A stretch of 64,000 bases of DNA from Pseudocoprococcus catus (GTDB lineage: Bacteria; Bacillota; Clostridia; Lachnospirales; Lachnospiraceae), in the NCBI RefSeq assembly GCF_902381825.1, contig NZ_LR698973.1:2769788-2833787 (forward strand). Reading direction: 5' to 3'. The notes beneath the pieces were generated by a model. That model ran no database searches. It saw only the letters and a list, made by a program, of their open reading frames with translations, and had not been told where the DNA came from. The position numbers and the translations under genes are program-made. Positions 1-64,000 of this stretch are shown here, piece by piece (the stretch's first letter is position 1; every line of letters starts with the position of its first letter).

Positions 1-49
1 CTGCATCTTCAATGGACACACCGTCCTTTCTTCTAAAAATTGTTCATTT

Positions 50-78
50 ATTATATCATATTTTGGTTAAAATATCAA
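50..78 (-). promoter_or_regulatory. Leftward promoter for a gene off the left edge
   Basis: Read on the minus strand this is TTGATA (78-73), a 17-bp spacer and an extended -10 TGnTATAAT (58-50). An AAAGGA ribosome-binding-like run follows at 29-24, with GTG/TTG/ATG candidates in the first 21 bases. A minus-strand gene therefore probably starts at the left edge, but too little is present to identify it. Confidence 0.65.
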
Positions 79-279
79 AGAAATATTGCTGAAATCCAGG
101 GCGTTACCAAGGTGAATGGATGCTTTGTTATTTTTTTCGAAACATAGCAGTAAAATGATAAAATATAAGAAAAAGTTGTGACGAGGGTCAGTATTTTTGC
201 ATCTAATAGATATAACAGATAGTTGTATGCGAGCTCGAATAAATAAATGGTGTATACATCAAAGGAGGAAGTGAAGAGG

Positions 280-753
280 ATGAACAAGAAAGAGTTAGGG
301 GCGTTGATTATCGACGGCACGGATGATTTTTATCGTGTGGCAAAGTCGATTCTCAAAGAAGATGCGGATTGCCAGGATGCTGTTCAGGAAGCAGTGAGTA
401 AGGCTTTCGCAAAGATTGATACGTTGCGTGAGAAGAAATATGCCAAAACCTGGTTTATACGAATTTTGCTGAATGAATGTTATCGTATGCTGCGGCAAAG
501 GAAACGTGAGGTAGCTTATCATGAACAGATTTCCGGAGAAGAGATTAGGCAACATCAATATTCAGATTTGTATCAGAAAATCATGTCACTGGAAATCGAA
601 TATAGGGTGCCGCTGGTATTGTATTATCTGAATCAATATACAATCAAGGAAATCGGTCAAATGCTGGACTTGGGGGACAGTGCAGTAAAAATGCGTCTGA
701 GCCGGGCCAGGAAAATGATGCGGCGTATGTATGAACAGGAGGATGCGGTATGA
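280..753 (+). CDS. ECF-type sigma-70 family RNA polymerase sigma factor
   Basis: A 157-residue protein with the two-domain layout of extracytoplasmic-function sigma factors. The region 2 part (about residues 8-70) includes DADCQDAVQEAVSKAF and KTWFIRILLNECYRMLR. The region 4 helix-turn-helix (about 100-150) includes YTIKEIGQMLDLGDSAVKMR. It would direct RNA polymerase to a small stress or envelope regulon. I chose the ATG at 280 because AAAGGAGG lies at 261-268; an in-frame ATG at 247 has no ribosome site. Its stop overlaps the start of the next gene by 4 bases, implying translational coupling to its likely anti-sigma factor. Confidence 0.93.
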   Translation: MNKKELGALIIDGTDDFYRVAKSILKEDADCQDAVQEAVSKAFAKIDTLREKKYAKTWFIRILLNECYRMLRQRKREVAYHEQISGEEIRQHQYSDLYQKIMSLEIEYRVPLVLYYLNQYTIKEIGQMLDLGDSAVKMRLSRARKMMRRMYEQEDAV

Positions 754-2000
754 GTGAGAAAAATAGTTGGGAGAAGGATTTCCCGGAAACACCGGAAAGT
801 TTTAGAATGGCTTTAAAAGAGATGGTGGAAAAAGAAATAGCGGATGATGAAATTGAGGTAAAAGTGAATGACGGAACAAACCATGTAAAAGGAAAAATTA
901 ATAAACGAAATACGAAGTATATGCAAGATAGACGAAGCAGTGCAAATGTTTCAAATCGAAGGTGGAGAGTGGTTAAAATAGCTGTTGCTGCTTTGGTTCT
1001 GGCAGGCATTCTTGGCGGAGGAGTCTATGCTGTGACAAAATCCGGTGCATCATCACTGGTAGGTCGAGAAGTGGATGAGACAGGTGCGGAAGCTTATTTG
1101 ACAACAGATGCCAGCGCTTTTAATCAGACCGTAACGCCGGGATGGCCGCAGATTATGGTGGATATCAGAGGTGAGGATAATGCTGCTGAGGTAAAAGGTG
1201 TCAGTGAGCCGCTGCTAGATATTACCCAGGTGTATTATGATGGTCTGAGTCTGGCATTTTATGCACGCCCGACAGGTAAAGGAAAAAGGCATCAGTTAAA
1301 TTCAGACCGATTGGCTATCGGAGATGCGGTGTATATGATTCATTTTGACAAGCTTTCAGATGAGAAAGTTAAGGAGAATGAAGGCTCCGGTGTTAAAAAG
1401 GGTGATTATAAGGGCACCGTTCAGCTGGGAGGAAGGGATGTGCCGGATTCTTTCACAGCATCTTTGATAGTGGATGCCGGTTCTCTGGGGACTCAAACCA
1501 TATCCTTTGATGTCAAATTGGATGAAAATGCCATCATTAAGCCGGCACAGACTGTGATAACAGAGGATGGTGTGGTAGCTACCGTGGATGTGTTAAAAAT
1601 TGCAGAATCAGGTACGTATATTCATGTGACCTGGGAATTCGATGAAAGCCAGAAAGAGCTTTACGATAAGATGTCAAGCGAGGGCGGAGGTAACCAGGTG
1701 GTATTTATGGCACTGGATGACAACAACGGCAATCATTTTACAACAGAAGACAATATGGATACGAGACAGACAATTGTGTTCACTGTAGATGGAGATGACT
1801 GGTCCGGTGCGGAACAGAGAAAATCCTATGAAGCCGACGGCAAATATTATCGGGAAATGTTTGGAATTATCGAAGGCATGAATCAGGATGTCACATCTCT
1901 GACAGTAACACCTTATGTGAGAACAGGCGTAGAAGACGGAGAAGAGCATACGTATACAAACCTTGATTTTGCGGCGTTTACTGTCGAATATGACGAATAA
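750..2000 (+). CDS. DUF4179-type membrane anti-sigma factor
   Basis: 416 residues: a charged cytoplasmic N-terminus (about 1-70), one membrane segment near residues 73-95 (VVKIAVAALVLAGILGGGVY), then a large extracytoplasmic part rich in beta-type sequence. This layout and its overlap with an ECF sigma gene match the DUF4179 family, whose members are found next to ECF sigma factors and are presumed to hold them at the membrane. Function as an anti-sigma factor is inferred from position and topology. The C-terminal third (about 245-400) resembles the protein fragment encoded on the other strand just downstream, suggesting a duplicated family member. Confidence 0.8.
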   Translation: MSEKNSWEKDFPETPESFRMALKEMVEKEIADDEIEVKVNDGTNHVKGKINKRNTKYMQDRRSSANVSNRRWRVVKIAVAALVLAGILGGGVYAVTKSGASSLVGREVDETGAEAYLTTDASAFNQTVTPGWPQIMVDIRGEDNAAEVKGVSEPLLDITQVYYDGLSLAFYARPTGKGKRHQLNSDRLAIGDAVYMIHFDKLSDEKVKENEGSGVKKGDYKGTVQLGGRDVPDSFTASLIVDAGSLGTQTISFDVKLDENAIIKPAQTVITEDGVVATVDVLKIAESGTYIHVTWEFDESQKELYDKMSSEGGGNQVVFMALDDNNGNHFTTEDNMDTRQTIVFTVDGDDWSGAEQRKSYEADGKYYREMFGIIEGMNQDVTSLTVTPYVRTGVEDGEEHTYTNLDFAAFTVEYDE

Positions 2001-2025
2001 AGAATTGTCTTTGAACAGACAATTC

Positions 2026-2069
2026 AAAAACAAGGAGAATGCAATTTAAAGTGAGCTGCATTCTCCTTG
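2026..2069 (-). terminator. Intrinsic terminator (minus strand)
   Basis: A 13-bp perfect stem (2031-2043 with 2057-2069) is followed, on the minus strand, by TTTTT. It therefore serves the minus-strand fragment ending at 2100. A second small hairpin (2002-2010 with 2017-2025) lies beside it without a T run on the plus strand. Confidence 0.7.
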
Positions 2070-2099
2070 AAAATTATCTGCTTAAATGTTATGAAGGAG

Positions 2100-2579
2100 C
2101 TATTTCAGCGAAATTTCAACCGTCATTTCATCAATGGTCTGCCCGTTGTGTTTTAACTGAAGAGTCAGCTGTTTTGCGTCTTCTGGCACATCCGAGATAA
2201 AGATTTTGCTGATGCAGTCTGCGCTGCCGTCTTCGTTTCTAATGACTGATACAGGGTCGACATCTTCCGAGGTGGCTTGAATTTGATTAATGTGTATCTG
2301 GTCATTACCGTAATTTGTTCCTTTATCGTCTGTGACCTGATAATCCGGTTTGGCATAGCCGTTTAGATTATCGTTTTCTTCATCTGTATATTCAAAATCA
2401 TACAGATATCTTTCGGCCGCGGATGCATCCAGATGCCAGGTCAAATTCAGACGAATGCCTAACTCAGTGCGTTTTAAATCGGATATGTCCGCTGTGACAT
2501 CTGAATTGACTGTAACCTGCTGATCAGTATAGCCGAGTATTCTGTCTGCGGCGGTCACCTTGAATGAAACAGTTTTCAA
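2100..2579 (-). pseudogene. Truncated DUF4179-like extracytoplasmic domain
   Basis: 159 codons open from a TTG with no ribosome binding site. The reading frame stays open upstream to about 2633 without an ATG. There is no signal peptide and no membrane segment. The beginning (KTVSFKV, then LTWHLDASAAERYLYDFEY) lines up with the C-terminal part of the neighbouring anti-sigma protein (QTISFDV, then VTWEFDESQKELYDKM). I read it as the surviving 3' end of a second DUF4179 gene that lost its promoter, cytoplasmic part and membrane anchor. It keeps a terminator downstream. A functional secreted product is not supported. Confidence 0.6.
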
Positions 2580-2580
2580 C

Positions 2581-2610
2581 TTGCCTATAGGGACAATTAT
2601 GGAGTATAAT
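2581..2610 (+). promoter_or_regulatory. Promoter for the large ABC exporter
   Basis: TTGCCT at 2581-2586, an 18-bp spacer and a consensus TATAAT at 2605-2610, about 60 bases upstream of the start codon at 2674. Confidence 0.65.
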
Positions 2611-2673
2611 GTGGCATAAAGAAAGGCACTATTTTATGTAACCTTCAGTTTATGCTTTGTTTAAGGAGAGACT

Positions 2674-5600
2674 ATGCTGCAAATTAAAAATATAAGCAAG
2701 ACGTATAAGACAGGCAACCTTGTCCAGCGGGCGTTGGATGATGTGAGCCTGAATCTCAGAGATAATGAGTTTGTGGCCATTCTGGGACCCAGTGGTTCAG
2801 GCAAAACGACGCTGCTGAATATTATCGGTGGTCTGGATCGTTATGACAGCGGTGATCTGATTATCAATGGCATTTCAACAAAGAAATATAAAGACAGAGA
2901 CTGGGATTCTTACCGAAATCATACCGTAGGATTTGTTTTCCAGAGTTATAATCTGATTCCACATCAGACGGTATTGGCGAATGTGGAACTGGCTTTGACG
3001 ATTTCTGGTATTTCAGGAAAGGAACGTCGGGAGCGCGCCATTAAGGCACTGGAAGAAGTAGGTTTGGGAGAGCAGATCCATAAGAAGCCAAATCAGATGT
3101 CTGGCGGTCAGATGCAGCGTGTATCTCTGGCTCGTGCCCTGGTGAATAACCCGGATATCCTTCTGGCGGATGAACCCACAGGTGCCCTGGATAGTGAGAC
3201 AAGTATTCAGGTAATGGATCTGCTGAAAGAAGTGGCCAAAGACCGACTGGTTGTCATGGTTACCCATAACCCGGAACTGGCGTATCAGTATGCAACACGT
3301 ATCGTCAAGGTGAAGGATGGTAAGCTTCTGGAGGATTCTGATCCATATGAGATTCCGGAAGGTGAGGCGCCGGAGCCTGTGCACAAGAACATGGGTAAGT
3401 CTTCGATGTCATTTTTGACAGCGCTGTCCCTCAGTTTTAATAATTTAAAAACCAAAAAAGCACGAACGATTCTTGTATCTTTTGCCGGTTCAATCGGTAT
3501 CATAGGCATTGCCATGATTTTATCACTATCACATGGCGTGAATAAGTACATTGAGGATATGGAAGAAAAGACCATGTCGGAATATCCGTTGCAGATCACA
3601 AAGACGACGACAAATATGATGTCGATGAGTGAAGACATGATGAGTTCCAAGAAGGCAACAAGTACAGATAATAAAGTCAGGGAAATGCAGATTCTGACAC
3701 AGATGGTGTCCGGTACAGAATATAATGATCTGAAATCTTTGAAAACGTATCTTGAAAGTGGGCAATCGGACATTAAGAATCAGACAAAGGCGATTGAATA
3801 TGATTATGGCATTACACCGCAGATTTATCTCCAGGAAGATAATGGGGATGTGCGGAAGGTGTGCCCGGACCAGACGTTGTCTTCATTGACAGGATCTTCA
3901 TCGATGATGCTGGCGATGATGGGCAGCAGTGGTATGGAGCAGTTCCACGCCTTGCCTGAGAATGAGGCACTTTATAAAGACCAGTATGATGTGAAAGCGG
4001 GTCACTGGCCGGAAAATGATCATGAATGTGTCGTTATTCTGACTCAGAATGGCCAGTTGTATGATATGACTCTGTATTCACTGGGGTTAAAATCCGGTGA
4101 AGAGTTAGATAAAATTCTGGAAGCTGTCAAGGAGGATCAGTCGGTAGAGATCAATGAAGAACCAGGCACTTATGATTATAATGATTTCCTTGGAATTACA
4201 TTAAAGCTGGTGAATGCCAGTGATTATTATGTGTACGATGACGAATTTTCTGTGTGGAAAGACAAGTCGGATAATCAGCAATATGTCAAAGATCTTGTCA
4301 AAAATGGTGAAGACCTGAAAGTAGTAGGTGTTGTTCAGCCGAAAGAAGGACAGGATTTCACTATGCTGACAGCGGGGGTTGGATATCCGGCTTCTCTGCT
4401 GGACCATGTGATTGATAAAGCTGCACAAAGCGATATTGTCAAAGATCAGCTGAAAGACAAGAAGACGAATGTTTTTAATGGCAAATCTTTTGACGATCCG
4501 GATGATGAGGGTGGCTTGAATATGGAAGATCTGTTTAAGATTGATGAAGAGGCCTTTAAGGATGCGTTCAAAATAGACACATCCAGGATGAACATGGACA
4601 CATCTGCTTTTTCAGATATGGATTTTAGCGGTGTGGATATGAGTGATCTTATTGATGCAGATGCGTTGTCGGGTGCGATGCCGTCATTCTCAACAAAAGA
4701 TATACAGGATATCTTAAATGGTGTATCCGTGAATCTGACAAAGGATACCATGACTGAGCTTTTCAATGCATTATTGAAGGGTTATCAGGATTCTGTGGGG
4801 GATGATCCGGCAACAGATATTACCGGATTGACAGCTGGCCTGAAACAGTATCTGACCTCGGATGAAGCTGTTCAGTATTTATCGCAGAAATTGAAGGATA
4901 TTTTGCAGCCGCAGCTGGAAGGCGTGATCACAGAAGATATGCTGAAGAGTTTTGTTGGCCGTGTGATGGAAGATTATCAGGATTTTGCTTTAAAACAGGA
5001 GAATCCGGATGATTTTAATGCCAATTTCAGAGCTTATCTGGAAACAGACGCTGTGAGCCGTATTCTGTCGGAGGAACTTGCGGGAATCAAGGATAAATTG
5101 TCCGGAGTCACAATTACGGATGATCAGATAAAAGAAATCCTTACTGATCTGGCCAATGGATACGGTGAGTATGCAAAAGCCAATAATCTGGCACAGCCTG
5201 ATAAGATTCAGGCAGCTTTTCTCAAGTATATTTCTTCCGATGCCGGACAGAAGCTGCTTTTACAGTATGTGGAAAAGATTGTGGATACAAAGACGCTGCA
5301 GGCAAATCTCCAGAACAAGATGGCTAGTGTCATGGGTGGTTTTACCAATGAACTGACCAGTCAGATCAGCAGTGCTATGGGAAAAGTCATGGAACAGGTT
5401 GGTACAAATCTTCAGAAATCCATGGGAAATGCCATGACATCCCTCATGGGTAATATGCAGGATATATTTTCCATTGATCCGGATGCCTTTGCAAAGGCAA
5501 TTCAGGTGAATATGTCGGAGGATGATCTACAGGAGCTGATGACATCCCTTATGACAACCGGCACGGTTTCTTATGAAAGTAATCTGAATAAAATGGGATA

Positions 5601-6192
5601 TGCTGACGAGGATGATCCGCAGACGATTTCCATTTATCCGATTGATTTCGACAGTAAACAGGTGGTAGACCAGATTATTGAGGATTACAACGATGACATG
5701 AAGAACAGCGGTCAGGATGACAAAGTGATTTCCTATACAGATATGGTGGGAATGATGATGTCTTCAGTCACATCCATTGTGAATATGATTTCCTATGTCC
5801 TGATTGCATTTGTGGCGATTTCCCTTGTTGTATCCTCCATCATGATTGGTGTTATTACCTATATCAGTGTACTGGAACGAAGGAAAGAGATTGGTATTCT
5901 TCGTGCCATTGGTGCCAGCAAAGGCAATGTTGGGGCGGTCTTTAATGCAGAGACCTTTATTATCGGCCTGTTGGCCGGGGTGATCGGTATCGTTTTGACA
6001 TTGATTGCTATCTTCCCGACAAACTATATTATTCACACCGTATCCGGTAATACGGATGTGAATGCAGCACTTCCGATTGGCGCAGCCTTTATCTTAATTG
6101 CATTGAGTGTTGTGCTGACACTTTTAGGTGGTCTGATTCCTGCCAATAAAGCTTCAAAGAGCGACCCGGTAACAGCACTGCGTACAGAATAG
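2674..6192 (+). CDS. Large MacB-like ABC exporter, fused ATPase and FtsX permease
   Basis: 1172 residues. The N-terminal ATPase (about 1-225) has Walker A GPSGSGKTT, signature MSGGQMQRV, Walker B ILLADEPTGALD and an H-loop VTHN, the LolD/MacB pattern. A membrane segment follows near 265-285, then about 750 extracytoplasmic residues, then three C-terminal membrane segments of the FtsX type (about 1035-1165) with the family motif LERRKEIGILRAIGAS. Known MacB-type proteins are usually 600-700 residues, so the external part here is unusually long; its second half is Met/Asp/Gln-rich and helical-looking. Likely exports a peptide, lipid or drug, or acts mechanically on the envelope. AAGGAG at 2663-2668 fixes the start. 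Confidence 0.9.
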   Translation: MLQIKNISKTYKTGNLVQRALDDVSLNLRDNEFVAILGPSGSGKTTLLNIIGGLDRYDSGDLIINGISTKKYKDRDWDSYRNHTVGFVFQSYNLIPHQTVLANVELALTISGISGKERRERAIKALEEVGLGEQIHKKPNQMSGGQMQRVSLARALVNNPDILLADEPTGALDSETSIQVMDLLKEVAKDRLVVMVTHNPELAYQYATRIVKVKDGKLLEDSDPYEIPEGEAPEPVHKNMGKSSMSFLTALSLSFNNLKTKKARTILVSFAGSIGIIGIAMILSLSHGVNKYIEDMEEKTMSEYPLQITKTTTNMMSMSEDMMSSKKATSTDNKVREMQILTQMVSGTEYNDLKSLKTYLESGQSDIKNQTKAIEYDYGITPQIYLQEDNGDVRKVCPDQTLSSLTGSSSMMLAMMGSSGMEQFHALPENEALYKDQYDVKAGHWPENDHECVVILTQNGQLYDMTLYSLGLKSGEELDKILEAVKEDQSVEINEEPGTYDYNDFLGITLKLVNASDYYVYDDEFSVWKDKSDNQQYVKDLVKNGEDLKVVGVVQPKEGQDFTMLTAGVGYPASLLDHVIDKAAQSDIVKDQLKDKKTNVFNGKSFDDPDDEGGLNMEDLFKIDEEAFKDAFKIDTSRMNMDTSAFSDMDFSGVDMSDLIDADALSGAMPSFSTKDIQDILNGVSVNLTKDTMTELFNALLKGYQDSVGDDPATDITGLTAGLKQYLTSDEAVQYLSQKLKDILQPQLEGVITEDMLKSFVGRVMEDYQDFALKQENPDDFNANFRAYLETDAVSRILSEELAGIKDKLSGVTITDDQIKEILTDLANGYGEYAKANNLAQPDKIQAAFLKYISSDAGQKLLLQYVEKIVDTKTLQANLQNKMASVMGGFTNELTSQISSAMGKVMEQVGTNLQKSMGNAMTSLMGNMQDIFSIDPDAFAKAIQVNMSEDDLQELMTSLMTTGTVSYESNLNKMGYADEDDPQTISIYPIDFDSKQVVDQIIEDYNDDMKNSGQDDKVISYTDMVGMMMSSVTSIVNMISYVLIAFVAISLVVSSIMIGVITYISVLERRKEIGILRAIGASKGNVGAVFNAETFIIGLLAGVIGIVLTLIAIFPTNYIIHTVSGNTDVNAALPIGAAFILIALSVVLTLLGGLIPANKASKSDPVTALRTE

Positions 6193-6233
6193 GACAGTTG
6201 GCAAAAGAAAATTACTTTGAAAATAAATGGCAT

Positions 6234-6262
6234 ATGACATTTTGAGCAAAGTATGATAGAAT
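6234..6262 (+). promoter_or_regulatory. Candidate promoter for the MBL-fold gene
   Basis: ATGACA at 6234-6239, a 17-bp spacer, and an extended -10 TGnTAGAAT ending at 6262, about 30 bases before the start codon. The -35 is weak, the -10 reasonable. Confidence 0.45.
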
Positions 6263-6292
6263 ATAAGTAAGCAATGAATGGGGGTATTGATC

Positions 6293-7072
6293 ATGAAATT
6301 TGTTACATTGGTGGAGGATACGACAAAATGTGAGCTTGGGGCAGAGCATGGACTCAGTATTTATGCGGAAACAGAGAAGCACAAACTGTTATTTGATGTG
6401 GGAACAACAGATTTATTTATTAAGAATGCCAAAGCATTGGGGATAGATTTATCTCAGGTGGATACGGTTGTTATTTCCCACGGGCACAATGACCATGGCG
6501 GCGGTCTGGATGCTTTTTTGGCGATCAATGATCATGCTGTGATTTATTTGCAGGAGAAGGCATTTAATGATCATTATACAGCTAAAAAGACCGGGCCGGA
6601 ATATATCGGTCTGAATCAGGCATTGAAGACACACCCGCAGGTGAAACTGTTGGATGGCAGTTATGTGATTGATGATGAACTGCAGATTTATAGCCATGTG
6701 ACAGGCGAAATCTATGAGACGAACAAAAATCTGCTGAAAGAAGATAAGACAAGAGATGACTTTGTGCATGAACAGCATCTGCTTATTCGGGGCAGGAAGA
6801 ATGTGCTTCTTATGGGGTGTGGTCATAAAGGTGTGCTGAATATTATCAGACAATGTCCGGCAGCACCGGATATCGTGATTGGCGGTTTTCATCTCTACAG
6901 TCCTAGAACAGGCGAATGTCTGCCTGAACCGGTTATCATGGATTTGGCAGCGAATCTTCCGGATGCTGTTTATTACACCGGACATTGCACCGGCGATAAG
7001 GCATTGGAAATCCTGACACGGGAATTGCGGGAAATTCATCCGCTAATGACGGGAACTGTGATAGAGGCATAA
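6293..7072 (+). CDS. MBL-fold metallo-hydrolase (COG1237 type)
   Basis: 259 residues with the metallo-beta-lactamase metal motif SHGHNDHGGG (about residues 62-71), further metal ligands in the MGCGHKG and GGFHLYSP stretches, and a C-terminal YYTGHCTG. This pattern fits the COG1237 branch, often annotated as a 7,8-dihydropterin-6-methyl-4-aminobenzene-phosphate synthase relative; the real substrate is unknown. The start is placed at ATG 6293, preceded by GGGGG at 6280-6284, rather than the in-frame ATG at 6278, which has nothing before it. Cytoplasmic. It has its own promoter and a terminator about 175 bases downstream, so it is a single-gene unit. Confidence 0.85.
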   Translation: MKFVTLVEDTTKCELGAEHGLSIYAETEKHKLLFDVGTTDLFIKNAKALGIDLSQVDTVVISHGHNDHGGGLDAFLAINDHAVIYLQEKAFNDHYTAKKTGPEYIGLNQALKTHPQVKLLDGSYVIDDELQIYSHVTGEIYETNKNLLKEDKTRDDFVHEQHLLIRGRKNVLLMGCGHKGVLNIIRQCPAAPDIVIGGFHLYSPRTGECLPEPVIMDLAANLPDAVYYTGHCTGDKALEILTRELREIHPLMTGTVIEA

Positions 7073-7092
7073 GAGACAGACGTTAAGAATTT

Positions 7093-7234
7093 GTAACTGT
7101 TCAGAGCCAAGCAAAATTTCATAAAACAGGTGTAAAATGCTTGCATTTTTAAGACTGTTTTTGAAATTTTATTTGGCGGATACGCCACACCGACGAAATG
7201 CGTAGCATTTTGGAGGTTGGCTCTGAACAGTTAC
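7093..7234. mobile_element. IS66-type MITE, copy 1
   Basis: A 142-bp non-coding element whose ends are perfect 18-bp inverted repeats starting GTAACTGTTCAGAGCC. It is flanked by AAGAATTT (7085-7092) and AAGAATTG (7235-7242), an 8-bp target duplication with one mismatch. GTAA termini plus 8-bp duplications are the established hallmark of the IS66 family. The interior is itself folded: a nested pair around 7113-7129 and 7154-7171, plus small hairpins at 7134-7147, 7174-7186 and 7195-7210. There is no open frame and no transposase. It sits between the MBL gene and its terminator, so it should be transcribed as part of that 3' untranslated region. A related copy lies at 37508-37563. Confidence 0.75.
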
Positions 7235-7246
7235 AAGAATTGAATG

Positions 7247-7296
7247 AACTGCTTCAAATTAAGTCAGGACAGGCTTAGTTTGAAGCAGTTTTTTGA
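7247..7296 (+). terminator. Intrinsic terminator after the MBL-fold gene
   Basis: A 12-bp perfect stem (7247-7258 with 7279-7290) with a 20-base loop, followed directly by a T run (7289-7294). The bases from here to 7472 hold no gene I can support. Confidence 0.8.
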
Positions 7297-7472
7297 ATAA
7301 GAGCCAAAATAGTCATTCTTCCCCTTGAAAAATGGATAGTGTTGTCTTAAAATAATTAGCGGTATTTTATTATTTTTAGTAATCAAAAGCATTCATTGTG
7401 AAATTTCGGAAGTTGTGATGTTCCGTATACAATAGAGTTTCGCAGCATGCAATAAGAAAGGCATTTCAATAA

Positions 7473-8222
7473 ATGAGAAAATTAACAGACAACCAATGGG
7501 AAGTTTTGATGCACTGGCTGCTGACTTTGGTGGGCGGTTTCATGGGAACTTATGCAGTTCTGCTGCATGCCGGCAACTTCGGCTCGGCACAGACAGGCAA
7601 CATTATGGAAATGGCGGCAGATCTGATTTCGATGGAATGGTCGAAGGTGCTGCTTCGATTGATTGCATTCATCATTTTCGGTTTCGGTGTGGTATCCGCT
7701 TATCTTTTGACCAATTATACGAAATTGAACATGCGAAAGCTGGCCTTGTGGGTAGATGCAGCGGGATTAACACTGGCGTCACTGATTCCGCTGGATCCGG
7801 TGTTGGTGGGCCTTTACCCGATTTTTTTCTGTGCTTCCTTTCAGTGGGGGGTATATTCTGCGGCAGGCGGATTTAACAGCGCCTCTATTTTTACAACGAA
7901 TAACTATAAGCAGGCGCTTCTCGGATGGACGCAGTACATACTGACAAAGGATAAGGAATTCCTGAGGAAGGGGATTATCTATTCATTTACCGTACTGTCG
8001 TTTTTCGGTGGGGCATGTCTGGGTGCATGGTCCGTGTATATATTGAATGTGCGGGGGGCATATGTGGCATTTATTCCTCTTGTACTTGCGAGAATCCTGA
8101 TTGCTGTTGGTGAAAGTCCTGCTGAGGATGAGACACCTGCAGAGTTGGCAGCAGAGGCAACGGAAGAAGCAGAAGAAGCCGTTCTTCTGGAAGAGGAATT
8201 ACCGAAAGAATTGCCAAAGTAA
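7473..8222 (+). CDS. YoaK/DUF1275 family membrane protein
   Basis: 249 residues. About six hydrophobic segments fill residues 10-215, including an N-terminal helix with GGFMGTYAVLLHAGNFGSAQTGN, close to the GxxxAxxxxxxxxxxMTGN pattern seen in DUF1275 (YoaK) proteins. The C-terminal 35 residues are an acidic cytoplasmic tail (runs of Glu and Ala). The biochemical role of this family is not established; transport of a small solute has been suggested. GAAAGG at 7456-7461 precedes the ATG. It is followed by a separate strong promoter, so it is monocistronic. Confidence 0.75.
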   Translation: MRKLTDNQWEVLMHWLLTLVGGFMGTYAVLLHAGNFGSAQTGNIMEMAADLISMEWSKVLLRLIAFIIFGFGVVSAYLLTNYTKLNMRKLALWVDAAGLTLASLIPLDPVLVGLYPIFFCASFQWGVYSAAGGFNSASIFTTNNYKQALLGWTQYILTKDKEFLRKGIIYSFTVLSFFGGACLGAWSVYILNVRGAYVAFIPLVLARILIAVGESPAEDETPAELAAEATEEAEEAVLLEEELPKELPK

Positions 8223-8246
8223 AGTGTCAAAAAATGTCGTTATCCG

Positions 8247-8275
8247 TTGACGGTCTACTTATCAAACGATATAAT
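8247..8275 (+). promoter_or_regulatory. Strong sigma-A type promoter
   Basis: TTGACG (8247-8252), exactly 17 bp, then TATAAT (8270-8275), 35 bases before the small membrane protein gene at 8311. Confidence 0.8.
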
Positions 8276-8310
8276 ACAGTTATGTCGATTTTGGGAAAGG
8301 GGAAGAGGAA

Positions 8311-8754
8311 ATGTTTTCTATGATATTCAATACATCGAATTTTCTGCTTTTGATCATTGTCTGCGTGATTTGCTACACTTTTTGGGCACCTTACATTCGC
8401 GGCAAGAAGACAAAGGCAGTTGTAGATGGTTATGTTCATCCGAAGGAAGGCAAGAATTGTGATCTTGTCTGGTGTTATCGTCTGATGTATCGTGAACAGA
8501 AGGCCGGAAAGCGTCTGTATTGTTACACAAGAAAGACTTATGATACCCGTGAAGAGATGCGTGCGAAGTATCCGAAGGGCACAGAAGTGAATATTAAGCA
8601 TTATGTGCAGGATAAGGACAGCGATGAGATGGGTATTATTCTGGATGATAATGATGACAGAAAGGTTCAGTGGATGTATACATTGACGGCTGTTCTTGGC
8701 TGTATCGGACTTGGTGTCGGTTACCAGCTGCTGTTGCTGCAGATGGGCAGATAG
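8311..8754 (+). CDS. Small DUF3592-like membrane protein
   Basis: 147 residues with an N-terminal membrane helix (about 8-27), a soluble middle and a C-terminal membrane helix (about 122-143). The middle part carries a VVDGYVHPKEG stretch, an aromatic and basic section, and PKGTEVNIKHYVQDKD, the order seen in DUF3592 proteins; I am not certain of the assignment. No enzymatic motif is visible. It has its own consensus promoter, an AGGGGAAGAGG ribosome site and a terminator, so it is probably an independently expressed, fairly abundant membrane protein of unknown role. Confidence 0.7.
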   Translation: MFSMIFNTSNFLLLIIVCVICYTFWAPYIRGKKTKAVVDGYVHPKEGKNCDLVWCYRLMYREQKAGKRLYCYTRKTYDTREEMRAKYPKGTEVNIKHYVQDKDSDEMGIILDDNDDRKVQWMYTLTAVLGCIGLGVGYQLLLLQMGR

Positions 8755-8780
8755 GGTCTTTATCAGACAAATGAAGAGAC

Positions 8781-8828
8781 AAAAAGCTGTTTCCGGGGAG
8801 AGAACTCCTTGTGAGAAACGGCTTTTTT
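8781..8828 (+). terminator. Intrinsic terminator
   Basis: AAAAAGCTGTTTC (8781-8793) pairs with GAAACGGCTTTTT (8815-8827, one G-T pair), followed by T. It ends the transcription unit of the small membrane protein. Confidence 0.8.
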
Positions 8829-8926
8829 GTATCTGCTGAGATATTGTTGATAAAGATATGATTGGACTATTGATTATTAAAAACAATAATGATATTATTA
8901 ATAATATGAATGCAAATGGGGAGAAA

Positions 8927-10213
8927 ATGATTTTGGATAAGAAATTATATGACAATTACGTGAAGATACTGGAGAATGAACTGGTGCCTGCATTAGGATG
9001 TACAGAACCAATTGCCATTGCTTATGCGGCGGCAAAGGCCAGAGAAGTCCTGGGGGAATTCCCGGATCATGTGGAAATGCGGTGCAGCGGCAATATTATC
9101 AAGAATGTCAAGGGTGTTACAGTACCGAATTCGGATGGCCAGAGAGGTATTGATGTGGCAGCGATTCTTGGTATTGTCGGTGGTGATGCATCCAGAGAAT
9201 TGGAAGTATTGGAATCTGTGAAGCAGGAAGATATTGAGAAGACAAGAGAACTGGCGGCGGCAGGATATTGTACATGCACACTGCAGGAGGATGTGGCGAA
9301 TCTTTATATTGTGGCTAAAGTGTGTAAAGGCAGCCATTATGCGGAAGTGACGATTATCAACCGACATACATATATTACAAGAATCGTGAAAGATGATGTG
9401 GTCCTTTTTGAGGCGGCAGTCAGTGAAGAATCCAGCAATTATGTGGACAAGTCTTTATTAAATGTGAAAGATATTCTTGAGTTTGCGAATACAGTGAATA
9501 TAGATGATGTAAGAGAAGTTCTGAAACGGCAGATCGAGATGAATTCGGCCATTGCGGATGAGGGATTGATGCACCCTTACGGTGCACAGATTGGGCGGAC
9601 ATTGCTGCAAGTGTATGGTGACGATGTCAAGATTCGTGCCAAAGCGAGGGCGGCAGCCGGTTCTGATGCCAGAATGGGTGGCTGTTCCATGCCGGTTGTC
9701 ATCAATTCCGGAAGTGGTAATCAGGGGATGACGGTTTCTTTGCCGGTGATTGAATTTGCCAAGTCACTTTTCTGTACAGAGGAACAATTGTACCGGGCAT
9801 TAGTTGTCAGCAATTTAGTCGCTATTCATCAGAAGAAATATATCGGCAGCCTGTCTGCGTATTGTGGCGCTGTCAGTGCGGCTTGTGGAAGTGGTGCAGC
9901 GATTACTTATCTTTATGGGGGAACTTATGAAGATATTTCAGCGACGATTGTGAATACGATTGGCAATGTCGGCGGTATTGTCTGTGATGGAGCGAAATCT
10001 TCCTGTGCGGCAAAGATCGCATCTGCGGTAGATGCGGCGATCCTGGGGCATTTTCTCGGAAGAAAGCATCACTGGTTCCAGCCTGGGGAAGGCATTGTTC
10101 AGAAGGATGTGGAAGGTACTATCAAGAGTATGGGCTATATTGGCCGTGTCGGTATGAAAGATACAGACAAGCAGATCCTGAACATTATGATCGATCAGGT
10201 TAAGGTTGATTAA
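8927..10213 (+). CDS. cyuA: UPF0597 / CyuA-type L-cysteine desulfidase
   Basis: 428 residues. The N-terminal signature PALGCTEPIAIAYAAA and the C-terminal CDGAKSSCAAKIAS belong to the UPF0597 (YhaM/CyuA) family, related to iron-sulfur serine dehydratase alpha subunits. Characterised members use a [4Fe-4S] cluster to split L-cysteine into pyruvate, ammonia and sulfide. The conserved cysteines here are consistent with cluster binding. I start at ATG 8927 (GGGGAG at 8918-8923, short spacing) because the family begins just before this point; the longer frame from 8858 adds 23 Asn/Ile-rich residues. It is cytoplasmic, and lies just upstream of the peptide transporter, which would supply cysteine-containing peptides (inference). 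Confidence 0.85.
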   Translation: MILDKKLYDNYVKILENELVPALGCTEPIAIAYAAAKAREVLGEFPDHVEMRCSGNIIKNVKGVTVPNSDGQRGIDVAAILGIVGGDASRELEVLESVKQEDIEKTRELAAAGYCTCTLQEDVANLYIVAKVCKGSHYAEVTIINRHTYITRIVKDDVVLFEAAVSEESSNYVDKSLLNVKDILEFANTVNIDDVREVLKRQIEMNSAIADEGLMHPYGAQIGRTLLQVYGDDVKIRAKARAAAGSDARMGGCSMPVVINSGSGNQGMTVSLPVIEFAKSLFCTEEQLYRALVVSNLVAIHQKKYIGSLSAYCGAVSAACGSGAAITYLYGGTYEDISATIVNTIGNVGGIVCDGAKSSCAAKIASAVDAAILGHFLGRKHHWFQPGEGIVQKDVEGTIKSMGYIGRVGMKDTDKQILNIMIDQVKVD

Positions 10214-10273
10214 AACAAAAGCTGATCGAAATAGTAGGAAATGGCTAAAATAGCGGATATACCCAAAATTTTG

Positions 10274-10302
10274 TTTACGGCAGAAAGGTTTTAAGGTATA
10301 AT
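10274..10302 (+). promoter_or_regulatory. Promoter of the peptide ABC transporter operon
   Basis: TTTACG (10274-10279), 17-bp spacer, consensus TATAAT (10297-10302), about 75 bases before the substrate-binding protein gene. Confidence 0.7.
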
Positions 10303-10379
10303 ATTATTCAGCTGTTTGATCAAGTATTAAAACGGCGAATATAATTATAAGTTTTCTCAATGATAATGGAGGAGAGATT

Positions 10380-11999
10380 ATGAAAGGAACATTTAAAAAG
10401 GTTCTGGCTATGGCATTGGCAATGACCATGGCAGCAGGCGTTTTGACAGGCTGCGGCGGCAAGGATCCTGTGGCAGACACATCTGCATCCGGTGAGACAG
10501 TAACAGTCGGAAGTGAAGCAGCAGGTACAACAGGTACTGCAGACACATTTACATATGCCATCGGCGGTGATCCGGGTGCCAACGTGAATGTTATCACAAC
10601 AAGTGACCGTTTTGGTCTGATGACGGTCAAGATGATCTATTCACCAATCTGCATGTACAATGCAGACGGTATCAACTGGTTCCTTGCGACAAGTGTGGAT
10701 ACGTCTGATGACAACACAGAATATACATTCCATCTTCGTGATGATGTGAAGTGGTCTGACGGTGAGCCATTCACAGCGGATGACGTTGTTTTCACTTATG
10801 AGGCGATGGAGAATCCGGACAATGCAGGCTGGGCTTATTCACAGCTTGTTTATGAACAGGGCGCAACAAAGATCGAGAAGATTGATGATTACACAGTGAA
10901 GTTCACAATGCCTTTTGCAAGTGCAGCTTCTCTGGAAATGCTGTGCAACATCTTTATCATGCCTGAGCATATCTACAAAGATGTGACAGATTTCGAGAAC
11001 AATGAATTCAATACAAAACCTGTCGGTACAGGCCCATATGTGATGTCTGAGTATTCTGCAGGTTCTTATGTGAAGTTCTCTGCCAATGACACGTATTTCC
11101 TTGGCAAGCCAAGCATTGGTACAATCGTTTACAGAATTATCGAGAATTCCAACACAGCGATGATGGCTATTCAGAGCGGTGAAGTGGATGCGTGGGTGGC
11201 AACACCTTCAGAAATCGGTCAGATGAATCTCGAAGCGAACAACCTGACAACTTACGCTTACAGCGAAGGTCGTGTTGGTTACATGGCCATCAATGTGAAG
11301 CAGATTCCGGATCAGAAGGTACGTCAGGCCATCTTCTACGCATTGAATACAAAGGATATTGATGATGCTGTTTTCCTGAGCGATGAGTATTATGATATTC
11401 CGACAAGCTTCCTGCCACCTACAAGTGAATTCTATACAGACAATGTTGAGAAGTATGATCAGAATATTGAGAAAGCCAAAGCACTTCTGAAAGAAGCTGG
11501 CGCAGAAGGTCTGAAGGTTGAACTGACTTACAGTGGTTCTGATGCTGCACAGGCAACACAGGCTGCCATGATTCAGGAACAGTTGGCTGCAGTTGGTATT
11601 ACATGTTCATTAAACGGTATGGACAGTACAGCCATGATCGATCAGCTTGCAAAGGAAGACACAACAATTCAGATGTACCTGAATGGTTATATCATGGGTA
11701 TTGATCCGGATACATTCTATCCTCTGTTTGGTACAGATGGTGGTTATAACTATATGCACTATGATTTCACAGAAATCGATGATCTGTTCAAACAGGGTCG
11801 TGAAACATCCGATGAAGCAGAGCGTAAAGCCATCTATGAGAAACTTCAGCAGACACTTCAGGATGAAGCCTGCTTCTATCCATTAGTTTCCAACAAGCGT
11901 ATCCTTGTTGTTAACAAACGTGTCGGCGGTGTTGAAGATGCCAAGCTTGTACCTGTTTATACATTTGAGGATACATCTAAACTGACACTCAGCGAATAA
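10380..11999 (+). CDS. Peptide ABC transporter substrate-binding lipoprotein
   Basis: 539 residues with a lipoprotein signal peptide ending LTGC (lipidated Cys25), a Ser/Thr/Gly linker, then a full-length family 5 extracellular solute-binding domain (SBP_bac_5), with the typical KWSDGEPFTADDVVFTYEA stretch near residue 125. It would capture di- or oligopeptides outside the membrane and deliver them to the two permeases encoded next. GGAGGAG is placed correctly before the ATG. It is separated from the permease genes by an attenuator-like hairpin, a common way of making more binding protein than transporter. The exact ligand (peptide length, nickel, other) cannot be read from sequence. Confidence 0.92.
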   Translation: MKGTFKKVLAMALAMTMAAGVLTGCGGKDPVADTSASGETVTVGSEAAGTTGTADTFTYAIGGDPGANVNVITTSDRFGLMTVKMIYSPICMYNADGINWFLATSVDTSDDNTEYTFHLRDDVKWSDGEPFTADDVVFTYEAMENPDNAGWAYSQLVYEQGATKIEKIDDYTVKFTMPFASAASLEMLCNIFIMPEHIYKDVTDFENNEFNTKPVGTGPYVMSEYSAGSYVKFSANDTYFLGKPSIGTIVYRIIENSNTAMMAIQSGEVDAWVATPSEIGQMNLEANNLTTYAYSEGRVGYMAINVKQIPDQKVRQAIFYALNTKDIDDAVFLSDEYYDIPTSFLPPTSEFYTDNVEKYDQNIEKAKALLKEAGAEGLKVELTYSGSDAAQATQAAMIQEQLAAVGITCSLNGMDSTAMIDQLAKEDTTIQMYLNGYIMGIDPDTFYPLFGTDGGYNYMHYDFTEIDDLFKQGRETSDEAERKAIYEKLQQTLQDEACFYPLVSNKRILVVNKRVGGVEDAKLVPVYTFEDTSKLTLSE

Positions 12000-12069
12000 G
12001 CACCTTAGGCGGATGGAAAGGATTTTCTTTATGTCTGCTTTGGATTGATTGGTGTGAAGCGCATATTGG

Positions 12070-12106
12070 GCGGCTGCAGGACTGATTTTTGCAGCCGCTT
12101 ATTATA
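12070..12106 (+). terminator. Partial terminator between binding protein and permeases
   Basis: GCGGCTGCA (12070-12078) pairs with TGCAGCCGC (12090-12098), followed by a weak T-rich tail (TTATTATA). Probably lets a fraction of transcripts through to the permease genes. Confidence 0.6.
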
Positions 12107-12150
12107 TAGCAAAGTAAATTTCGTATATTTACGACAAGGAGTAAAATGAT

Positions 12151-13104
12151 ATGGCAAAGTACATCATTAAAAGAATACTGGCAGCCATTCCTATGGTTCT
12201 GATCATTACGGTTATATGTTTTGCTTTGATGAATCTGGCACCTTATGATGCGATCGACGCAATGACGACGCCGAATATGTCACCGGAGACGGTCGCATTG
12301 ATCAAGGCAAAATATGGATATGATCAGCCGGTATATATTCAGTATATCCGATGGCTCGATGGCCTGATTAACGGCAATTTCGGTTATTCCATCGTTACTC
12401 ATCAGAGCATTTCAGCGGATCTCGCAATCCGTATTCCGAATACGATCAAATTGATCCTTCCGGCTTATCTGCTGGCCTATGCACTGGCAATTGTGCTGGG
12501 GCTGATCGCCGGTTCCCATAAGAATAAATGGGCAGACAAACTCATTGACGGTATCTGTGCCATTGGTATCGCACTGCCTACTTTCTGGGTATCGATGCTT
12601 TTAATATATTTCCTGGGCTACAAGCTGAATGTGCTTCCTATCGTGGGTATGCATACCATTGGCCAGGAGAATTCCATGATTGATTATCTGAGACATTTTC
12701 TGATGCCGTTTATTGCGCTTTTCTTAAGCTTTCTGCCGGATGCGACACGTTATGTGCGTTCCTCAACGATTACGCAGTATTCTGAAGATTATGTCATGGT
12801 ACAGCAGGCTTTCGGTGCGTCAAAGGCAGAGATTATGTTTAAGCATGTCTGCAAGAATGTTCTTCTGCCGATCATTACAAAACTAGGCATGGCATTACCG
12901 ATGCTTGTAACAGGTGCGATCATTACAGAGACAATTTTCGGATGGCCGGGTGTTGGTCCGTATTTCGTAAAAGCGATTCAGGGTATGGATTATCCGATCG
13001 TTATGGTCATTCTTGTGTTGTCTTCAACATTGGTTATCCTGGGCAACCTACTGTCAGATATTCTGTATTGTTTGACGGACCCGAGAATTAAGGATTTGGG
13101 GTGA
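12151..13104 (+). CDS. Peptide ABC transporter permease (DppB type)
   Basis: 317 residues with six membrane segments and the first-subunit layout of DppB/OppB: an N-terminal helix (MAKYIIKRILAAIPMVLIIT), a long first external loop, and the cytoplasmic EAA loop around residue 210-245 (EDYVMVQQAFGASKAEIMF) that docks with the ATPases. AAGGAG precedes the start. Its end overlaps the GTG/ATG region of the next permease gene, so the pair is translationally linked. Confidence 0.92.
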   Translation: MAKYIIKRILAAIPMVLIITVICFALMNLAPYDAIDAMTTPNMSPETVALIKAKYGYDQPVYIQYIRWLDGLINGNFGYSIVTHQSISADLAIRIPNTIKLILPAYLLAYALAIVLGLIAGSHKNKWADKLIDGICAIGIALPTFWVSMLLIYFLGYKLNVLPIVGMHTIGQENSMIDYLRHFLMPFIALFLSFLPDATRYVRSSTITQYSEDYVMVQQAFGASKAEIMFKHVCKNVLLPIITKLGMALPMLVTGAIITETIFGWPGVGPYFVKAIQGMDYPIVMVILVLSSTLVILGNLLSDILYCLTDPRIKDLG

Positions 13105-13109
13105 TAGTG

Positions 13110-13982
13110 ATGGCGAAGAATAAAAGTGATCAGAAAAGAAGAATTGAAAATGTTTTAAGTGCATTAAAGCATGACAAGCTGGCAATTGCCTCCCTTGTAT
13201 TCCTTGTGATTATTATCGCGCTGGCACTTCTGGCACCAATCCTGCCCTTGGACCCGAATACCACCGATGTGCGCAATATGTTTCAGCCGCCTTCACCGGA
13301 GCATTGGTTTGGTACCGATGATATCGGCCGTGACTATTTGTCACGAGTAATCTATGGCGGTCGTGTATCATTGTTAGTAGGTTTTCTTGCCATGATAACC
13401 TGTGTCTGTGTCGGCGTATTAGTGGGTACGGTTTCCGGTTATTGCGGCGGATGGATCGACAGTATCCTGATGCGTATCGTGGATATCATGTCATCCATTC
13501 CATGGATGGTACTTGTTACAGTTATTAGTCTTTTCCTGAAGCGTGGTCTCAAATCCATTATCATTGTTATTGGTTTCTTTACGTGGATGGAAATTGCCCG
13601 CCTGGTGCGAGCGGAGACGCTGTCTCTGAAAGAACGTGAATATGTCATGTATGCCAAATTTGTCGGCATTCCGGGATATGTGATTATTTTGAAGCATATT
13701 ATTCCTTCCGTGCTTCCGACAATCATTATTGCGGCATCCACAGGCATTGCCAATGCGATCATGACAGAGTCTTCCTTGAGTTTCCTGGGCCTTGGTATCC
13801 AGCAGCCGATGTCTTCATGGGGAAGTCTTCTTCAGAATGCCCAGAGCTATATGCAGAATGCGATTTATATGGCGATTCTTCCGGGTCTTCTGATTGTGCT
13901 GACAATTTTTGCATTTAATAAACTGGGCAATCTCCTCCGTATTTTTGTGGAACCGAGAGTAATGTCCGGTGAGAAAGATTAG
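13110..13982 (+). CDS. Peptide ABC transporter permease (DppC type)
   Basis: 290 residues, the second permease of the importer. The N-terminal domain holds the OppC-type stretch PPSPEHWFGTDDIGRDYLSR (about 65-85), followed by five membrane segments and the EAA loop (REREYVMYAKFVG-like, about residues 180-205). I prefer ATG 13110, 9 bases after a GGGG run; an in-frame GTG at 13101 overlaps the previous stop. Forms the membrane channel with the DppB-type subunit. Confidence 0.92.
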   Translation: MAKNKSDQKRRIENVLSALKHDKLAIASLVFLVIIIALALLAPILPLDPNTTDVRNMFQPPSPEHWFGTDDIGRDYLSRVIYGGRVSLLVGFLAMITCVCVGVLVGTVSGYCGGWIDSILMRIVDIMSSIPWMVLVTVISLFLKRGLKSIIIVIGFFTWMEIARLVRAETLSLKEREYVMYAKFVGIPGYVIILKHIIPSVLPTIIIAASTGIANAIMTESSLSFLGLGIQQPMSSWGSLLQNAQSYMQNAIYMAILPGLLIVLTIFAFNKLGNLLRIFVEPRVMSGEKD

Positions 13983-13993
13983 GAGGTTTGAGG

Positions 13994-15037
13994 ATGGACG
14001 AGAATAAGATGACACAGACAGGTGAGCGTCTTCTGACCGTAGATAATCTGAAGACCACCTTTATGATCCACAAGACAAAGGTTGAAGCTGTGCGCGGAGC
14101 CAGCATCCATGTGGATGACGGAGATATCCTTGCTGTGGTAGGTGAATCCGGAAGCGGCAAGAGTGTTCTGATGAAATCCATTATGGGACTGCTTCCTGAG
14201 AATGCTCAGACAACAGCAGACAGTCTGGTTTATATGGGACGCAATCTGCTGGAGTTTTCTGCAGACGAGCGAAGAAAAATGCGAGGCAAAGAATTTGCCA
14301 TGATTTTCCAGGATCCGATGACAGCGCTTAATCCGCTGAAGAAGATCGGTGCTCATCTGACAGAAGTGCTGATGCGTTACCGCAAGCTGAACAAGAAACA
14401 GGCACGAGAGGAAGCTATTGAGGCCCTCCGCAAAGTCGGCATTCCTTCCCCTGAGAAGCGTCTGGATCAGTATCCCCATGAATTTTCAGGGGGCATGCGT
14501 CAGCGTGTACTGATTGCCATGGCATTGTGCTGCAAACCGAAGCTGCTCATTGCCGATGAGCCGACAACAGCGCTGGATGTGACCATTCAGGCACAGATTC
14601 TTGAATTATTAAAACAGTTAAGAGACGAAGAAAAGATGAGCGTTGTGCTCATTACCCATGACCTGGGTGTGGTGGCCAGCCTCAGCAACCGTATTTCCGT
14701 TATGTACGGCGGCTTAATCATGGAAGAAGGATTGACGGACGAAATTTTCTATGCACCGAAGCATCCGTATACGAGAGCATTGCTGCATGCGATTCCACAG
14801 CCGACTACAGGGGTGAAGGAACGATTGGAAGCTATTCCGGGTATGGCCCCTTCATTGACAAATCCGCCGGCGGGATGTCCGTTTGCGGAACGCTGTAAGT
14901 ACGCTTGTGAGAAGTGCGAATCCGAGATACCGGCGTATCGTCAGTATACCAGGACACAGCGTGCCATGTGCGTATTTACGGAAGAAGAATTAAATGCAAT
15001 GGATAAGGAGGGAAAAGCCGATGGCAGAACAGAATAA
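13994..15037 (+). CDS. Peptide ABC transporter ATPase (DppD type)
   Basis: 347 residues with Walker A GESGSGKS, signature SGGMRQRV, Walker [13 protein letters not shown] and H-loop ITHDLG. The C-terminal oligopeptide-transporter extension carries the four-cysteine run ([14 protein letters not shown]), which in this family can bind an iron-sulfur cluster. AGGAGG at 13981-13986 sits 7 bases before ATG 13994. Energises peptide import together with the DppF-type ATPase, whose gene overlaps its 3' end by 17 bases. Confidence 0.92.
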
Positions 15038-16001
15038 TCAGATCCTGTTGGAGACAAAAGACCTGCAGAAGCATTTCCCGATCAAGGATTTCTTTGGCCG
15101 TAAGAAGCAGGCAGTCAAGGCGGTAGACGGTATTACATTCCAAATCATAAAAGGTGAGACATTCGGTCTTGTGGGCGAGTCCGGCTGCGGTAAATCGACG
15201 CTGGGCAGAACACTGATCCGTATGTATGAGCCGACAGGCGGACAGATTATCTTTGACGGCGAAGATATCACAAAGCTTGAAGGCGCCAAACTGCAGCCTT
15301 ATCATAAGCGCATGCAGATTATTTTCCAGGATCCGTATTCAGCTCTGGATCCGCATCACAATGTGGAGGAGATTATCCGTGAACCGATGTCCCTTTATAC
15401 CAACGCATCAAAAAGCGATATTGATGAACAGATCGTAGAGCTGCTGAAGAAGGTTGGTATGAAAGCGGATGATATGTATAAATATGCCTATGAATTTTCC
15501 GGCGGTCAGCGTCAGAGAATCGGTATTGCCCGTGCTTTGGCAGTGAAACCGGAGTTTTTGCTCTGTGATGAACCGATTTCAGCGCTGGATGTGTCCATTC
15601 AGGCACAGGTTGTCAATATGCTGGAAGATCTTCAGGAGGAACTGGGACTGACGTATCTGTTTGTGGCCCATGATCTGTCGATGGTTCGACATATTTCAAC
15701 ACGTATCGGCGTCATGTATCTGGGCAAGATCGTGGAGATCGCAGAGAGTGACGAATTATATGATCATCCGATGCATCCGTATACAGAGGCGCTTCTGTCG
15801 GCCATTCCTGTGGCGGATCCGGAACTTGCGAGAAGCTCAAAGCGCAAGATCATCAAAGGTGATCTGCCGAGCCCGATGGATGTTCCGGGCGGTTGTCGTT
15901 TCCATACAAGATGTCCGTACGCCAAACCGGAGTGCAGTCAGATGGAACCGCCGCTGGTCGAGCGGACGCCGGGGCATTTTGTGGCCTGCCATATCCGATA
16001 A
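15021..16001 (+). CDS. Peptide ABC transporter ATPase (DppF type)
   Basis: 326 residues: Walker A GESGCGKST, signature SGGQRQRIG, Walker B LLCDEPISALD, H-loop VAHDLS, and a C-terminal oligopeptide extension with RFHTRCPYAKPEC. The start at ATG 15021 follows AAGGAGGG (15005-15012); the longer frame from 14994 would lie deeper in the previous gene. It completes a five-gene importer (binding protein, two permeases, two ATPases). Confidence 0.92.
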   Translation: MAEQNNQILLETKDLQKHFPIKDFFGRKKQAVKAVDGITFQIIKGETFGLVGESGCGKSTLGRTLIRMYEPTGGQIIFDGEDITKLEGAKLQPYHKRMQIIFQDPYSALDPHHNVEEIIREPMSLYTNASKSDIDEQIVELLKKVGMKADDMYKYAYEFSGGQRQRIGIARALAVKPEFLLCDEPISALDVSIQAQVVNMLEDLQEELGLTYLFVAHDLSMVRHISTRIGVMYLGKIVEIAESDELYDHPMHPYTEALLSAIPVADPELARSSKRKIIKGDLPSPMDVPGGCRFHTRCPYAKPECSQMEPPLVERTPGHFVACHIR

Positions 16002-16034
16002 TTGTCTGTTTGACTGAAAGGGATGGATAGAAGA

Positions 16035-16565
16035 ATGAAACGCATGTTATTGACAACGCTATGTTACATGGAAAAAGGTGATCAGTATCTGATGTTGCAT
16101 CGTGTCAAAAAGGAACACGACATCAACAAAGACAAATGGATCGGTGTAGGTGGCAAATTCGAGGATAAGGAGAGCCCGGAGGACTGCTTACTTCGGGAAG
16201 TCCGGGAAGAAACCGGATTAACGCTTACCTCCTGGCAATTTCGTGGCATTATTACTTTTGTAACGGATCGTTACGAAACCGAATTCATGCATCTTTATAC
16301 AGCAGATGGCTGGGAAGGCGAGATGATCGAATGCAATGAGGGCAATCTCGAATGGCTGGATAAAAAGGAAGTCTTCAACTTGAAGGTATGGGAAGGAGAT
16401 AAGATTTTCTTCTGGCTGATGCAGCATGATGCACCATTCTTTTCACTGCGGTTGGAGTATGTGGGAGATGAACTGGTTTCTTATGCGATGAATGGCGTGT
16501 ATCACAATCAACAGTATCCGGGACAGAATATGTATCAGGAATTTCTGGATACGTATGAAAAATAA
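16035..16565 (+). CDS. Nudix hydrolase (MutT / 8-oxo-dGTPase-like)
   Basis: 176 residues carrying a full Nudix box, GGKFEDKESPEDCLLREVRE followed by ETGL (about residues 38-61), matching Gx5Ex7REUxEExGU. It hydrolyses a nucleoside diphosphate linked to another group; by overall similarity it resembles the 8-oxo-dGTP diphosphatase (MutT/YtkD-like) group, but substrate is not provable here. The start at ATG 16035 has AAAGGGA at 16017-16023; the upstream ATG at 16023 overlaps that site. It follows the transporter by 33 bases and ends at a strong terminator, so it may be the last gene of that operon. Confidence 0.85.
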   Translation: MKRMLLTTLCYMEKGDQYLMLHRVKKEHDINKDKWIGVGGKFEDKESPEDCLLREVREETGLTLTSWQFRGIITFVTDRYETEFMHLYTADGWEGEMIECNEGNLEWLDKKEVFNLKVWEGDKIFFWLMQHDAPFFSLRLEYVGDELVSYAMNGVYHNQQYPGQNMYQEFLDTYEK

Positions 16566-16570
16566 AAACC

Positions 16571-16616
16571 AAAAAGGCTATTGTATGAAATCCTTTTCAT
16601 ACGGTAGCCTTTTTGT
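16571..16616 (+). terminator. Intrinsic terminator
   Basis: A long stem of about 19 bp (16571-16590 with 16595-16614, a few mismatches) with a TCCT-type loop and a T run at the end. Ends the peptide transporter/Nudix unit. Confidence 0.85.
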
Positions 16617-16762
16617 GTGATATCACAAAGTGGTTCAAAATCTCAGAAAATCACATCTTATCAATGAATTCTTCAATCGAATGACAGCGTGCTGCGTTTT
16701 TAGTCCATTGTCTGAGGGTATCAAGAAATCATAGATATAATCAAATTTTTTTGTCTGAAATC

Positions 16763-16792
16763 TTGTCTGCTGCAAATAATATATGCTATACT
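16763..16792 (+). promoter_or_regulatory. Promoter with extended -10
   Basis: TTGTCT (16763-16768), 18-bp spacer, TGnTATACT ending at 16792. The predicted start is near 16799, only about 14 bases before the leader hairpin at 16813. The stretch 16628-16760 holds nothing I can name. Confidence 0.65.
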
Positions 16793-16812
16793 AGAACAAA
16801 GTGAGTTGTGAA

Positions 16813-16838
16813 ACAGGGCGACAAGCCCTGTTTTTTTA
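16813..16838 (+). terminator. Terminator-like hairpin in the 5' leader of the reductase gene
   Basis: ACAGGGC (16812-16818) pairs with GCCCTGT (16824-16830), followed by seven T (16831-16837). It lies between the promoter and the start codon at 16859, so it could attenuate the reductase and symporter genes or end a very short RNA. Confidence 0.65.
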
Positions 16839-16858
16839 GGCCAACAAGGAGGAACAAT

Positions 16859-17707
16859 ATGAGTAAAACAAAAGTCTGGATTATTGGTGCCAAAGGAAGA
16901 CTTGGCAGTACCATTAGTGATGCCCTTGACCGCATGGCATACAATGTACTGACATCGGATATGGATGTGGATATTACCGACATGGATAGTGTGACGGCAT
17001 TTATGGACATGAGCCATCCGGCAGTCGTCATTAATTGCGCAGGTTATAATACCCATAACTGGCTGGAAGAGGATATGGTGAAGGCGTTTAGAGTCAATGC
17101 TATTGGTGCGAGAAATGTTGCTTCTGCATCCCGTAAAGTGGGCGCAAAACTCATTCATATGTCAACAGATGACGTATTTGACGGACAGGGGAATGAACCA
17201 CTGAATGAATTTGATACAGCAACTCCGGATACAATTTTTGGTAAATCCAAGCTGGCGGGAGAAAATTTTGTGCGTGAATTGAACCCGAAGCATCTGATTG
17301 TTCGTAGTTCATGGGTTTATGCCAAAGAGGGCAGTTGTTTTGTAAATTCTGTGATTCGTCAGGCAAAAGAAGGCGGTGTCATTCAGGTGGCAGCAGAACA
17401 GTACAGCAGTCCGACAAGTGCCAAAGTGCTTGCTGATTTTGTTATGAAGATGATTGATGCCAATGAATATGGTATTTATCATGCTTCCTGTGAGGGGTGC
17501 TGTAGCCGCGTAGAAGCAGCAGAAGAGATTCTTCGATGCATGGGGCAGGATCCGACAGGTAGAATTGAGGAAATATCTGCCGAAGCAGGCAAGAACAGCC
17601 CGAGAAGGACAGATCTTCAGAATCTGATGATGAAGGTAACCGGAATTTACCAGATGCCTGACTGGAAAGATGCGATGCGGGATTATATTCAGGAATTGAG
17701 GGGGTAG
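16859..17707 (+). CDS. RmlD-like NAD(P)-dependent sugar-nucleotide reductase
   Basis: 282 residues of the extended short-chain dehydrogenase type: nucleotide-binding GAKGRLGST (about residues 9-17), a catalytic Thr (STDDVFDG, about 102-109), and a Ser/Lys region FGKSKLAGE where the family normally has YGxSKLxGE. Tyr is replaced by Phe (TIFGKSKLAGE) in what should be the YxxxK active site, so catalysis may be altered. Overall it matches RmlD (dTDP-4-dehydrorhamnose reductase) proteins, but no other rhamnose genes are nearby. The start follows AAGGAGG at 16846-16852. A symporter gene begins 4 bases after its stop. Confidence 0.8.
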   Translation: MSKTKVWIIGAKGRLGSTISDALDRMAYNVLTSDMDVDITDMDSVTAFMDMSHPAVVINCAGYNTHNWLEEDMVKAFRVNAIGARNVASASRKVGAKLIHMSTDDVFDGQGNEPLNEFDTATPDTIFGKSKLAGENFVRELNPKHLIVRSSWVYAKEGSCFVNSVIRQAKEGGVIQVAAEQYSSPTSAKVLADFVMKMIDANEYGIYHASCEGCCSRVEAAEEILRCMGQDPTGRIEEISAEAGKNSPRRTDLQNLMMKVTGIYQMPDWKDAMRDYIQELRG

Positions 17708-17711
17708 GAAA

Positions 17712-18983
17712 ATGGCAAAAGAAAAAAGCAAAAAGAAGCTGGGAATGACCACACTGATTTTTATCGGTTTATTCCTTGGTGCATTTACCGGTATTATTTT
17801 GTATTACTTTGTTCCGGGCGGATACATGAGAGATACCGTGTTGGTGGATGGTGTATTTTATGTTGTCGGACAGGGCTTTTTAAGACTCATGCAGATGCTG
17901 GTTGTGCCGCTTGTATTCTGCTCCCTGATCTGTGGTAGTGCGGCTATTGGTGATACGAAAACCCTTGGCAAAGTCGGTGTGAAGACCATTGTATTCTATC
18001 TTTTTACAACGGCTCTGGCGATTTCGATCGCCCTTGCGGTGGGAACGATTGTCAAACCGGGACTTGGACTGGATACAGCTGCGATTCAGACACAGGATGT
18101 CACTGTAGCTGAGAGTACGACTCTGACAGAGACGTTATTAAATATCATTCCGACTAATCCCATTGGAGCATTGGCGAATGGTACCATGCTTCAGGTGATC
18201 GTATTTGCACTTTTTGTCGGCATTATTCTTGCAAAACTGGGAGAAAGAGTGGAAGTTGTTTCTAACTTTTTTGCACAGTTCAATGATATTATGATGGAGA
18301 TGACCAATATGGTCATGATGGCAGCGCCGATTGGCGTGTACTGCCTGATTGCCAGAACATTTTCCAATATCGGTTTTTCGGGATTTATTCCGATGGCAAA
18401 ATATATGCTCTGTGTACTTGGAGCACTGGCGATTCATTGCCTTGGCAGTTATTCTGCATTGATGGCAATCTTTACAAGACTGAATCCGTACAGATTTATC
18501 CGTAAGTATTTCCCTGTTATGAGTTTTGCTTTTTCAACAGCAACATCTAATGCTACGATTCCGATGGCAATTGAGACCCTGGATGAAAAAATTGGTGTAT
18601 CTAAGAAGATTTCTTCATTTACGATCCCGTTGGGAGCAACGATCAATATGGATGGTACAGCAATCATGCAGGGCGTTGCCGTCTGCTTTGCTGCCCAGGC
18701 ATTTGGCATTACTTTGACACCGACGGATTATCTGACTGTTATCGCAACGGCAACATTAGCTTCCATTGGTACAGCAGGTGTGCCTTCTGTTGGTTTGATT
18801 ACATTGTCTATGGTATTTGCTTCTGTTGGGCTTCCTGTAGAGGCCATTGCCATGATCATGGGTATTGACCGAATCCTGGATATGGCCAGAACAATGGTTA
18901 ATATTACGGGTGATGCAATGTGTACGGTCATTGTGGCGAATCAGGACGGTGCACTGAATCGGGATGTATTTAACAGTAAATAG
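17712..18983 (+). CDS. Dicarboxylate/amino acid:cation symporter (DAACS family)
   Basis: 423 residues with about eight membrane helices and two re-entrant hairpins of the glutamate-transporter fold. HP1 contains the serine-rich FSTATSNATIPMAIE stretch, TM7 has the signature GATINMDGTAIMQG, and HP2 has GTAGVPSVG. Imports glutamate, aspartate or C4-dicarboxylates with Na+ or H+. It is directly downstream of and probably co-transcribed with the RmlD-like gene. It ends at a bidirectional terminator shared with the convergent MATE gene. Confidence 0.92.
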   Translation: MAKEKSKKKLGMTTLIFIGLFLGAFTGIILYYFVPGGYMRDTVLVDGVFYVVGQGFLRLMQMLVVPLVFCSLICGSAAIGDTKTLGKVGVKTIVFYLFTTALAISIALAVGTIVKPGLGLDTAAIQTQDVTVAESTTLTETLLNIIPTNPIGALANGTMLQVIVFALFVGIILAKLGERVEVVSNFFAQFNDIMMEMTNMVMMAAPIGVYCLIARTFSNIGFSGFIPMAKYMLCVLGALAIHCLGSYSALMAIFTRLNPYRFIRKYFPVMSFAFSTATSNATIPMAIETLDEKIGVSKKISSFTIPLGATINMDGTAIMQGVAVCFAAQAFGITLTPTDYLTVIATATLASIGTAGVPSVGLITLSMVFASVGLPVEAIAMIMGIDRILDMARTMVNITGDAMCTVIVANQDGALNRDVFNSK

Positions 18984-19009
18984 AAGAACTGAATAAGTAT
19001 ATTGTGTAT

Positions 19010-19046
19010 AAAAGGTATCCGTGTTGATAAATGCGGATACCTTTTG
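19010..19046. terminator. Bidirectional terminator
   Basis: AAAAGGTATCCG (19010-19021) pairs with CGGATACCTTTT (19034-19045). It has T runs on both strands and lies between convergent genes. Confidence 0.85.
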
Positions 19047-19050
19047 TCTG

Positions 19051-20406
19051 TTACATCCGTTTCAGTTCAGGGAGAACTGTGGCGAGCATTACGATGAAGC
19101 AAAGACTGCCGCCGATAACATTGGAGACGGGTTCGGCCATAAAAACGCCGTTTGGGCCAATGTTCAGGGCATAAGGCAGGATATAAGTCAGGGGCACCAC
19201 AATGATGACTTTACGCAGTATGGAGAAAAAGATGGCATATTTCTTCTTGTTGAGGGCTTTGAAAATTGTTTGGCCCACATATTGCAGCAGCATGAAGATA
19301 AATGCAGCAAAATAAAGTTTCATGGCGGGGACGGTATCGGTCATCAGGGCCTGATCCGAGCTGAAAATACCGATCAGGAAGCGAGGTGCAGCCAGAATCA
19401 CGCTCCAGATGAGCAGCGTATAGATCAGCGCTAAAACAGCCATGGTGATACCGGCCTGACGTATTTTTTGGGGGCGTCTGGCACCGTAATTGTAGCTGAT
19501 GATCGGCGAGGAACCTTCTGTGATGGCGTAAATCGGCGTTTCGACCATCTGACGGACACTGGAGATGATGGTCATAACGGATATGTAGACATCACCGCCT
19601 GTAACGGACAGGACATTGTTGGCGCAGATAGTGACAAGACTGTTGGTCAGCTGCATAATAAATCCGGCAGTTCCGAGGCTGACGATATTTTTGGCATCTT
19701 CACCGCAGGATGCCAGTTCGGTTTTGGAAAGAAAACGGATCCGATATTCTGCTTTGTAGTGTAAAAAGTACAAAACAAAGGCAGCAGACAATGTCTGCGA
19801 AATAACCGTGGCAATGGCGGCGCCTTTGATGCCGAGTCCGAATACAAAGATAAACAGCGGATCCAGCAGAAGGTTGGTGATAGCGCCGATGATAACGGAG
19901 ATCATGCCGGTTGTTGCATAGCCCTGGGCATTAATGAAAGGATTCATGCCGGTGGCAGCCATGGATGGAAATGTACCGAGCAGATAGATCATCAGGTAGG
20001 GGTATGCATAGGCCAACCCGGCATCAGAAGCACCAAAAAGTACCAGAATCGGTCTGGCAAAGAGCAGTCCTGCGATCATCAGGATAACCGCGCATAATGC
20101 CAGCAGGGTAAAGGATGTATTCATCAGAAGTCCGGCTTTCGCATGATTGCCTTTGCCGCGTTCAATGGAGAAGATCGGCGCACCGCCGGTGCCGAACAGG
20201 TTGCTGAAGGCTGTGATAATGACGATGATCGGGAAACAGAGTCCAACAGCGCCGAGAGCCGTGGTGCCAACGTCAGGGATACGGGCAATATAGACACGGT
20301 CAACGATATTGTAGAGAAGACTCATGATCTGGGCTACAAGCATCGGCAGAGCGGCTTTCAGAATGTTGCTGACGATATTGCCATTTTCAAAATCAATGCG
20401 TTTCAT
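19051..20406 (-). CDS. MATE family efflux transporter
   Basis: 451 residues with twelve predicted membrane helices in two homologous halves, the MATE (NorM/DinF-like) arrangement. It starts with the typical NIVSNILKAALPMLVAQIMS and has the EGSSPIISYNYGARRPQ motif in the second half. Would export cationic drugs or metabolites using a Na+ or H+ gradient. A start ATG at 20406 has AAGGAATG upstream, and a TATACT -10 (minus strand, about 20436-20441) lies nearby. It is not related closely to the second MATE protein at 54783. Confidence 0.9.
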   Translation of the reverse strand: MKRIDFENGNIVSNILKAALPMLVAQIMSLLYNIVDRVYIARIPDVGTTALGAVGLCFPIIVIITAFSNLFGTGGAPIFSIERGKGNHAKAGLLMNTSFTLLALCAVILMIAGLLFARPILVLFGASDAGLAYAYPYLMIYLLGTFPSMAATGMNPFINAQGYATTGMISVIIGAITNLLLDPLFIFVFGLGIKGAAIATVISQTLSAAFVLYFLHYKAEYRIRFLSKTELASCGEDAKNIVSLGTAGFIMQLTNSLVTICANNVLSVTGGDVYISVMTIISSVRQMVETPIYAITEGSSPIISYNYGARRPQKIRQAGITMAVLALIYTLLIWSVILAAPRFLIGIFSSDQALMTDTVPAMKLYFAAFIFMLLQYVGQTIFKALNKKKYAIFFSILRKVIIVVPLTYILPYALNIGPNGVFMAEPVSNVIGGSLCFIVMLATVLPELKRM

Positions 20407-20600
20407 AAAAAATCATTCCTTGTTTACAAATTTTTCTTGATGTAGTATAACATGAAATGAACTATATGAAAAATATTGTTTTTATATCTATCCTATAGAT
20501 TTTTTATATAGAAGGCTGATTTAATGACGGTTCAGAAAAATATTCTCAGGAATTGAGCGAGACGACTCAGAAATATTCAAAACAACTATATTAGGAATCA

Positions 20601-20663
20601 AAACTAAAGAAAACTGTAAAGAATGAACGTGTCTGCTATGAATTCGTTCATTCTTTACAGTTT
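20601..20663 (-). terminator. Intrinsic terminator of the AGCS symporter gene
   Basis: A perfect 19-bp stem (20611-20629 with 20645-20663), followed on the minus strand by a T-rich tail (TTCTTTAGTTTT). The remaining gap 20407-20600 shows a short direct repeat (CAGAAA..ATATTC near 20532 and 20571) and no gene. Confidence 0.8.
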
Positions 20664-20689
20664 ATTGAGATTTGGGAAAGTTTTGCCCT

Positions 20690-22096
20690 TTATAACTCCG
20701 GATGCCGTTTAAAGTAATCCTTTGTTTCATTTCTCACCACGCCATTCAATGCCAGCAGCGCGATTAAGTTCGGGAATGCCATCAGTGCATTAAAGATATC
20801 GGCAATGTTCCATACGGCAGCAACGGTCATATAAGGGCCGATGAAAACGCAGATAATGTACAGCCAACGGTAGGTTTTGACAGCTGTCTGGTTTCTGTTC
20901 AGAAGATATTCCAGACAACGTTCGCCATAGTAATCCCAGCCGAGGATGGTTGTAAATGCGAAGAATACAAGGCAGAGCATCAGTGAGAAAGATGCCACAA
21001 CCGGAGGGAACGGAAGACCCTGCTGGAAAGCAGCTGTAGTGATGGCAACACCTTCAAGGCCTGTATTCCATGTTCCGGTAATAACGATAGAAAGACCTGT
21101 CATGGAGCAGATAACGATTGTATCGATAAATGTACCTGTCATAGAGACAAGACCCTGACGGACAGACTCTTTTGTCTGAGCGGCGGCAGCAGCGATAGGT
21201 GCGCTTCCGAGACCGGATTCGTTGGAGAAGATACCTCGCTGGATACCTTTCTGCATAGCCATGATCATAGTACCCATAGCGCCGCCGGCCAAAGCACTGC
21301 CTGTAAAAGCAGATTTCACGATGGTTACGATGGCAGCCGGAACAGCTGTGATGTTGGTGATCAGGATGATCAATGCCAGAGCTACATAAAGAACTGCCAT
21401 AAAAGGCACAACAATCTGAGCAACTTTGGAAATTCGCTGGATGCCGCCGAGAACAACCAGACCGACACATAATGTCAGCACAAGACAGGCGATAACGGTT
21501 GCCCATGAGTAGGTATTGCCGAACAGTGTGACGGTATGTGCCATATTCGGATCAAAGAAATTTTTCACTGCGGAAGCGATACCATTGACCTGTGTAAAGG
21601 TACCGATACCGAACAGACCAACACCGGCACCGAAGAAGGCAAAAATTTTGGCAAGCCAACGCCATCCGTGTCCCATCCCGTTTTCAATATAGTAGAAAGG
21701 ACCGCCGAGAACATGGCCTTCGTTATCGATTGTACGGTATTTGATTGCTAACAGACCTTCGGCATATTTAGTCGCCATACCGAGAAAAGCAGCAATGACC
21801 ATCCAGAAAAGAGCGCCGGGGCCGCCGGCAGCAATGGCAGTTGCAACACCGACGATATTGCCTGTACCGATGGTTGCGGAAAGGGCTGTACATAAAGCTC
21901 CGAAACTGGATACTTCACCCTCGCCGCCGTCTTCATTTTTAATCATGAACTTGAGTGCTTTGCCGAGATGTCTGATTTGAAGAACACCTAAGCGGATTGT
22001 TAAGAGACATCCTGTGAACAGGATTAAGATGATCAGAGGCAGTCCCCATACGACCGCGTCCAACCAGTTGATGAGATTGTTGATTTGTGTAAACAT
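20690..22096 (-). CDS. Alanine/glycine:cation symporter (AGCS family)
   Basis: 468 residues, about eleven membrane helices. It carries AGCS landmarks: GAGVGLFGIGTFTQVNGIAS, and the family stretch NESGLGSAPIAAAAAQT around residue 290. Imports alanine and/or glycine with Na+ or H+. The start ATG at 22096 has GGAGG 7 bases upstream; the longer frame from 22147 runs through the riboswitch and is not real. The glycine riboswitch directly in front points to glycine as the relevant substrate or signal. Confidence 0.92.
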   Translation of the reverse strand: MFTQINNLINWLDAVVWGLPLIILILFTGCLLTIRLGVLQIRHLGKALKFMIKNEDGGEGEVSSFGALCTALSATIGTGNIVGVATAIAAGGPGALFWMVIAAFLGMATKYAEGLLAIKYRTIDNEGHVLGGPFYYIENGMGHGWRWLAKIFAFFGAGVGLFGIGTFTQVNGIASAVKNFFDPNMAHTVTLFGNTYSWATVIACLVLTLCVGLVVLGGIQRISKVAQIVVPFMAVLYVALALIILITNITAVPAAIVTIVKSAFTGSALAGGAMGTMIMAMQKGIQRGIFSNESGLGSAPIAAAAAQTKESVRQGLVSMTGTFIDTIVICSMTGLSIVITGTWNTGLEGVAITTAAFQQGLPFPPVVASFSLMLCLVFFAFTTILGWDYYGERCLEYLLNRNQTAVKTYRWLYIICVFIGPYMTVAAVWNIADIFNALMAFPNLIALLALNGVVRNETKDYFKRHPEL

Positions 22097-22107
22097 TCTT
22101 TTTCCTC

Positions 22108-22228
22108 CATCCTTTTGCCTGAGAGATTTGCAGTTGGGCGTATTCAATCAAAAACACCGCAACTGTGTACACCTTCGGCGCTCTTCCTTTGTATTTTGCA
22201 TAATGCATTGTGAAGAGACTCTCCTGAG
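22108..22228 (-). promoter_or_regulatory. Glycine riboswitch (single aptamer)
   Basis: On the minus strand the conserved blocks of the glycine riboswitch appear in order: CAGGAGAG (near 22226-22219), CGCCGAAGG (near 22180-22172), and CTCTCAGGCAAAAGGA (22125-22110). The closing stem pairs GGAGAG with CTCTC. The aptamer ends about 12 bases before the AGCS start codon and runs straight into the GGAGG ribosome site, with no T-run terminator in between, which suggests control at translation initiation. Only one aptamer is visible. Identification rests on motif recall; a covariance-model search would settle it. Confidence 0.9.
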
Positions 22229-22481
22229 TATTAATTCAGTAATACAATGAAATAAATATTAGCATAAGGGAAAAGGAAATTCAATGTATTTTTGTGAAAA
22301 AAAGAAAAAACTGTAAAATTTTACCATGGTAGCGCAAAGATGCAAGGCGGTTTCGGATATATTTTAACCGGCAGAAAGATGCGGAGTCAGCGAATTATTC
22401 TATGTTGATTGCAAGGTTGGATGTTATATGGTAAGCTAGAAATAAATAAATCAGAAAAGTGATCAGGGAGGTGAACAGCCA

Positions 22482-25142
22482 ATGAGAAAAGCAGACAGCG
22501 TAGTGAAGCAGAAAAAGGCATCAAGTCATTTAAGCGGTCTGGAAATCGTATTGAACCAGATGGTGACCATCGACCGTTCGCGAACAATGGAAGAGTTGAA
22601 CCGGGCGATACAAGGCATTCTTGAATACATAGGAGAATATACGAAAGCCGGACGTGCCTATACTTTTGAATTTATAGAAAAACAGAGTATTTACCGCAAC
22701 ACCAGTGAGTGGTGCGCGGAAGGCGTCAAACCCCAGATGGACAATCTTCAGGCTGTTCCGTTTATGGAGATGCCATATTGGCACAGACAGTTCCTGCGTG
22801 GAGAGAAAGTGGTAATTGAAGATATAGAGGCGGCAAAGGATGAGATGCCGCTGGAATATCGTCTGCTTAAGGCTCAGGATATTCATACAGTGATTGTTTT
22901 TCCGATGTTTCATACAGACACATTGTGGGGGTTTATCGGACTGGACGATCCGATTTTGGATGAATCACAGTCTCTGATCAATCTGCTGACAGTGGTGGGA
23001 AGCCATTTAGGCAGTGCTTATGACAGCTGCCATAAGTCGAATTTGCTGGATGAGAAGCAGAATGCACTGCAGGCCAGTATTGACGCATTTCAGAGGGAAC
23101 AGCGATTTCTGCAGGTTCTTTGCCAGGATTACATATCCGTTTTTTTTGCAGATTTGAAAAAGGATTATCTTGAGATTCTCAAGGTTGATCCGGAGGCAAA
23201 TGTTCTGCAGGTGTCGGCATCGGAAAAATATATGACACTTTCTTATAAAGAGATTATAGAGAGCTATTGTCGTCAGTTTATGATGCAGGAAGAAGCCCGG
23301 AAGTTGAAGAAAAGGCTGAATGCTGAGAGACTGATGCGAGAACTGAAGACGCGTGACAGGATTTCCTTTCGTTTCCAGAGTCTTCCGAATGGTGCAGGCC
23401 ATGAATATTTTGAGGCACAGATCACCAGAATGGCCATCGATGAAGAGAATTTCAAGGTGTTGATCGGTTTTCGTTTTATTGATGACATTGTCAGGGAGGA
23501 TCGGGAGAAGCAGAGAGTGCTCAGAGAGGCATTGAATGAGACCAGGATCAATAATGAGATTATCTCCGCCATCAGTAAGATTTATTTTTCGATTTACAGA
23601 ATTGACCTTGAGAAGGATGTGTATGATGAAGTTGTCAGTATCAATGAAGTTCACAAGATGACAGGTGTATCCGGCAAAGCTTCTGAGAAGATGGTTGAAA
23701 TCTGTAAGGCAGTTGTTGCCAGAGATTATCAGGACCGGATTATGCGTTTCTTTGATCTTTCGACATTGCAGGAACGTCTGAAGAACACAGATACAGTTAC
23801 ATTGGAATATATGGTTCCGGACGGCAACTGGCAGCTGGCACGTTTCATCGCTAAAAACAGGAATGAGCAGGGAGTCGTGACAAAGGTTTTGTATGTGACC
23901 CGTGAAGTCAGCGACGTTATGCTGCGTGAGCGCAACTGGTTTATGGCGGCAGAGGCAGCCAACCGGGAGAATGAAGCTAAAACAGACTTTCTTTCAAGAA
24001 TGGCCCATGATATCCGGACACCCCTTAACGCAGTTCTTGGATTTGCCTATATTGCCAAAGCGCATATTGACGAGAAGTCTATTGTCAGTGAGAACCTGGA
24101 CAAGCTGCAGTCTGCAGGGCGTTATATTCAGCGGCTGGTGGATGATGTTACGGATATCAGCCAGATCGAGAGCGGACATTTTCATATTGAGCCTGCATTT
24201 TTTGATGTGATGACACTTTTCCGTGATTCTCAGGATATAATGGGCCAGATGGCAGCAGACCGGAAGCTGCATATGACTTGTCGGGCGCATGATATATTGC
24301 ATCCTCAGATTGATGCAGATGCTATTCGCCTGAAACAGATCTATGTGAATCTGGTATCCAACGCTGTCAAATATACACCGGAAGGCGGCACGGTCCATTT
24401 TGAATTATATGAAGAAACATCAGACAGTCCGGGATGTGTACGTCTTGTGTCAATTGTACAGGACAACGGAATTGGTATGACAGAAGACTATATGAAGAAA
24501 ATGTATGAACGTTTTTCGAGGTCTGTGGATACAAGAATCAATAAAGTCCGCGGCAGCGGTCTGGGATTGGCGATTGTCAAGGAACTGGTGGATCGGATGA
24601 ACGGCAGGATCGAAGTACAAAGTGCTGTAGGTGTTGGTACAACATTCAGAGTTGTCTTTGATTTTCCTTTTGAAGAAGCAGATTCTGACATGACCCTTCA
24701 GTCCCCGACGGAATCTGACCTGGCAGACTGTGAGGGAATGCATGTTCTGATTGCAGAGGACAATGAACTGAACTATGAAGTTGCTCATGAGATTCTGGCA
24801 ATGAATGGTATTACAAGTGAGCAGGCGGAAAATGGCAAGATCTGTGTTGAAAGATTTATGGAGGCACCGGAAGATACTTATGATGCGATCCTGATGGATT
24901 TGCAGATGCCGGTGATGAATGGTCTGGAAGCGACAAAGATGCTCCGCAAAATGGACCAGTACCATGGGAATACGATACCAATCATAGCTATGACAGCGAA
25001 TGTTGCCAAAACGGATATGGACAAGTGTCTTGCGGCAGGGATGACAGGTCATCTGGCTAAGCCACTGGATATGCATTCTTTGATCGCAGCGTTAGCGTCC
25101 GTCAGAAAAACGGGAAATGCAAAAATGGAGAAGAAGGATTAA
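22482..25142 (+). CDS. Hybrid sensor histidine kinase / response regulator
   Basis: 886 residues, no clear membrane segment. N-terminal GAF-like domain (about 20-180), then PAS-like regions (about 200-490), a HisKA domain with phospho-acceptor His509 (FLSRMAHDIRTPLNAVLG), an HATPase domain with N and G boxes (DNGIGM, GSGLGLAIVKELVD), and a C-terminal receiver with Asp806 (DAILMDLQMPVMNG). A soluble sensor of some internal signal, with phosphorelay capability. It is the first of three regulatory genes (3 bases, then 4 bases apart) just upstream of the sugar transporter. GGGAGG at 22467-22472 precedes the start. Confidence 0.9.
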   Translation: MRKADSVVKQKKASSHLSGLEIVLNQMVTIDRSRTMEELNRAIQGILEYIGEYTKAGRAYTFEFIEKQSIYRNTSEWCAEGVKPQMDNLQAVPFMEMPYWHRQFLRGEKVVIEDIEAAKDEMPLEYRLLKAQDIHTVIVFPMFHTDTLWGFIGLDDPILDESQSLINLLTVVGSHLGSAYDSCHKSNLLDEKQNALQASIDAFQREQRFLQVLCQDYISVFFADLKKDYLEILKVDPEANVLQVSASEKYMTLSYKEIIESYCRQFMMQEEARKLKKRLNAERLMRELKTRDRISFRFQSLPNGAGHEYFEAQITRMAIDEENFKVLIGFRFIDDIVREDREKQRVLREALNETRINNEIISAISKIYFSIYRIDLEKDVYDEVVSINEVHKMTGVSGKASEKMVEICKAVVARDYQDRIMRFFDLSTLQERLKNTDTVTLEYMVPDGNWQLARFIAKNRNEQGVVTKVLYVTREVSDVMLRERNWFMAAEAANRENEAKTDFLSRMAHDIRTPLNAVLGFAYIAKAHIDEKSIVSENLDKLQSAGRYIQRLVDDVTDISQIESGHFHIEPAFFDVMTLFRDSQDIMGQMAADRKLHMTCRAHDILHPQIDADAIRLKQIYVNLVSNAVKYTPEGGTVHFELYEETSDSPGCVRLVSIVQDNGIGMTEDYMKKMYERFSRSVDTRINKVRGSGLGLAIVKELVDRMNGRIEVQSAVGVGTTFRVVFDFPFEEADSDMTLQSPTESDLADCEGMHVLIAEDNELNYEVAHEILAMNGITSEQAENGKICVERFMEAPEDTYDAILMDLQMPVMNGLEATKMLRKMDQYHGNTIPIIAMTANVAKTDMDKCLAAGMTGHLAKPLDMHSLIAALASVRKTGNAKMEKKD

Positions 25143-25144
25143 CA

Positions 25145-26791
25145 ATGGTAAAAGTATACTTGGTCGAGGATGAGATTATTATACGCCAGAGTATCAAGAA
25201 CAGTATCGACTGGGAAAAAGAGGGGTATGAATTTATCGGTGATGCCAGCGATGGTGAACTGGCATTGCCGGTGATTTTAAAGGAGAAGCCGGATATTCTG
25301 ATTACGGATATCCGTATGCCGTTTATGGATGGACTGGAGTTAAGCCGTATGGTTAAAGCGGAACTGCCGGATATCAAGATTGTGATATTGAGCGGTTATG
25401 ATGACTTTGAGTATGCCAAGCAGGCTATTAAGATCGGTGTGGCGGAATACCTGCTGAAACCGGTATCCTCAGCAGTTTTGCTGGAACATTTGTCGGAGAT
25501 TGCCGAGAAAGTCAGAGATGAGCGGGAAGATCTGGCCTTGAAGAAAGTTTATTACCAGGAAATGCAGGAGAATGAAGAACTGATCAAGATGAAATTCCTG
25601 GGGGAATTGATATCGGGTAAATTGTCGCTGGCAGATGCCATGGAAAAAGGAAAGCGTTTCCATATGAATCTTAGCGGCCCTTTTTACAGGATTATTTTGT
25701 TCAAATTTATCCAGGAGGATCATGTGCAGGCAGAGCAGTCTGAGGCACTGGCCGGAGCCTATGAGGCTGTCGGAGGCTACGTTGACCGATTCAGGGATGT
25801 TTTTCGATTCCAGAGAGGGGTTGAAGGTTGGGCATTTCTTCTGACATCTGTGGAAGAAGAAATGGAAACTCAGACAAAAGCCTTTATTGAGGGGCTGAAA
25901 GCAGTGATTGCACCTTTTGACACATTGACCTGGTTTGGCGGTATCGGCAGTGAGGTGGCGAGAATCCGTGAACTGCGATATTCATTTCGGGAGGCGGATA
26001 AGGCATTTGCCGGCCGTTTTGTGCAGAAACCGAATCAGATCATATCGGTTGAACAATTGAACTTTGAACAGCAGGACAATGAATTTGATGCCAATATTTT
26101 TGGTGAGATCAATCAGTTTGATCAAATTATTACCCGTTTCCTAAGCAGCGGTTCTCTGGAGGAAGTGGAGAGTTTTGTCGGGGCATTATTTACGGAAATA
26201 TCAGAGGATCATTTCCGATCGCTGATGATCAGGCAATATATTATCATGAACATTTATGCAACGGTTCTGACTTTCTGCAAGAAGCTGAGAAAAGATGCCG
26301 GAGCAGAAGGGGAAGCGTATGGTCAGTGGGAAGGTATCCGGGAGAATGAGGAAATCCTGAAGCAGGCCGTGACAACAGCAGAGTCAGTAGATGACATTAA
26401 GGATTACATCGGGACGCTGCTGGATCATGCCATTGAACTGCGCAATACGGTCGGTGGAAGACGGTATTCAGACATTATCCAGACAGCGAAGGAGAGGATT
26501 GAACAGGATTATATGTCGGAAGACATTTCGTTGAATTCTGTTGCGGCGGAAGTCTGCATGAGTCCAAGCTATTTTAGCTCCGTTTTCAGTAAGGAAATGG
26601 GCAAGACATTCATTGAGTATCTGACGGAAGTCCGCATGGAGAAGGCGAAACAGTATCTGGCCTGTTCATCTATGAAAACATCGGAGATCAGCTATGAAGT
26701 GGGCTACAAAGACCCGCATTATTTTAGCTATATTTTCAAGAAGACCCAAGGCTGCACGCCGAAAGAATACAGGGCGGCAAGAAAGGGGTAA
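25145..26791 (+). CDS. YesN-type response regulator with AraC helix-turn-helix
   Basis: 548 residues: receiver domain (1-120) with phospho-acceptor Asp55 (LITDIRMPF) and Lys near 103 (LLKPVS), a middle region of about 300 residues, and a C-terminal AraC-type DNA-binding domain (about 445-545) with VAAEVCMSPSYFSSVFSKEMG and the second helix pair EISYEVGYKDPHYFSYIFKK. Partners the YesM kinase encoded 4 bases downstream; this pairing commonly controls carbohydrate ABC transporter genes, here presumably the one at 28453. The direct repeats at 28322-28351 are a candidate binding site. Confidence 0.9.
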   Translation: MVKVYLVEDEIIIRQSIKNSIDWEKEGYEFIGDASDGELALPVILKEKPDILITDIRMPFMDGLELSRMVKAELPDIKIVILSGYDDFEYAKQAIKIGVAEYLLKPVSSAVLLEHLSEIAEKVRDEREDLALKKVYYQEMQENEELIKMKFLGELISGKLSLADAMEKGKRFHMNLSGPFYRIILFKFIQEDHVQAEQSEALAGAYEAVGGYVDRFRDVFRFQRGVEGWAFLLTSVEEEMETQTKAFIEGLKAVIAPFDTLTWFGGIGSEVARIRELRYSFREADKAFAGRFVQKPNQIISVEQLNFEQQDNEFDANIFGEINQFDQIITRFLSSGSLEEVESFVGALFTEISEDHFRSLMIRQYIIMNIYATVLTFCKKLRKDAGAEGEAYGQWEGIRENEEILKQAVTTAESVDDIKDYIGTLLDHAIELRNTVGGRRYSDIIQTAKERIEQDYMSEDISLNSVAAEVCMSPSYFSSVFSKEMGKTFIEYLTEVRMEKAKQYLACSSMKTSEISYEVGYKDPHYFSYIFKKTQGCTPKEYRAARKG

Positions 26792-26794
26792 GCT

Positions 26795-28276
26795 ATGTTT
26801 GGATATAAGAAGCTTTCCCTGAATCGAAAGATTATGATGATCGCCGTGGCGGCTATTGTACCGATGATTTGTCTTGTCTGCTATCTGCTCTGGACAATTT
26901 CCTATACGACCGGTGTGTATGCGGACATTACGAACAATGTGGCAGAGGCCAATGAATATGTCCGGGATTTCAAGGAGCGGATTGACTATACCACTTACCT
27001 GGCGGTCATCAACAACAAGAAGATTGATGAGCTGGATGTGGGAACTGTGACGGTCAATGGTATTTTGACGGTGGATCCCTATGCCTATATCGATGAACTG
27101 AAAAGCGTCTGCAATAATCTGGCGCGTTCTGCAACGGTTGAATTGAACAAAAGTCAGATGGTTCGCCTGAAGAATACATTGAATACACTGTCAAATTGTA
27201 TTCATGATCTGGAGAATAATATTGGCCGGGAGAATTCCTATGATCAGAATATGGCCACACTGGATAATGATGTTTATGCACTGACATCTCTGGTGCAGTC
27301 ATGTATCCGTGACTATATTTATGCAGAAACGTTGAATTTCGATCAGATCAAAGCGCAGCTGGATGAGAATAATCGGACAATTTTCTGTTTTACGATTCTG
27401 GCGTCGCTTTTTGTTGTCATTTTGACGGTAGGACTTTCTGTCAGGGCGTCCAGAAACATTACCGGCCCGATACGTAATCTCTGTACACTGACCAGCAGGG
27501 TCGCCGAAGGTGACTTTACGGCACAGACGAAGGATGTGGAGTCAGAGGATGAAATTGCTCTGCTTATGGATAATTTCAACGATATGACCAAGGAGATCGG
27601 TCAGCTTGTGGAAGATATGAAGCGCAACCATGAGACATTGCGGCTGAGCGAGACGAAACTTTTGCAGGCGCAGATCAATCCGCATTTCCTGTATAACACA
27701 CTGGATACGGCAGTGTGGCTGGCGGAGGCGAAACAGAATGATCAGGTGATCCGTCTTCTGACCTATTTGTCTGATTTCTTCCGGACTTCTCTGAGCAATG
27801 GGCAGAACTTTATCACGATCCAGGAGGAGCAGCGGCATATTGAAAGTTATCTGAAGATCCAGCAGTTCCGTTACCAGGATACGCTGGCTTACAACATTGA
27901 TATAGACAAGGCGTTATATAATTTTACGATCCCGAAGCTGCTTTTACAGCCGTTAGTTGAGAATGCTCTGGTTCATGGGATTCGCGGCAAGCGGGGAAAG
28001 GGAAGGATTTCTGTGACCGGCCGTCTGGAAGGGGGCAATATTGTCTTCTGTGTGACGGATGACGGTGTAGGCATGGATGAAGAAAAACTGTATAATCTCA
28101 GGAAGGCTTCTGTGGCCGGAAGTACCCAGTCAGCCAATATAGCGGCCTTTGGCGTGGGCAACGTCAATGAGCGTATCCATATTTATTATGGCGAAAATTA
28201 TGGTTTATTTTTCAAAAGTCAACCGGATGTGGGCACCACAGCAAGGGTTTTGATACCGGCCAGAAATGTTTCGTAA
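26795..28276 (+). CDS. YesM-type membrane sensor histidine kinase
   Basis: 493 residues: membrane helix near 13-36, extracytoplasmic sensor region (about 37-190), second helix near 195-217, HAMP linker (about 218-270), a His_kinase domain with His297 in QINPHFLYNTLD, and an HATPase domain (LQPLVENALVHGI, DDGVGMD, GVGNVNERI). Senses a sugar or a sugar-loaded binding protein outside and phosphorylates the YesN regulator. That the same locus also holds a soluble hybrid kinase is unusual and suggests two inputs into one regulator. Confidence 0.9.
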   Translation: MFGYKKLSLNRKIMMIAVAAIVPMICLVCYLLWTISYTTGVYADITNNVAEANEYVRDFKERIDYTTYLAVINNKKIDELDVGTVTVNGILTVDPYAYIDELKSVCNNLARSATVELNKSQMVRLKNTLNTLSNCIHDLENNIGRENSYDQNMATLDNDVYALTSLVQSCIRDYIYAETLNFDQIKAQLDENNRTIFCFTILASLFVVILTVGLSVRASRNITGPIRNLCTLTSRVAEGDFTAQTKDVESEDEIALLMDNFNDMTKEIGQLVEDMKRNHETLRLSETKLLQAQINPHFLYNTLDTAVWLAEAKQNDQVIRLLTYLSDFFRTSLSNGQNFITIQEEQRHIESYLKIQQFRYQDTLAYNIDIDKALYNFTIPKLLLQPLVENALVHGIRGKRGKGRISVTGRLEGGNIVFCVTDDGVGMDEEKLYNLRKASVAGSTQSANIAAFGVGNVNERIHIYYGENYGLFFKSQPDVGTTARVLIPARNVS

Positions 28277-28321
28277 AAAAATGCACTTTTATCATAAAAA
28301 AGTACACTTTTTTTGAATGGG

Positions 28322-28351
28322 TCAAAACATTCACAAAAAGTTCAAAAAATA
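28322..28351 (+). promoter_or_regulatory. Candidate operator: three direct repeats one helical turn apart
   Basis: TCAAAACA, TCACAAAA and TCAAAAAA start at 28322, 28331 and 28342, i.e. 9-11 bp apart on one face of the helix, about 100 bases before the sugar-binding protein gene. AraC-type regulators typically bind such direct repeats. I see no consensus -35; TATAAG near 28410 could be a -10. Confidence 0.35.
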
Positions 28352-28452
28352 TTAACCTAAAAAAAAGAATCCTCTGTTTCCAAAATTATGGGAATAAGGT
28401 ATGCTTTTCATATAAGATACTTATTGTTTCATAACTAGGAGGAGAAGAGTTT

Positions 28453-29559
28453 ATGAAGAAGAGATTTTTAGGGGTATTATTGTCAGTAGCTATGGTTGCT
28501 GCAGTATTAGCAGGCTGTGGCTCATCAGGTGCTAAAGAAACAGCAGCACCTGCAGGTAGCGAAACAGAAGCTGCAAGCGAAGCAGCATCTGGTGAAACAG
28601 AAGCAGCAGGTAACACAGGTGACGTGATCACAGTTGGTTTTTCACAGGTTGGTGCAGAATCTGACTGGCGTACAGCTAATTCAGAATCTATGAAATCTAC
28701 ATTCAGCACAGAAAACGGTTACAACTTAATTTTCGATGATGCTCAGCAGAAACAGGAGAATCAGATCGCAGCAATCCGTAACTTCATCCAGCAGGAAGTT
28801 GATTACATTGTTCTTGCACCTGTAACAGAATCCGGTTGGGATACAGTTCTTCAGGAAGCTAAAGATGCAGAAATTCCAGTTATTATCGTTGACCGTATGG
28901 TAGATGTTTCTGATGACAGCCTTTACACAGCCTGGGTTGGTTCCAACTTCAAACTGGAAGGTCAGAAAGCATGCGAATGGTTAAAACAGTACGCAGCAGC
29001 AAAGAACATGAGTGAAGTTAATATCGTAGATATTCAGGGTACAATCGGTGCATCCGCTCAGATCGGACGTACAGAAGCCCTCAACGAAGCAGTAGAAGCT
29101 AATGGCTGGAATCTGTTAGCTCAGCAGACAGGTGAATTCACACAGGCTAAAGGCCAGGAAGTTATGGAATCTATGCTGAAACAGTATGACAACATCAACG
29201 TTGTATACTGCGAGAACGATAATGAAGCATTTGGTGCAATCGAAGCTATCAAAGCAGCTGGTAAGACAGTTGGTCCTGACGGTGACATTCTTGTAATGTC
29301 CTTCGATACAACAAAACAGGGTATTACAGATACATTATCAGGTGATATCATTGTTAACACAGAGTGTAATCCTCTTCATGGCCCACGTGTAGAACAGATT
29401 ATCAAACAGCTTCAGGCTGGAGAAACACCAGAAAAACAGGCATATGTAGAAGAAGGTATCTACGCTCATGGTTCTGATGTAGCATCCGTTTCAATCGACG
29501 GTACAGATTATGAAGTTACAGAAGTAACACAGGATGTTGTAGACGCTCGTGCATACTAA
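28453..29559 (+). CDS. ytfQ: Sugar ABC transporter substrate-binding lipoprotein (YtfQ-like)
   Basis: 368 residues with a lipoprotein signal (LAGC, lipidated Cys22) and an Ala/Glu/Thr linker, then a periplasmic-binding protein type 1 domain (Peripla_BP_4). The stretches SDWRTANSESMKSTF and VLAPVTESGWDTVLQEAKDA are characteristic of the YtfQ branch, which in E. coli binds galactofuranose; related proteins bind arabinofuranose or other pentoses. Because arabinose genes follow, L-arabinose (possibly furanose form) is the best guess. Codon use is notably biased (many A-ending, few rare codons), as expected for a highly expressed gene. Confidence 0.88.
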   Translation: MKKRFLGVLLSVAMVAAVLAGCGSSGAKETAAPAGSETEAASEAASGETEAAGNTGDVITVGFSQVGAESDWRTANSESMKSTFSTENGYNLIFDDAQQKQENQIAAIRNFIQQEVDYIVLAPVTESGWDTVLQEAKDAEIPVIIVDRMVDVSDDSLYTAWVGSNFKLEGQKACEWLKQYAAAKNMSEVNIVDIQGTIGASAQIGRTEALNEAVEANGWNLLAQQTGEFTQAKGQEVMESMLKQYDNINVVYCENDNEAFGAIEAIKAAGKTVGPDGDILVMSFDTTKQGITDTLSGDIIVNTECNPLHGPRVEQIIKQLQAGETPEKQAYVEEGIYAHGSDVASVSIDGTDYEVTEVTQDVVDARAY

Positions 29560-29593
29560 AATTTATAGGAATTAATTTTCCGGGAACATAGTG

Positions 29594-29646
29594 ATTGGCG
29601 TGGTAGAAAGAGGCAGAAGCCTGGAATGCTGCCACGCCAATTTTAT
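29594..29646 (+). terminator. Partial terminator after the sugar-binding protein
   Basis: ATTGGCGTGGTAG (29594-29606) pairs perfectly with CTGCCACGCCAAT (29629-29641), followed by TTT. Likely reduces read-through into the ATPase and permease genes. Confidence 0.75.
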
Positions 29647-29722
29647 GCTTATACGTTACATGTCAACTTACCCGAAATGGGAGAGATTTTAGAGAGAGAA
29701 TTTGAAAGCAGGTGAATGCTAT

Positions 29723-31240
29723 ATGTCCAATGATGTTGTTTTAAGTATGAGAGATATCTCGAAAACATTTCCGGGTGTCAAAGCATTGCAGCATGTAGAT
29801 TTTACGCTTCGCAAAGGTGAAATCCATGCATTAATGGGAGAGAACGGAGCCGGCAAGTCCACACTGATCAAGGTGCTTACCGGAGTACATAGTTTAGACG
29901 GCGGTGAGATCAGAATAGCGGGTTCTGATGCACCGATTATCAATAAATCCCCGCAGGATGCCCAGAACCACGGTATCAGTACCGTGTATCAGGAAGTTAA
30001 TCTTTGTCCGAATCTGTCAGTGGCGGAGAACCTTTTTATCGGACGTGAGCCGAGAAAGTTTGGTTTTATTGACTGGCATACAATGAATAAGAAAGCAACA
30101 GAGCTCTTGAAGAGTCTGGATATTGATGCAAGAGCAACTGATAAATTAGAGGAATGCTCTCTGGCGAAGCAGCAGATGATCGCCATTGCCAGAGCGGTAG
30201 ATATGAAGTGCCAGGTTCTGATTCTGGATGAACCGACATCTTCTCTGGATGATGAAGAAGTTGAGAAACTTTTCGTATTGATGAGACGTCTTCAAAAAGA
30301 AGGCGTTGGTATTATCTTTGTTACGCATTTCCTTGAGCAGGTATATGCGGTCTGTGACCGGATTACTGTTCTTCGAAATGGTACACTGGTTGGAGAGTAT
30401 CCTGTAAAGGAACTGCCTAGAGTAGAACTGGTTGCAAAGATGATGGGCAAGAACTTTGATGATCTGGCAGATATCAAGGGAGATCATAAAGTACTTGAGA
30501 AGTTTGAACCGGTTATCGAAGCTGAACAGGTTGGAAGAAAAGGCAGTATCAAACCGTTTGATTTTGCTGTCAACAAAGGTGAGGTTGTGGGCCTGACAGG
30601 TCTTCTGGGTTCCGGACGTTCCGAACTGGTGCGTGCCATTTACGGTGCGGACAAGCCGGATACAGGTAAGATCAAGGTCAACGGCAAGGAAGTGAAGATC
30701 AATTCTCCGCTGGATGCCATGAAACAGGGTATGGCTTATCTGCCTGAGGACAGAAAGAAAGATGGTATCCTTGCTGATCTGTCTGTACGTGAGAACATCA
30801 TTATCGCACTTCAGGCGAAGAGAGGCATGTTCCATCCGATGAGCAGAAAAGAGATGGAGGAGGCCGCAGACAAATATATCGATATGCTGCAGATTAAGAC
30901 AGCCAGCAGAGAGACACCGATTAAGAGTCTTTCCGGTGGTAACCAGCAGAAGGTGATTATCGGCAGATGGCTTCTGACCAATCCGGATTATCTGATTCTG
31001 GATGAGCCGACACGAGGTATCGATATCGGTACAAAGACTGAGATCCAGAAACTGGTGCTTGACCTGGCCGACCAGGGCATGGCCGTTACATTTATTTCTT
31101 CCGAAGTTGAGGAAATGCTTCGTACATGTTCACGTATGGGTGTTCTCCGAGACGGCAAGAAGGTCGGCGAGATTTCCGGCGACCAGCTGACACAGGAAGG
31201 CGTTATGAAAGCAATAGCAGGAGGTGACAGCAATGAATAA
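29723..31240 (+). CDS. ytfR: Sugar ABC transporter ATP-binding protein (YtfR-like)
   Basis: 505 residues with two tandem ATPase domains, the RbsA/MglA/YtfR layout. The first has Walker A GENGAGKST and Walker B LILDEPTSSLD. The second has a degenerate Walker A (GLLGSGRSE), signature SGGNQQKV and Walker B LILDEPTRGID. AGGTGA at 29710-29715 supports ATG 29723. Powers uptake through the two permeases that follow. The next gene starts 8 bases before its stop, so they are translationally coupled. Confidence 0.92.
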   Translation: MSNDVVLSMRDISKTFPGVKALQHVDFTLRKGEIHALMGENGAGKSTLIKVLTGVHSLDGGEIRIAGSDAPIINKSPQDAQNHGISTVYQEVNLCPNLSVAENLFIGREPRKFGFIDWHTMNKKATELLKSLDIDARATDKLEECSLAKQQMIAIARAVDMKCQVLILDEPTSSLDDEEVEKLFVLMRRLQKEGVGIIFVTHFLEQVYAVCDRITVLRNGTLVGEYPVKELPRVELVAKMMGKNFDDLADIKGDHKVLEKFEPVIEAEQVGRKGSIKPFDFAVNKGEVVGLTGLLGSGRSELVRAIYGADKPDTGKIKVNGKEVKINSPLDAMKQGMAYLPEDRKKDGILADLSVRENIIIALQAKRGMFHPMSRKEMEEAADKYIDMLQIKTASRETPIKSLSGGNQQKVIIGRWLLTNPDYLILDEPTRGIDIGTKTEIQKLVLDLADQGMAVTFISSEVEEMLRTCSRMGVLRDGKKVGEISGDQLTQEGVMKAIAGGDSNE

Positions 31241-32288
31241 GAATTCGATTAAGAAAATAACATCCATGCGCTTGTTTTTGCCAATCGTATGTCTGGTTGC
31301 TGTTTTATTAGTGAATTTGATTACGACACCGGGATTCTTCAAGGTTTCCATTAATAATGGTGTTTTATATGGTTACATTGTTGACGTTGTCAACCGTGCA
31401 TCCGAGCTGGTTATTCTGGCTGTCGGTATGACACTGGTTACGGCTGCTTCCGGCGGTCAGGATATCAGTGTTGGTGCAGTTATGGCTGTTGCAGCAGCTG
31501 TCTGCTGTCAGATCCTTTCCGGTGGTGAAGTATCTGTTACTGAGCTGGCTGCTCCGATGGGTCTGGCAATTATTGCAGCTATTCTGGCTTCTGCACTCTG
31601 CGGTGCCTTTAATGGTTTCCTTGTAGCCAAGATGAATATTCAGCCGATGGTTGCCACACTGATTCTGTATACAGCAGGACGTGGTATCGGACAGCTGATC
31701 ACAGCAGGTCAGATTACATATGTCCGTGTGGATTCTTATAAGGTATTTGGTGGTTATATCGGCAAGATTCCTGTACCGACACCGATTTTCCTGGCGATTA
31801 TCGTTGTTATCATTGTGAATCTGATCCTGAAGAAAACAGCCCTTGGTCTGTATATTGAAAGTGTTGGTATCAATGGTACGGCTTCCAGACTGGTTGGTCT
31901 GAATTCAACACTGATCAAATTCCTGACATACGTGATCTGCGGTGTGTTGGCAGGTATCGCAGGTATTATCGCATCCAGCCGTATTTATTCAGCCGATGTC
32001 AACAACATTGGCCTGAACCTTGAAATGGATGCCATCCTTGCAGTTGCTCTTGGCGGCAATGTACTGGGCGGCGGTAAGTTCAGTCTGATGGGCTCCGTTA
32101 TCGGTGCTTATACGATCCAGGCTCTGACAACAACGCTTTATGCGATGAATGTTAAAGCCGATCAGCTGCCGGTTTACAAGGCCATCGTTGTCGTTATTAT
32201 TGTTACCCTGCAGAGCCCTGTATTCCAGAGTTTCATTGCAAAACAGCGTGCAAAAAAAGCTGCAGCAGCAGTAGAGGGAGGTAAATAA
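31233..32288 (+). CDS. ytfT: Sugar ABC transporter permease (YtfT-like)
   Basis: 351 residues with eight to ten hydrophobic segments, BPD_transp_2 family. It contains the typical GGQDISVGAVMAVAAAV and ALGGNVLGGGKFSLMGSVIG stretches. One half of the membrane channel for the sugar captured by the YtfQ-like protein. ATG 31233 follows GGAGGTG at 31220-31226. Confidence 0.92.
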   Translation: MNKNSIKKITSMRLFLPIVCLVAVLLVNLITTPGFFKVSINNGVLYGYIVDVVNRASELVILAVGMTLVTAASGGQDISVGAVMAVAAAVCCQILSGGEVSVTELAAPMGLAIIAAILASALCGAFNGFLVAKMNIQPMVATLILYTAGRGIGQLITAGQITYVRVDSYKVFGGYIGKIPVPTPIFLAIIVVIIVNLILKKTALGLYIESVGINGTASRLVGLNSTLIKFLTYVICGVLAGIAGIIASSRIYSADVNNIGLNLEMDAILAVALGGNVLGGGKFSLMGSVIGAYTIQALTTTLYAMNVKADQLPVYKAIVVVIIVTLQSPVFQSFIAKQRAKKAAAAVEGGK

Positions 32289-32290
32289 TC

Positions 32291-33328
32291 ATGGCTAAGT
32301 TAAAAACAACCACAGATTCAAACAGAAAGATTAACGGCAATACCTTCCTTTTGATTATCACAATTGCACTTTTTGCGATCATGTATATCGCAGGTATGGT
32401 TATTTTCGCAGATAAGGGTTTTGCAAAACCACAGATGTTTCTGAACCTGTTCATTTCCAATGCCGGTCTGCTGGTTATTGCAGTTGGTCAGACGATCGTT
32501 ATGATCACAGGCGGTATTGATATTTCTGTTGGTTCTATTACAGCGTTAGTTTGTATGGTTATGGCCAATCAGATGGAGAATCACGGCATGAGTGCTTATG
32601 CAGCGATTGCGGTAGCACTGCTCATTGGTCTGGCTTTCGGTATTGTACAGGGCTTCCTGATTTCTTATCTGGAGATCCAGCCATTCATTGTCAGCCTGGC
32701 AGGTCTGTTCTTTGGCCGTGGTATGACTTCCATGGTCAGCACAGAGATGATTTCTATCAAGAATGAAACATTCCTTGCATGGGCCAATGCAAAGATTTAT
32801 CTGCCGTTTATCGGTTCTTACAGTAAGAGCGGGAAGTTCCATCCGGCTTACATTTATCCGACAGTTATCATTGCTCTGATTATCGTAGCGATTATCGCAG
32901 TTGTTATGAAATATACCAAATTCGGCCGTGAAGTTTACGCTGTGGGCGGTAATGCACAGAGCGCGTTAATGATGGGTCTGAATGTTAAGAGAATCAAATT
33001 TAAAGCTTATGTACTTGAAGGTCTGCTTGCAGGCTGCGGCGGTTTCTTATTCTGCTTAAACAGCTGTGCAGGTTTCGTAGAACAGGCCAAAGGTCTTGAA
33101 ATGGATGCCATTTCTGCATCCGTTATCGGCGGTACACTGTTAAGCGGTGGTGTGGGTACACCATTCGGCACCATCTTCGGTGTTCTGATCAAAGGTACCA
33201 TCACAAGCTTGATCACCACACAGGGTACATTGTCCAGCTGGTGGGTACGTATCGTACTTTCCGCACTGCTTTGCTTCTTCATCGTATTACAGGCAATTTT
33301 TACCCGCATGAAGAAGAAAAACGCTTAA
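32291..33328 (+). CDS. yjfF: Sugar ABC transporter permease (YjfF-like)
   Basis: 345 residues, BPD_transp_2 family, second channel subunit. GGIDISVGSITALVCMV near residue 75 and VIGGTLLSGGVGTPFGT near 275 are the family landmarks. It starts 2 bases after the preceding stop with GGAGGT upstream. The presence of two different permeases is characteristic of the YtfQRT-YjfF system rather than the ribose or xylose systems, which use one. Confidence 0.92.
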   Translation: MAKLKTTTDSNRKINGNTFLLIITIALFAIMYIAGMVIFADKGFAKPQMFLNLFISNAGLLVIAVGQTIVMITGGIDISVGSITALVCMVMANQMENHGMSAYAAIAVALLIGLAFGIVQGFLISYLEIQPFIVSLAGLFFGRGMTSMVSTEMISIKNETFLAWANAKIYLPFIGSYSKSGKFHPAYIYPTVIIALIIVAIIAVVMKYTKFGREVYAVGGNAQSALMMGLNVKRIKFKAYVLEGLLAGCGGFLFCLNSCAGFVEQAKGLEMDAISASVIGGTLLSGGVGTPFGTIFGVLIKGTITSLITTQGTLSSWWVRIVLSALLCFFIVLQAIFTRMKKKNA

Positions 33329-33343
33329 CATTGACTTAAGCAT

Positions 33344-33420
33344 GCGCAGAAATTCAGGTAAGAAATATGTCTGCACGGCAGACCTGAATTCCGCGCCAAG
33401 TTTCGTATATACTCAACTTG
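33344..33420 (+). promoter_or_regulatory. Long stem-loop and inverted repeat upstream of araA
   Basis: GCGCAGAAATTCAGGT (33344-33359) pairs with ACCTGAATTCCGCGC (33382-33396), with a nested GTCTGC-acg-GCAGAC hairpin inside. Directly after come CAAGTT (33397-33402) and AACTTG (33415-33420), an inverted repeat flanking a TATACT. No T run is present, so it is more likely an mRNA-processing or operator region than a terminator. Confidence 0.45.
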
Positions 33421-33446
33421 AACATACACAGAAAGGAATTAAAAAC

Positions 33447-34943
33447 ATGTTAAAGGTGAAAAATTATCAGTTCTGGTTTTGTACAGGTTCACAGGATCTG
33501 TACGGTGATGAGTGCCTGTCCCATGTGGCAGCACATTCCAAAGAAATCGTAGAAAAACTCAATGCATCAGGCAATCTTCCATATGAGGTTGTATGGAAAC
33601 CAACCCTGATCACCAATGAATTAATTCGTAAAACGATGAATGAGGCCAATATGGATGATAATTGTGCCGGCATTATCACATGGATGCATACTTTTTCACC
33701 GGCAAAATCCTGGATCCTCGGCCTTCAGGAACTGAGAAAACCTTTGCTTCATCTGCATACACAGTATAATCGTGAAATCCCATACGATACCATTGATATG
33801 GATTTTATGAATGAGAATCAGGCAGCTCACGGTGACAGAGAATACGGTCATATTTTTTCCCGTCTCCATATGGAACGTAAGGTGATCATGGGATACTGGG
33901 AAGACAAAGCCACACAGGACAGAATCGGTTCCTGGATGCGTACAGCCGTAGGTGTTCTTGAGAGCAGTCATATCCGTGTGATGCGTATCGCTGACAATAT
34001 GAGAAATGTTGCGGTTACAGAGGGCGATAAGGTTGAAGCGCAGATCAAATTCGGCTGGGAAGTGGATGCTTATCCGGTAAATGAAATCGCAGAAGCAGTG
34101 AAAGCTGTTTCAAAGGCAGATATTGATGCACTGGTAGAAGAATACTACAGCACATATAATATTTTACTTGAAGGCAGAGATGAGAAGGAATTCCGCCAGC
34201 ATGTGGCTGTTCAGGCCGGTATTGAAATCGGTTTTGAACGTTTCCTTGAGGAAAAAAATTATCAGGCTATTGTTACGCACTTTGGTGACTTAGGTGCCCT
34301 GCAGCAGCTTCCGGGTCTGGCTATCCAGAGACTGATGGCTAAAGGCTATGGTTTCGGTGCGGAAGGTGACTGGAAGACAGCAGCTATGGTACGTCTGATG
34401 AAGATTATGACAGCGGGCATGAAGGATGCTAAAGGTACATCCTTTATGGAAGATTATACATATAATCTTGTACCGGGCAAAGAAGGTATCCTTCAGTCCC
34501 ATATGTTGGAAGTTTGCCCGACAATTGCAGATGGCCCTATTTCTATCAAAGAGCAGCCATTATCCATGGGTGACAGAGAAGATCCTGCAAGACTTGTATT
34601 TACAGCTAAAGAGGGCAAGGCTATTGCCACATCCCTTATCGATCTGGGCAATCGTTTCCGTCTGATCATCAATGACGTAAACTGCAAGAAGACAGAGAAA
34701 CCAATGCCGAAGCTTCCGGTTGCAACTGCATTCTGGACACCGGAACCAAATCTTCAGACAGGTGCTGAAGCATGGATCCTGGCAGGCGGTGCACATCATA
34801 CAGCTTTCTCCTATGACCTGACGGCTGAGCAGATGGGTGACTGGGCAAACAGCATGGGCATTGAAGCTGTTTATATCGACAAAGACACAACAATCAGACA
34901 GTTTAACAATGAGCTGAAATGGAATTCCATTTACTATCGTTAA
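33447..34943 (+). CDS. araA: L-arabinose isomerase
   Basis: 498 residues, full length for AraA. The start KVKNYQFWFCTGSQDLYGDE and internal CAGIITWMHTFSPAKSWI are diagnostic of the family, and the C-terminus holds GGAHHTAFSYDLTAEQM. Converts L-arabinose to L-ribulose in the cytoplasm, using Mn2+ or similar. The ATG at 33447 follows AAAGGA at 33432-33437; the longer frame from 33342 reads through the hairpin. First catabolic gene of the pentose locus, directly after the transporter. Confidence 0.95.
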   Translation: MLKVKNYQFWFCTGSQDLYGDECLSHVAAHSKEIVEKLNASGNLPYEVVWKPTLITNELIRKTMNEANMDDNCAGIITWMHTFSPAKSWILGLQELRKPLLHLHTQYNREIPYDTIDMDFMNENQAAHGDREYGHIFSRLHMERKVIMGYWEDKATQDRIGSWMRTAVGVLESSHIRVMRIADNMRNVAVTEGDKVEAQIKFGWEVDAYPVNEIAEAVKAVSKADIDALVEEYYSTYNILLEGRDEKEFRQHVAVQAGIEIGFERFLEEKNYQAIVTHFGDLGALQQLPGLAIQRLMAKGYGFGAEGDWKTAAMVRLMKIMTAGMKDAKGTSFMEDYTYNLVPGKEGILQSHMLEVCPTIADGPISIKEQPLSMGDREDPARLVFTAKEGKAIATSLIDLGNRFRLIINDVNCKKTEKPMPKLPVATAFWTPEPNLQTGAEAWILAGGAHHTAFSYDLTAEQMGDWANSMGIEAVYIDKDTTIRQFNNELKWNSIYYR

Positions 34944-34985
34944 ATTGATTAGAAGACAGGCAGCTGCGATAGTGTGGTATAAACC

Positions 34986-35075
34986 GCAGGCAGCTGCCTG
35001 CCTGTGGTTATAGAGATGGACAATGTTTGAATTGGACAGAGCATCCATTTCAAAGCAGGATTCGACAGCGAATCC
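34986..35075 (+). promoter_or_regulatory. Intercistronic hairpins between araA and the kinase gene
   Basis: A perfect 16-bp palindrome GCAGGCAGCTGCCTGC (34986-35001), overlapping a larger pairing with 34956-34967, and a second hairpin GGATTCG-acag-CGAATCC (35058-35075) ending 7 bases before the kinase AGGAGGA ribosome site. Neither has a T run. Probably mRNA stabilising or processing elements, or control of kinase translation. Confidence 0.45.
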
Positions 35076-35093
35076 ATGAATCAGGAGGATAGA

Positions 35094-36689
35094 ATGGCAG
35101 ATTTAAAAGCAATTATTGAGAGCGGCAAAACAGCACTGGGTATTGAATTCGGTTCAACCAGAATCAAGGCAGTGCTCATCGATGAATCATTCAAACCAAT
35201 CGCTTCCGGCAGTTACAGCTGGGAGAATCAGCTGATCGACGGTTTCTGGACATATTCCCTGGATGATATCTGGAAGGGTTTAAGAGACTGCTACAAGAGC
35301 CTGGTAGCAGATGTGAAAGAAAAATACGGTGCAGAGCTGACCAGGATCGGCAGCATCGGTTTCAGTGCCATGATGCATGGCTATATGGCCTTTGATGAAA
35401 AGGGCGAGCTGCTTGTACCGTTCCGTACATGGCGAAACAGCACGACAGGTCAGGCGGCTGAAGCACTGACAGAATTATTTAATTACAATATTCCTCAGAG
35501 ATGGAGTATTTCCCATTTATATCAGGCGATTTTAAATGGGGAGGAACATGTCGATCAGATCAGTTATCTGACAACGCTGGCGGGCTACATCCACTGGCAG
35601 CTGACAGGGCGGAAAGTCCTTGGCATCGGCGATGCTTCCGGTATGTTTCCGATCAATGACAAGACCCATCAGTATGATGAGACAATGGTTGAGAAGTTTG
35701 GCAAGCTTATTGAAGATAAACATTATCCATGGACATTAACAGGTATTCTTCCGAAAATCCTTGTGGCCGGAGAATCTGCCGGTGTGCTGACAGAAGAGGG
35801 AGCCAAGCTTCTGGATGAAAGCGGCAAATTGCAGGCAGGTATCCCACTGTGTCCGCCGGAGGGTGATGCAGGTACAGGTATGGCAGCTACCAACAGCATT
35901 GGTGTTCGTACAGGTAATGTTTCTGCCGGTACATCTGTTTTTGCCATGGTGGTTCTGGAAGACCAGTTAAAGGCCGTTTATCCGGAGATCGATATGGTGA
36001 CAACACCTGTGGGCAGTCCGGTAGCTATGGTGCATGCCAATAACTGTACATCCGAGATCAATGCCTGGGTAGGCCTTTTCAGAGAATTTGCGGAGCTGTT
36101 CGGCATGGATATCAGTCAGAATGACCTCTTTGAGAAATTATTCAAAGTGGCCATGGAGGGTGATGCAGACTGTGGTGATATGATGTCTTACGGTTACTAT
36201 TCAGGGGAAAATATTACCGATATCACAGAGGGCCGTCCACTTTTTGTGAGAAAACCAACCAGCCGATTCAGTCTTGCTAACTTTATGCGTCTGCATTTGA
36301 GCAGTGCCCTGGGTGCCCTGAAAGTAGGTATGGATATTCTGATCAAGAAAGAGCATGTGGCCATTGATAAGATTTACGGTCACGGTGGTTATTTTACCAC
36401 AAAAGGTGTGGGACAAAAGCTTCTGGCAGCTGCCATTGATACACCGGTATCCGTTATGGAGACAGCCGGCGAGGGCGGTCCATGGGGGATGGCACTGCTG
36501 GCATCTTATCTGACATGGAAGGGTGAAGACGAAACACTTCAGAATTATCTGGAGGGCAAAGTATTTGCCGGAAATGCAGGTACAAGTGAAGAACCGGATG
36601 CAAAGGATATCGAAGGTTTTGAGAAGTTTATTGAGAATTACAAAGGTGCAATAGCAGTTGAAAAGACAGCATCAGAAGTGATAAAATAA
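35094..36689 (+). CDS. FGGY-family carbohydrate kinase, probable L-ribulokinase
   Basis: 531 residues with the FGGY fold: N-terminal phosphate motif [15 protein letters not shown], substrate region [11 protein letters not shown], and the C-terminal ATP-binding motifs [21 protein letters not shown] and [12 protein letters not shown]. It is not a classical AraB (no close match to its N-terminus); it belongs to a Clostridia group of FGGY kinases found beside araA and araD, so phosphorylation of L-ribulose is inferred from position. AGGAGGA at 35083-35089 supports ATG 35094. Confidence 0.85.
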
Positions 36690-36777
36690 ACGTGTCATTT
36701 GGCATCGGGATTCACAAGAGAATGTTGATGCGGGAAGTTTAAAAAGCCTTTATGGCAGAAAAGAGGGTGTTAGTCGA

Positions 36778-37479
36778 ATGCTTGAAGAATTAAAGAAAGA
36801 AGTCTACGAAGCCAATATGCTGCTTCCGAAGTATCAGCTTGTGACTTTTACATGGGGCAATGTCAGCGGGATTGACCGTGAAAAGGGACTTTTTGTCATC
36901 AAGCCGAGCGGTGTGGATTATGACAAACTGAGACCGGAAGATATGGTTGTTGTAGATCTGAATGGCAATAAAGTAGAGGGCGATTACAATCCGTCTTCTG
37001 ATACAGAGACACATGTTGTCTTATATAACCGTTTTCCGAAGATCGGCGGTATCGTACATACTCATTCACCATGGGCCACAAGCTGGGCACAGGCCGGCCG
37101 TGGTATTCCATGCTACGGGACAACCCATGCCGATTATCTGTACGGCGATGTACCTTGTGTGAGAAATCTTACAGAGAAAGAAATCAATGAAGCTTATGAG
37201 AAGAATACAGGTGTCCTGATCGCGGATGAATTTGACCGTCCAGGTCTGGATTATATTGCAACACCTGCCGTTCTCTGCAAGAATCACGGACCGTTCACAT
37301 GGGGCAAGGATGCCCATGAGGCTGTACACAATGCGGTTGTTCTGGAAGAAGTTGCCAAGATGGCAGCCCGCTGTGAGCTGATTAATCCGAAGGTTCAGCC
37401 TGCACCGCAGGAACTTCAGGATAAGCATTATTTCAGAAAACATGGTGCCAATGCGTACTATGGTCAGCCGGGTAAATAG
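36778..37479 (+). CDS. araD: L-ribulose-5-phosphate 4-epimerase
   Basis: 233 residues, the usual length. Class II aldolase/epimerase fold: TFTWGNVSG at residue 22, KPSGVDY at 41, the metal-binding [18 protein letters not shown] near 94-111, the third His in NHGPFTWG near 170, and the conserved ending [15 protein letters not shown]. Zn-dependent conversion of L-ribulose 5-phosphate to D-xylulose 5-phosphate, linking arabinose to the pentose phosphate pathway. GAGGGTG lies upstream of the ATG. Confidence 0.95.
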
Positions 37480-37507
37480 ATTTCCGTTAAAGGATGTATC
37501 AATTATC

Positions 37508-37563
37508 GTAACTGTTCAGAGCTAACCTCTTTTTTGAAATTTTGCTTGGCTCTCAACCGTTAC
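37508..37563. mobile_element. IS66-type MITE, short copy 2
   Basis: A 56-bp element beginning GTAACTGTTCAGAGCTAA and ending TTGGCTCTCAACCGTTAC, flanked by perfect 8-bp direct repeats CAATTATC (37500-37507 and 37564-37571). It also keeps the internal TTTTTTGAAATTTTGCTTGGC stretch-type sequence seen near the right end of copy 1 (7160-7175), so it is an internally deleted relative. It sits between araD and the transaldolase gene, with a TATAAT (37573-37578) just 10 bases past its right end, so its end now provides the -35 region of any promoter there. Confidence 0.75.
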
Positions 37564-37608
37564 CAATTATCATATAATTAAGGGCGAAAGGACCCAGGAG
37601 GTATAATT

Positions 37609-38262
37609 ATGAAATTTTTCATTGACACAGCGAATGTAGAAGATATCAGAAAAGCAAATGACATGGGCGTTATCTGCGGCGTTACAACGAACCCATCCCT
37701 GATCGCCAAAGAAGGCAGAGATTTCAAGGAAGTCATCAAAGAGATCACAACGATCGTTGACGGCCCGATCAGCGGTGAAGTAAAGGCTACAACTGTTGAT
37801 GCAGAAGGCATGATCAAAGAGGGTCGTGAAATCGCAGCTATCCATCCAAACATGGTTGTTAAGATTCCTATGACAGTTGAAGGTTTAAAGGCTGTTAAGG
37901 TTCTGTCAGCAGAAGGCATCAAGACAAATGTCACACTGATCTTCACAGCAAACCAGGCTTTACTGGCTGCAAGAGCAGGTGCTACATATGTATCCCCATT
38001 CCTCGGCAGACTGGATGATATCAGCACAGCAGGTATCAGCCTGATCGAAGATATCGTAACAATTTTTGACAACTATGGCCTCGAAACAGAGATCATCGCT
38101 GCATCTATCAGACATCCAATGCACGTAACAGATTGTGCACTGGCAGGTGCGCATATCGCAACAGTTCCTTACAAGGTAATCGAGCAGATGACACATCATC
38201 CGCTGACAGATCAAGGTATTGAGAAATTCCAGGCAGATTACAAGGCTGTATTCGGCGAATAG
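37609..38262 (+). CDS. tal: Transaldolase, fructose-6-phosphate aldolase (TalC/FSA) subfamily
   Basis: 217 residues, the compact form of transaldolase. [16 protein letters not shown] at the N-terminus and the Schiff-base lysine Lys85 (VVKIPMT) fit the family exactly; SPFLGRLDD follows. Moves a dihydroxyacetone unit between sugar phosphates, completing the non-oxidative pentose phosphate route for the xylulose 5-phosphate made from arabinose. AGGAGG 8 bases before the ATG. Followed by a terminator, so the araD-tal part of the operon ends here. Confidence 0.93.
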
Positions 38263-38282
38263 AAAATTTATGTTATGCGGAG

Positions 38283-38316
38283 AGCCGTCAGTTCATATGT
38301 AACTGTCGGCTTTCTT
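38283..38316 (+). terminator. Intrinsic terminator after transaldolase
   Basis: AGCCGTCAGTT (38283-38293) pairs with AACTGTCGGCT (38301-38311, one mismatch), followed by TTCTTTAT. Confidence 0.7.
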
Positions 38317-38333
38317 TATAAACTCCTCTTGAA

Positions 38334-38465
38334 GAAAATGCGATTTTACTATAATATTAAAGAAAAGAAAATGCGATTTTGCGGTATTTTGCGCAAAAAG
38401 AAAATGCGGATTTAATATATATTAGCGAAAAAGAAAATGCGGAGTTTTTGTGGGCAATAGGTGAC
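38334..38465 (+). repeat. Four-copy 33-bp tandem repeat (GAAAATGCG box)
   Basis: GAAAATGCG followed by A/G and T-rich sequence begins at 38334, 38367, 38400 and 38433: exactly 33 bp apart each time. The first 14 bases are nearly identical; the rest is looser and ends in an A run. The last three copies are in frame with the DUF4143 remnant and encode ENAILRYFAQK, ENADLIYISEK and ENAEFLWAIGD. The first copy has stop codons. Confidence 0.8.
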
Positions 38466-39317
38466 ACGGTAAGTACTTCTCTGGTTAAAAAGCTGTTTGA
38501 AGCGGGACAGGCACTTGGTGAGAGGATGAATCGAAAATTACTTAGAGACTTCAGATTATATATGCTGGTGGGAGGAATGCCGCAGGCTGTTGATGAATAT
38601 ATCAAAACGAATAATTTTCGAAAAGTGGACGCCGTGAAACGGGATATTCTTAGTTTGTATGAGGATGATTTTAAAAAGATAGATGCGACCGGAAGATTAT
38701 CTGTTTTATTTGATGCCATTCCGGCACAGCTGAATAAAAATGCATCCCGCTATCAGATTTCAAGTGTTTTGGACAGCGGATGGTCGGACAAAATGTTGGA
38801 ACTCATAGCTGAATTGAAAGATTCAAAAACGGTTTTGATTTCCTATCATACAAATGATCCAAACGCCGGTATGGCAAATAACAAGGATCTGACAAAATTT
38901 AAAATGTTTTTGTGTGATACAGGGTTATTTGTTACACTTATGTTTAAGGATAAAGATTTCACGGAAAATATCATCTATGAAAAACTTTTAAATGACAAGT
39001 TGAGTACAAATCTGGGTTATTTGTATGAAAATGTTGTCGCACAAATTTTGGCGGCGAATGGCAACGAATTATTTTATTATACGTTTGCGAATCCTATTTC
39101 CAAACATAATTATGAAATAGATTTTTTGCTTGCCAGGAAAAATAAGCTTTGCCCGATAGAAATAAAGTCATCTGGTTACAAAACACACAAATCACTGGAT
39201 GCATTTTCACAAAAATATTCAGATAGAATTTTGTGGAAATATCTTGTCTATACCAAAGATTTGTGTAAGGACCAGGATATTATATGTCTGCCAGTTTATA
39301 TGGCACAATTTTTATAA
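38379..39317 (+). pseudogene. Truncated AAA ATPase with DUF4143 domain
   Basis: A 312-codon frame that contains only the C-terminal part of the COG1373-type ATPases: a lid and winged region (LVGGMPQAVDEYIKTNNF, SRYQISSVLDSGWS) and the DUF4143 nuclease-like domain with FLLARKNKLCPIEIKSSGYK. The whole N-terminal P-loop ATPase domain (about 200 residues) is missing; its place is taken by the 33-bp repeat. The frame opens at a TTG with no ribosome site, so it is probably a remnant. AT-rich compared with the pentose genes on either side, consistent with later insertion between tal and the fucose-type isomerase gene. Confidence 0.75.
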
Positions 39318-39339
39318 CATGAAATGGAGGAGTTTTATT

Positions 39340-40824
39340 ATGAGTAATATGCCGGAAGTTAAGTTAGGTGTCGTGGCTGTCAGCCGTGATTGTTTCCCTG
39401 AAAGTCTTTCTGTCAGCAGAAGACAGAATCTGATGAAGGCTTATACAGAGAAGTATGGTACAGAGGGAATCTATGAATGTCCTGTCTGTATCGTGGAGAG
39501 CGAGATCCATATGGTGCAGGCACTGGAAGATATCAAGAAAGCGGGATGCAACGCCCTTTGTGTTTATCTCGGCAACTTTGGCCCTGAGATTTCAGAGACA
39601 CTGCTTGCAAAGCATTTTGACGGACCGAAGATGTTTATTGCCGCTGCAGAAGAGAGCGGAGACAACCTGTTGGATGGCAGAGGTGATGCATACTGTGGTA
39701 TGTTAAATGCCAGTTACAATCTGCAGCTGCGCAATATCAAGGCTTATATTCCTGAGTATCCTGTGGGTGATGCTGAGGAATGTGCCGATATGATCCATGA
39801 ATTTATGCCGATCGCAAGAGCGGTCATCGGACTCCAGAATCTGAAGATCATCAGCTTTGGACCAAGACCAATGAATTTCCTCGCATGCAATGCCCCAATC
39901 AAACAGCTTTACAATCTGGGCGTTGAAATTGAAGAAAATTCAGAGCTTGATCTGTTTGAAGCTTTTAATAAACATGCCGGTGATGAGAGAATTCCTGCTA
40001 TTGTGAAAGAGATGGAAGAAGAACTCGGCACAGGCAACAAGAAGCCTGAAATCCTTGCTAAGCTGGCTCAGTATGAACTGACATTAAAAGACTGGATCGA
40101 AGAGCATCGTGGCTATCGCAAGTATGTAACATTGACAGGCAAATGCTGGCCGGCATTCCAGACACAGTTCGGTTTTGTGCCATGTTATGTGAACAGCCGT
40201 CTGACAGCGCAGGGCATTCCGGTATCCTGCGAAGTGGATATTTACGGTACACTCAGTGAGTTCATCGGAACGGTTGTCAGCCAGGATGCTGTTACACTGC
40301 TGGATATCAACAATTCTGTCCCGTCTGATATGTACAACGGCGCTATCAAGGGCAAATATAACTATACTCAGAAAGATACATTTATGGGCTTCCACTGCGG
40401 CAATACAGCCTCCAGCAAGCTGTCTTTCTGCGAGATGAAGTACCAGAAGATCATGGCAAGAACACTGCCTGAAGAAGTAACACAGGGTACTCTTGAAGGT
40501 GATATCAAACCGGGTGACATCACATTTTACCGTTTGCAGAGCACAGCAGACAATAAGCTTCGTGCTTATGTGGCTCAGGGCGAAGTCCTTCCTGTGGCAA
40601 CACGTTCCTTTGGTTCCATCGGCGTCTTTGCCATTCCTGAAATGGGCAGATTCTATCGTCATGTTCTGATTGAGAAAGGCTTCCCGCATCATGGCGCAGT
40701 AGCATTCGGTCATTATGGCAAGGCACTGTTTGAGGTATTTAAGTATATCGGTGTGCCGGTAGAGGAGATTGGCTATAATCAGCCGGCAGGCGTGCGCTAT
40801 CCAACAGAAAACCCTTGGGGCTAA
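39340..40824 (+). CDS. L-fucose/L-arabinose isomerase family protein
   Basis: 494 residues of the COG2407 fucose isomerase-like family, distinct from AraA. It has the N-terminal GVVAVSRDCFPESLSVSRR, a central stretch around AYIPEYPVGDAEECADMI, and a C-terminal metal-site region (FMGFHCGNTASSKL and IEKGFPHHGAVAFGH). Members interconvert aldoses and ketoses (L-fucose, D-arabinose, possibly others); the substrate here is open. The xylulokinase that follows 13 bases later suggests a ketose it feeds to XylB. GGAGG at 39326-39330 supports ATG 39340; the longer frame from 39199 overlaps the DUF4143 remnant and is not real. Confidence 0.8.
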   Translation: MSNMPEVKLGVVAVSRDCFPESLSVSRRQNLMKAYTEKYGTEGIYECPVCIVESEIHMVQALEDIKKAGCNALCVYLGNFGPEISETLLAKHFDGPKMFIAAAEESGDNLLDGRGDAYCGMLNASYNLQLRNIKAYIPEYPVGDAEECADMIHEFMPIARAVIGLQNLKIISFGPRPMNFLACNAPIKQLYNLGVEIEENSELDLFEAFNKHAGDERIPAIVKEMEEELGTGNKKPEILAKLAQYELTLKDWIEEHRGYRKYVTLTGKCWPAFQTQFGFVPCYVNSRLTAQGIPVSCEVDIYGTLSEFIGTVVSQDAVTLLDINNSVPSDMYNGAIKGKYNYTQKDTFMGFHCGNTASSKLSFCEMKYQKIMARTLPEEVTQGTLEGDIKPGDITFYRLQSTADNKLRAYVAQGEVLPVATRSFGSIGVFAIPEMGRFYRHVLIEKGFPHHGAVAFGHYGKALFEVFKYIGVPVEEIGYNQPAGVRYPTENPWG

Positions 40825-40837
40825 TGAAGGTGATTAT

Positions 40838-42295
40838 ATGTTATATATAGGAGTCGATCTGGGAACTTCCGCGGTAAAGCTGCTAATGATGGATGCGTCT
40901 GGCGATATTAAGAAGGTTGTGTCCAGAGAGTATCCGCTGTTTTTTCCGCAGCCGGGGTGGTCTGAGCAGCGTCCGGAGGACTGGTTTACTCAGGCGATGG
41001 ATGGCTTGAAGGAGCTGACGGCGGAGTGTGACAGGTCTCAGGTGGCGGGCATCAGCTTTGGTGGGCAGATGCACGGTTTGGTTGTGCTGGATGCCGATGA
41101 TCAGGTGATTCGTCCTGCGATTCTGTGGAATGACGGCAGAACCGGTGAGGAGACGGATTATCTGAATACGGTGATTGGCAAGGATAAGCTGTCTGCTTAT
41201 ACAGCGAATATTGCCTTTGCCGGTTTTACGGCACCGAAGATTCTGTGGATGCGAAAGCATGAGCCGGAGAATTTTGCGAAGATTGTGAAAATCATGCTGC
41301 CGAAGGATTATCTGGCTTATCGGTTATCCGGTATTTTCTGTACAGATGTGTCCGATGCATCCGGTATGCTTCTGATGGATGTGAAGCATCGCTGCTGGTC
41401 AAAGGAAATGCTTGAGATCTGCGGTATTACAGGAGAAATGCTGCCAAAGCTTTATGAGAGCTATGAAGTAGTGGGTACACTGAAAAAGGAAATCGCAGAG
41501 GAACTGGGCTTTTCTGAAAATGTAAAAATTATTGCCGGTGCCGGCGATAATGCAGCAGCGGCAGTGGGAACAGGTACGGTGGGAGAAGGCAAATGCAATA
41601 TTTCGCTGGGGACTTCCGGAACAATTTTCATTTCCAGTGAACATTTCGGTGTGGATGAATACAATGCGCTGCATTCCTTTGCCCATGCGGATGGTCATTA
41701 CCACATGATGGGCTGCATGCTCAGTGCGGCATCCTGCAATAAATGGTGGAATGAAGAAATTCTGAAAACCAAAGATTATAGCGCGGAGCAGACGGGAATT
41801 ACGAAGCTGGGTGAAAATCATGTCTATTTCCTTCCGTATCTGATGGGTGAGCGTTCACCCCACAATAATCCGGACGCAAGAGCCATGTTCATCGGCATGT
41901 CTATGGATACAACAAGAGAAGAAATGACCCAGGCAGTGCTGGAAGGTGTTGCTTTTGGTCTGAGAGATTCTCTGGAGGTAGCCAGAAGTCTCGGTATCAG
42001 CCCAGAGAGAACAAAGATCTGCGGCGGCGGTGCGAAGAGCCCTCTGTGGCGTCAGATCATTGCCAATGTAATGAATCTGAAGGTGGATGTTCTTGAGAAT
42101 GAAGAAGGCCCGGCACTCGGAGGTGCTATGCTGGCGGCTGTGGGATGCGGAGAATATCCGGATGTGGAGACTGCAGCAGCAAAGATTGTCAAGGTGGTGG
42201 ACACAGTGACACCGGAACCTGAGCTGACCAGAAAATACGAAGAACGCTATCAGTATTTCAGAAGGATTTATCCGACTGTAAAGGAATTGTTTTGA
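40838..42295 (+). CDS. xylB: Xylulokinase
   Basis: 485 residues, normal XylB length. FGGY motifs: GVDLGTSAVKLLMMD at the start, GISFGGQMHGLV near 75, NDGRT, SLGTSGTIFIS near 255, and the FGGY signature EGVAFGLRDSLEVARSLG near 365-385 with GGGAKSPLWRQIIAN. Phosphorylates D-xylulose (or a similar ketose from the adjacent isomerase) to feed the pentose phosphate pathway. AAGGTG upstream of ATG 40838. Last gene of the pentose locus, closed by the terminator at 42379. Confidence 0.92.
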   Translation: MLYIGVDLGTSAVKLLMMDASGDIKKVVSREYPLFFPQPGWSEQRPEDWFTQAMDGLKELTAECDRSQVAGISFGGQMHGLVVLDADDQVIRPAILWNDGRTGEETDYLNTVIGKDKLSAYTANIAFAGFTAPKILWMRKHEPENFAKIVKIMLPKDYLAYRLSGIFCTDVSDASGMLLMDVKHRCWSKEMLEICGITGEMLPKLYESYEVVGTLKKEIAEELGFSENVKIIAGAGDNAAAAVGTGTVGEGKCNISLGTSGTIFISSEHFGVDEYNALHSFAHADGHYHMMGCMLSAASCNKWWNEEILKTKDYSAEQTGITKLGENHVYFLPYLMGERSPHNNPDARAMFIGMSMDTTREEMTQAVLEGVAFGLRDSLEVARSLGISPERTKICGGGAKSPLWRQIIANVMNLKVDVLENEEGPALGGAMLAAVGCGEYPDVETAAAKIVKVVDTVTPEPELTRKYEERYQYFRRIYPTVKELF

Positions 42296-42378
42296 GAGAA
42301 CAAGATAAACGATTCGGTGAAAATTCTCGGTTAAAAACAGATAATCGGCGAAAGAAAATGTTAACGCCGTAAAACAAA

Positions 42379-42416
42379 TGAAGCACTCATTTACGCAATG
42401 AGTGCTTCAAATTTTT
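42379..42416. terminator. Terminator shared by xylB and the GGDEF/EAL gene
   Basis: TGAAGCACTCATT (42379-42391) pairs with AATGAGTGCTTCA (42397-42409), followed by AATTTTT on the plus strand and a TTTGTTTTA tail on the minus. Its right arm lies inside the last codons of the convergent GGDEF/EAL gene. Confidence 0.8.
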
Positions 42417-44334
42417 GCATTTCCAGCGGTTTATAATAATAGTATCCCTGAAGTTCGTCGCAGTTTTCCTGTACAAGGAAATCAACCATTTCTTTTGTTT
42501 CAACGCCCTCGCAGACAATGAGTTTGTTGGTGCGCTTCAGTAGGTGGAAGATTTCCTGAAGGACGATTTTGCCTTTTTCAGACAGGTCATCATCCAGAAA
42601 ACGTTTATCGATTTTGACTTCATCAAATAAAATATCTTTTAAAGTATTAAGCGAAGAATATCCGGAACCGAAATCATCCATGGAGATCCGGATATTTTTT
42701 TTCTGGAAAAAGCGGATCATCTGATTGACAGCATCGATATTATGGATGTAAGTTGTTTCCGTAATCTCAAAGATCAGATACTGTGAGGGAATCTTATACT
42801 TATCGATCAGGTCGGATACTTTATGAATAAAAGTATTGATCTTCCGAAAATGGATAGGTGAGACGTTGAGGGACAGCGGAATAATCTTCTGCTGTTTCTT
42901 CATGCGTTCGGACAGCCACAAAAAGGCAGCTTCATAAACGTAATAGTCCAACGCTTCCACTTCACCGGTCTCCTCAAGGATTGGCAGAAAACTGTCGGGA
43001 AACCAGAGAGAACCGTCATTTTTTTGCCATCGGACAAGCACTTCCGCACTGGAAATTTGTTGGGATTTTCCATTGATTTTGGGCTGGAAATAGAGTTGAA
43101 ATTCTTTTTGCTCCAGTGCATTGCGGAAGGTATGAATGGTTTCAGCACGTTTTTGTTCGTCCCGTGCAATATCTTCAGAGTATTCACATACGCCTGAAAG
43201 TTCGGTTTTGGCTTTTCGGCGGACAATATTGGTATGTGAGATCAATTCTTCTGATGAAATTTCGGTGCCTTCCAGATAATAAATACCTGTATTCAGAAAA
43301 AGATAATTGACAGGATAGGCCTCCAATATTTCAGAAGACGTCTGCTTGTTATAGCGGATGACTTTTTCCCTGAAACTTTGCTGATTCTGGCCGGTAATAT
43401 CAACGATACAGGCAAAAACGTCGGAATGATAACGGTTGACGAAGACTGTCTGAGGGAAAAGCTCCATTTTTTTAAAAAGAAAGTTCAGGATAGCAGTGCC
43501 TGTCTCATATCCCCAGTAATCGTTGATCAGGTGGAAGTTATCAACATCCGTCATCAGGAAAGCGTATTGTTTATTCCGGCAGCTGTTGGTTAGGATTGTA
43601 GAAATTTTTTCTTTCAGAGAATCTGTTGAAATGCTTTCCACCAGACGGTTTTGGCTGTAAAGACGGTCCGGATGGGCCGTTAGGGATTTCTTATAATGTT
43701 TATCCTGATACATTTTCTGGTCTGCCATTTTCAGCAGATCCATAATCAGATAATAATGATTTTTACAGCTGATATCATAGCCCACAGCATAGCTGATGGG
43801 ATGGATGGCTGTTTGATTGTAGGCATCAAGCAGGGACTGAAGCCGCATATTCATTTGTTCCAGTTCCGACCAGGAAGTTTCTCTTTGGATAATCACAAAT
43901 TCATCGCCGCCGAACCTTGCCAGAAAACTGTTTTCTGTGAGAATTCGAGTGAGATAGGAAGCAAATGTCTGAATAAACAAATCTCCTTCTTCATGTCCGT
44001 AGGTGTCATTGATTTTTTTCAGATTGTTCAGATCGAACATCATGACGCCGATATTCAGTGTATCATCGGCATTTTGGAGTTTCAGCAATTCTTTTTCCAA
44101 TGATTTTTTGTCGTGAACCCCGGCTACGTCAAAACCGGCATTTCGGAGCAAACTTTTCAGATAATCTCTCAATGCCAGTGATACGGCACAGCCAAGAAAA
44201 GAAAGAAAAATCAGCAGAGCAAAGGTGCGGTTTCCCAGTCCTTTTTTATAATGAAGAATCAAAATCGTCAGAAAGACGATATAAAATGTTGTCTCCAGAC
44301 AGCACAATTTCGAAATAACTTTATTTTTTTCCAT
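42391..44334 (-). CDS. Membrane GGDEF-EAL cyclic di-GMP signalling protein
   Basis: 647 residues. Two N-terminal membrane helices (about 14-30 and 38-56), a first GGDEF domain with an intact active site (FGGDEF, residues 141-146), a second GGDEF-like domain (about 230-360) whose motif is degenerate (RYHSDVF), and a C-terminal EAL domain (about 400-640) with SAEVLVRW, FEITET and MDDFGSGYSSLNTLK. Would make and/or break cyclic di-GMP at the membrane; the EAL motif reads EVL, a common active variant. Expressed from its own start, no partner gene nearby. Confidence 0.9.
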   Translation of the reverse strand: MEKNKVISKLCCLETTFYIVFLTILILHYKKGLGNRTFALLIFLSFLGCAVSLALRDYLKSLLRNAGFDVAGVHDKKSLEKELLKLQNADDTLNIGVMMFDLNNLKKINDTYGHEEGDLFIQTFASYLTRILTENSFLARFGGDEFVIIQRETSWSELEQMNMRLQSLLDAYNQTAIHPISYAVGYDISCKNHYYLIMDLLKMADQKMYQDKHYKKSLTAHPDRLYSQNRLVESISTDSLKEKISTILTNSCRNKQYAFLMTDVDNFHLINDYWGYETGTAILNFLFKKMELFPQTVFVNRYHSDVFACIVDITGQNQQSFREKVIRYNKQTSSEILEAYPVNYLFLNTGIYYLEGTEISSEELISHTNIVRRKAKTELSGVCEYSEDIARDEQKRAETIHTFRNALEQKEFQLYFQPKINGKSQQISSAEVLVRWQKNDGSLWFPDSFLPILEETGEVEALDYYVYEAAFLWLSERMKKQQKIIPLSLNVSPIHFRKINTFIHKVSDLIDKYKIPSQYLIFEITETTYIHNIDAVNQMIRFFQKKNIRISMDDFGSGYSSLNTLKDILFDEVKIDKRFLDDDLSEKGKIVLQEIFHLLKRTNKLIVCEGVETKEMVDFLVQENCDELQGYYYYKPLEMQKFEALIA

Positions 44335-44393
44335 AATTCCCTCTTTAAAAATGTTCTTGCATTTTCCGATGGCACAAAAACATTTTGTCGGCC

Positions 44394-44612
44394 TTAATTG
44401 GCATAGACAATGATTTTTTTGGCCAGTGTTTTGTCCAGGCCGATTTTGCTTCCCTTGACCATAACAATATAATAGCCGTGAAGCTCGGATAAAATGGTCA
44501 CTTCGCTGCCGGGAACAAATCCCAGAGTCTCAAGATAGTGTCGATGTTTTTCCTGGCCGCATATTTTGCTGATAATATAAAAATGATTGAATTCTGTAAG
44601 ATTTAAAGGCAT
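44394..44612 (-). CDS. FeoA domain protein
   Basis: 72 residues forming a single FeoA (SH3-like) domain: LETLGFVPGSEVTILSELHG and the ending GSKIGLDKTLAKKIIV are characteristic. Full length for FeoA. Supports ferrous iron uptake with FeoB, but no feoB is in the window, so this is a solo copy whose partner would be elsewhere. AAGGAG precedes the ATG, and an inverted repeat resembling a DtxR-family site overlaps its promoter region. Confidence 0.88.
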   Translation of the reverse strand: MPLNLTEFNHFYIISKICGQEKHRHYLETLGFVPGSEVTILSELHGYYIVMVKGSKIGLDKTLAKKIIVYAN

Positions 44613-44631
44613 AAGAACGTCTCCTTTATAT

Positions 44632-44669
44632 GGTTAGTCAAAACTAATCGGGCCTGATAGATAGTATAC
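44632..44669 (-). promoter_or_regulatory. feoA promoter with DtxR-like operator
   Basis: TATACT (-10, minus strand, 44669-44664) is followed by the inverted repeat GATTAGT-TTTG-ACTAACC (44649-44632), near or just after the expected transcription start. TTAG..CTAA arms are typical of iron or manganese DtxR/MntR-family regulators. No clear -35 was found. Confidence 0.45.
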
Positions 44670-44766
44670 CATGGATTGCCTGAAAGGAGAAAAGCAAAAT
44701 ATATTATTGAGAGATTTTATCTGTAAACAGGAAGGATTTACCAGACAGATTGCAGTGCGTGTAATG

Positions 44767-44812
44767 CAAAAAAAGGTTGAGGCAGCCACGTGCTTCCGGG
44801 CAGCTTCAACCT
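44767..44812 (-). terminator. Terminator of the marR-tauE unit
   Basis: On the minus strand a 14-bp stem (44811-44798 with 44787-44774, two mismatches) is followed by seven T (44774-44768). The rest of 44672-44766 shows nothing else. Confidence 0.8.
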
Positions 44813-44871
44813 CTTGCTTTTTGCAGATTATAAGCGGGACTTGCAAGTGATGTTTCCTTTCATTATTGAGC

Positions 44872-45648
44872 TTAAGATAATAATGAGAACGCCATAACAA
44901 CGACACCGAGAACAACAAGGATTACACCGGTTGCACGGTTCAATGTCTTTGGTGTGGCTTTGTTGGCCAATACCGCAGCAATTCTGGCCCAGATCAGAGT
45001 GAAGATGATGCACAGAATCCAGACAGCAGGATCCGGAAGGCCGCCGATGGCGAAATGGGAGACAGCGCCGGTAAATGCGGTGAAAGTCATAATGAAGACA
45101 CTTGTGCCAACGGCTGTTTTGAGTTCGTATCCCAGGACAGAAGTCAGAATCAGAAGCATCATCATACCGCCGCCGGCACCGATAAAGCCACAGATAAATC
45201 CGATGATGATACCGCATATAACGGACTGCATGGCACGTTTCTTAGCGGATACACCCTGCATCGCTTCCTTGGTAGTCATAACCGGTCTCACAATGAATTT
45301 GATACCCAACAGGAAAGTCATAAAGACGGAGAAATTGCCCATGGTTGCGGATGGAACCAGGCTGGATATATAGCTGCCCACAACAGTGAAGATCAGGACA
45401 GTAACCATCATAATCAGGCCGTTTTTGATATCCAGATTCTTGTTCTTGCCGTAAGTATAAGCAGAAACGGCGCTGGCCAGTACATCGGATGATAATGCAA
45501 TGCCCACGGCCGTATAGGGGCTAATACCGAGGAAGGTGATGAGGATCGGACTGATGACGGCGGCAGCACTCATACCGGCAAAACCTGTTCCCAGACCGGC
45601 TCCCATGCCGGCAAAAAAAGTAACAATAATCGTAAAAAGTAAATGCAT
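44872..45648 (-). CDS. TSUP family membrane protein (TauE/SafE type)
   Basis: 258 residues with about eight membrane helices, the TauE/SafE (TSUP) fold: GAGLGTGFAGMSAAAVISPI in helix one to two, GFIGAGGGMMMLLILTSVLG in the middle, and FAIGGLPDP. The family carries sulfite, sulfoacetate or other organosulfur anions across the membrane. It starts 2 bases after the marR stop with GGAGGG upstream, so it is the likely main target of that regulator. Confidence 0.88.
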   Translation of the reverse strand: MHLLFTIIVTFFAGMGAGLGTGFAGMSAAAVISPILITFLGISPYTAVGIALSSDVLASAVSAYTYGKNKNLDIKNGLIMMVTVLIFTVVGSYISSLVPSATMGNFSVFMTFLLGIKFIVRPVMTTKEAMQGVSAKKRAMQSVICGIIIGFICGFIGAGGGMMMLLILTSVLGYELKTAVGTSVFIMTFTAFTGAVSHFAIGGLPDPAVWILCIIFTLIWARIAAVLANKATPKTLNRATGVILVVLGVVVMAFSLLS

Positions 45649-45650
45649 AA

Positions 45651-46082
45651 CTAGTTGCCCTCCAGAATAAGATTCAGATTGAGTTCCATTTGCTGCATGC
45701 CCTGGAATATGGTTTGGCGTGTGGTATCGTCGATGTCTGCAAAAAGCTGTTCAACAAAGTGTTCCTGCAGCTGCTGGCCTCTGCTGATGATAGGCTGTGC
45801 CTTATCGGTACAGAGAAGCTGGACTTTACGTCGGTCACCTTCTACATTCTTTCGGACCAGATAACCTTCATTCACAAGCTTATCAATGTTGACAGAGACA
45901 AGATTCGCTTTAAGCTTTCGGATTTCGACAATATCTCTGGCTGTTTTGAATTCAGGGTTATTGGCCAGAAACATAAGAATATCAAAAGCTGTCTGGGGCA
46001 GTTTCAGTTCATGGCAGAGCGGTTTGCACATGCTTTCATAGGCCAGAGACAGTTTCCTTGGAAATTCAATACCTAATTTCAC
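45651..46082 (-). CDS. MarR family transcriptional regulator
   Basis: 143 residues with the MarR winged helix (TARDIVEIRKLKANLVSVNIDKLVNEGYLVRK, recognition helix about 60-75; wing VEGDRRKVQL). It starts at a GTG (46082) with AAGGAGG 6 bases upstream. Probably represses its own operon with tauE through palindromes that overlap its promoter. Ligand unknown. Confidence 0.88.
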   Translation of the reverse strand: MKLGIEFPRKLSLAYESMCKPLCHELKLPQTAFDILMFLANNPEFKTARDIVEIRKLKANLVSVNIDKLVNEGYLVRKNVEGDRRKVQLLCTDKAQPIISRGQQLQEHFVEQLFADIDDTTRQTIFQGMQQMELNLNLILEGN

Positions 46083-46088
46083 AAAAAA

Positions 46089-46166
46089 CCTCCTTATGGA
46101 ATAATTAGTTCAAATTTGAAATATCTATTTATGAACTAATATAAACCATAAGGAGACTTTTGTCAA
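46089..46166 (-). promoter_or_regulatory. marR promoter, operators and long hairpin
   Basis: On the minus strand: TTGACA (46166-46161, inside the 3' end of mgtE), a 17-bp spacer, TATATT (46143-46138). Around and after the start lie TTAGTTCA..TGAACTAA (46139-46132 with 46112-46105) and the perfect palindrome TTCAAATTTGAA (46120-46109). A further outer pairing CTCCTTATGG with CCATAAGGAG (46155-46146 with 46099-46090) extends this to a long hairpin whose 3' arm contains the marR ribosome site, followed by TTTTTT and the GTG start. Confidence 0.75.
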
Positions 46167-47554
46167 ATATGGAAAACATCAATCAGGAATACCATTGCCA
46201 GTCCATAGTATGTAACGACAGCTACCAGATCATTGACAGTTGTAATCAGCGGGCCGGATGCAACCGCCGGGTCCACGTGGATTTTGTGGAAAAACATTGG
46301 CACAATGGTGCCGATCATGCTGGAAACGACCATGGCCACAACCAGTGAGAGGCCGACACAGCCTGAGATCAGGAAAGCGGAAAGCCATGCGTATTTCTTG
46401 AAAAAGTGGATGTAAACACCGAGAAATACCAGAGCCATCAGGCCAAGGCTGATGCCATTGAAGAAACCGATTCTTATTTCTTTGCCGAGAAGGTAGAGTT
46501 TCTTTCTTGTGTTCAGGTTTTCATCCATCAGAACACGGATAGTAACAGCCAGGGACTGTGTGCCGACATTGCCTGCCATATCAAGAACCAGTGACTGGAA
46601 GCAGATAACAATCGGCAGAACGGCAACAACAGATTCGAAGATACCCACAACCGAGGATACACCCATGCCCAGAAATAACAGGATGATCAGCCAGGGCAGT
46701 CTTTTCTTCATGCTGGTGATGGTCGGTTCATTTAAGTCTTCTTCAGATGTCAGACCACCGAGCTTTGCATAATCATCGCCCATGGCATCGTCAACGAGTT
46801 CCACAATGTCCGTTGCGGTCAGGATGCCGGCGATGCGGCCCTCTTTGGTCAGAACAGGAAGAGAGTCTTCTTCGTAATCGGCAATCTTGTCAATGCAGTC
46901 GTTGATTTTCTCGTGTTCGCAGACATAAGGATAGGAACGACTGATAATGTCGGACAGGGCATCATTTTCGCGGGCAATGATTAAATCCTTCAGATCAATG
47001 GCACCTACAAATTTCTCATCCTTATCCACAACGTAAATGGTGGAAATATTGTCATGTTCACCAGCCTGGCGAACGAGAGCGCTCATGGCTTCACGGATGG
47101 ATAATTTGTCGGAAATACAGATGAAGTTGTTGGTCATACAGCTTCCGATTTCGTCATCATCATAGGAAAGCAGTCTGCGGACGTCCTTTCGGGTATCTTC
47201 ATCCAGATGGCTGACAAGTTCCTGTTTTTTGTGTTCGGTCAGATCATCCAGAATGTCCAGTGCATCATCGGCATCCATGTAAGAAACCACTTTGGCAGCC
47301 TTTTCAATCGGAAGTTCTTCAATATATTTTTCAGAATCATCCAGATAAGAAAAGATTTCAGCTACTTTCTGTGCGCCGAGGACAGGATAGAGTTGCTTTC
47401 TTTCGTTTTCACTCAGCAAGGTGATCGCTTCAGCAATATCTTTCTCATGGTAATCGGAAAGCAGCTTCGGCAATTTGGTGGTATCTGTTTCCGTGCGGAT
47501 AATCTTTAACAGTTCTTTTACATAATCTTTCTTGTAAAACATTCTTTTTTTCAT
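46163..47554 (-). CDS. mgtE: Magnesium transporter MgtE
   Basis: 463 residues: an MgtE N-terminal superhelical domain (about 15-125), a pair of CBS domains (about 130-255) and five C-terminal membrane helices with the pore stretch DMAGNVGTQSLAVTIRVL. Mg2+ channel gated by intracellular Mg2+ binding to the N and CBS domains. ATG 47554 follows AAGGAGG (47567-47561); the longer frame from 47605 runs into the leader terminator. Its leader of about 400 nt, with an upstream ORF, structured RNA and terminator, points to regulated expression (see those entries). Confidence 0.92.
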   Translation of the reverse strand: MKKRMFYKKDYVKELLKIIRTETDTTKLPKLLSDYHEKDIAEAITLLSENERKQLYPVLGAQKVAEIFSYLDDSEKYIEELPIEKAAKVVSYMDADDALDILDDLTEHKKQELVSHLDEDTRKDVRRLLSYDDDEIGSCMTNNFICISDKLSIREAMSALVRQAGEHDNISTIYVVDKDEKFVGAIDLKDLIIARENDALSDIISRSYPYVCEHEKINDCIDKIADYEEDSLPVLTKEGRIAGILTATDIVELVDDAMGDDYAKLGGLTSEEDLNEPTITSMKKRLPWLIILLFLGMGVSSVVGIFESVVAVLPIVICFQSLVLDMAGNVGTQSLAVTIRVLMDENLNTRKKLYLLGKEIRIGFFNGISLGLMALVFLGVYIHFFKKYAWLSAFLISGCVGLSLVVAMVVSSMIGTIVPMFFHKIHVDPAVASGPLITTVNDLVAVVTYYGLAMVFLIDVFHI

Positions 47555-47586
47555 GTCGTCCTCCTTGTCACCCCAAAAAAGGGCAT

Positions 47587-47643
47587 AAAAAATACATCGC
47601 TTCACGTTTCAGTTTAATAGCATAGACTGTTGGATGCGATGTA
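47587..47643 (-). terminator. Intrinsic terminator in the mgtE leader
   Basis: On the minus strand TACATCGC (47643-47636) pairs with GCGATGTA (47600-47593), followed by TTTTTT (47592-47587). A smaller CAGT/ACTG pair inside the loop strengthens it. It stands 33 bases before the mgtE start codon, on the same strand, so mgtE must be reached by read-through. Confidence 0.8.
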
Positions 47644-47687
47644 CAAAAGAACGCACGAAAATATAGGATGCGTATAGAAAAGAGGTT

Positions 47688-47799
47688 GCCCAAAGGCCCC
47701 ATGTCTGCAAAGCAGAGGCAAATTCCATACGAATATGTTGTGTCTGCTTTGCAGGCACAAATATTGTATTAAGATTTGCTTATGGGTCTGGGGCTGAGC
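47688..47799 (-). ncRNA. Candidate structured RNA domain in the mgtE leader
   Basis: On the minus strand the following pairs can form together. Outer stem: GCTCAG (47799-47794) with TTTGGGC (47694-47688), and CCCAT (47786-47782) with ATGGG (47702-47698). Inner closing stem: GCAAAT (47779-47774) with ATTTGC (47723-47718). Inside are AATA/TATT (47771-47761), a CTGC-AAA-GCAG hairpin extended by GTG/CAC (47758-47740) and CATA-TTCG-TATG with a UUCG tetraloop (47737-47726). A TCTGC-TTT-GCAGA hairpin (47716-47704) follows. The 5' arms lie inside the upstream ORF. I could not match it to the M-box or another riboswitch I know. Confidence 0.5.
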
Positions 47800-47873
47800 T
47801 TTCCAAATAGCCGCATTCTGACTGTATACTTCTGTTCACCGCATATCTTACTTCGACCTATGCAACTGTCCAT
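47769..47873 (-). CDS. 34-residue upstream ORF (candidate mgtE leader peptide)
   Basis: ATG at 47873, 34 codons, TAA at 47771-47769. A strong GGAGGTGAG ribosome site lies about 9 bases upstream. The peptide is basic, with an Arg/Lys-rich middle (KYTVRMRLFGKL) and a proline-containing tail (LSPRPISKS); it has two cysteines near the N-terminus and no membrane segment. The codons for the tail are the same bases that form the 5' arms of the downstream structure, so a ribosome moving or stalling there would change RNA folding. Known leader peptides of Mg2+ transporters (MgtL of enterobacteria) are also short, basic and proline-bearing; the comparison is only an analogy. Confidence 0.55.
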   Translation of the reverse strand: MDSCIGRSKICGEQKYTVRMRLFGKLSPRPISKS

Positions 47874-47962
47874 GAAAACTCACCTCCGTTTAACTTTCAA
47901 ATTTTGTCAATGATTGACCACTTATAGAAGTGGGGAATCTCGTATAGAGATAGTCCTTTTGG

Positions 47963-47991
47963 ATAATAACAGAAAAATCTGGAAAAGACAA
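47963..47991 (-). promoter_or_regulatory. Promoter of the mgtE leader
   Basis: On the minus strand TTGTCT (47991-47986), exactly 17 bp, then TATTAT (47968-47963) with an extended TG. The start would be near 47956, about 400 bases before the mgtE ATG. Two small hairpins (ATCTC/GAGAT at 47951-47937 and CCACTT/AAGTGG at 47933-47918) follow. Confidence 0.65.
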
Positions 47992-48026
47992 CCCCCCCTA
48001 AAAACAATTTTTAATTTTTATGGTAA

Positions 48027-49154
48027 AGTTTTGTATCGCTTTCTGTTGTTTGCATTGTCCTGCTGCTGGTCATCGGAATTTTTTCCACCGGGTATAGTAT
48101 GCAGAACATTTTGTCAACGCAGCTGCGCACGGAAATACCATATGAATATAGTGTCATAGACTATAATAATGGTGAAACGGATACGATTTTAAGCCGACTG
48201 CCCTCTGAAATCAAGGATAGCAGCCTGATTGCGGATAGCTATGAGTGCGTGGAAGGTACCATGGCAGAGGGAAAGGTATATTACAAGGAGTATGACGTTC
48301 AAATACCAGAAACATTGGCTGCTTATAGATTTGGAGATTTACCAATGATGTTTGTAAGCCTGTCAGATTATAATGGTTTGCGCAAATTGCAAGGCATGGA
48401 GGCGGTTGATTTATCAGAAAATAACTATAGAATCTTATATGATAAAGACACTGTTCGTGAACTTGCAAGACAATTTCATGATAAAAATATCAATCTAACT
48501 CTTGACGGAAACGTGCTTTCTCCGGTGAATGAAGCTGAAGAATTTATCATGTCAAATAGTGGCATGGGTCAAATCATATTTGTAGTCGCAGATGCATGGA
48601 TGAAAAATATGAATGTCGATACAATGATATGGAATGTACAGTGTGTGAGTGAAGACGCAGCAAAAGAATTTGGTGCATTGTTGGATAATTATCAGGAAAA
48701 GAGCGAAAGAGAATGTGCCTTTGTGCATTACGTGAGTAAGCAGCAGGTATATGAATCTTCAGTTACTACAAAGGCAATCATAGCATTTCTGGCAATTTAC
48801 CTTGGTATTGTATTTATGATAGCTTGTGCAGCAATTCTTGCTATTCAGCAGCTATCCGAAGCTACTGATAATGTAGAACGATACAATCTCCTAAAAAAAC
48901 TGGGTGTAGAACGACGTGAACTGAATCGCGCACTATTCATCCAAATTCTTAGCTATTTTCTGTTTCCGCTTTTACTGGCAGTGATTCATTCAGTTGTTGG
49001 CTTGACGGTGGCAAGCCGGGAAGTTATCGAGGTGTTTGGAGATATGAATGTAGCATCCACGATCTTTGCAACATCGGTATTTATTGTGTTAGTGTATGGA
49101 AGTTATTTCCTGCTGACATATGTGGGAAGTAAAAGCGTTATTAACAAAGGATAG
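48027..49154 (+). pseudogene. FtsX-like ABC permease, N-terminally truncated
   Basis: The open frame begins in the middle of a first membrane helix (VVCIVLLLVIGIFSTGYSM) and has no start codon with a ribosome site; the first plausible ATG (48099) lies after that helix. It continues through an external domain and ends with three membrane helices (about 229-250, 280-302 and 322-343 counting from ATG 48099) bearing LKKLGVERRELNRALFIQ, as in FtsX-family permeases of the BceB/VraG kind. The cognate ATPase gene is absent. The mgtE promoter lies immediately upstream on the other strand, so the left breakpoint is at or before about 48010. Confidence 0.7.
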
Positions 49155-49226
49155 TATAAAATGTACCCTATAGATTGGACACTTTGAGTTTTAAAACTGA
49201 GAAATCGGAATTTTATGAGGTGAGTT

Positions 49227-49510
49227 ATGTAAAAAGCAAAAGCAATTAATATTTTGGGAGAATTTTGTGGCAAGCGTGATATAGAAGAATTTACACAAAA
49301 TGTATTAGAAAAAAATTGGAATCAATCAGGCTGATGTAATGGTTTTATTTGGAGGAAACATTATAGCCGGTGGTGATATTCTTGCTGAAGCCATTCAGAA
49401 CGAAGTGGCAAAGAAAAATATTATTGTCGGAGGTGCTGGACACACAACAGAGACATTGAGAAATGTTGCTGGAGCAACAGATTATTTTAGGGAATTTAGG
49501 TTATTTTATT
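49227..49510 (+). pseudogene. YdcF-like (DUF218) gene, nonsense-mutated, frameshifted and truncated
   Basis: The start ATG (49227, GAGGTGAG upstream) is followed at once by TAA. Reading on in that frame gives KAKAINILGEFCGKRDIEEF, a YdcF-like N-terminus. A run of seven A at 49309-49315 breaks the frame; removing one A restores GINQADVMVLFGGNIIAGG and IVGGAGHTTETLR, the DUF218 core. The protein then ends early, within about 95 codons, where the family has 200 or more. Three independent lesions make this a clear pseudogene. Confidence 0.8.
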
Positions 49511-49547
49511 TTGTAACAAGGAAAGATAGAAAGGTGTGGATGTTTAT

Positions 49548-51080
49548 ATGGCAAAGAAATTAGACTTAAACAAACCAGTATTTGAATTGGTTCAGGAATA
49601 TCCTGAGCTTGTAGATGTTTTAAAGGATTTAGGATTTTCAGAGATTACAAAGCCTGCAATGCTTAACTCTGTGGGACGCATCACAACAATTCCAAAGGGA
49701 GCTAAGATGAGAAACATATCCATGATGAAGGTTGTGCCGGCACTTATGAGTAATGGGTTTGAACTTATTGGGAAGATGCCAAATATCTTTGCACTTGGAA
49801 AGAATAATGCAGGAGACGAGACCAGCAGTGAAGATGGGGCTTTTCAGGAAAATACAAGAGAAAAGATAAAGAGCTATTTAAAGCGACTTGGAGAAGGCGA
49901 AGACTTAGAGAGTGTGCGCAAAGACTTCGTAGAGAATTTTTCAGAGGTAGAGGCATCTGAAATTATGAAAGCTGAGCAGGAGCTAATTAAGGAAGGCACA
50001 CCAATCACAGAAGTGCAGAAATTGTGCGATGTTCACAGTGCCTTATTTCACGGTGCAACAAAGGAAGAAAAGATTGCAAATGCAGAAAAAGCAGTAGAAG
50101 AGTCACTTAAGAAAGAGGAGACATCTAAGAAACTGATGCCGGATGCATACAATCAGAAGCATGCTGCAGCAAAGACTCTTAGAGAAACTGTTGGACATCC
50201 GATGTATCGATGGGCTCTTGAAAACGAGAAGATAGCCGCATTGATTCATGAAATTCAAGGAGATATTGAGTCTGGGAATGATGTAGGAGAGAAGCTATCT
50301 GAGCTTCGACAGATTTCTATTCATTATGCAGAAAAAGGAGATCTTGTCTATCCGGTATTAAAGGTACGCTATGAGATCTCAGGACCTTCGGATGTGATGT
50401 GGACAGTGGATGATGAAATTCGTGATGAGCTAGCTGCACTTGATAAAATATCAGATTATGATGAAGAATGGATGAACCGACTTCAGACAGTTCTCAAACG
50501 AGCAGATGAGATGATCTATAAAGAAAATAATATTTTATACCCTATCTGCGCAGTGAATTTCAGCAGGGAAGAGTGGTATGGCATTTACGAGGATGCTAAG
50601 GACTATGCACCTGTGTTTGGAGTAGAAATGATCTGGGATGAGGCAGAAAAATATAGTGCTGATAAAAAAGCAAGAACAGAGGCGGCTCTAAGCGATGGAG
50701 AAATCATATTAGGTGGTGGTCATATGACAGTTCCACAGCTGGAAGCACTTCTCAATACATTGCCTATCGAGATTACATTTGTGGATGATAATAATATCAA
50801 TCGCTTCTTCAACGAAGGACCAAAGGTGTTCAAACGCCCTCAGATGGCGATTGACAGGGAAGTATTTTCTTGCCATCCACCTAAGATAGAACCGATGGTG
50901 CGAGCAATTTTAGATGATTTTAGAAATAATAAGCGTGACAGAGTTCCAGTTTGGATGGAGAAGAATGGAAAACCATTCCTTGTAACATATATGGCAGTAA
51001 GAGATAAGAAAGGCAATTATCTTGGAACGGTTGAAGTAGTACAGGATATGCAGTTTGCAAAAGAGCATTTTGAACAATAA
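49548..51080 (+). CDS. DUF438 domain protein with C-terminal PAS domain
   Basis: 510 residues. The N-terminus (about 3-65) is a DUF1858-type domain (LDLNKPVFELVQEYPELVDV), the middle (about 90-340) is DUF438, a helical region related to hemerythrin-like domains with His-bearing stretches (DVHSALFHGATKEE, RETVGHPMYRWALENE, HYAEKGDLVYPVL), and the C-terminus (about 370-505) is a PAS domain ending in GNYLGTVEVVQDM. Probably a redox, oxygen or nitric-oxide sensing protein; the precise ligand is unknown. ATG 49548 follows AAGGTG at 49531-49536. A Crp/Fnr regulator and a cupin gene lie close by, in keeping with a redox theme. Confidence 0.85.
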   Translation: MAKKLDLNKPVFELVQEYPELVDVLKDLGFSEITKPAMLNSVGRITTIPKGAKMRNISMMKVVPALMSNGFELIGKMPNIFALGKNNAGDETSSEDGAFQENTREKIKSYLKRLGEGEDLESVRKDFVENFSEVEASEIMKAEQELIKEGTPITEVQKLCDVHSALFHGATKEEKIANAEKAVEESLKKEETSKKLMPDAYNQKHAAAKTLRETVGHPMYRWALENEKIAALIHEIQGDIESGNDVGEKLSELRQISIHYAEKGDLVYPVLKVRYEISGPSDVMWTVDDEIRDELAALDKISDYDEEWMNRLQTVLKRADEMIYKENNILYPICAVNFSREEWYGIYEDAKDYAPVFGVEMIWDEAEKYSADKKARTEAALSDGEIILGGGHMTVPQLEALLNTLPIEITFVDDNNINRFFNEGPKVFKRPQMAIDREVFSCHPPKIEPMVRAILDDFRNNKRDRVPVWMEKNGKPFLVTYMAVRDKKGNYLGTVEVVQDMQFAKEHFEQ

Positions 51081-51083
51081 GGA

Positions 51084-51632
51084 GGGCAAGGATATGCACC
51101 GAATCGTGTGATTGGATCAGGAACGGTTCTGGATACAGCAAGACTAAAAGAACGTCTCGGGGAGCATCTGGAAGTAGATAGTCGAAGTGTTCATGCGTTT
51201 ATTGTTGGAGAACATGGAGACAGTGAGATTGCCGCTTGGTCAAGTGCCAACGTGTCAGGTATTCCACTCCATGATTTCTGCGAGATGAGAGGGCATCATG
51301 ACCATGAAGGAGCTACGTCAGAAATTGCGGAGAAAGTAAAAAACAGCGCCTATGAAATTATTCAAAGGAAGGGTGCTACTTATTATGGAATAGCAATGTC
51401 GGTAAAGAGAATATGTGAAGCTATAATCAGAGATGAACGTTCGATACTTCCAATTTCAACAATGATGGATGGAGAATACGGAATCAAGGATGTAGTTCTG
51501 TCTATGCCAAGTATTGTAGGTGCAGAAGGATTTATATCAAAGATTCCCATTTCACTATCTGAAGATGAAATCAAGGCATTACACAAATCAGCTGAAACAC
51601 TGAAATCAGTGCTGGAAGAGGCATTGGAATAA
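51084..51632 (+). pseudogene. L-lactate dehydrogenase, C-terminal half only
   Basis: The frame from GTG 51108 encodes IGSGTVLDTARLKERLGEHL, then VHAFIVGEHGDSEIAAWS with the catalytic His of LDH, and the rest of the C-terminal domain to a normal end (about 174 residues). The preceding bases still encode GYAPNRV in frame, part of LDH as well. The NAD-binding half (about 140 residues) is gone, replaced by the tail of the DUF438 gene 27 bases upstream. It cannot be an active dehydrogenase. Confidence 0.85.
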
Positions 51633-51665
51633 AATTGTTGTGAAATCGCATACAGCGTATGTGGC

Positions 51666-51692
51666 AAAGGGGATGGGCGCATCCCCTTTTTT
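51666..51692. terminator. Intrinsic terminator, convergent genes
   Basis: AAAGGGGATG (51666-51675) pairs with CATCCCCTTT (51680-51689), followed by TTT. It lies between the LDH remnant and the convergent Crp/Fnr gene. Confidence 0.8.
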
Positions 51693-52370
51693 CTATAGTA
51701 AAAGTTTCATTTTTTTATCGTTAACTTCTATAAGATTTTCATCTTGCATACGACCAAGTTCTCTGGACAGTGCACTTCGGTTTACACCTAAGAATTCTGC
51801 AAGTGCTGTCTGTGTAAAGGGAACATGGAGATACCCTTCTGAGTCTGGCGCTAAACTATGCAAATAGATTAGAATTCGATCTCTTAAAGATTTCTGATTT
51901 GCAATTCTTAGTTTTAGATTTGAAAAAACATTTTGTGAGGCAAGTATTTTGAGCATGTTAGTGGTTAAATTCAGTTGGTAAGAGCATGGACAGGAAGAAC
52001 CGCTTATAATACCTTTAAGATTAATTAACATAATGGTGCAGTTAGTCAATGCTTTTAGCTGTATTGGACTGTATGGTGTTTGCACGCATGCCAGGGCTTC
52101 TGCAAATGATCGACCACGTTCAAAATGATTCATATTGATTTTGCTGTAGTTTTCATTGATAAATGATCCTTCAACTGTTCCATCAAGCACAATTCCGGAA
52201 TATAACAAAGGTTCTCCTAGGTGTTGAATTAATTCGTCTTTTTCAAAAGAGAGAATTGAGGCCTGGAGGAAGTTGAAAATTTGCGGATAGTGTTCAAGAG
52301 GAATTCCTTCAAATAGCTTTGCTTTCGATAGTATCGGAAGATACTTCTGATAATCATCTAGTTTCTTCAT
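51693..52370 (-). CDS. Crp/Fnr family transcriptional regulator
   Basis: 225 residues: N-terminal cyclic-nucleotide-binding-like beta barrel (about 15-140) and a C-terminal winged helix with FTQTALAEFLGVNRSALSREL (about 172-192). A cysteine cluster (SGSSCPCS near residue 125) is present, but not the classical Fnr N-terminal set, so iron-sulfur or heme sensing is uncertain. In anaerobic Firmicutes such regulators often answer nitric oxide or redox stress. AAAGGATGG upstream of the ATG. Divergent from the cupin genes and next to the DUF438 gene. Confidence 0.88.
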   Translation of the reverse strand: MKKLDDYQKYLPILSKAKLFEGIPLEHYPQIFNFLQASILSFEKDELIQHLGEPLLYSGIVLDGTVEGSFINENYSKINMNHFERGRSFAEALACVQTPYSPIQLKALTNCTIMLINLKGIISGSSCPCSYQLNLTTNMLKILASQNVFSNLKLRIANQKSLRDRILIYLHSLAPDSEGYLHVPFTQTALAEFLGVNRSALSRELGRMQDENLIEVNDKKMKLLL

Positions 52371-52496
52371 ATGCTTATTACCATCCTTTCAAATGAAATT
52401 TTATCATATCATCGATATTGTTGCTACAGCAACAGAAAAACAAGAGGCCTATGGATAAAATAATAGATGTAAAGAAGAGAAAGAGAGGTGGTAACG

Positions 52497-52711
52497 ATGA
52501 AAGAACAAGCTAGAAAAATTATAGATTTTGTAAGAGAAAACAGAACAGTGCCAGGGTGTACCATCTCGAAGCAAATCTATCATGAGAATGGCACAGGGAT
52601 ATCAATTTTTTGCCTGGAGAAAGTATTCTAACACCTATTCAACGGTCGGTTGGAGTTAGTGCAATAAAAGATTCTATATATAAAGAGATTGAATTTCGAA
52701 AGGAGACTATT
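52497..52711 (+). pseudogene. Frameshifted small gene upstream of the cupin
   Basis: A good ribosome site (GAGAGGTGG) precedes ATG 52497, which opens 44 codons (KEQARKIIDFVRENRTVPGC, then SKQIYHENGTGIS) and stops at 52631. A second frame from about 52590 (NFLPGESILTPIQRSVGVSA) continues without its own start. Together they look like one frameshifted or rearranged gene. The first part is reminiscent of the N-terminus of small cupin-type proteins, but I do not recognise it firmly. Confidence 0.4.
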
Positions 52712-53038
52712 ATGAACGAGGTAATCAAGGCGGGAGAAGTATTTAAGTTAGCAGAGTTACTTCCATATCAGGAAGGAAAGATTGTAAATATGGATTTGGC
52801 GCATAATGACAAGATGAAATTTGTTGTTATGAGTTTTGATGCAGGAACAGGTCTTTCAGAGCATGCAGCTCCGGGAGAAGCCCTTGTGATGGCACTTGAT
52901 GGAGAGGCTGTGATTGGATATGAGGGACAGGAGCAGGTGATCCACGCAGGAGAAACTTTTAAGTTTGATAAGTTTGGAAAGCACTCAGTAAGTGCAACAA
53001 AGCAGTTCAAAATGGCACTGTTATTGGTTCTTGAGTAA
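52712..53038 (+). CDS. Small cupin domain protein
   Basis: 108 residues forming one cupin barrel: MSFDAGTGLSEHAAPGEALV (first motif with His and Glu) and HAGETFKFDKFGKHSV (second motif with terminal His). Metal-binding; single-domain cupins of this size are common in anaerobes and usually uncharacterised. Start at ATG 52712 after AAAGGAG; the longer frame from 52610 belongs to the broken gene upstream. Its position beside a Crp/Fnr gene and a DUF438 gene suggests a small stress-response group. Confidence 0.85.
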   Translation: MNEVIKAGEVFKLAELLPYQEGKIVNMDLAHNDKMKFVVMSFDAGTGLSEHAAPGEALVMALDGEAVIGYEGQEQVIHAGETFKFDKFGKHSVSATKQFKMALLLVLE

Positions 53039-53056
53039 ATATGAGGAGATATCGCT

Positions 53057-53140
53057 ATGAACTATTTAGAGATTGAAAAAGTAATCGGAAGACAGATTAT
53101 TGATTCCACTGCCCCATTGGAAAGCAGCAAGTGCATATAA
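53057..53140 (+). pseudogene. Enolase remnant, first 17 codons only
   Basis: ATG 53057, behind AGGAGA, encodes NYLEIEKVIGRQIIDS, which is the enolase N-terminus (family pattern: IExVxxRxIxDSRGNPT). Homology stops right after DS; 10 unrelated codons and a stop follow. The rest of the roughly 430-residue gene is missing. The breakpoint (about 53107) abuts the fragment on the other strand. Confidence 0.75.
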
Positions 53141-53275
53141 CGAATACTGTGAGCGGGGAGTGGCTTTTAGTCCATCCTCTGCCTTATTACAGTCAATGCG
53201 TAACATATATCCGGCAGATGTATAAATGTCAATGCTGTTGTGATACATGTTGTATTTTGCGTAAATGGTATTCAT
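53110..53275 (-). pseudogene. Fragment of a small mobile-element-type protein (DUF6061-like)
   Basis: From ATG 53275 (AAGGAG upstream) the frame encodes about 52 residues beginning NTIYAKYNMYHNSIDIYTSA and LRIDCNKAEDGLK, then runs into sequence that belongs to the enolase breakpoint. Similar small proteins (I recall them as DUF6061) occur in Lachnospiraceae integrative elements. The family assignment is tentative; truncation by the same junction that cut enolase is seen directly. Confidence 0.45.
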
Positions 53276-53379
53276 GTTGTGTCTCCTTCAAATCAATAAA
53301 AATATAGAAGCATTTCAATCAGTTCACCATGTCATTTTCATTTTATGTTATAATGTGTTATCAGATTTTTTTGGTCTCC

Positions 53380-53490
53380 GCTGCCGCTTCGGTCGGCACA
53401 GAGCAGAGGTCCACCGGACCTCTTGTGCCCTTGTATTTTCCCTTATCAGAGTTCGTAAACTTATATGGGAAGATATAACACAAGGGAAAC
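53380..53490. repeat. Cluster of strong hairpins in a gene-free gap
   Basis: The gap 53276-53623 holds no gene but has a compact set of inverted repeats: TGCCG-CTTCGG-TCGGCA (53382-53398), then GGCACA with TGTGCC (53395-53400 and 53424-53429) enclosing AGAGGTCC-ACC-GGACCTCT, then CCCTTGT and TTTCCCTTAT (53427-53446) mirrored by ACAAGGGAAA and ATAAGGGAAA (53480-53503). Sequence composition is GC-richer than the surroundings. It looks like a remnant of a mobile element end or transfer origin; this is a guess. Confidence 0.4.
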
Positions 53491-53623
53491 AATAAGGGAA
53501 AGCTCACCTGCGACAAATCCAGCGTTTTCAAAGGTTTACAGTGAATTTAATAACAAAATATAACAGTTATTAAATTTCCTAAAACAGGTGAAATCTCAAT
53601 CGGAATTTGGCGAGGTGATTATT

Positions 53624-54241
53624 TTGGAACAGATTATTGAATATATAAAGCAAAACTACAATCCTATTTCTATCATCATTTATGGTTCGTATGCTGACGG
53701 AACAAATAATCTGAACAGTGATTTTGATTCGTTGGTTATTTCTTATGACCATGAACAATTTCACGACATATCTTTTGTGAACGGCATTCAATTGGATGTT
53801 TTTGTATATCCCGTTTCTTATTTCGATGGGGAGTTTGATTGCGATGATTTTGTACAAATCTTTGATGGTAAGATTATTGTAGATATCAATGAACGAGGAA
53901 AAGCACTTCAAATGAAAGTGATTTCACATATGCAGAACCGTCCCCAAAAATCAAAAGCAGAAATTGATGCAAGTGTTGGCTGGTGTAGTAAGATGTTTGA
54001 ACGTGTAAAACGAAATGATGTCGAAGGAATGTTTCGGTGGCATTGGGTATTGATTGATAGTTTGGAGATTTTTTGTGATTTAATGCAGCATCCTTATTTT
54101 GGACCAAAAAAGACATTGAAATGGATGGAGAAAAATCACCCTATTGCTTTTGCTCATTACAAAACAGCGCTTGAGGATTTCAGCGTGGATAGTTTGGAAA
54201 GCTGGATTGCATATATAAAAAACGCAAATGCTACATTCTGA
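53624..54241 (+). CDS. Nucleotidyltransferase domain protein
   Basis: 205 residues with the Pol-beta-type nucleotidyltransferase motif IIYGSYADGTNNLNSDFD (about residues 14-31; GS then DxD) and the third Asp near FVYPV/LDVF. The C-terminal half is helical, as in substrate-binding domains of aminoglycoside nucleotidyltransferases and related proteins. It may modify an antibiotic or be a toxin-type nucleotidyltransferase; nothing nearby looks like an antitoxin. I choose TTG 53624 (GAGGTG 6 bases upstream) over GTG 53588, which has no ribosome site. Confidence 0.75.
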   Translation: MEQIIEYIKQNYNPISIIIYGSYADGTNNLNSDFDSLVISYDHEQFHDISFVNGIQLDVFVYPVSYFDGEFDCDDFVQIFDGKIIVDINERGKALQMKVISHMQNRPQKSKAEIDASVGWCSKMFERVKRNDVEGMFRWHWVLIDSLEIFCDLMQHPYFGPKKTLKWMEKNHPIAFAHYKTALEDFSVDSLESWIAYIKNANATF

Positions 54242-54259
54242 CAGATTTCAGTTTGATGA

Positions 54260-54607
54260 AATAAAGAAATTCGCCAGATCCATGAAGCCTGTGGCGGGAA
54301 AATACTGAAGGTAATCATTGAAACCTGCCTTTTGACAGAAGAAGAGAAGATTAAAATGTGTGAACTGGTAACAAATGCCAGAGCAGAATTTATAAAGACA
54401 TCTACTGGATTTTCTTCAGCTGGGGCAACATTCGAAGATGTAAAATTAATGCATGAACATGTTGGAAATGGAGTGAAAGTAAAAGCAGCAGGTGGAATCA
54501 CTTCTTTCGATGATGCTGAAAAATTTATAAGTCTTGGAGCAGACAGGCTTGGAACAAGTCGCCTGGTAAAAATTATGAAAGGGAATGCTAACTGTACAGG
54601 CTATTAA
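54260..54607 (+). pseudogene. deoC: Deoxyribose-phosphate aldolase, N-terminally truncated
   Basis: In frame after a TGA at 54257 the sequence encodes [20 protein letters not shown], then [24 protein letters not shown] and [14 protein letters not shown]: the C-terminal half of DeoC, including the Schiff-base lysine stretch (KVIIE) and the phosphate-binding end. The first ~110 residues and any start signal are absent. One more fragment in this decayed region. Confidence 0.8.
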
Positions 54608-54621
54608 AATAATGATTAATT

Positions 54622-54639
54622 GTAACTGTTCACAGTTAT
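54622..54639. repeat. Possible degenerate IS66-type MITE end
   Basis: GTAACTGTTC (54622-54631) matches the first ten bases of the MITE ends at 7093 and 37508, and is followed by ACAGTTAT, an imperfect opposite end. No target duplication is visible. Confidence 0.3.
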
Positions 54640-54647
54640 TCTTTATA

Positions 54648-54682
54648 TAGCCGTCTGATTTTTGCGGGAAGTCAGACGGCTA
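54648..54682. terminator. Stem-loop after the deoC remnant
   Basis: A perfect 11-bp stem TAGCCGTCTGA (54648-54658) with TCAGACGGCTA (54672-54682). The tail is only weakly T-rich on the plus strand (TTATGCTGTATTTT). Confidence 0.5.
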
Positions 54683-54782
54683 TTATGCTGTATTTTGAAC
54701 GCAGATAAGCAAGTAGCGAAGCGGATTGCGAATGTCCGCTTTATTGTTGTGTGTAGGAATCCTTGTATTAAGGAATCCTATT

Positions 54783-56108
54783 TTAATAATGAATCGGTTG
54801 CAGAAACCATACAGCAACGAGTAATGTCAGAGCTTCTGCCGCAGGAACGGCGAGCCATACTCCAGTCAAACCAAATTTCAAAGGCAGTATAATCAGAAAT
54901 AAAAGTAATAGTAGGAATGAACGCAAAAATGTGATCAGACCGGAGAAATACCCTTTTCCATATGCCATCATTCGAATTGCAGCAAAAATATTAATTCCTG
55001 AAAATAGAAAACCGAGTCCATAAATTCTCATTCCGGATACTGCAATAGGAAACACAGGACTGGATGCATCTGCAAAACAGGTTACGGCAACTGGAGTAAG
55101 AAAGTAGGTCAGTGCATAAATGACGATTGGAGCTACTGCGAAAAAGCGATGAGCATAGCTTTCCAGTTTCTGGCAAATTTTTATTTTTCGGTCGCCATAC
55201 GCATAACTCAGAGGTGGTGCTATGCCCATAGAAAAACCAAAGTAGACACCGATAAACAAAAACTGCAGATACATGATGATGGAAACTGCGGCAACACCGT
55301 CTTCACCGGCAAAGGAGAGTGCAGTGCGGTTAAATACGATGGTTGTAACTGCAATAGCAAGTTGATCGACAAATTCGGATGCACCATTTATCATACAATG
55401 CATGGCTTCCCGCAAGGATAAGTTATGCAAGGTAAATGAAAGATACTTTTGTTTATGGATAAAATAATAAATTCCCATTGAAAATGACAATACCAGTCCA
55501 AGAATGGTTGCCAGTGCAGCACCATAGATTCCCATTTGCATTTGTCTGACCAGAATATAGTCTAAAACGATATTCAAAATACCACCGGACAGTGCAGTGA
55601 TAAAGCTATATGTGGGGGCACCGTCCACTCGGATAAAATATGTAAACAGTTCCTTACCGATTACGACGGGAGCTGCCCAAAGCCACCAACGTGCGTATGT
55701 TTTACACCCTGCAATTGTCACGGGGGTTGCACCGAGCATGTTCAGAATTGCTGAGAGATTCGTAAGAATCATCAGGGAAACGAGGCATCCAAGTAAGATA
55801 GCTGCAAAAGAGCTGACAGAAAAGGAGCGGTCTGCTTCCTTTTTTCTGTTTCCGCCAATGTGCAAAGCTGTGACAGCGCTGCCGCCGGTAGCAAATACAA
55901 GTGCAATTCCGGTCAATACATTTACAATAGGATAAACAATGTTAATAGAAGCCAGTGCATTGGTTCCGACATATGTAGAAACAAAAATACCATCAATAAT
56001 GGTATAGGCTGTGTTAAATAATGATGTTAGATATGTAGGAACAATAAATTTTAATAGTTTTGTGAATCGAACTTCTTTTTTAGAAGCAAATATTAAAGTA
56101 TTTTCCAT
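54783..56108 (-). CDS. MATE family efflux transporter
   Basis: 441 residues with twelve predicted helices in the MATE arrangement; it starts KLLKFIVPTYLTSLFNTAYT and carries GFSMGIAPPLSYAYGDRKIK in the second half. Likely drug or metabolite export. The end is a little short of the usual charged C-terminal tail (it stops at LQPIHY). GGAGG precedes the ATG. It is transcribed from the MerR-type promoter at 56131-56161 and faces its regulator gene. Confidence 0.88.
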   Translation of the reverse strand: MENTLIFASKKEVRFTKLLKFIVPTYLTSLFNTAYTIIDGIFVSTYVGTNALASINIVYPIVNVLTGIALVFATGGSAVTALHIGGNRKKEADRSFSVSSFAAILLGCLVSLMILTNLSAILNMLGATPVTIAGCKTYARWWLWAAPVVIGKELFTYFIRVDGAPTYSFITALSGGILNIVLDYILVRQMQMGIYGAALATILGLVLSFSMGIYYFIHKQKYLSFTLHNLSLREAMHCMINGASEFVDQLAIAVTTIVFNRTALSFAGEDGVAAVSIIMYLQFLFIGVYFGFSMGIAPPLSYAYGDRKIKICQKLESYAHRFFAVAPIVIYALTYFLTPVAVTCFADASSPVFPIAVSGMRIYGLGFLFSGINIFAAIRMMAYGKGYFSGLITFLRSFLLLLLFLIILPLKFGLTGVWLAVPAAEALTLLVAVWFLQPIHY

Positions 56109-56130
56109 AAAAATTTCCTCCCTTGATGGA

Positions 56131-56161
56131 AGTATAAACCTTAAAGTAGCTTGAAGGTCAA
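56131..56161 (-). promoter_or_regulatory. MerR-type promoter/operator of the MATE gene
   Basis: Minus strand: TTGACC (56161-56156), an over-long 19-bp spacer, TATACT (56136-56131). The spacer region holds the dyad ACCTTCAAG-CTA-CTTTAAGGT (56158-56138, 8 of 9 arm positions match). A 19-bp spacer with an ACCTT/AAGGT dyad between -35 and -10 is the classical MerR-family operator. Confidence 0.85.
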
Positions 56162-56220
56162 CGGGAAAAATAGTATAGTGGGTAAATAATAGTAAGTTTT
56201 AAAACCAGGAGGGAAAAATC

Positions 56221-56973
56221 ATGGATAAAAAATTTCAAATTGGAGAAATAGCCCGTTTTTTTGATATACCAGCATCTACGTTTAGGTATTGGGAGGAGAA
56301 GGGGATTTTACATCCCAGAAAGAAAATTGAAAATCAATATCGGGAATATACAATTGAAGATTTAATGACAATTTCAGATGTCGTTTTTTATAAAAATCTT
56401 GGGTTAGAGTTAAAGGAAATTCGTGGAATGGATGCCGCAACGCCTGAGCAGCATGGAAAATTATTTTCTGAGAAACTTGTAGAATTGGAACATCAACAAG
56501 AACTGCTTGCACGTCGGATGGAGAAATTACGATATCATATGAAGGCGTTGAAAACATTGGAGGAATTGAAAACACAGATATATCAAGAGTCGGATATTGA
56601 TACAGCCTGCATTGTATCTTTTGACTTGATTGAAAGGGACAAGCTGCGTCAGTATATTGAAAATCCATATCTTTATTCTCGGGTGCAGCATACGCAAACA
56701 CTTCCACAGGAACAACGTGGGCTTACTATACCAGCGGAAATGAGTTCCTTATTTCCAAAATCCAGTATTCTTTGGCAAAAAAAGGCAAATCGATATGTAA
56801 CTTTTTTGCTTAGGGAAGAAGTGACAGAGGGGTTTCCTAATAACCTGCACGAACACTTATCACGTATTCAGGAATCACACCGTACTGGTGCAATCATCAG
56901 CCGCTTTTTACTCTGTGCTCAGGAAAACGGAAAAATATATGATTTTTATAAGACGTTTGTAGAAATTATATGA
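56221..56973 (+). CDS. MerR family transcriptional regulator
   Basis: 250 residues. N-terminal MerR winged helix (FQIGEIARFFDIPASTFRYW, then wing and second helix to about residue 70), a coiled-coil dimer helix (about 80-120), and a C-terminal region of about 125 residues that I do not recognise by motif but which has the length of a multidrug-binding (GyrI/BmrR-like) domain. It would sense a compound and untwist the 19-bp-spacer promoter of the divergent MATE gene. AGGAGG precedes the ATG. No cysteine metal site is evident, arguing for an organic ligand. Confidence 0.9.
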   Translation: MDKKFQIGEIARFFDIPASTFRYWEEKGILHPRKKIENQYREYTIEDLMTISDVVFYKNLGLELKEIRGMDAATPEQHGKLFSEKLVELEHQQELLARRMEKLRYHMKALKTLEELKTQIYQESDIDTACIVSFDLIERDKLRQYIENPYLYSRVQHTQTLPQEQRGLTIPAEMSSLFPKSSILWQKKANRYVTFLLREEVTEGFPNNLHEHLSRIQESHRTGAIISRFLLCAQENGKIYDFYKTFVEII

Positions 56974-57252
56974 GGTACAATATTTGTAGTTACTGTGAAG
57001 GCACAGACCAACTGCGAATGAGTTTAAGAAGACCGAAATTCAAAGCAAGAAAATTGAGTACGAAAGCAAGTGAAAAACCTCCGTGAAGCTGTGAGATACG
57101 CCATGCACATCTCGGGAAAGATTTCCCTCGCTGCCGGGCTGTCGCCCTATACATTTCCATGAAAGAGCCATCTTTATCAAGCAAGCTTGAAAGATGGCTC
57201 TTTCACGTAAATGTGCATGACTCGTAGCGTTCACACAATCTTCACAAAATAA
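56974..57252. other. Gene-free gap with a large hairpin
   Basis: No coding sequence is supportable here. The notable item is a stem of about 16 bp, TGAAAGAGCCATCTTT (57160-57175) with AAGATGGCTCTTTCA (57191-57205), which may terminate the MerR transcript although it lacks a T run. Confidence 0.5.
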
Positions 57253-57295
57253 TTAGCACTCACCTCTTGACAGTGCTAATAATGTATGTTATATT
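57253..57295 (+). promoter_or_regulatory. CIRCE operator overlapping a consensus promoter
   Basis: TTAGCACTC (57253-57261), 9-base spacer, CAGTGCTAA (57271-57279): the HrcA-binding CIRCE element with one mismatch (consensus GAGTGCTAA). It overlaps TTGACA (57267-57272), which is followed by exactly 17 bp and TATATT (57290-57295). HrcA should repress the Hsp20 genes at normal temperature. Confidence 0.9.
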
Positions 57296-57427
57296 ACATA
57301 TAGAACAAAGGAAGGGGAACAAAAAGAAGCGTTCCGAATCCGGAGTTGGAGATGTTGATAACACTCAGGAGCAATCCGAAAGTGCTTGATTAGATTTTAA
57401 GATATCTTTTGAAAGGAGATATGACTT

Positions 57428-57856
57428 ATGTTAATGCCTAGTATTTTTGGAGAAAATTTGTTAGATGACTTTTTTGGATTTCCATTTGATGGAGATTATG
57501 ATTATAACGCAGCAGGTTTGATGACCACAGATGTGAAAGACACAGATCATGGTTATGAAGTAACGATGAACATGCCGGGAGTAAAGAAGGAAGATGTGAA
57601 AGCTGAACTGAAGGATGGCTACTTGACCGTCAGTGCTGTATCGAATAAGCAGACAGATGAGAAGAACTCGGAGGGCAAGTACCTCAGACGTGAACGTTAC
57701 AGCGGTTCATGCAGCAGAAGCTTTTATGTTGGTGAAGGTGTTAAACAGGAAGACATCAAGGCTAAGTTCGAGGATGGCACATTGAAGCTTGAGATTCCGA
57801 AAGAGGAAGCAAAGCCTGCAGTAGAGCAGAAGAAATATATATCTATTGAGGGATAA
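57428..57856 (+). CDS. Small heat shock protein Hsp20, copy 1
   Basis: 142 residues: short N-terminal arm (SIFGENLLDDFFGFPF), alpha-crystallin domain (about 38-130) with MNMPGVKKEDVKAELKDG, LTVSA and FEDGTLKLEIPK, and a short C-terminal tail. ATP-independent chaperone that holds unfolding proteins. AAAGGAG lies 9 bases before ATG 57428. CIRCE-controlled; followed 83 bases later by a close paralogue. Confidence 0.93.
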   Translation: MLMPSIFGENLLDDFFGFPFDGDYDYNAAGLMTTDVKDTDHGYEVTMNMPGVKKEDVKAELKDGYLTVSAVSNKQTDEKNSEGKYLRRERYSGSCSRSFYVGEGVKQEDIKAKFEDGTLKLEIPKEEAKPAVEQKKYISIEG

Positions 57857-57939
57857 TGATTCATCGGCTCGGATGTTTTTAGACAATAACAGTTAACAGA
57901 TTGGAATATAGATATTTGATTGAAAAGGAGATATGACTT

Positions 57940-58398
57940 ATGTTACCTAGCATTTTTAACAATAATTTATTTGATGATTTCTTTGGTTTTCCATTTTATT
58001 ATGACAACAGAGCAGAAGATAAGGCAGAGAAGAAACTGTATGGTCACCATGCAGGCAATCTGATGAAGACAGATATCAAGGAACTGGACAATGGCTATGA
58101 ACTTGAGATTGATCTTCCGGGCTTCAAGAAAGACGAGCTTAAGGCTGAATTGAATAATGGTTACCTGACCGTCAGTGCAGCGAAGGGGCTTGATGAAGAT
58201 AAGGAAGACAAGAAGACAGGCAAGTACATCAGACGTGAGCGTTATGCAGGCGCATGCCAGAGAAGCTATTATGTTGGCGAAGATATCACAGAAGAGGATA
58301 TCAAGGCATCCTTTGAACATGGTATTCTGACACTGTTCGTACCTAAGAAAGAAGCAAAACCTGCTGTAGAAGAGAAGAAATATATCTCTATCCAGTAA
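57940..58398 (+). CDS. Small heat shock protein Hsp20, copy 2
   Basis: 152 residues, paralogue of the preceding gene with the same N-terminal pattern (SIFNNNLFDDFFGFPF), a slightly longer variable stretch (Lys/Glu-rich, about 22-40), and the alpha-crystallin core (LPGFKKDELKAELNNG, LTVSAAKG, FEHGILTLFVPK). The ribosome-site block AAGGAGATATGACTTATGTT is identical to that of copy 1, indicating a tandem duplication that included the leader. Probably co-transcribed from the CIRCE promoter. Confidence 0.93.
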   Translation: MLPSIFNNNLFDDFFGFPFYYDNRAEDKAEKKLYGHHAGNLMKTDIKELDNGYELEIDLPGFKKDELKAELNNGYLTVSAAKGLDEDKEDKKTGKYIRRERYAGACQRSYYVGEDITEEDIKASFEHGILTLFVPKKEAKPAVEEKKYISIQ

Positions 58399-58447
58399 AA
58401 AATAAATGTATATGAAGCGCAGGAATTGTAAGCAAGTCCTGAATCAA

Positions 58448-58482
58448 AAAGGCCGCAGCCCATTTGGGCTGCGGCCTTTCGC
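58448..58482 (+). terminator. Intrinsic terminator of the Hsp20 pair
   Basis: AAAGGCCGCAGCCC (58448-58461) pairs perfectly with GGGCTGCGGCCTTT (58466-58479); short loop, modest T content after it. Confidence 0.8.
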
Positions 58483-58652
58483 TGCTTTTAGGGTTTTAAA
58501 TAAATCGGATGCAAAAATGTAATAAGTTATGTCGCTGCGGTTATACCTCAATATCAAAATGGGCATTTTACATTGCATCTTCCGATTGCTATACTCATAG
58601 TAAAAGTGAAGATAATAACGTTATATTTGACAATGAATCATGGGGGATGAGT

Positions 58653-60605
58653 ATGAATCAGAATTTATATCCGCATCTTTTTCAGCCGCTGACGATTCGC
58701 GGCGTGACGTTGAAAAACAGATTGGAATATGCGCCGACGGTTGTTCTGAAGTGCAATGCGGACGGCACAGTAGGACAGGATATGTTGGATTTTATGGCCT
58801 GGCAGGCACAAACAGGTGCAGGTTGGGTAACGGTAGGTGATACACCGGTGACCCATGACAAAACTTCACATTGGTTATGTGAGATGAATGTCTGTGATGA
58901 TGACTGTATTCATGGGATGAATGCCCTGGCAGAAGTCTGTCGACAGAATGGTGCCGAAATTTCTGCGGAGCTGGCCTATGCGGGCCGGGGCAACAGAGCG
59001 CCTCAGGATGGTTCACCCATTGCTATTGTTTCTGCAGAAAGACCGTTGAATCCAGAAGATAATGTGCGTACCATGAATCGACAGGATATGGATGAGATGA
59101 AAGCCCATTATGCAGACTGTGCCCTGCGCTGCAAACATGCGGGATTTCGCATGGTGATGATCCACTGTGCCCATCAGAATTTCCTGGCCCAGTGGCTGTC
59201 ACCGGCTTCCAATGTGCGGACAGATGAATATGGCGGTTCACCTGAGAACAGGCGTAGATACCCATTGGAAGTGCTGAAGGCAGTGAGAGAAGCTGTCGGT
59301 GAAGATATGGTCATTGAGATGCGAGTTTCTGCTGTGGAAGGTATTCCGGGCGGCATGGAATTTGAGGAATCTCTGGCATTTATGAAAGAAGCCCAGGAGT
59401 ATGTGGATATCGTCCATGTGTCTCAAGGTTCGATTTTTCATTTGTCGGCGCGTTATTGTATACCGACATATTTTCGTGAACCTCACAAACCGTTGAATGT
59501 GGATTATGCAGCAGAAGTAAAGAAACATCTGCATGTGCCGGTGGCTGTTGTGGGGATGATCACAACTTTGGAGCAGGCGGAGGAGATTATTGCGTCAGGT
59601 AAGGCAGATATTGTAGCCATGGCCAAAAGTTTTATGGCAGACGGCGATATTGTCAGAAAATCTCTGAGAGCTCAGCAGGAAGAAATCCGTCCGTGTACCC
59701 GGTGCGATCTTTGCGGCAATGCCAATACATGGGGAACCAATATGAGCTGTGCCATCAATCCGCGCTGTGGTGTGAGCGGACAGATTCAGCCTGTATCGGA
59801 AAATGAACGAAAGAAAGTCATGGTGATCGGTGGTGGTCCTGCGGGCATGATGGCGGCTCAGACACTGGTACAGAGAGGCCATAGTGTCAAACTGTATGAA
59901 AAATCCTACAGACTGGGCGGTTTATTAAACGATGCCTGCCTTGTACCGTTTAAAACACTGATGCGGGAATATCTGGACTGGGATATCAGAGAAACCGGCA
60001 AATGTGGGGCGGAAATTCTGCTGAATACAGAAGTGACGGAGGATTTAATTGAAAAAGAAAACCCGGATGCCATTATTGTGGCAACAGGTTCTGTTTATGT
60101 TCAGCCTCCGATTCCGGGGATAGAAAATGCACTTTCCGTTCGTGCCGTGGATGCCCATGAAGTTGAGACCGGTGAAAATGTGGTTGTTTGCGGAGGCGGC
60201 ATTACAGGACTTGAATGTGCCCTTACACTGGCAAAAGAGAGCAAAAGTGTCACTGTTGTGGACCAGCTGAAGCGGGAAGATTTTATTATGGAAATGCCGA
60301 TTTTTAACAAAGTGGATTTGTTGGATCAGCTGGAGAATCTGAATGTAGCACTTATTGGCGGACAGCGGATTCAGGCGGTAAAGGATGGGATTGAAACGGT
60401 GGATACAGTCACCGGCGAAAAACATTTCTATCCGGCGGACAGTATCGTGAATGCGCTGGGTGTCAAACCGGATGACAGCCTTGGCAAAGCGCTTCTGGCA
60501 AAATACGGCAGTGCAGATGTGATCTTGGTGGGCGACTGTACGGCAAGAGGCGGTACTTATTACAGAGCCAATCATGAAGCTTATTATGCAGCCATGCGTA
60601 TATAA
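58653..60605 (+). CDS. NADH:flavin oxidoreductase / old yellow enzyme family reductase (BaiCD/DCR-like)
   Basis: 650 residues with the layout of 2,4-dienoyl-CoA reductase and BaiCD/BaiH enzymes: an FMN TIM barrel (about 1-370; LFQPLTIRGVTLKNRLEYAP, AYAGRGNRAPQ, NVRTDEYGGSPENRRR), a [4Fe-4S] site (CTRCDLC near 342-348, then CAINPRC), and a C-terminal FAD/NAD(P) domain (VMVIGGGPAGMMAAQ, VVVCGGGITGLECALTL). Reduces an activated C=C bond of an unknown enone or dienoyl substrate. GGGGGA precedes ATG 58653. Followed by a LysR gene and two dehydrogenases, which suggests a dedicated pathway. Confidence 0.9.
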   Translation: MNQNLYPHLFQPLTIRGVTLKNRLEYAPTVVLKCNADGTVGQDMLDFMAWQAQTGAGWVTVGDTPVTHDKTSHWLCEMNVCDDDCIHGMNALAEVCRQNGAEISAELAYAGRGNRAPQDGSPIAIVSAERPLNPEDNVRTMNRQDMDEMKAHYADCALRCKHAGFRMVMIHCAHQNFLAQWLSPASNVRTDEYGGSPENRRRYPLEVLKAVREAVGEDMVIEMRVSAVEGIPGGMEFEESLAFMKEAQEYVDIVHVSQGSIFHLSARYCIPTYFREPHKPLNVDYAAEVKKHLHVPVAVVGMITTLEQAEEIIASGKADIVAMAKSFMADGDIVRKSLRAQQEEIRPCTRCDLCGNANTWGTNMSCAINPRCGVSGQIQPVSENERKKVMVIGGGPAGMMAAQTLVQRGHSVKLYEKSYRLGGLLNDACLVPFKTLMREYLDWDIRETGKCGAEILLNTEVTEDLIEKENPDAIIVATGSVYVQPPIPGIENALSVRAVDAHEVETGENVVVCGGGITGLECALTLAKESKSVTVVDQLKREDFIMEMPIFNKVDLLDQLENLNVALIGGQRIQAVKDGIETVDTVTGEKHFYPADSIVNALGVKPDDSLGKALLAKYGSADVILVGDCTARGGTYYRANHEAYYAAMRI

Positions 60606-60677
60606 AAAGGACAGTTGTTTTGCGGCTTTTGGAAGGTTTATCGGAACGATCAGGAATGACGGAAGCGGTGGAAAGAG

Positions 60678-61625
60678 ATGGATTTTACAGTTTTAAAATA
60701 TTTTCAGGCGGTGGCCCGAAATGGCAACATGACCAAAACGGCCAGAGAATTATATATTACGCAGCCAAATCTCAGCAAACGTATTGCGCAGCTGGAGGAA
60801 GAAATCGGTGTGCCGTTGTTTGAACACCGAAAAGGCAAAATCGTGCTCAATGATTATGGCCGCATGTTTCTTTCCAGCGTGGACATTGCTTTTGCAGAGT
60901 TAAAGGCCGGGATGGAAAATGTCCAAAGAACATACACATTAAATCAGAATATTTTATCATTGGGAAGCAATATCCTGCATTATCTGGCTATTCGGCTGCC
61001 GAGATTTTCGGAGGCTCATCCGGAAATCGGCATAAGGCAGCTGGATTTTACAACACTTGAGCTGGTTCAGAACCTGCTGGACAGAAATATTAATTATGCA
61101 TTGTCGAATGAAATGATCGAGGATGAACGGATTGATTTTCAGTTGATTGACAGCAATCCTTATGTATTCGTTATGCACAAAAATCATCCGTTGGCGGAGT
61201 GCGGGAAGTTATCCATGGGACAGCTCAAAGAGGCGACGTTTATCTGTGATACCTTCAGATTTCAGTTAAGTCAGCTGTATCAGGCCTGTCGCGTGTATGA
61301 TTTTGTACCGAAGGTAGGATACGAAGTTCAGAGCAATGAGCTTATGTACAATCTGCTCAATGACAATCGCGGTGTGGCGATCATTCCGATTGTGATGGCC
61401 TGTGAAATGTTGAATCTGCACCCGGATTCTGATATTCGGATTTGTACGATAACGGATGATATTGCACCGGCTATTATCGGCATCGGCCGTCTGAAGAATC
61501 AGGCGGATACCCAGGCAGGGCAGTATTTTATTGAATTTATCAAAGAGGGACTTGTCCGTGAAAAGGAAGTCATTAAAAAATTCGGCTATGGTTATCTGAT
61601 AGGAGAAACAAATGAAAATATTTAA
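60678..61625 (+). CDS. LysR family transcriptional regulator
   Basis: 315 residues: N-terminal helix-turn-helix (FTVLKYFQAVARNGNMTKTA, LYITQPNLSKRIAQLEEEIG) and a LysR substrate-binding domain (about 90-295). It lies in the middle of the reductase/dehydrogenase cluster in the same direction, so it probably controls it in response to the pathway substrate. GGAAAGAG precedes the ATG. Its last 14 bases overlap the next gene. Confidence 0.92.
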   Translation: MDFTVLKYFQAVARNGNMTKTARELYITQPNLSKRIAQLEEEIGVPLFEHRKGKIVLNDYGRMFLSSVDIAFAELKAGMENVQRTYTLNQNILSLGSNILHYLAIRLPRFSEAHPEIGIRQLDFTTLELVQNLLDRNINYALSNEMIEDERIDFQLIDSNPYVFVMHKNHPLAECGKLSMGQLKEATFICDTFRFQLSQLYQACRVYDFVPKVGYEVQSNELMYNLLNDNRGVAIIPIVMACEMLNLHPDSDIRICTITDDIAPAIIGIGRLKNQADTQAGQYFIEFIKEGLVREKEVIKKFGYGYLIGETNENI

Positions 61626-62394
61626 AGAATTTGAAGGAAAAACAGCTTTTGTAACAGGGGCGGCTTCCGGTATGGGACAGGCCGCAGCTATTTGTTTTGG
61701 CGGTCTTGGCTGCAGGATGGCTGTGGCGGCCAGAAATCCAAAGGCATTGGAAACGGTGCAGGCTATACGGGAAAACGGCGGTGAGGCGATTTTTGTTGAA
61801 TGTGATGTGACAGATGATGATTCTGTCCGTAAAGCGATTGAGACAACGGTGAAGACATTTGGTTCGCTGGATTATGCATTTAATAACGCTGGTTGTGGGG
61901 CGGACGGCAAAAATATTCCTTTTGCGTCACTGACGGAGGTGGCGGAAAGCGACTGGCAGAAAGTGATCAATACCAATCTGACCGGTGTTTTTCATTGTAT
62001 GAAATATGAACTTCTGCAGATGCAGAAACAGGGAAGAGGCGCCATTGTTAATAACGCGTCTATCGGCGGACTTAGGATGGCACCGGGATTTGGTGCTTAC
62101 GGTCCATCAAAGGCCGGAGTGATCGCCATTACCCAGACGGCAGCTCTGGAAAATGCAGACAAAGGTATCCGTGTCAATGTGATCTGTCCGGGACCGACGG
62201 AAGGAACCGGACTCATGCAGGACAGTATTGATGCCGGTGCGCAGGATGCGGAATTTCTGAAAAATCATATTATACCCATGAAAAAGATGGGAACCACGGA
62301 AGATGTTGCGAATGCAGTGGTATTTCTGTGTTCCGAGATGGCTGGGCATATCACGGGAATGGCCATGCCGGTGTGCGGCGGCATGCAAATGTAA
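61612..62394 (+). CDS. Short-chain dehydrogenase/reductase (SDR) 1
   Basis: 260 residues, classical SDR: cofactor motif TGAASGMGQAA (about 15-25), NNAG (about 92-95), catalytic Ser (NNASIGG) and YGPSKAG (Tyr/Lys), and a C-terminal GMAMPVCGGMQM. NAD(P)-dependent alcohol/ketone oxidoreductase; hydroxysteroid dehydrogenases of gut Clostridia belong to this class, but so do many others. The start overlaps the LysR gene, with AGGAG upstream, so the two are translationally coupled. Confidence 0.9.
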   Translation: MKIFKEFEGKTAFVTGAASGMGQAAAICFGGLGCRMAVAARNPKALETVQAIRENGGEAIFVECDVTDDDSVRKAIETTVKTFGSLDYAFNNAGCGADGKNIPFASLTEVAESDWQKVINTNLTGVFHCMKYELLQMQKQGRGAIVNNASIGGLRMAPGFGAYGPSKAGVIAITQTAALENADKGIRVNVICPGPTEGTGLMQDSIDAGAQDAEFLKNHIIPMKKMGTTEDVANAVVFLCSEMAGHITGMAMPVCGGMQM

Positions 62395-62541
62395 TCAAAG
62401 CGAAACGTCCAGGTTTTCTGAAACCGTATCCAAGAAAATTGGCGTTTCACTGGTAGGTAATGAGAAGAACGAGGTAATAAACGCTTTGTATTTGTTCTAT
62501 ATAAAGATAAAGAATGGAATAGGGTAAAGGAGAGTATAACG

Positions 62542-63303
62542 ATGAAGAGATTAGAGAATAAGACAGCGATTGTGACTGGCGGTAATTCAGGTATTGGCAA
62601 GGCAACAGCGATTCTTTTTGCGAAGGAGGGTGCGGATCTGGTTTTGTGCGCCCGCAGAAAAGAGGCGTTGGACAAAGTGGCAGAGGAATGCCGTGGGTAT
62701 GGTGTTCAGGTTGTAACGGTGAAGGCGGATGTGTCCAGTCATGAGGATTGCAGCGCGGTTGTAAAAGCGGCTGTTGATACATTTGGTAAAGTGGACATTC
62801 TTGTGAATAATGCAGGTATTGTGGACAAGCATCGTCCGATTACAGAGTGTACAGATGAATGGTGGGATGAGATTATTGCCATTGACCAGAGTTCTCTGTT
62901 CTACATGATGAAGGATACGATTCCACATATGATGGCGGCGGGCAAAGGCTCGATCATCAATGTTTCTTCCATCGGCGGTGTCTTCGGCAACGGTGGTATT
63001 TCATATTCAGCAGCAAAATCAGCGGCGCTGGCCATGACAAAGAATGTGGCGATTCAGCTGGCACCGAACGGTATCCGCTGCAATGCCGTTTGCCCGGGAC
63101 CAACACCGACACCGCTGAACACACCGGAAAAAGTGGCTGAGTTTTCTACATGGTTTGCTGAACGCTGTGCACAGCATATGGATATGTCTCTGCCAGAATC
63201 CAGTGTGGAAGATCAGGCCAATGCGATTCTGTTCTTTGCAGAAGATGCATCTGCAGCAGTGACAGGTCAGTATCTGATTGTGGACCATGGTACAACATTA
63301 TAA
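62542..63303 (+). CDS. Short-chain dehydrogenase/reductase (SDR) 2
   Basis: 253 residues, classical SDR: TGGNSGIGKAT (about 12-22), NNAG (about 89-92), catalytic Ser in VSSIGG, YSAAKSA, and the family PGPTPTPLN after the active site. ARRKEA after the second strand suggests NADP preference. AAAGGAG precedes the ATG. It is 147 bases after SDR 1 with no terminator seen between, probably the same operon. Likely acts with the flavin reductase on a shared substrate. Confidence 0.9.
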   Translation: MKRLENKTAIVTGGNSGIGKATAILFAKEGADLVLCARRKEALDKVAEECRGYGVQVVTVKADVSSHEDCSAVVKAAVDTFGKVDILVNNAGIVDKHRPITECTDEWWDEIIAIDQSSLFYMMKDTIPHMMAAGKGSIINVSSIGGVFGNGGISYSAAKSAALAMTKNVAIQLAPNGIRCNAVCPGPTPTPLNTPEKVAEFSTWFAERCAQHMDMSLPESSVEDQANAILFFAEDASAAVTGQYLIVDHGTTL

Positions 63304-63335
63304 AAATAAAATCATTCATACCTGAATGCTAAGAG

Positions 63336-63366
63336 AAGGGGCTGCCTCAAAGCGAGGCAGCCCCTT
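63336..63366. terminator. Strong hairpin after the dehydrogenase operon
   Basis: A perfect 13-bp stem AAGGGGCTGCCTC (63336-63348) with GAGGCAGCCCCTT (63354-63366). It has no T run on either strand but lies between convergent genes. Confidence 0.55.
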
Positions 63367-63374
63367 GCGGCATG

Positions 63375-63542
63375 TTAGCCGTAGATTCGGGCAAAAAACA
63401 TGTCATAAACAATATGATCCGGTTCGGTATCTGTTTGCTTTTGTGACAAAGGTTGTGCTAAATCTTCTGAGGTGATAATGGCTTCTTTTTCTTTGTTTAA
63501 ATTTAATTTATCCTCTTTGCTTTTAATTTTAAGTTCGTACAT
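63375..63542 (-). CDS. Orphan 55-residue protein
   Basis: ATG 63542 with a strong AAAGGAG 8 bases upstream; 55 codons. The sequence is highly charged at the start (YELKIKSKEDKLNLNKEKEA), has a Gln/Thr/Asp middle and ends in an aromatic segment (VYDMFFARIYG). No cysteine, signal peptide or membrane helix. I do not recognise it. The leader-plus-hydrophobic-core shape is compatible with a peptide precursor, but no modifying enzyme or exporter is adjacent in the window. It is divergent from a PucR-type regulator gene. Confidence 0.6.
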   Translation of the reverse strand: MYELKIKSKEDKLNLNKEKEAIITSEDLAQPLSQKQTDTEPDHIVYDMFFARIYG

Positions 63543-63684
63543 ATTAAAACTCCTTTCAAATTTGCAGAATAATGACTTCTTATGCTTTAATTTTACTTGA
63601 CAATATAAAAATAAAATATGTAATATAATCATATAAATGAGAATTTATAATGTGGTAATATCACATAGCTATATGGGGGGACGT

Positions 63685-64000
63685 ATGATGAAAAATATAA
63701 GAAAAGAAGACTTTTTGATGGATTGTTATCCAACTGTCGAAGAAGTACTGAGATTTTCTGTTTTTGAAAGAAGTCGATTATTGACGCCAACTATTTCTTT
63801 AGATTTGCCGGTTTGTGGCGTGAATCTGACAGATACACCCGATTATATGAATTGGATCGAAAAGTCAGAGATGCTTATTACAACGTGTTTTTCAATTTAT
63901 AAAGATGAAGATGCATTAAAGGAATTTATTCCAGCGCTTGCTCAGAAAAAGCTGTCAGCAGTGTGTATTAAGACAAAACGTTATTTGGAGGAAATACCAG
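63685..64000 (+). CDS. PucR family transcriptional regulator (5' part, cut by window end)
   Basis: 105 codons present, running off the right edge. The sequence matches the PucR N-terminal domain: TVEEVLRFSVFERSRLLTP, CGVNLTDTPDYMNWIEKSEM and ITTCFSIYKDEDALKEFI. PucR-type proteins carry a C-terminal helix-turn-helix and usually control purine, amino-acid or other catabolic genes nearby. A GGGGGG run at 63675-63680 precedes two adjacent ATG codons (63685 and 63688); either may be the start. Confidence 0.8.
   Translation, partial: MMKNIRKEDFLMDCYPTVEEVLRFSVFERSRLLTPTISLDLPVCGVNLTDTPDYMNWIEKSEMLITTCFSIYKDEDALKEFIPALAQKKLSAVCIKTKRYLEEIP

Follow-up and report, generated by a model that had tools for sequence, protein, structure and literature searches.

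The window analysed here, a stretch of 64,000 nucleotides from Pseudocoprococcus catus (contig NZ_LR698973.1, positions 2,769,788 to 2,833,787), carries on its minus strand the gene of the magnesium transporter MgtE, whose product scores 280.3 bits against TIGR00400 (cut-off 232.75) and is thus a full-length MgtE. The gene is preceded by a leader comprising, in order and on the same strand, (i) a promoter-like site, (ii) a short open reading frame (ORF), (iii) a region with a UUCG hairpin, and (iv) an intrinsic terminator with a six-T tract; this arrangement had been put forward in a preliminary description of the DNA, and its coordinates were confirmed (Table 1). The promoter scan returned 6 promoter-like sites over 1.3 kb of the window, with 3.1 expected, and a site of at least 9/12 is found 5' of the leader ORF in 43/61 leaders of the family described below, where shuffles predict 14.4. 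The divergent neighbour is an ORF of 351 residues (48099-49154, plus strand) that, by eye, resembles a permease-like membrane protein, perhaps its C-terminal part.

Table 1. Features of the mgtE locus and its leader, in positions of the window.
Feature	Position	Strand	Basis
mgtE, magnesium transporter	46163..47554	-	MgtE_N, CBS and MgtE domains found
Promoter-like TTGTCT-17-TATTAT, extended -10 (TG ahead of second hexamer)	47963..47991	-	motif scan
Shine-Dalgarno of leader ORF, GGAGGTG	47881..47887	-	sequence letters
Leader ORF, 34 codons, MDSCIGRSKICGEQKYTVRMRLFGKLSPRPISKS	47769..47873	-	open frame and family conservation
N-terminal block MDSC--IGRS, codons 5-6 absent relative to consensus MDSCDSxGRS	47850..47873	-	alignment with relatives
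Segment A, start of the ORF	47862..47873	-	complementary to C near the ORF end in 42 relatives
Segment B, ATGCGGTGAACAGAA, ORF codons 10-15, putative antiterminator strand to E	47830..47844	-	predicted duplex, -16.1 kcal/mol
Spacer with hairpins, specific to the window and G001, including UUCG hairpin 47737-47726	47648..47768	-	fold and genome search
Segment E, TTTTGTACATCGCAT; partner B, or F via TACATCGC 47643-47636	47634..47648	-	pairing prediction
Segment F, GCGATGTA and six-T tract, 3' half of intrinsic terminator	47587..47600	-	pairing prediction
Intrinsic terminator, TACATCGC..GCGATGTA-TTTTTT	47643-47587	-	sequence letters
Mini-hairpin GCCC-TTTTTT-GGGG, U-rich loop, directly past the terminator	47571..47584	-	sequence letters
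Shine-Dalgarno of mgtE, AAGGAGG	47560..47566	-	sequence letters

The leader strand folds more stably than its dinucleotide shuffles (z -3.0; 1/100 shuffles equally good), and the absence of M-box core sequences, remarked on in the preliminary description, was borne out by covariance models: the window leader reached the cut-off of no Rfam family, and a permissive scan of 47000-48500 gave nine matches, every one below cut-off and none to the M-box (RF00380). A search of the leaders of 18 relatives likewise found no Rfam match within them, and the M-box or another Rfam RNA is thus ruled out as the identity of the leader in the window and these relatives. The leader peptides of the window and of a relative, G006, have no Pfam or NCBIfam match at E up to 10. 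Elsewhere in the window, the sole Rfam match at cut-off is a glycine riboswitch aptamer (RF00504, 22097-22236, minus strand, 43.9 bits).

Dozens of genomes share the start of the leader ORF ahead of their mgtE, which places the leader beyond chance. One genome for each of 84,980 species was scanned with a pattern of the ORF start, which returned 46 loci; 41 of these have an mgtE match within 2.5 kb (tblastn, window MgtE as query); in four the sequence stops 47-330 bases past the ORF start, and the last, from Actinokineospora (L017), was counted as chance. Hosts with an mgtE match comprise Roseburia inulinivorans, Coprococcus comes, Agathobacter ruminis, Suipraeoptans intestinalis, Hominisplanchenecus faecis, Acetivibrio ethanolgignens, and many Lachnospiraceae assemblies, with a few records labelled Saccharofermentans, Riflebacteria, Bacteroides, or Ruminococcus bromii, some perhaps mis-binned. 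At three loci (L023, L034, and L055) the mgtE match begins well inside the protein, pointing to a truncated gene, a deletion, or an assembly fault. Identical leaders were counted once, L017 was excluded, and L038 and L060, which end just past the ORF start, were excluded wherever a full leader was needed.

Closer to the window, a relaxed pattern with three mismatches matched 13/200 genomes of the family, as against 0/200 for the reversed-pattern control; this control and the linkage to mgtE rule out a chance origin of the ORF start. A 24-letter pattern, also with three mismatches, matched 2/392 genomes of the order (G220 and G330), with mgtE downstream in both. A looser first pattern matched 8/299 genomes with three control matches; three of the eight (G001, G006, and G015) run into mgtE, and the other five (L007, L008, L009, L012, and L013) are, as read, unrelated coding sequence. 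The nearest genome, G001, carries a near-identical leader with an insert of ~90 bases at the ORF end, and among 98 relatives searched at the DNA level G006 gave the sole other match, at an ORF start (MDSCDSRS) upstream of mgtE. Both the ORF start and the pairing described below are conserved in relatives; of the results named in the preliminary description as refuting it, neither a known RNA nor a lack of conservation was encountered.

The reverse approach started from mgtE, with a blind sample of 40 upstream regions of genes with a Pfam span of 387-396 bases, the longer span that leader-bearing genes show, drawn from the matches listed, 8 of them already known and 32 not, a contig end shortening two of the 32. 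A leader is recognisable in 10/32, often more divergent, such as MDKSDSHGR, MDSGDSKGR, or VDNCDSCGR, the last beginning with GTG; four of the ten (L117, L120, L132, and L141) are weak calls by eye. No leader was recognised in the other 22/32 genes of this longer-span type, so the leader is common in that type, not universal. Bases resembling a leader in L138, TATCGAAGTTGG, were left uncounted. In L127 (801-846) the motif GTGCCC-TTTTTT-AGGG, seen past terminators, accompanies an mgtE of the longer-span type, no leader ORF being recognised, and in L050 a TwoAYGGAY RNA (RF01731, 1209-1373) lies ~300 bases upstream of the leader.

The leader peptides share the consensus M-D-S-C-D-S-x-(G/S)-(R/Q)-S and are variable past codon 10. 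The window leader is a diverged member of this family, retaining Asp2 and lacking the Asp5-Ser6 pair. Between nt 31 and 72, in-frame stops occur in 0/42 loci, as against 23/42 and 28/42 in the other two frames. The third base varies at Asp2, Cys4, Asp5, and Gly8, and serine is preserved across codon boxes (TCT at Ser6 of L142, TCG at Ser3 of L137), which together argue for selection on the peptide; the ORF of the preliminary description is upheld at the level of both frame and residues.

Some codons are nevertheless fixed beyond their residues. AGT is used at Ser3 and Ser6 in 43/44 leaders, although the pattern permits AGC and AGT makes up 49% of AGY codons in mgtE genes; codons 1-6 of these 44 leaders are otherwise fixed by the search pattern, Y positions and codons 7-10 being free, and L130, with its GTG start, is absent from the set. 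Arginine at codon 9 is encoded by CGA in 35/35 cases (12/14 in a second set of 17 leaders), compared with 7.5% of arginine codons in mgtE genes, and codon 9 is glutamine in 6/44. The early acidic residues of the consensus are partly imposed by the search pattern; among the ten leaders found via mgtE alone, Asp2 and Asp5 are both present in six (L123, L125, L130, L133, L136, and L137). L141, L147, and L117, like the window with its loss of Asp5, lack the Asp2/Asp5 pair. The leaders contain no run of codons for one amino acid; their consensus has no EPDP and no acidic residues that are adjacent or one apart, its Asp codons being separated by two residues. In L042, one base less past codon 6 retains GGCGAAGT and alters the peptide onward, be it an exception, decay, or a sequencing error.

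The pairing of the leaders was compared with terminators defined solely from the 3' arm (F), the T tract, and the fold, a rule under which 20/63 leaders, including the window, qualify; the 43/63 without a terminator so defined are outside the B:E, terminator-probability, helix, and post-terminator counts. In the terminator-bearing leaders, segment E is able to pair either with F or with ORF codons ~11-16, segment B. Over 18 distinct leaders, each E pairs more stably with its own B (mean -12.6 kcal/mol) than with swapped partners (-9.2 kcal/mol), the own pair beating the swapped mean in 15/18 and 1/20,000 permutations being equally good; the exceptions are L032, L142, and L147. Segments that begin at nt 25, 31, or 37 show this own-pair excess, the one from nt 19 shows it slightly, and no others do. 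With a cruder terminator rule (19 leaders, several with wrong arms) the corresponding figure was 31/20,000 permutations, and the first rule was dropped, having chosen wrong arms in many loci. The residues encoded by B differ among leaders (NDG, CGG, CGE, and DDE), which argues that B is kept as RNA.

The claim of a ribosome-position-dependent attenuator draws support from folding predictions. In the window, the predicted probability of the terminator is 0.12 with a ribosome paused early and 0.89 after full translation; the means over 20 leaders are 0.58 and 0.91. Shuffling B brings the predicted terminator back (mean 0.87, p 0.0014, 20 leaders), an effect clear in 12/20 leaders, where at most 2/25 shuffles give a probability as low (0/25 in the window), and small or absent in 8/20. 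Given these eight, and a terminator that is likely despite a paused ribosome in several leaders, the switch needs a kinetic argument. The first paired base of B lies at a median of nt 36 (range 31-42, consensus numbering, the search having begun at nt 31), and a ribosome on mRNA covers the usual stretch downstream of its position; B would thus be free only with the ribosome at about codon 8 or earlier. For ribosome-free RNA before F is made, the predicted probability of B:E is 0.44 on average and 0.84 in the window, where B:E would therefore form early and the state without translation is not clearly OFF. The window and a subset of the leaders thus combine a predicted antiterminator and an intrinsic terminator that exclude each other, with covarying strands, and a leader ORF with a ribosome-binding site that is kept in frame.

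Other pairings accompany this switch. Segment A is complementary to an element C near the ORF end (-9.9 versus -6.4 kcal/mol for shuffles in 42 loci, with 24/42 in the best 5 of 100); 12 C elements of the form TGTCYRT were found, spread over the three frames, and inspection of the window by eye gave no clear C. An A:C helix could loop out B when no ribosome is present. Predicted accessibility of the mgtE ribosome-binding site changes in the expected direction in 32/52 leaders (p 0.12, not significant), so switching of this site was set aside as a general feature, the change being clear only in L018, L021, L025, L033, and L145. In L018 and L021 a segment past E appears to mask the mgtE Shine-Dalgarno sequence, with a predicted accessibility in L018 of 0.79 in the paused and 0.14 in the finished state. 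A GCCUU before E pairs with the mgtE Shine-Dalgarno sequence modestly better than in swapped pairs (18 leaders, 34/5,000); the window offers no clear equivalent. Past the T tract, 15/20 leaders carry the motif [AG]TGC[CT].

The domain of hairpins that separates ORF from terminator (47768-47648) is matched in G001 only and was not seen in the other leaders inspected by eye. It is present in single copy in G001, which rules it out as a mobile repeat. The insert at the leader ORF end of G001 (L006 1330-1450; C11:74451-74571) is a ~95-base repeat of two ~48-base halves; 48 further matches in G001, full or partial, mark it as dispersed, and the window lacks it.

The leader also separates two groups of MgtE. 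In a maximum-likelihood tree of 83 MgtE rows, some of them duplicates and leaderless genes of the leader type being left out, 51 leader-bearing rows fall on one side of a branch with 100/100 support, and nine rows labelled as M-box rows, from the coordinates of M-box and MgtE, fall on the opposite side with 23 others. Among 200 genomes of the family, MgtE occurs in 139, the M-box in 22, and the leader in 13; no overlap between M-box and leader was seen in the same genome, but only ~1.4 was expected, and exclusion at the genome level was set aside. G001 carries a single MgtE without any M-box match; in G103 one MgtE follows an M-box and a second follows a weak, divergent leader.

The ORF is conserved, linked to mgtE, and accompanied by complementarity of E with both B and F. 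The probable interpretation, and the one we favour, is a translation-coupled attenuator of mgtE, found mainly in Lachnospiraceae and triggered at low Mg2+ through the early Asp residues. The leader ORF would be translated while the leader is transcribed. A ribosome passing freely over the first codons would cover B (codons 10-15 in the window), leaving E to pair with F, and transcription would end before mgtE. We infer that a ribosome may instead pause or drop off on the first residues of the consensus M-D-S-C-D-S-x-G-R-S; B would then be free to capture E once E is made, and the polymerase would read into mgtE. In L018 and L021, in which no terminator was detected, this choice apparently masks or exposes the ribosome-binding site of mgtE. 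Low Mg2+ would be the likely trigger, the ribosome being destabilised by the early Asp residues at consensus positions 2 and 5, perhaps with some help from the fixed CGA and AGT codons if these are decoded slowly. Low Mg2+ is favoured as the signal because MgtE moves Mg2+ and because the enterobacterial leaders MgtQ and MgtL offer precedents in acidic positions 2/5 and EPDP, respectively; in the window, which lacks Asp5-Ser6, the response may be weaker or lost. More tentatively, and without leaning towards it, one may read MDSCDSxGRS as a new nascent-peptide gauge of Mg2+ in Gram-positive gut bacteria, with fixed codons (AGT, AGT, and CGA), whose first residues would destabilise or pause the ribosome at low Mg2+, and which would take the place of the M-box within one clade of MgtE, convergent on the Asp2/acidic-5 logic of MgtQ.

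The same RNA switch could answer a different signal, if scarcity of charged tRNA for CGA (Arg), AGT (Ser), or Cys paused the ribosome and mgtE responded to translational stress. The codon counts, 43/44 for AGT and 35/35 for the codon-9 arginines against 49% and 7.5% in mgtE genes, speak for such hunger, but the leader has no single-amino-acid run, Arg9 is replaced by Gln in 6/44, no rationale is apparent for a Mg2+ transporter answering amino-acid starvation, and RNA pairing may also explain the fixed codons; we consider this explanation unlikely. A riboswitch acting through RNA only would build an aptamer for Mg2+ or another ligand, possibly a pseudoknot, from the start of the ORF together with the A:C stem and B:E, the ORF itself being of minor importance. 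The fixed third bases of AGT and CGA would suit such a riboswitch, as would the spread of C elements over three frames and an A:C complementarity that exceeds shuffles over 42 loci. That proposal is quite unlikely in view of the frame open in 42/42 loci, the residues conserved through codon-box changes in L137 and L142, the free third bases at Asp2, Cys4, Asp5, and Gly8, and the lack of both an Rfam match and a clear C in the window.

Two further readings concern the window itself. The loss of codons 5-6 and ~120 nt of new sequence between ORF and terminator suggest a decaying relic whose only remaining action may be constitutive partial termination, and the repeat insertion in G001 fits such decay; yet the window retains the complementarity of its B, E, and F, the predicted switch (0.12 versus 0.89) is among the largest of the 20 leaders, and the ORF and both ribosome-binding sites are intact, so that a relic is improbable. 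The preliminary description had placed the switch in the last codons of the ORF (LSPRPISKS), with a ribosome there controlling the large hairpin domain. In the minimum-energy fold of the window leader these codons (27-34, 47794-47772) are indeed paired with 47688-47726, and this much of the claim stands; the conserved pairing is located elsewhere, between codons 10-15 (47844-47830) and 47648-47634. Beyond the window, the hairpin domain was matched in G001 only, where the repeat occupies the ORF end, and the stem arms formed by the last codons are window-specific. Control from the last codons is accordingly very improbable, and the attenuator read from the first codons through B:E and E:F is retained.

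If correct, this attenuator would mean that reading of Mg2+ through translation, by peptide control, arose outside enterobacteria, acting on a distinct group of MgtEs in common gut bacteria. The ~60 natural leaders would serve to find what makes a ribosome Mg2+-sensitive, and they pose the question of why the AGT and CGA codons, beyond their residues, are conserved. MgtE of Gram-positive bacteria is known mainly as a target of the M-box; the present system would join the known leader-peptide attenuators, its peptide being new and its target this transporter family. In open-access full text, which mostly leaves out subscription papers and preprints, no title or start of an abstract describes a comparable mgtE leader peptide, and the word mgtE is absent from the main text of a survey of premature terminators (PMC2965389). 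The nearest literature is that on enterobacterial leaders and on the M-box leader of M. tuberculosis, which contains an upstream ORF (PMC12810186).

With trp/his-type attenuators and ermC-type leaders the present leaders share the proposed selection of exclusive hairpins by ribosome position on a leader ORF, differing from the former in that codons for a product amino acid do not occur as a run and from the latter in that no resistance gene lies downstream. Like the M-box, which precedes other MgtEs of the same bacterial family, they lead into a Mg2+ transporter gene, but they have no M-box match and their MgtEs fall in a group of their own. The analogy with MgtL-type leaders drawn in the preliminary description gains support from the early acidic residues ahead of a Mg2+ transporter gene. 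According to PMC11282234, EPDP in MgtL, the mgtA leader, acts similarly to the acidic residues of MgtQ, and ribosome drop-off at low Mg2+ turns the importer on; a pause or drop-off of this kind is what we propose here, although MgtL couples EPDP to a Rho-dependent terminator and the present leaders have an intrinsic terminator and no EPDP in their consensus. The rule given there for E. coli, acidic residues adjacent or one apart, does not hold for MDSCD. Closest is MgtQ, the mgtB leader of Salmonella, in which, according to PMC8092293, acidic residues at positions 2 and 5 (Asp2/Glu5) lower leader translation and raise MgtB: both are short ORFs before a Mg2+ transporter gene with acidic positions 2 and 5, and in both early ribosome trouble selects the transporter-permitting hairpin, as proposed here. 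MgtQ comprises 8 codons, lies within an operon, and acts on translation only in Salmonella, whereas the present leaders comprise 24-49 codons, an intrinsic terminator in many cases, and the conserved MDSCDSxGRS.
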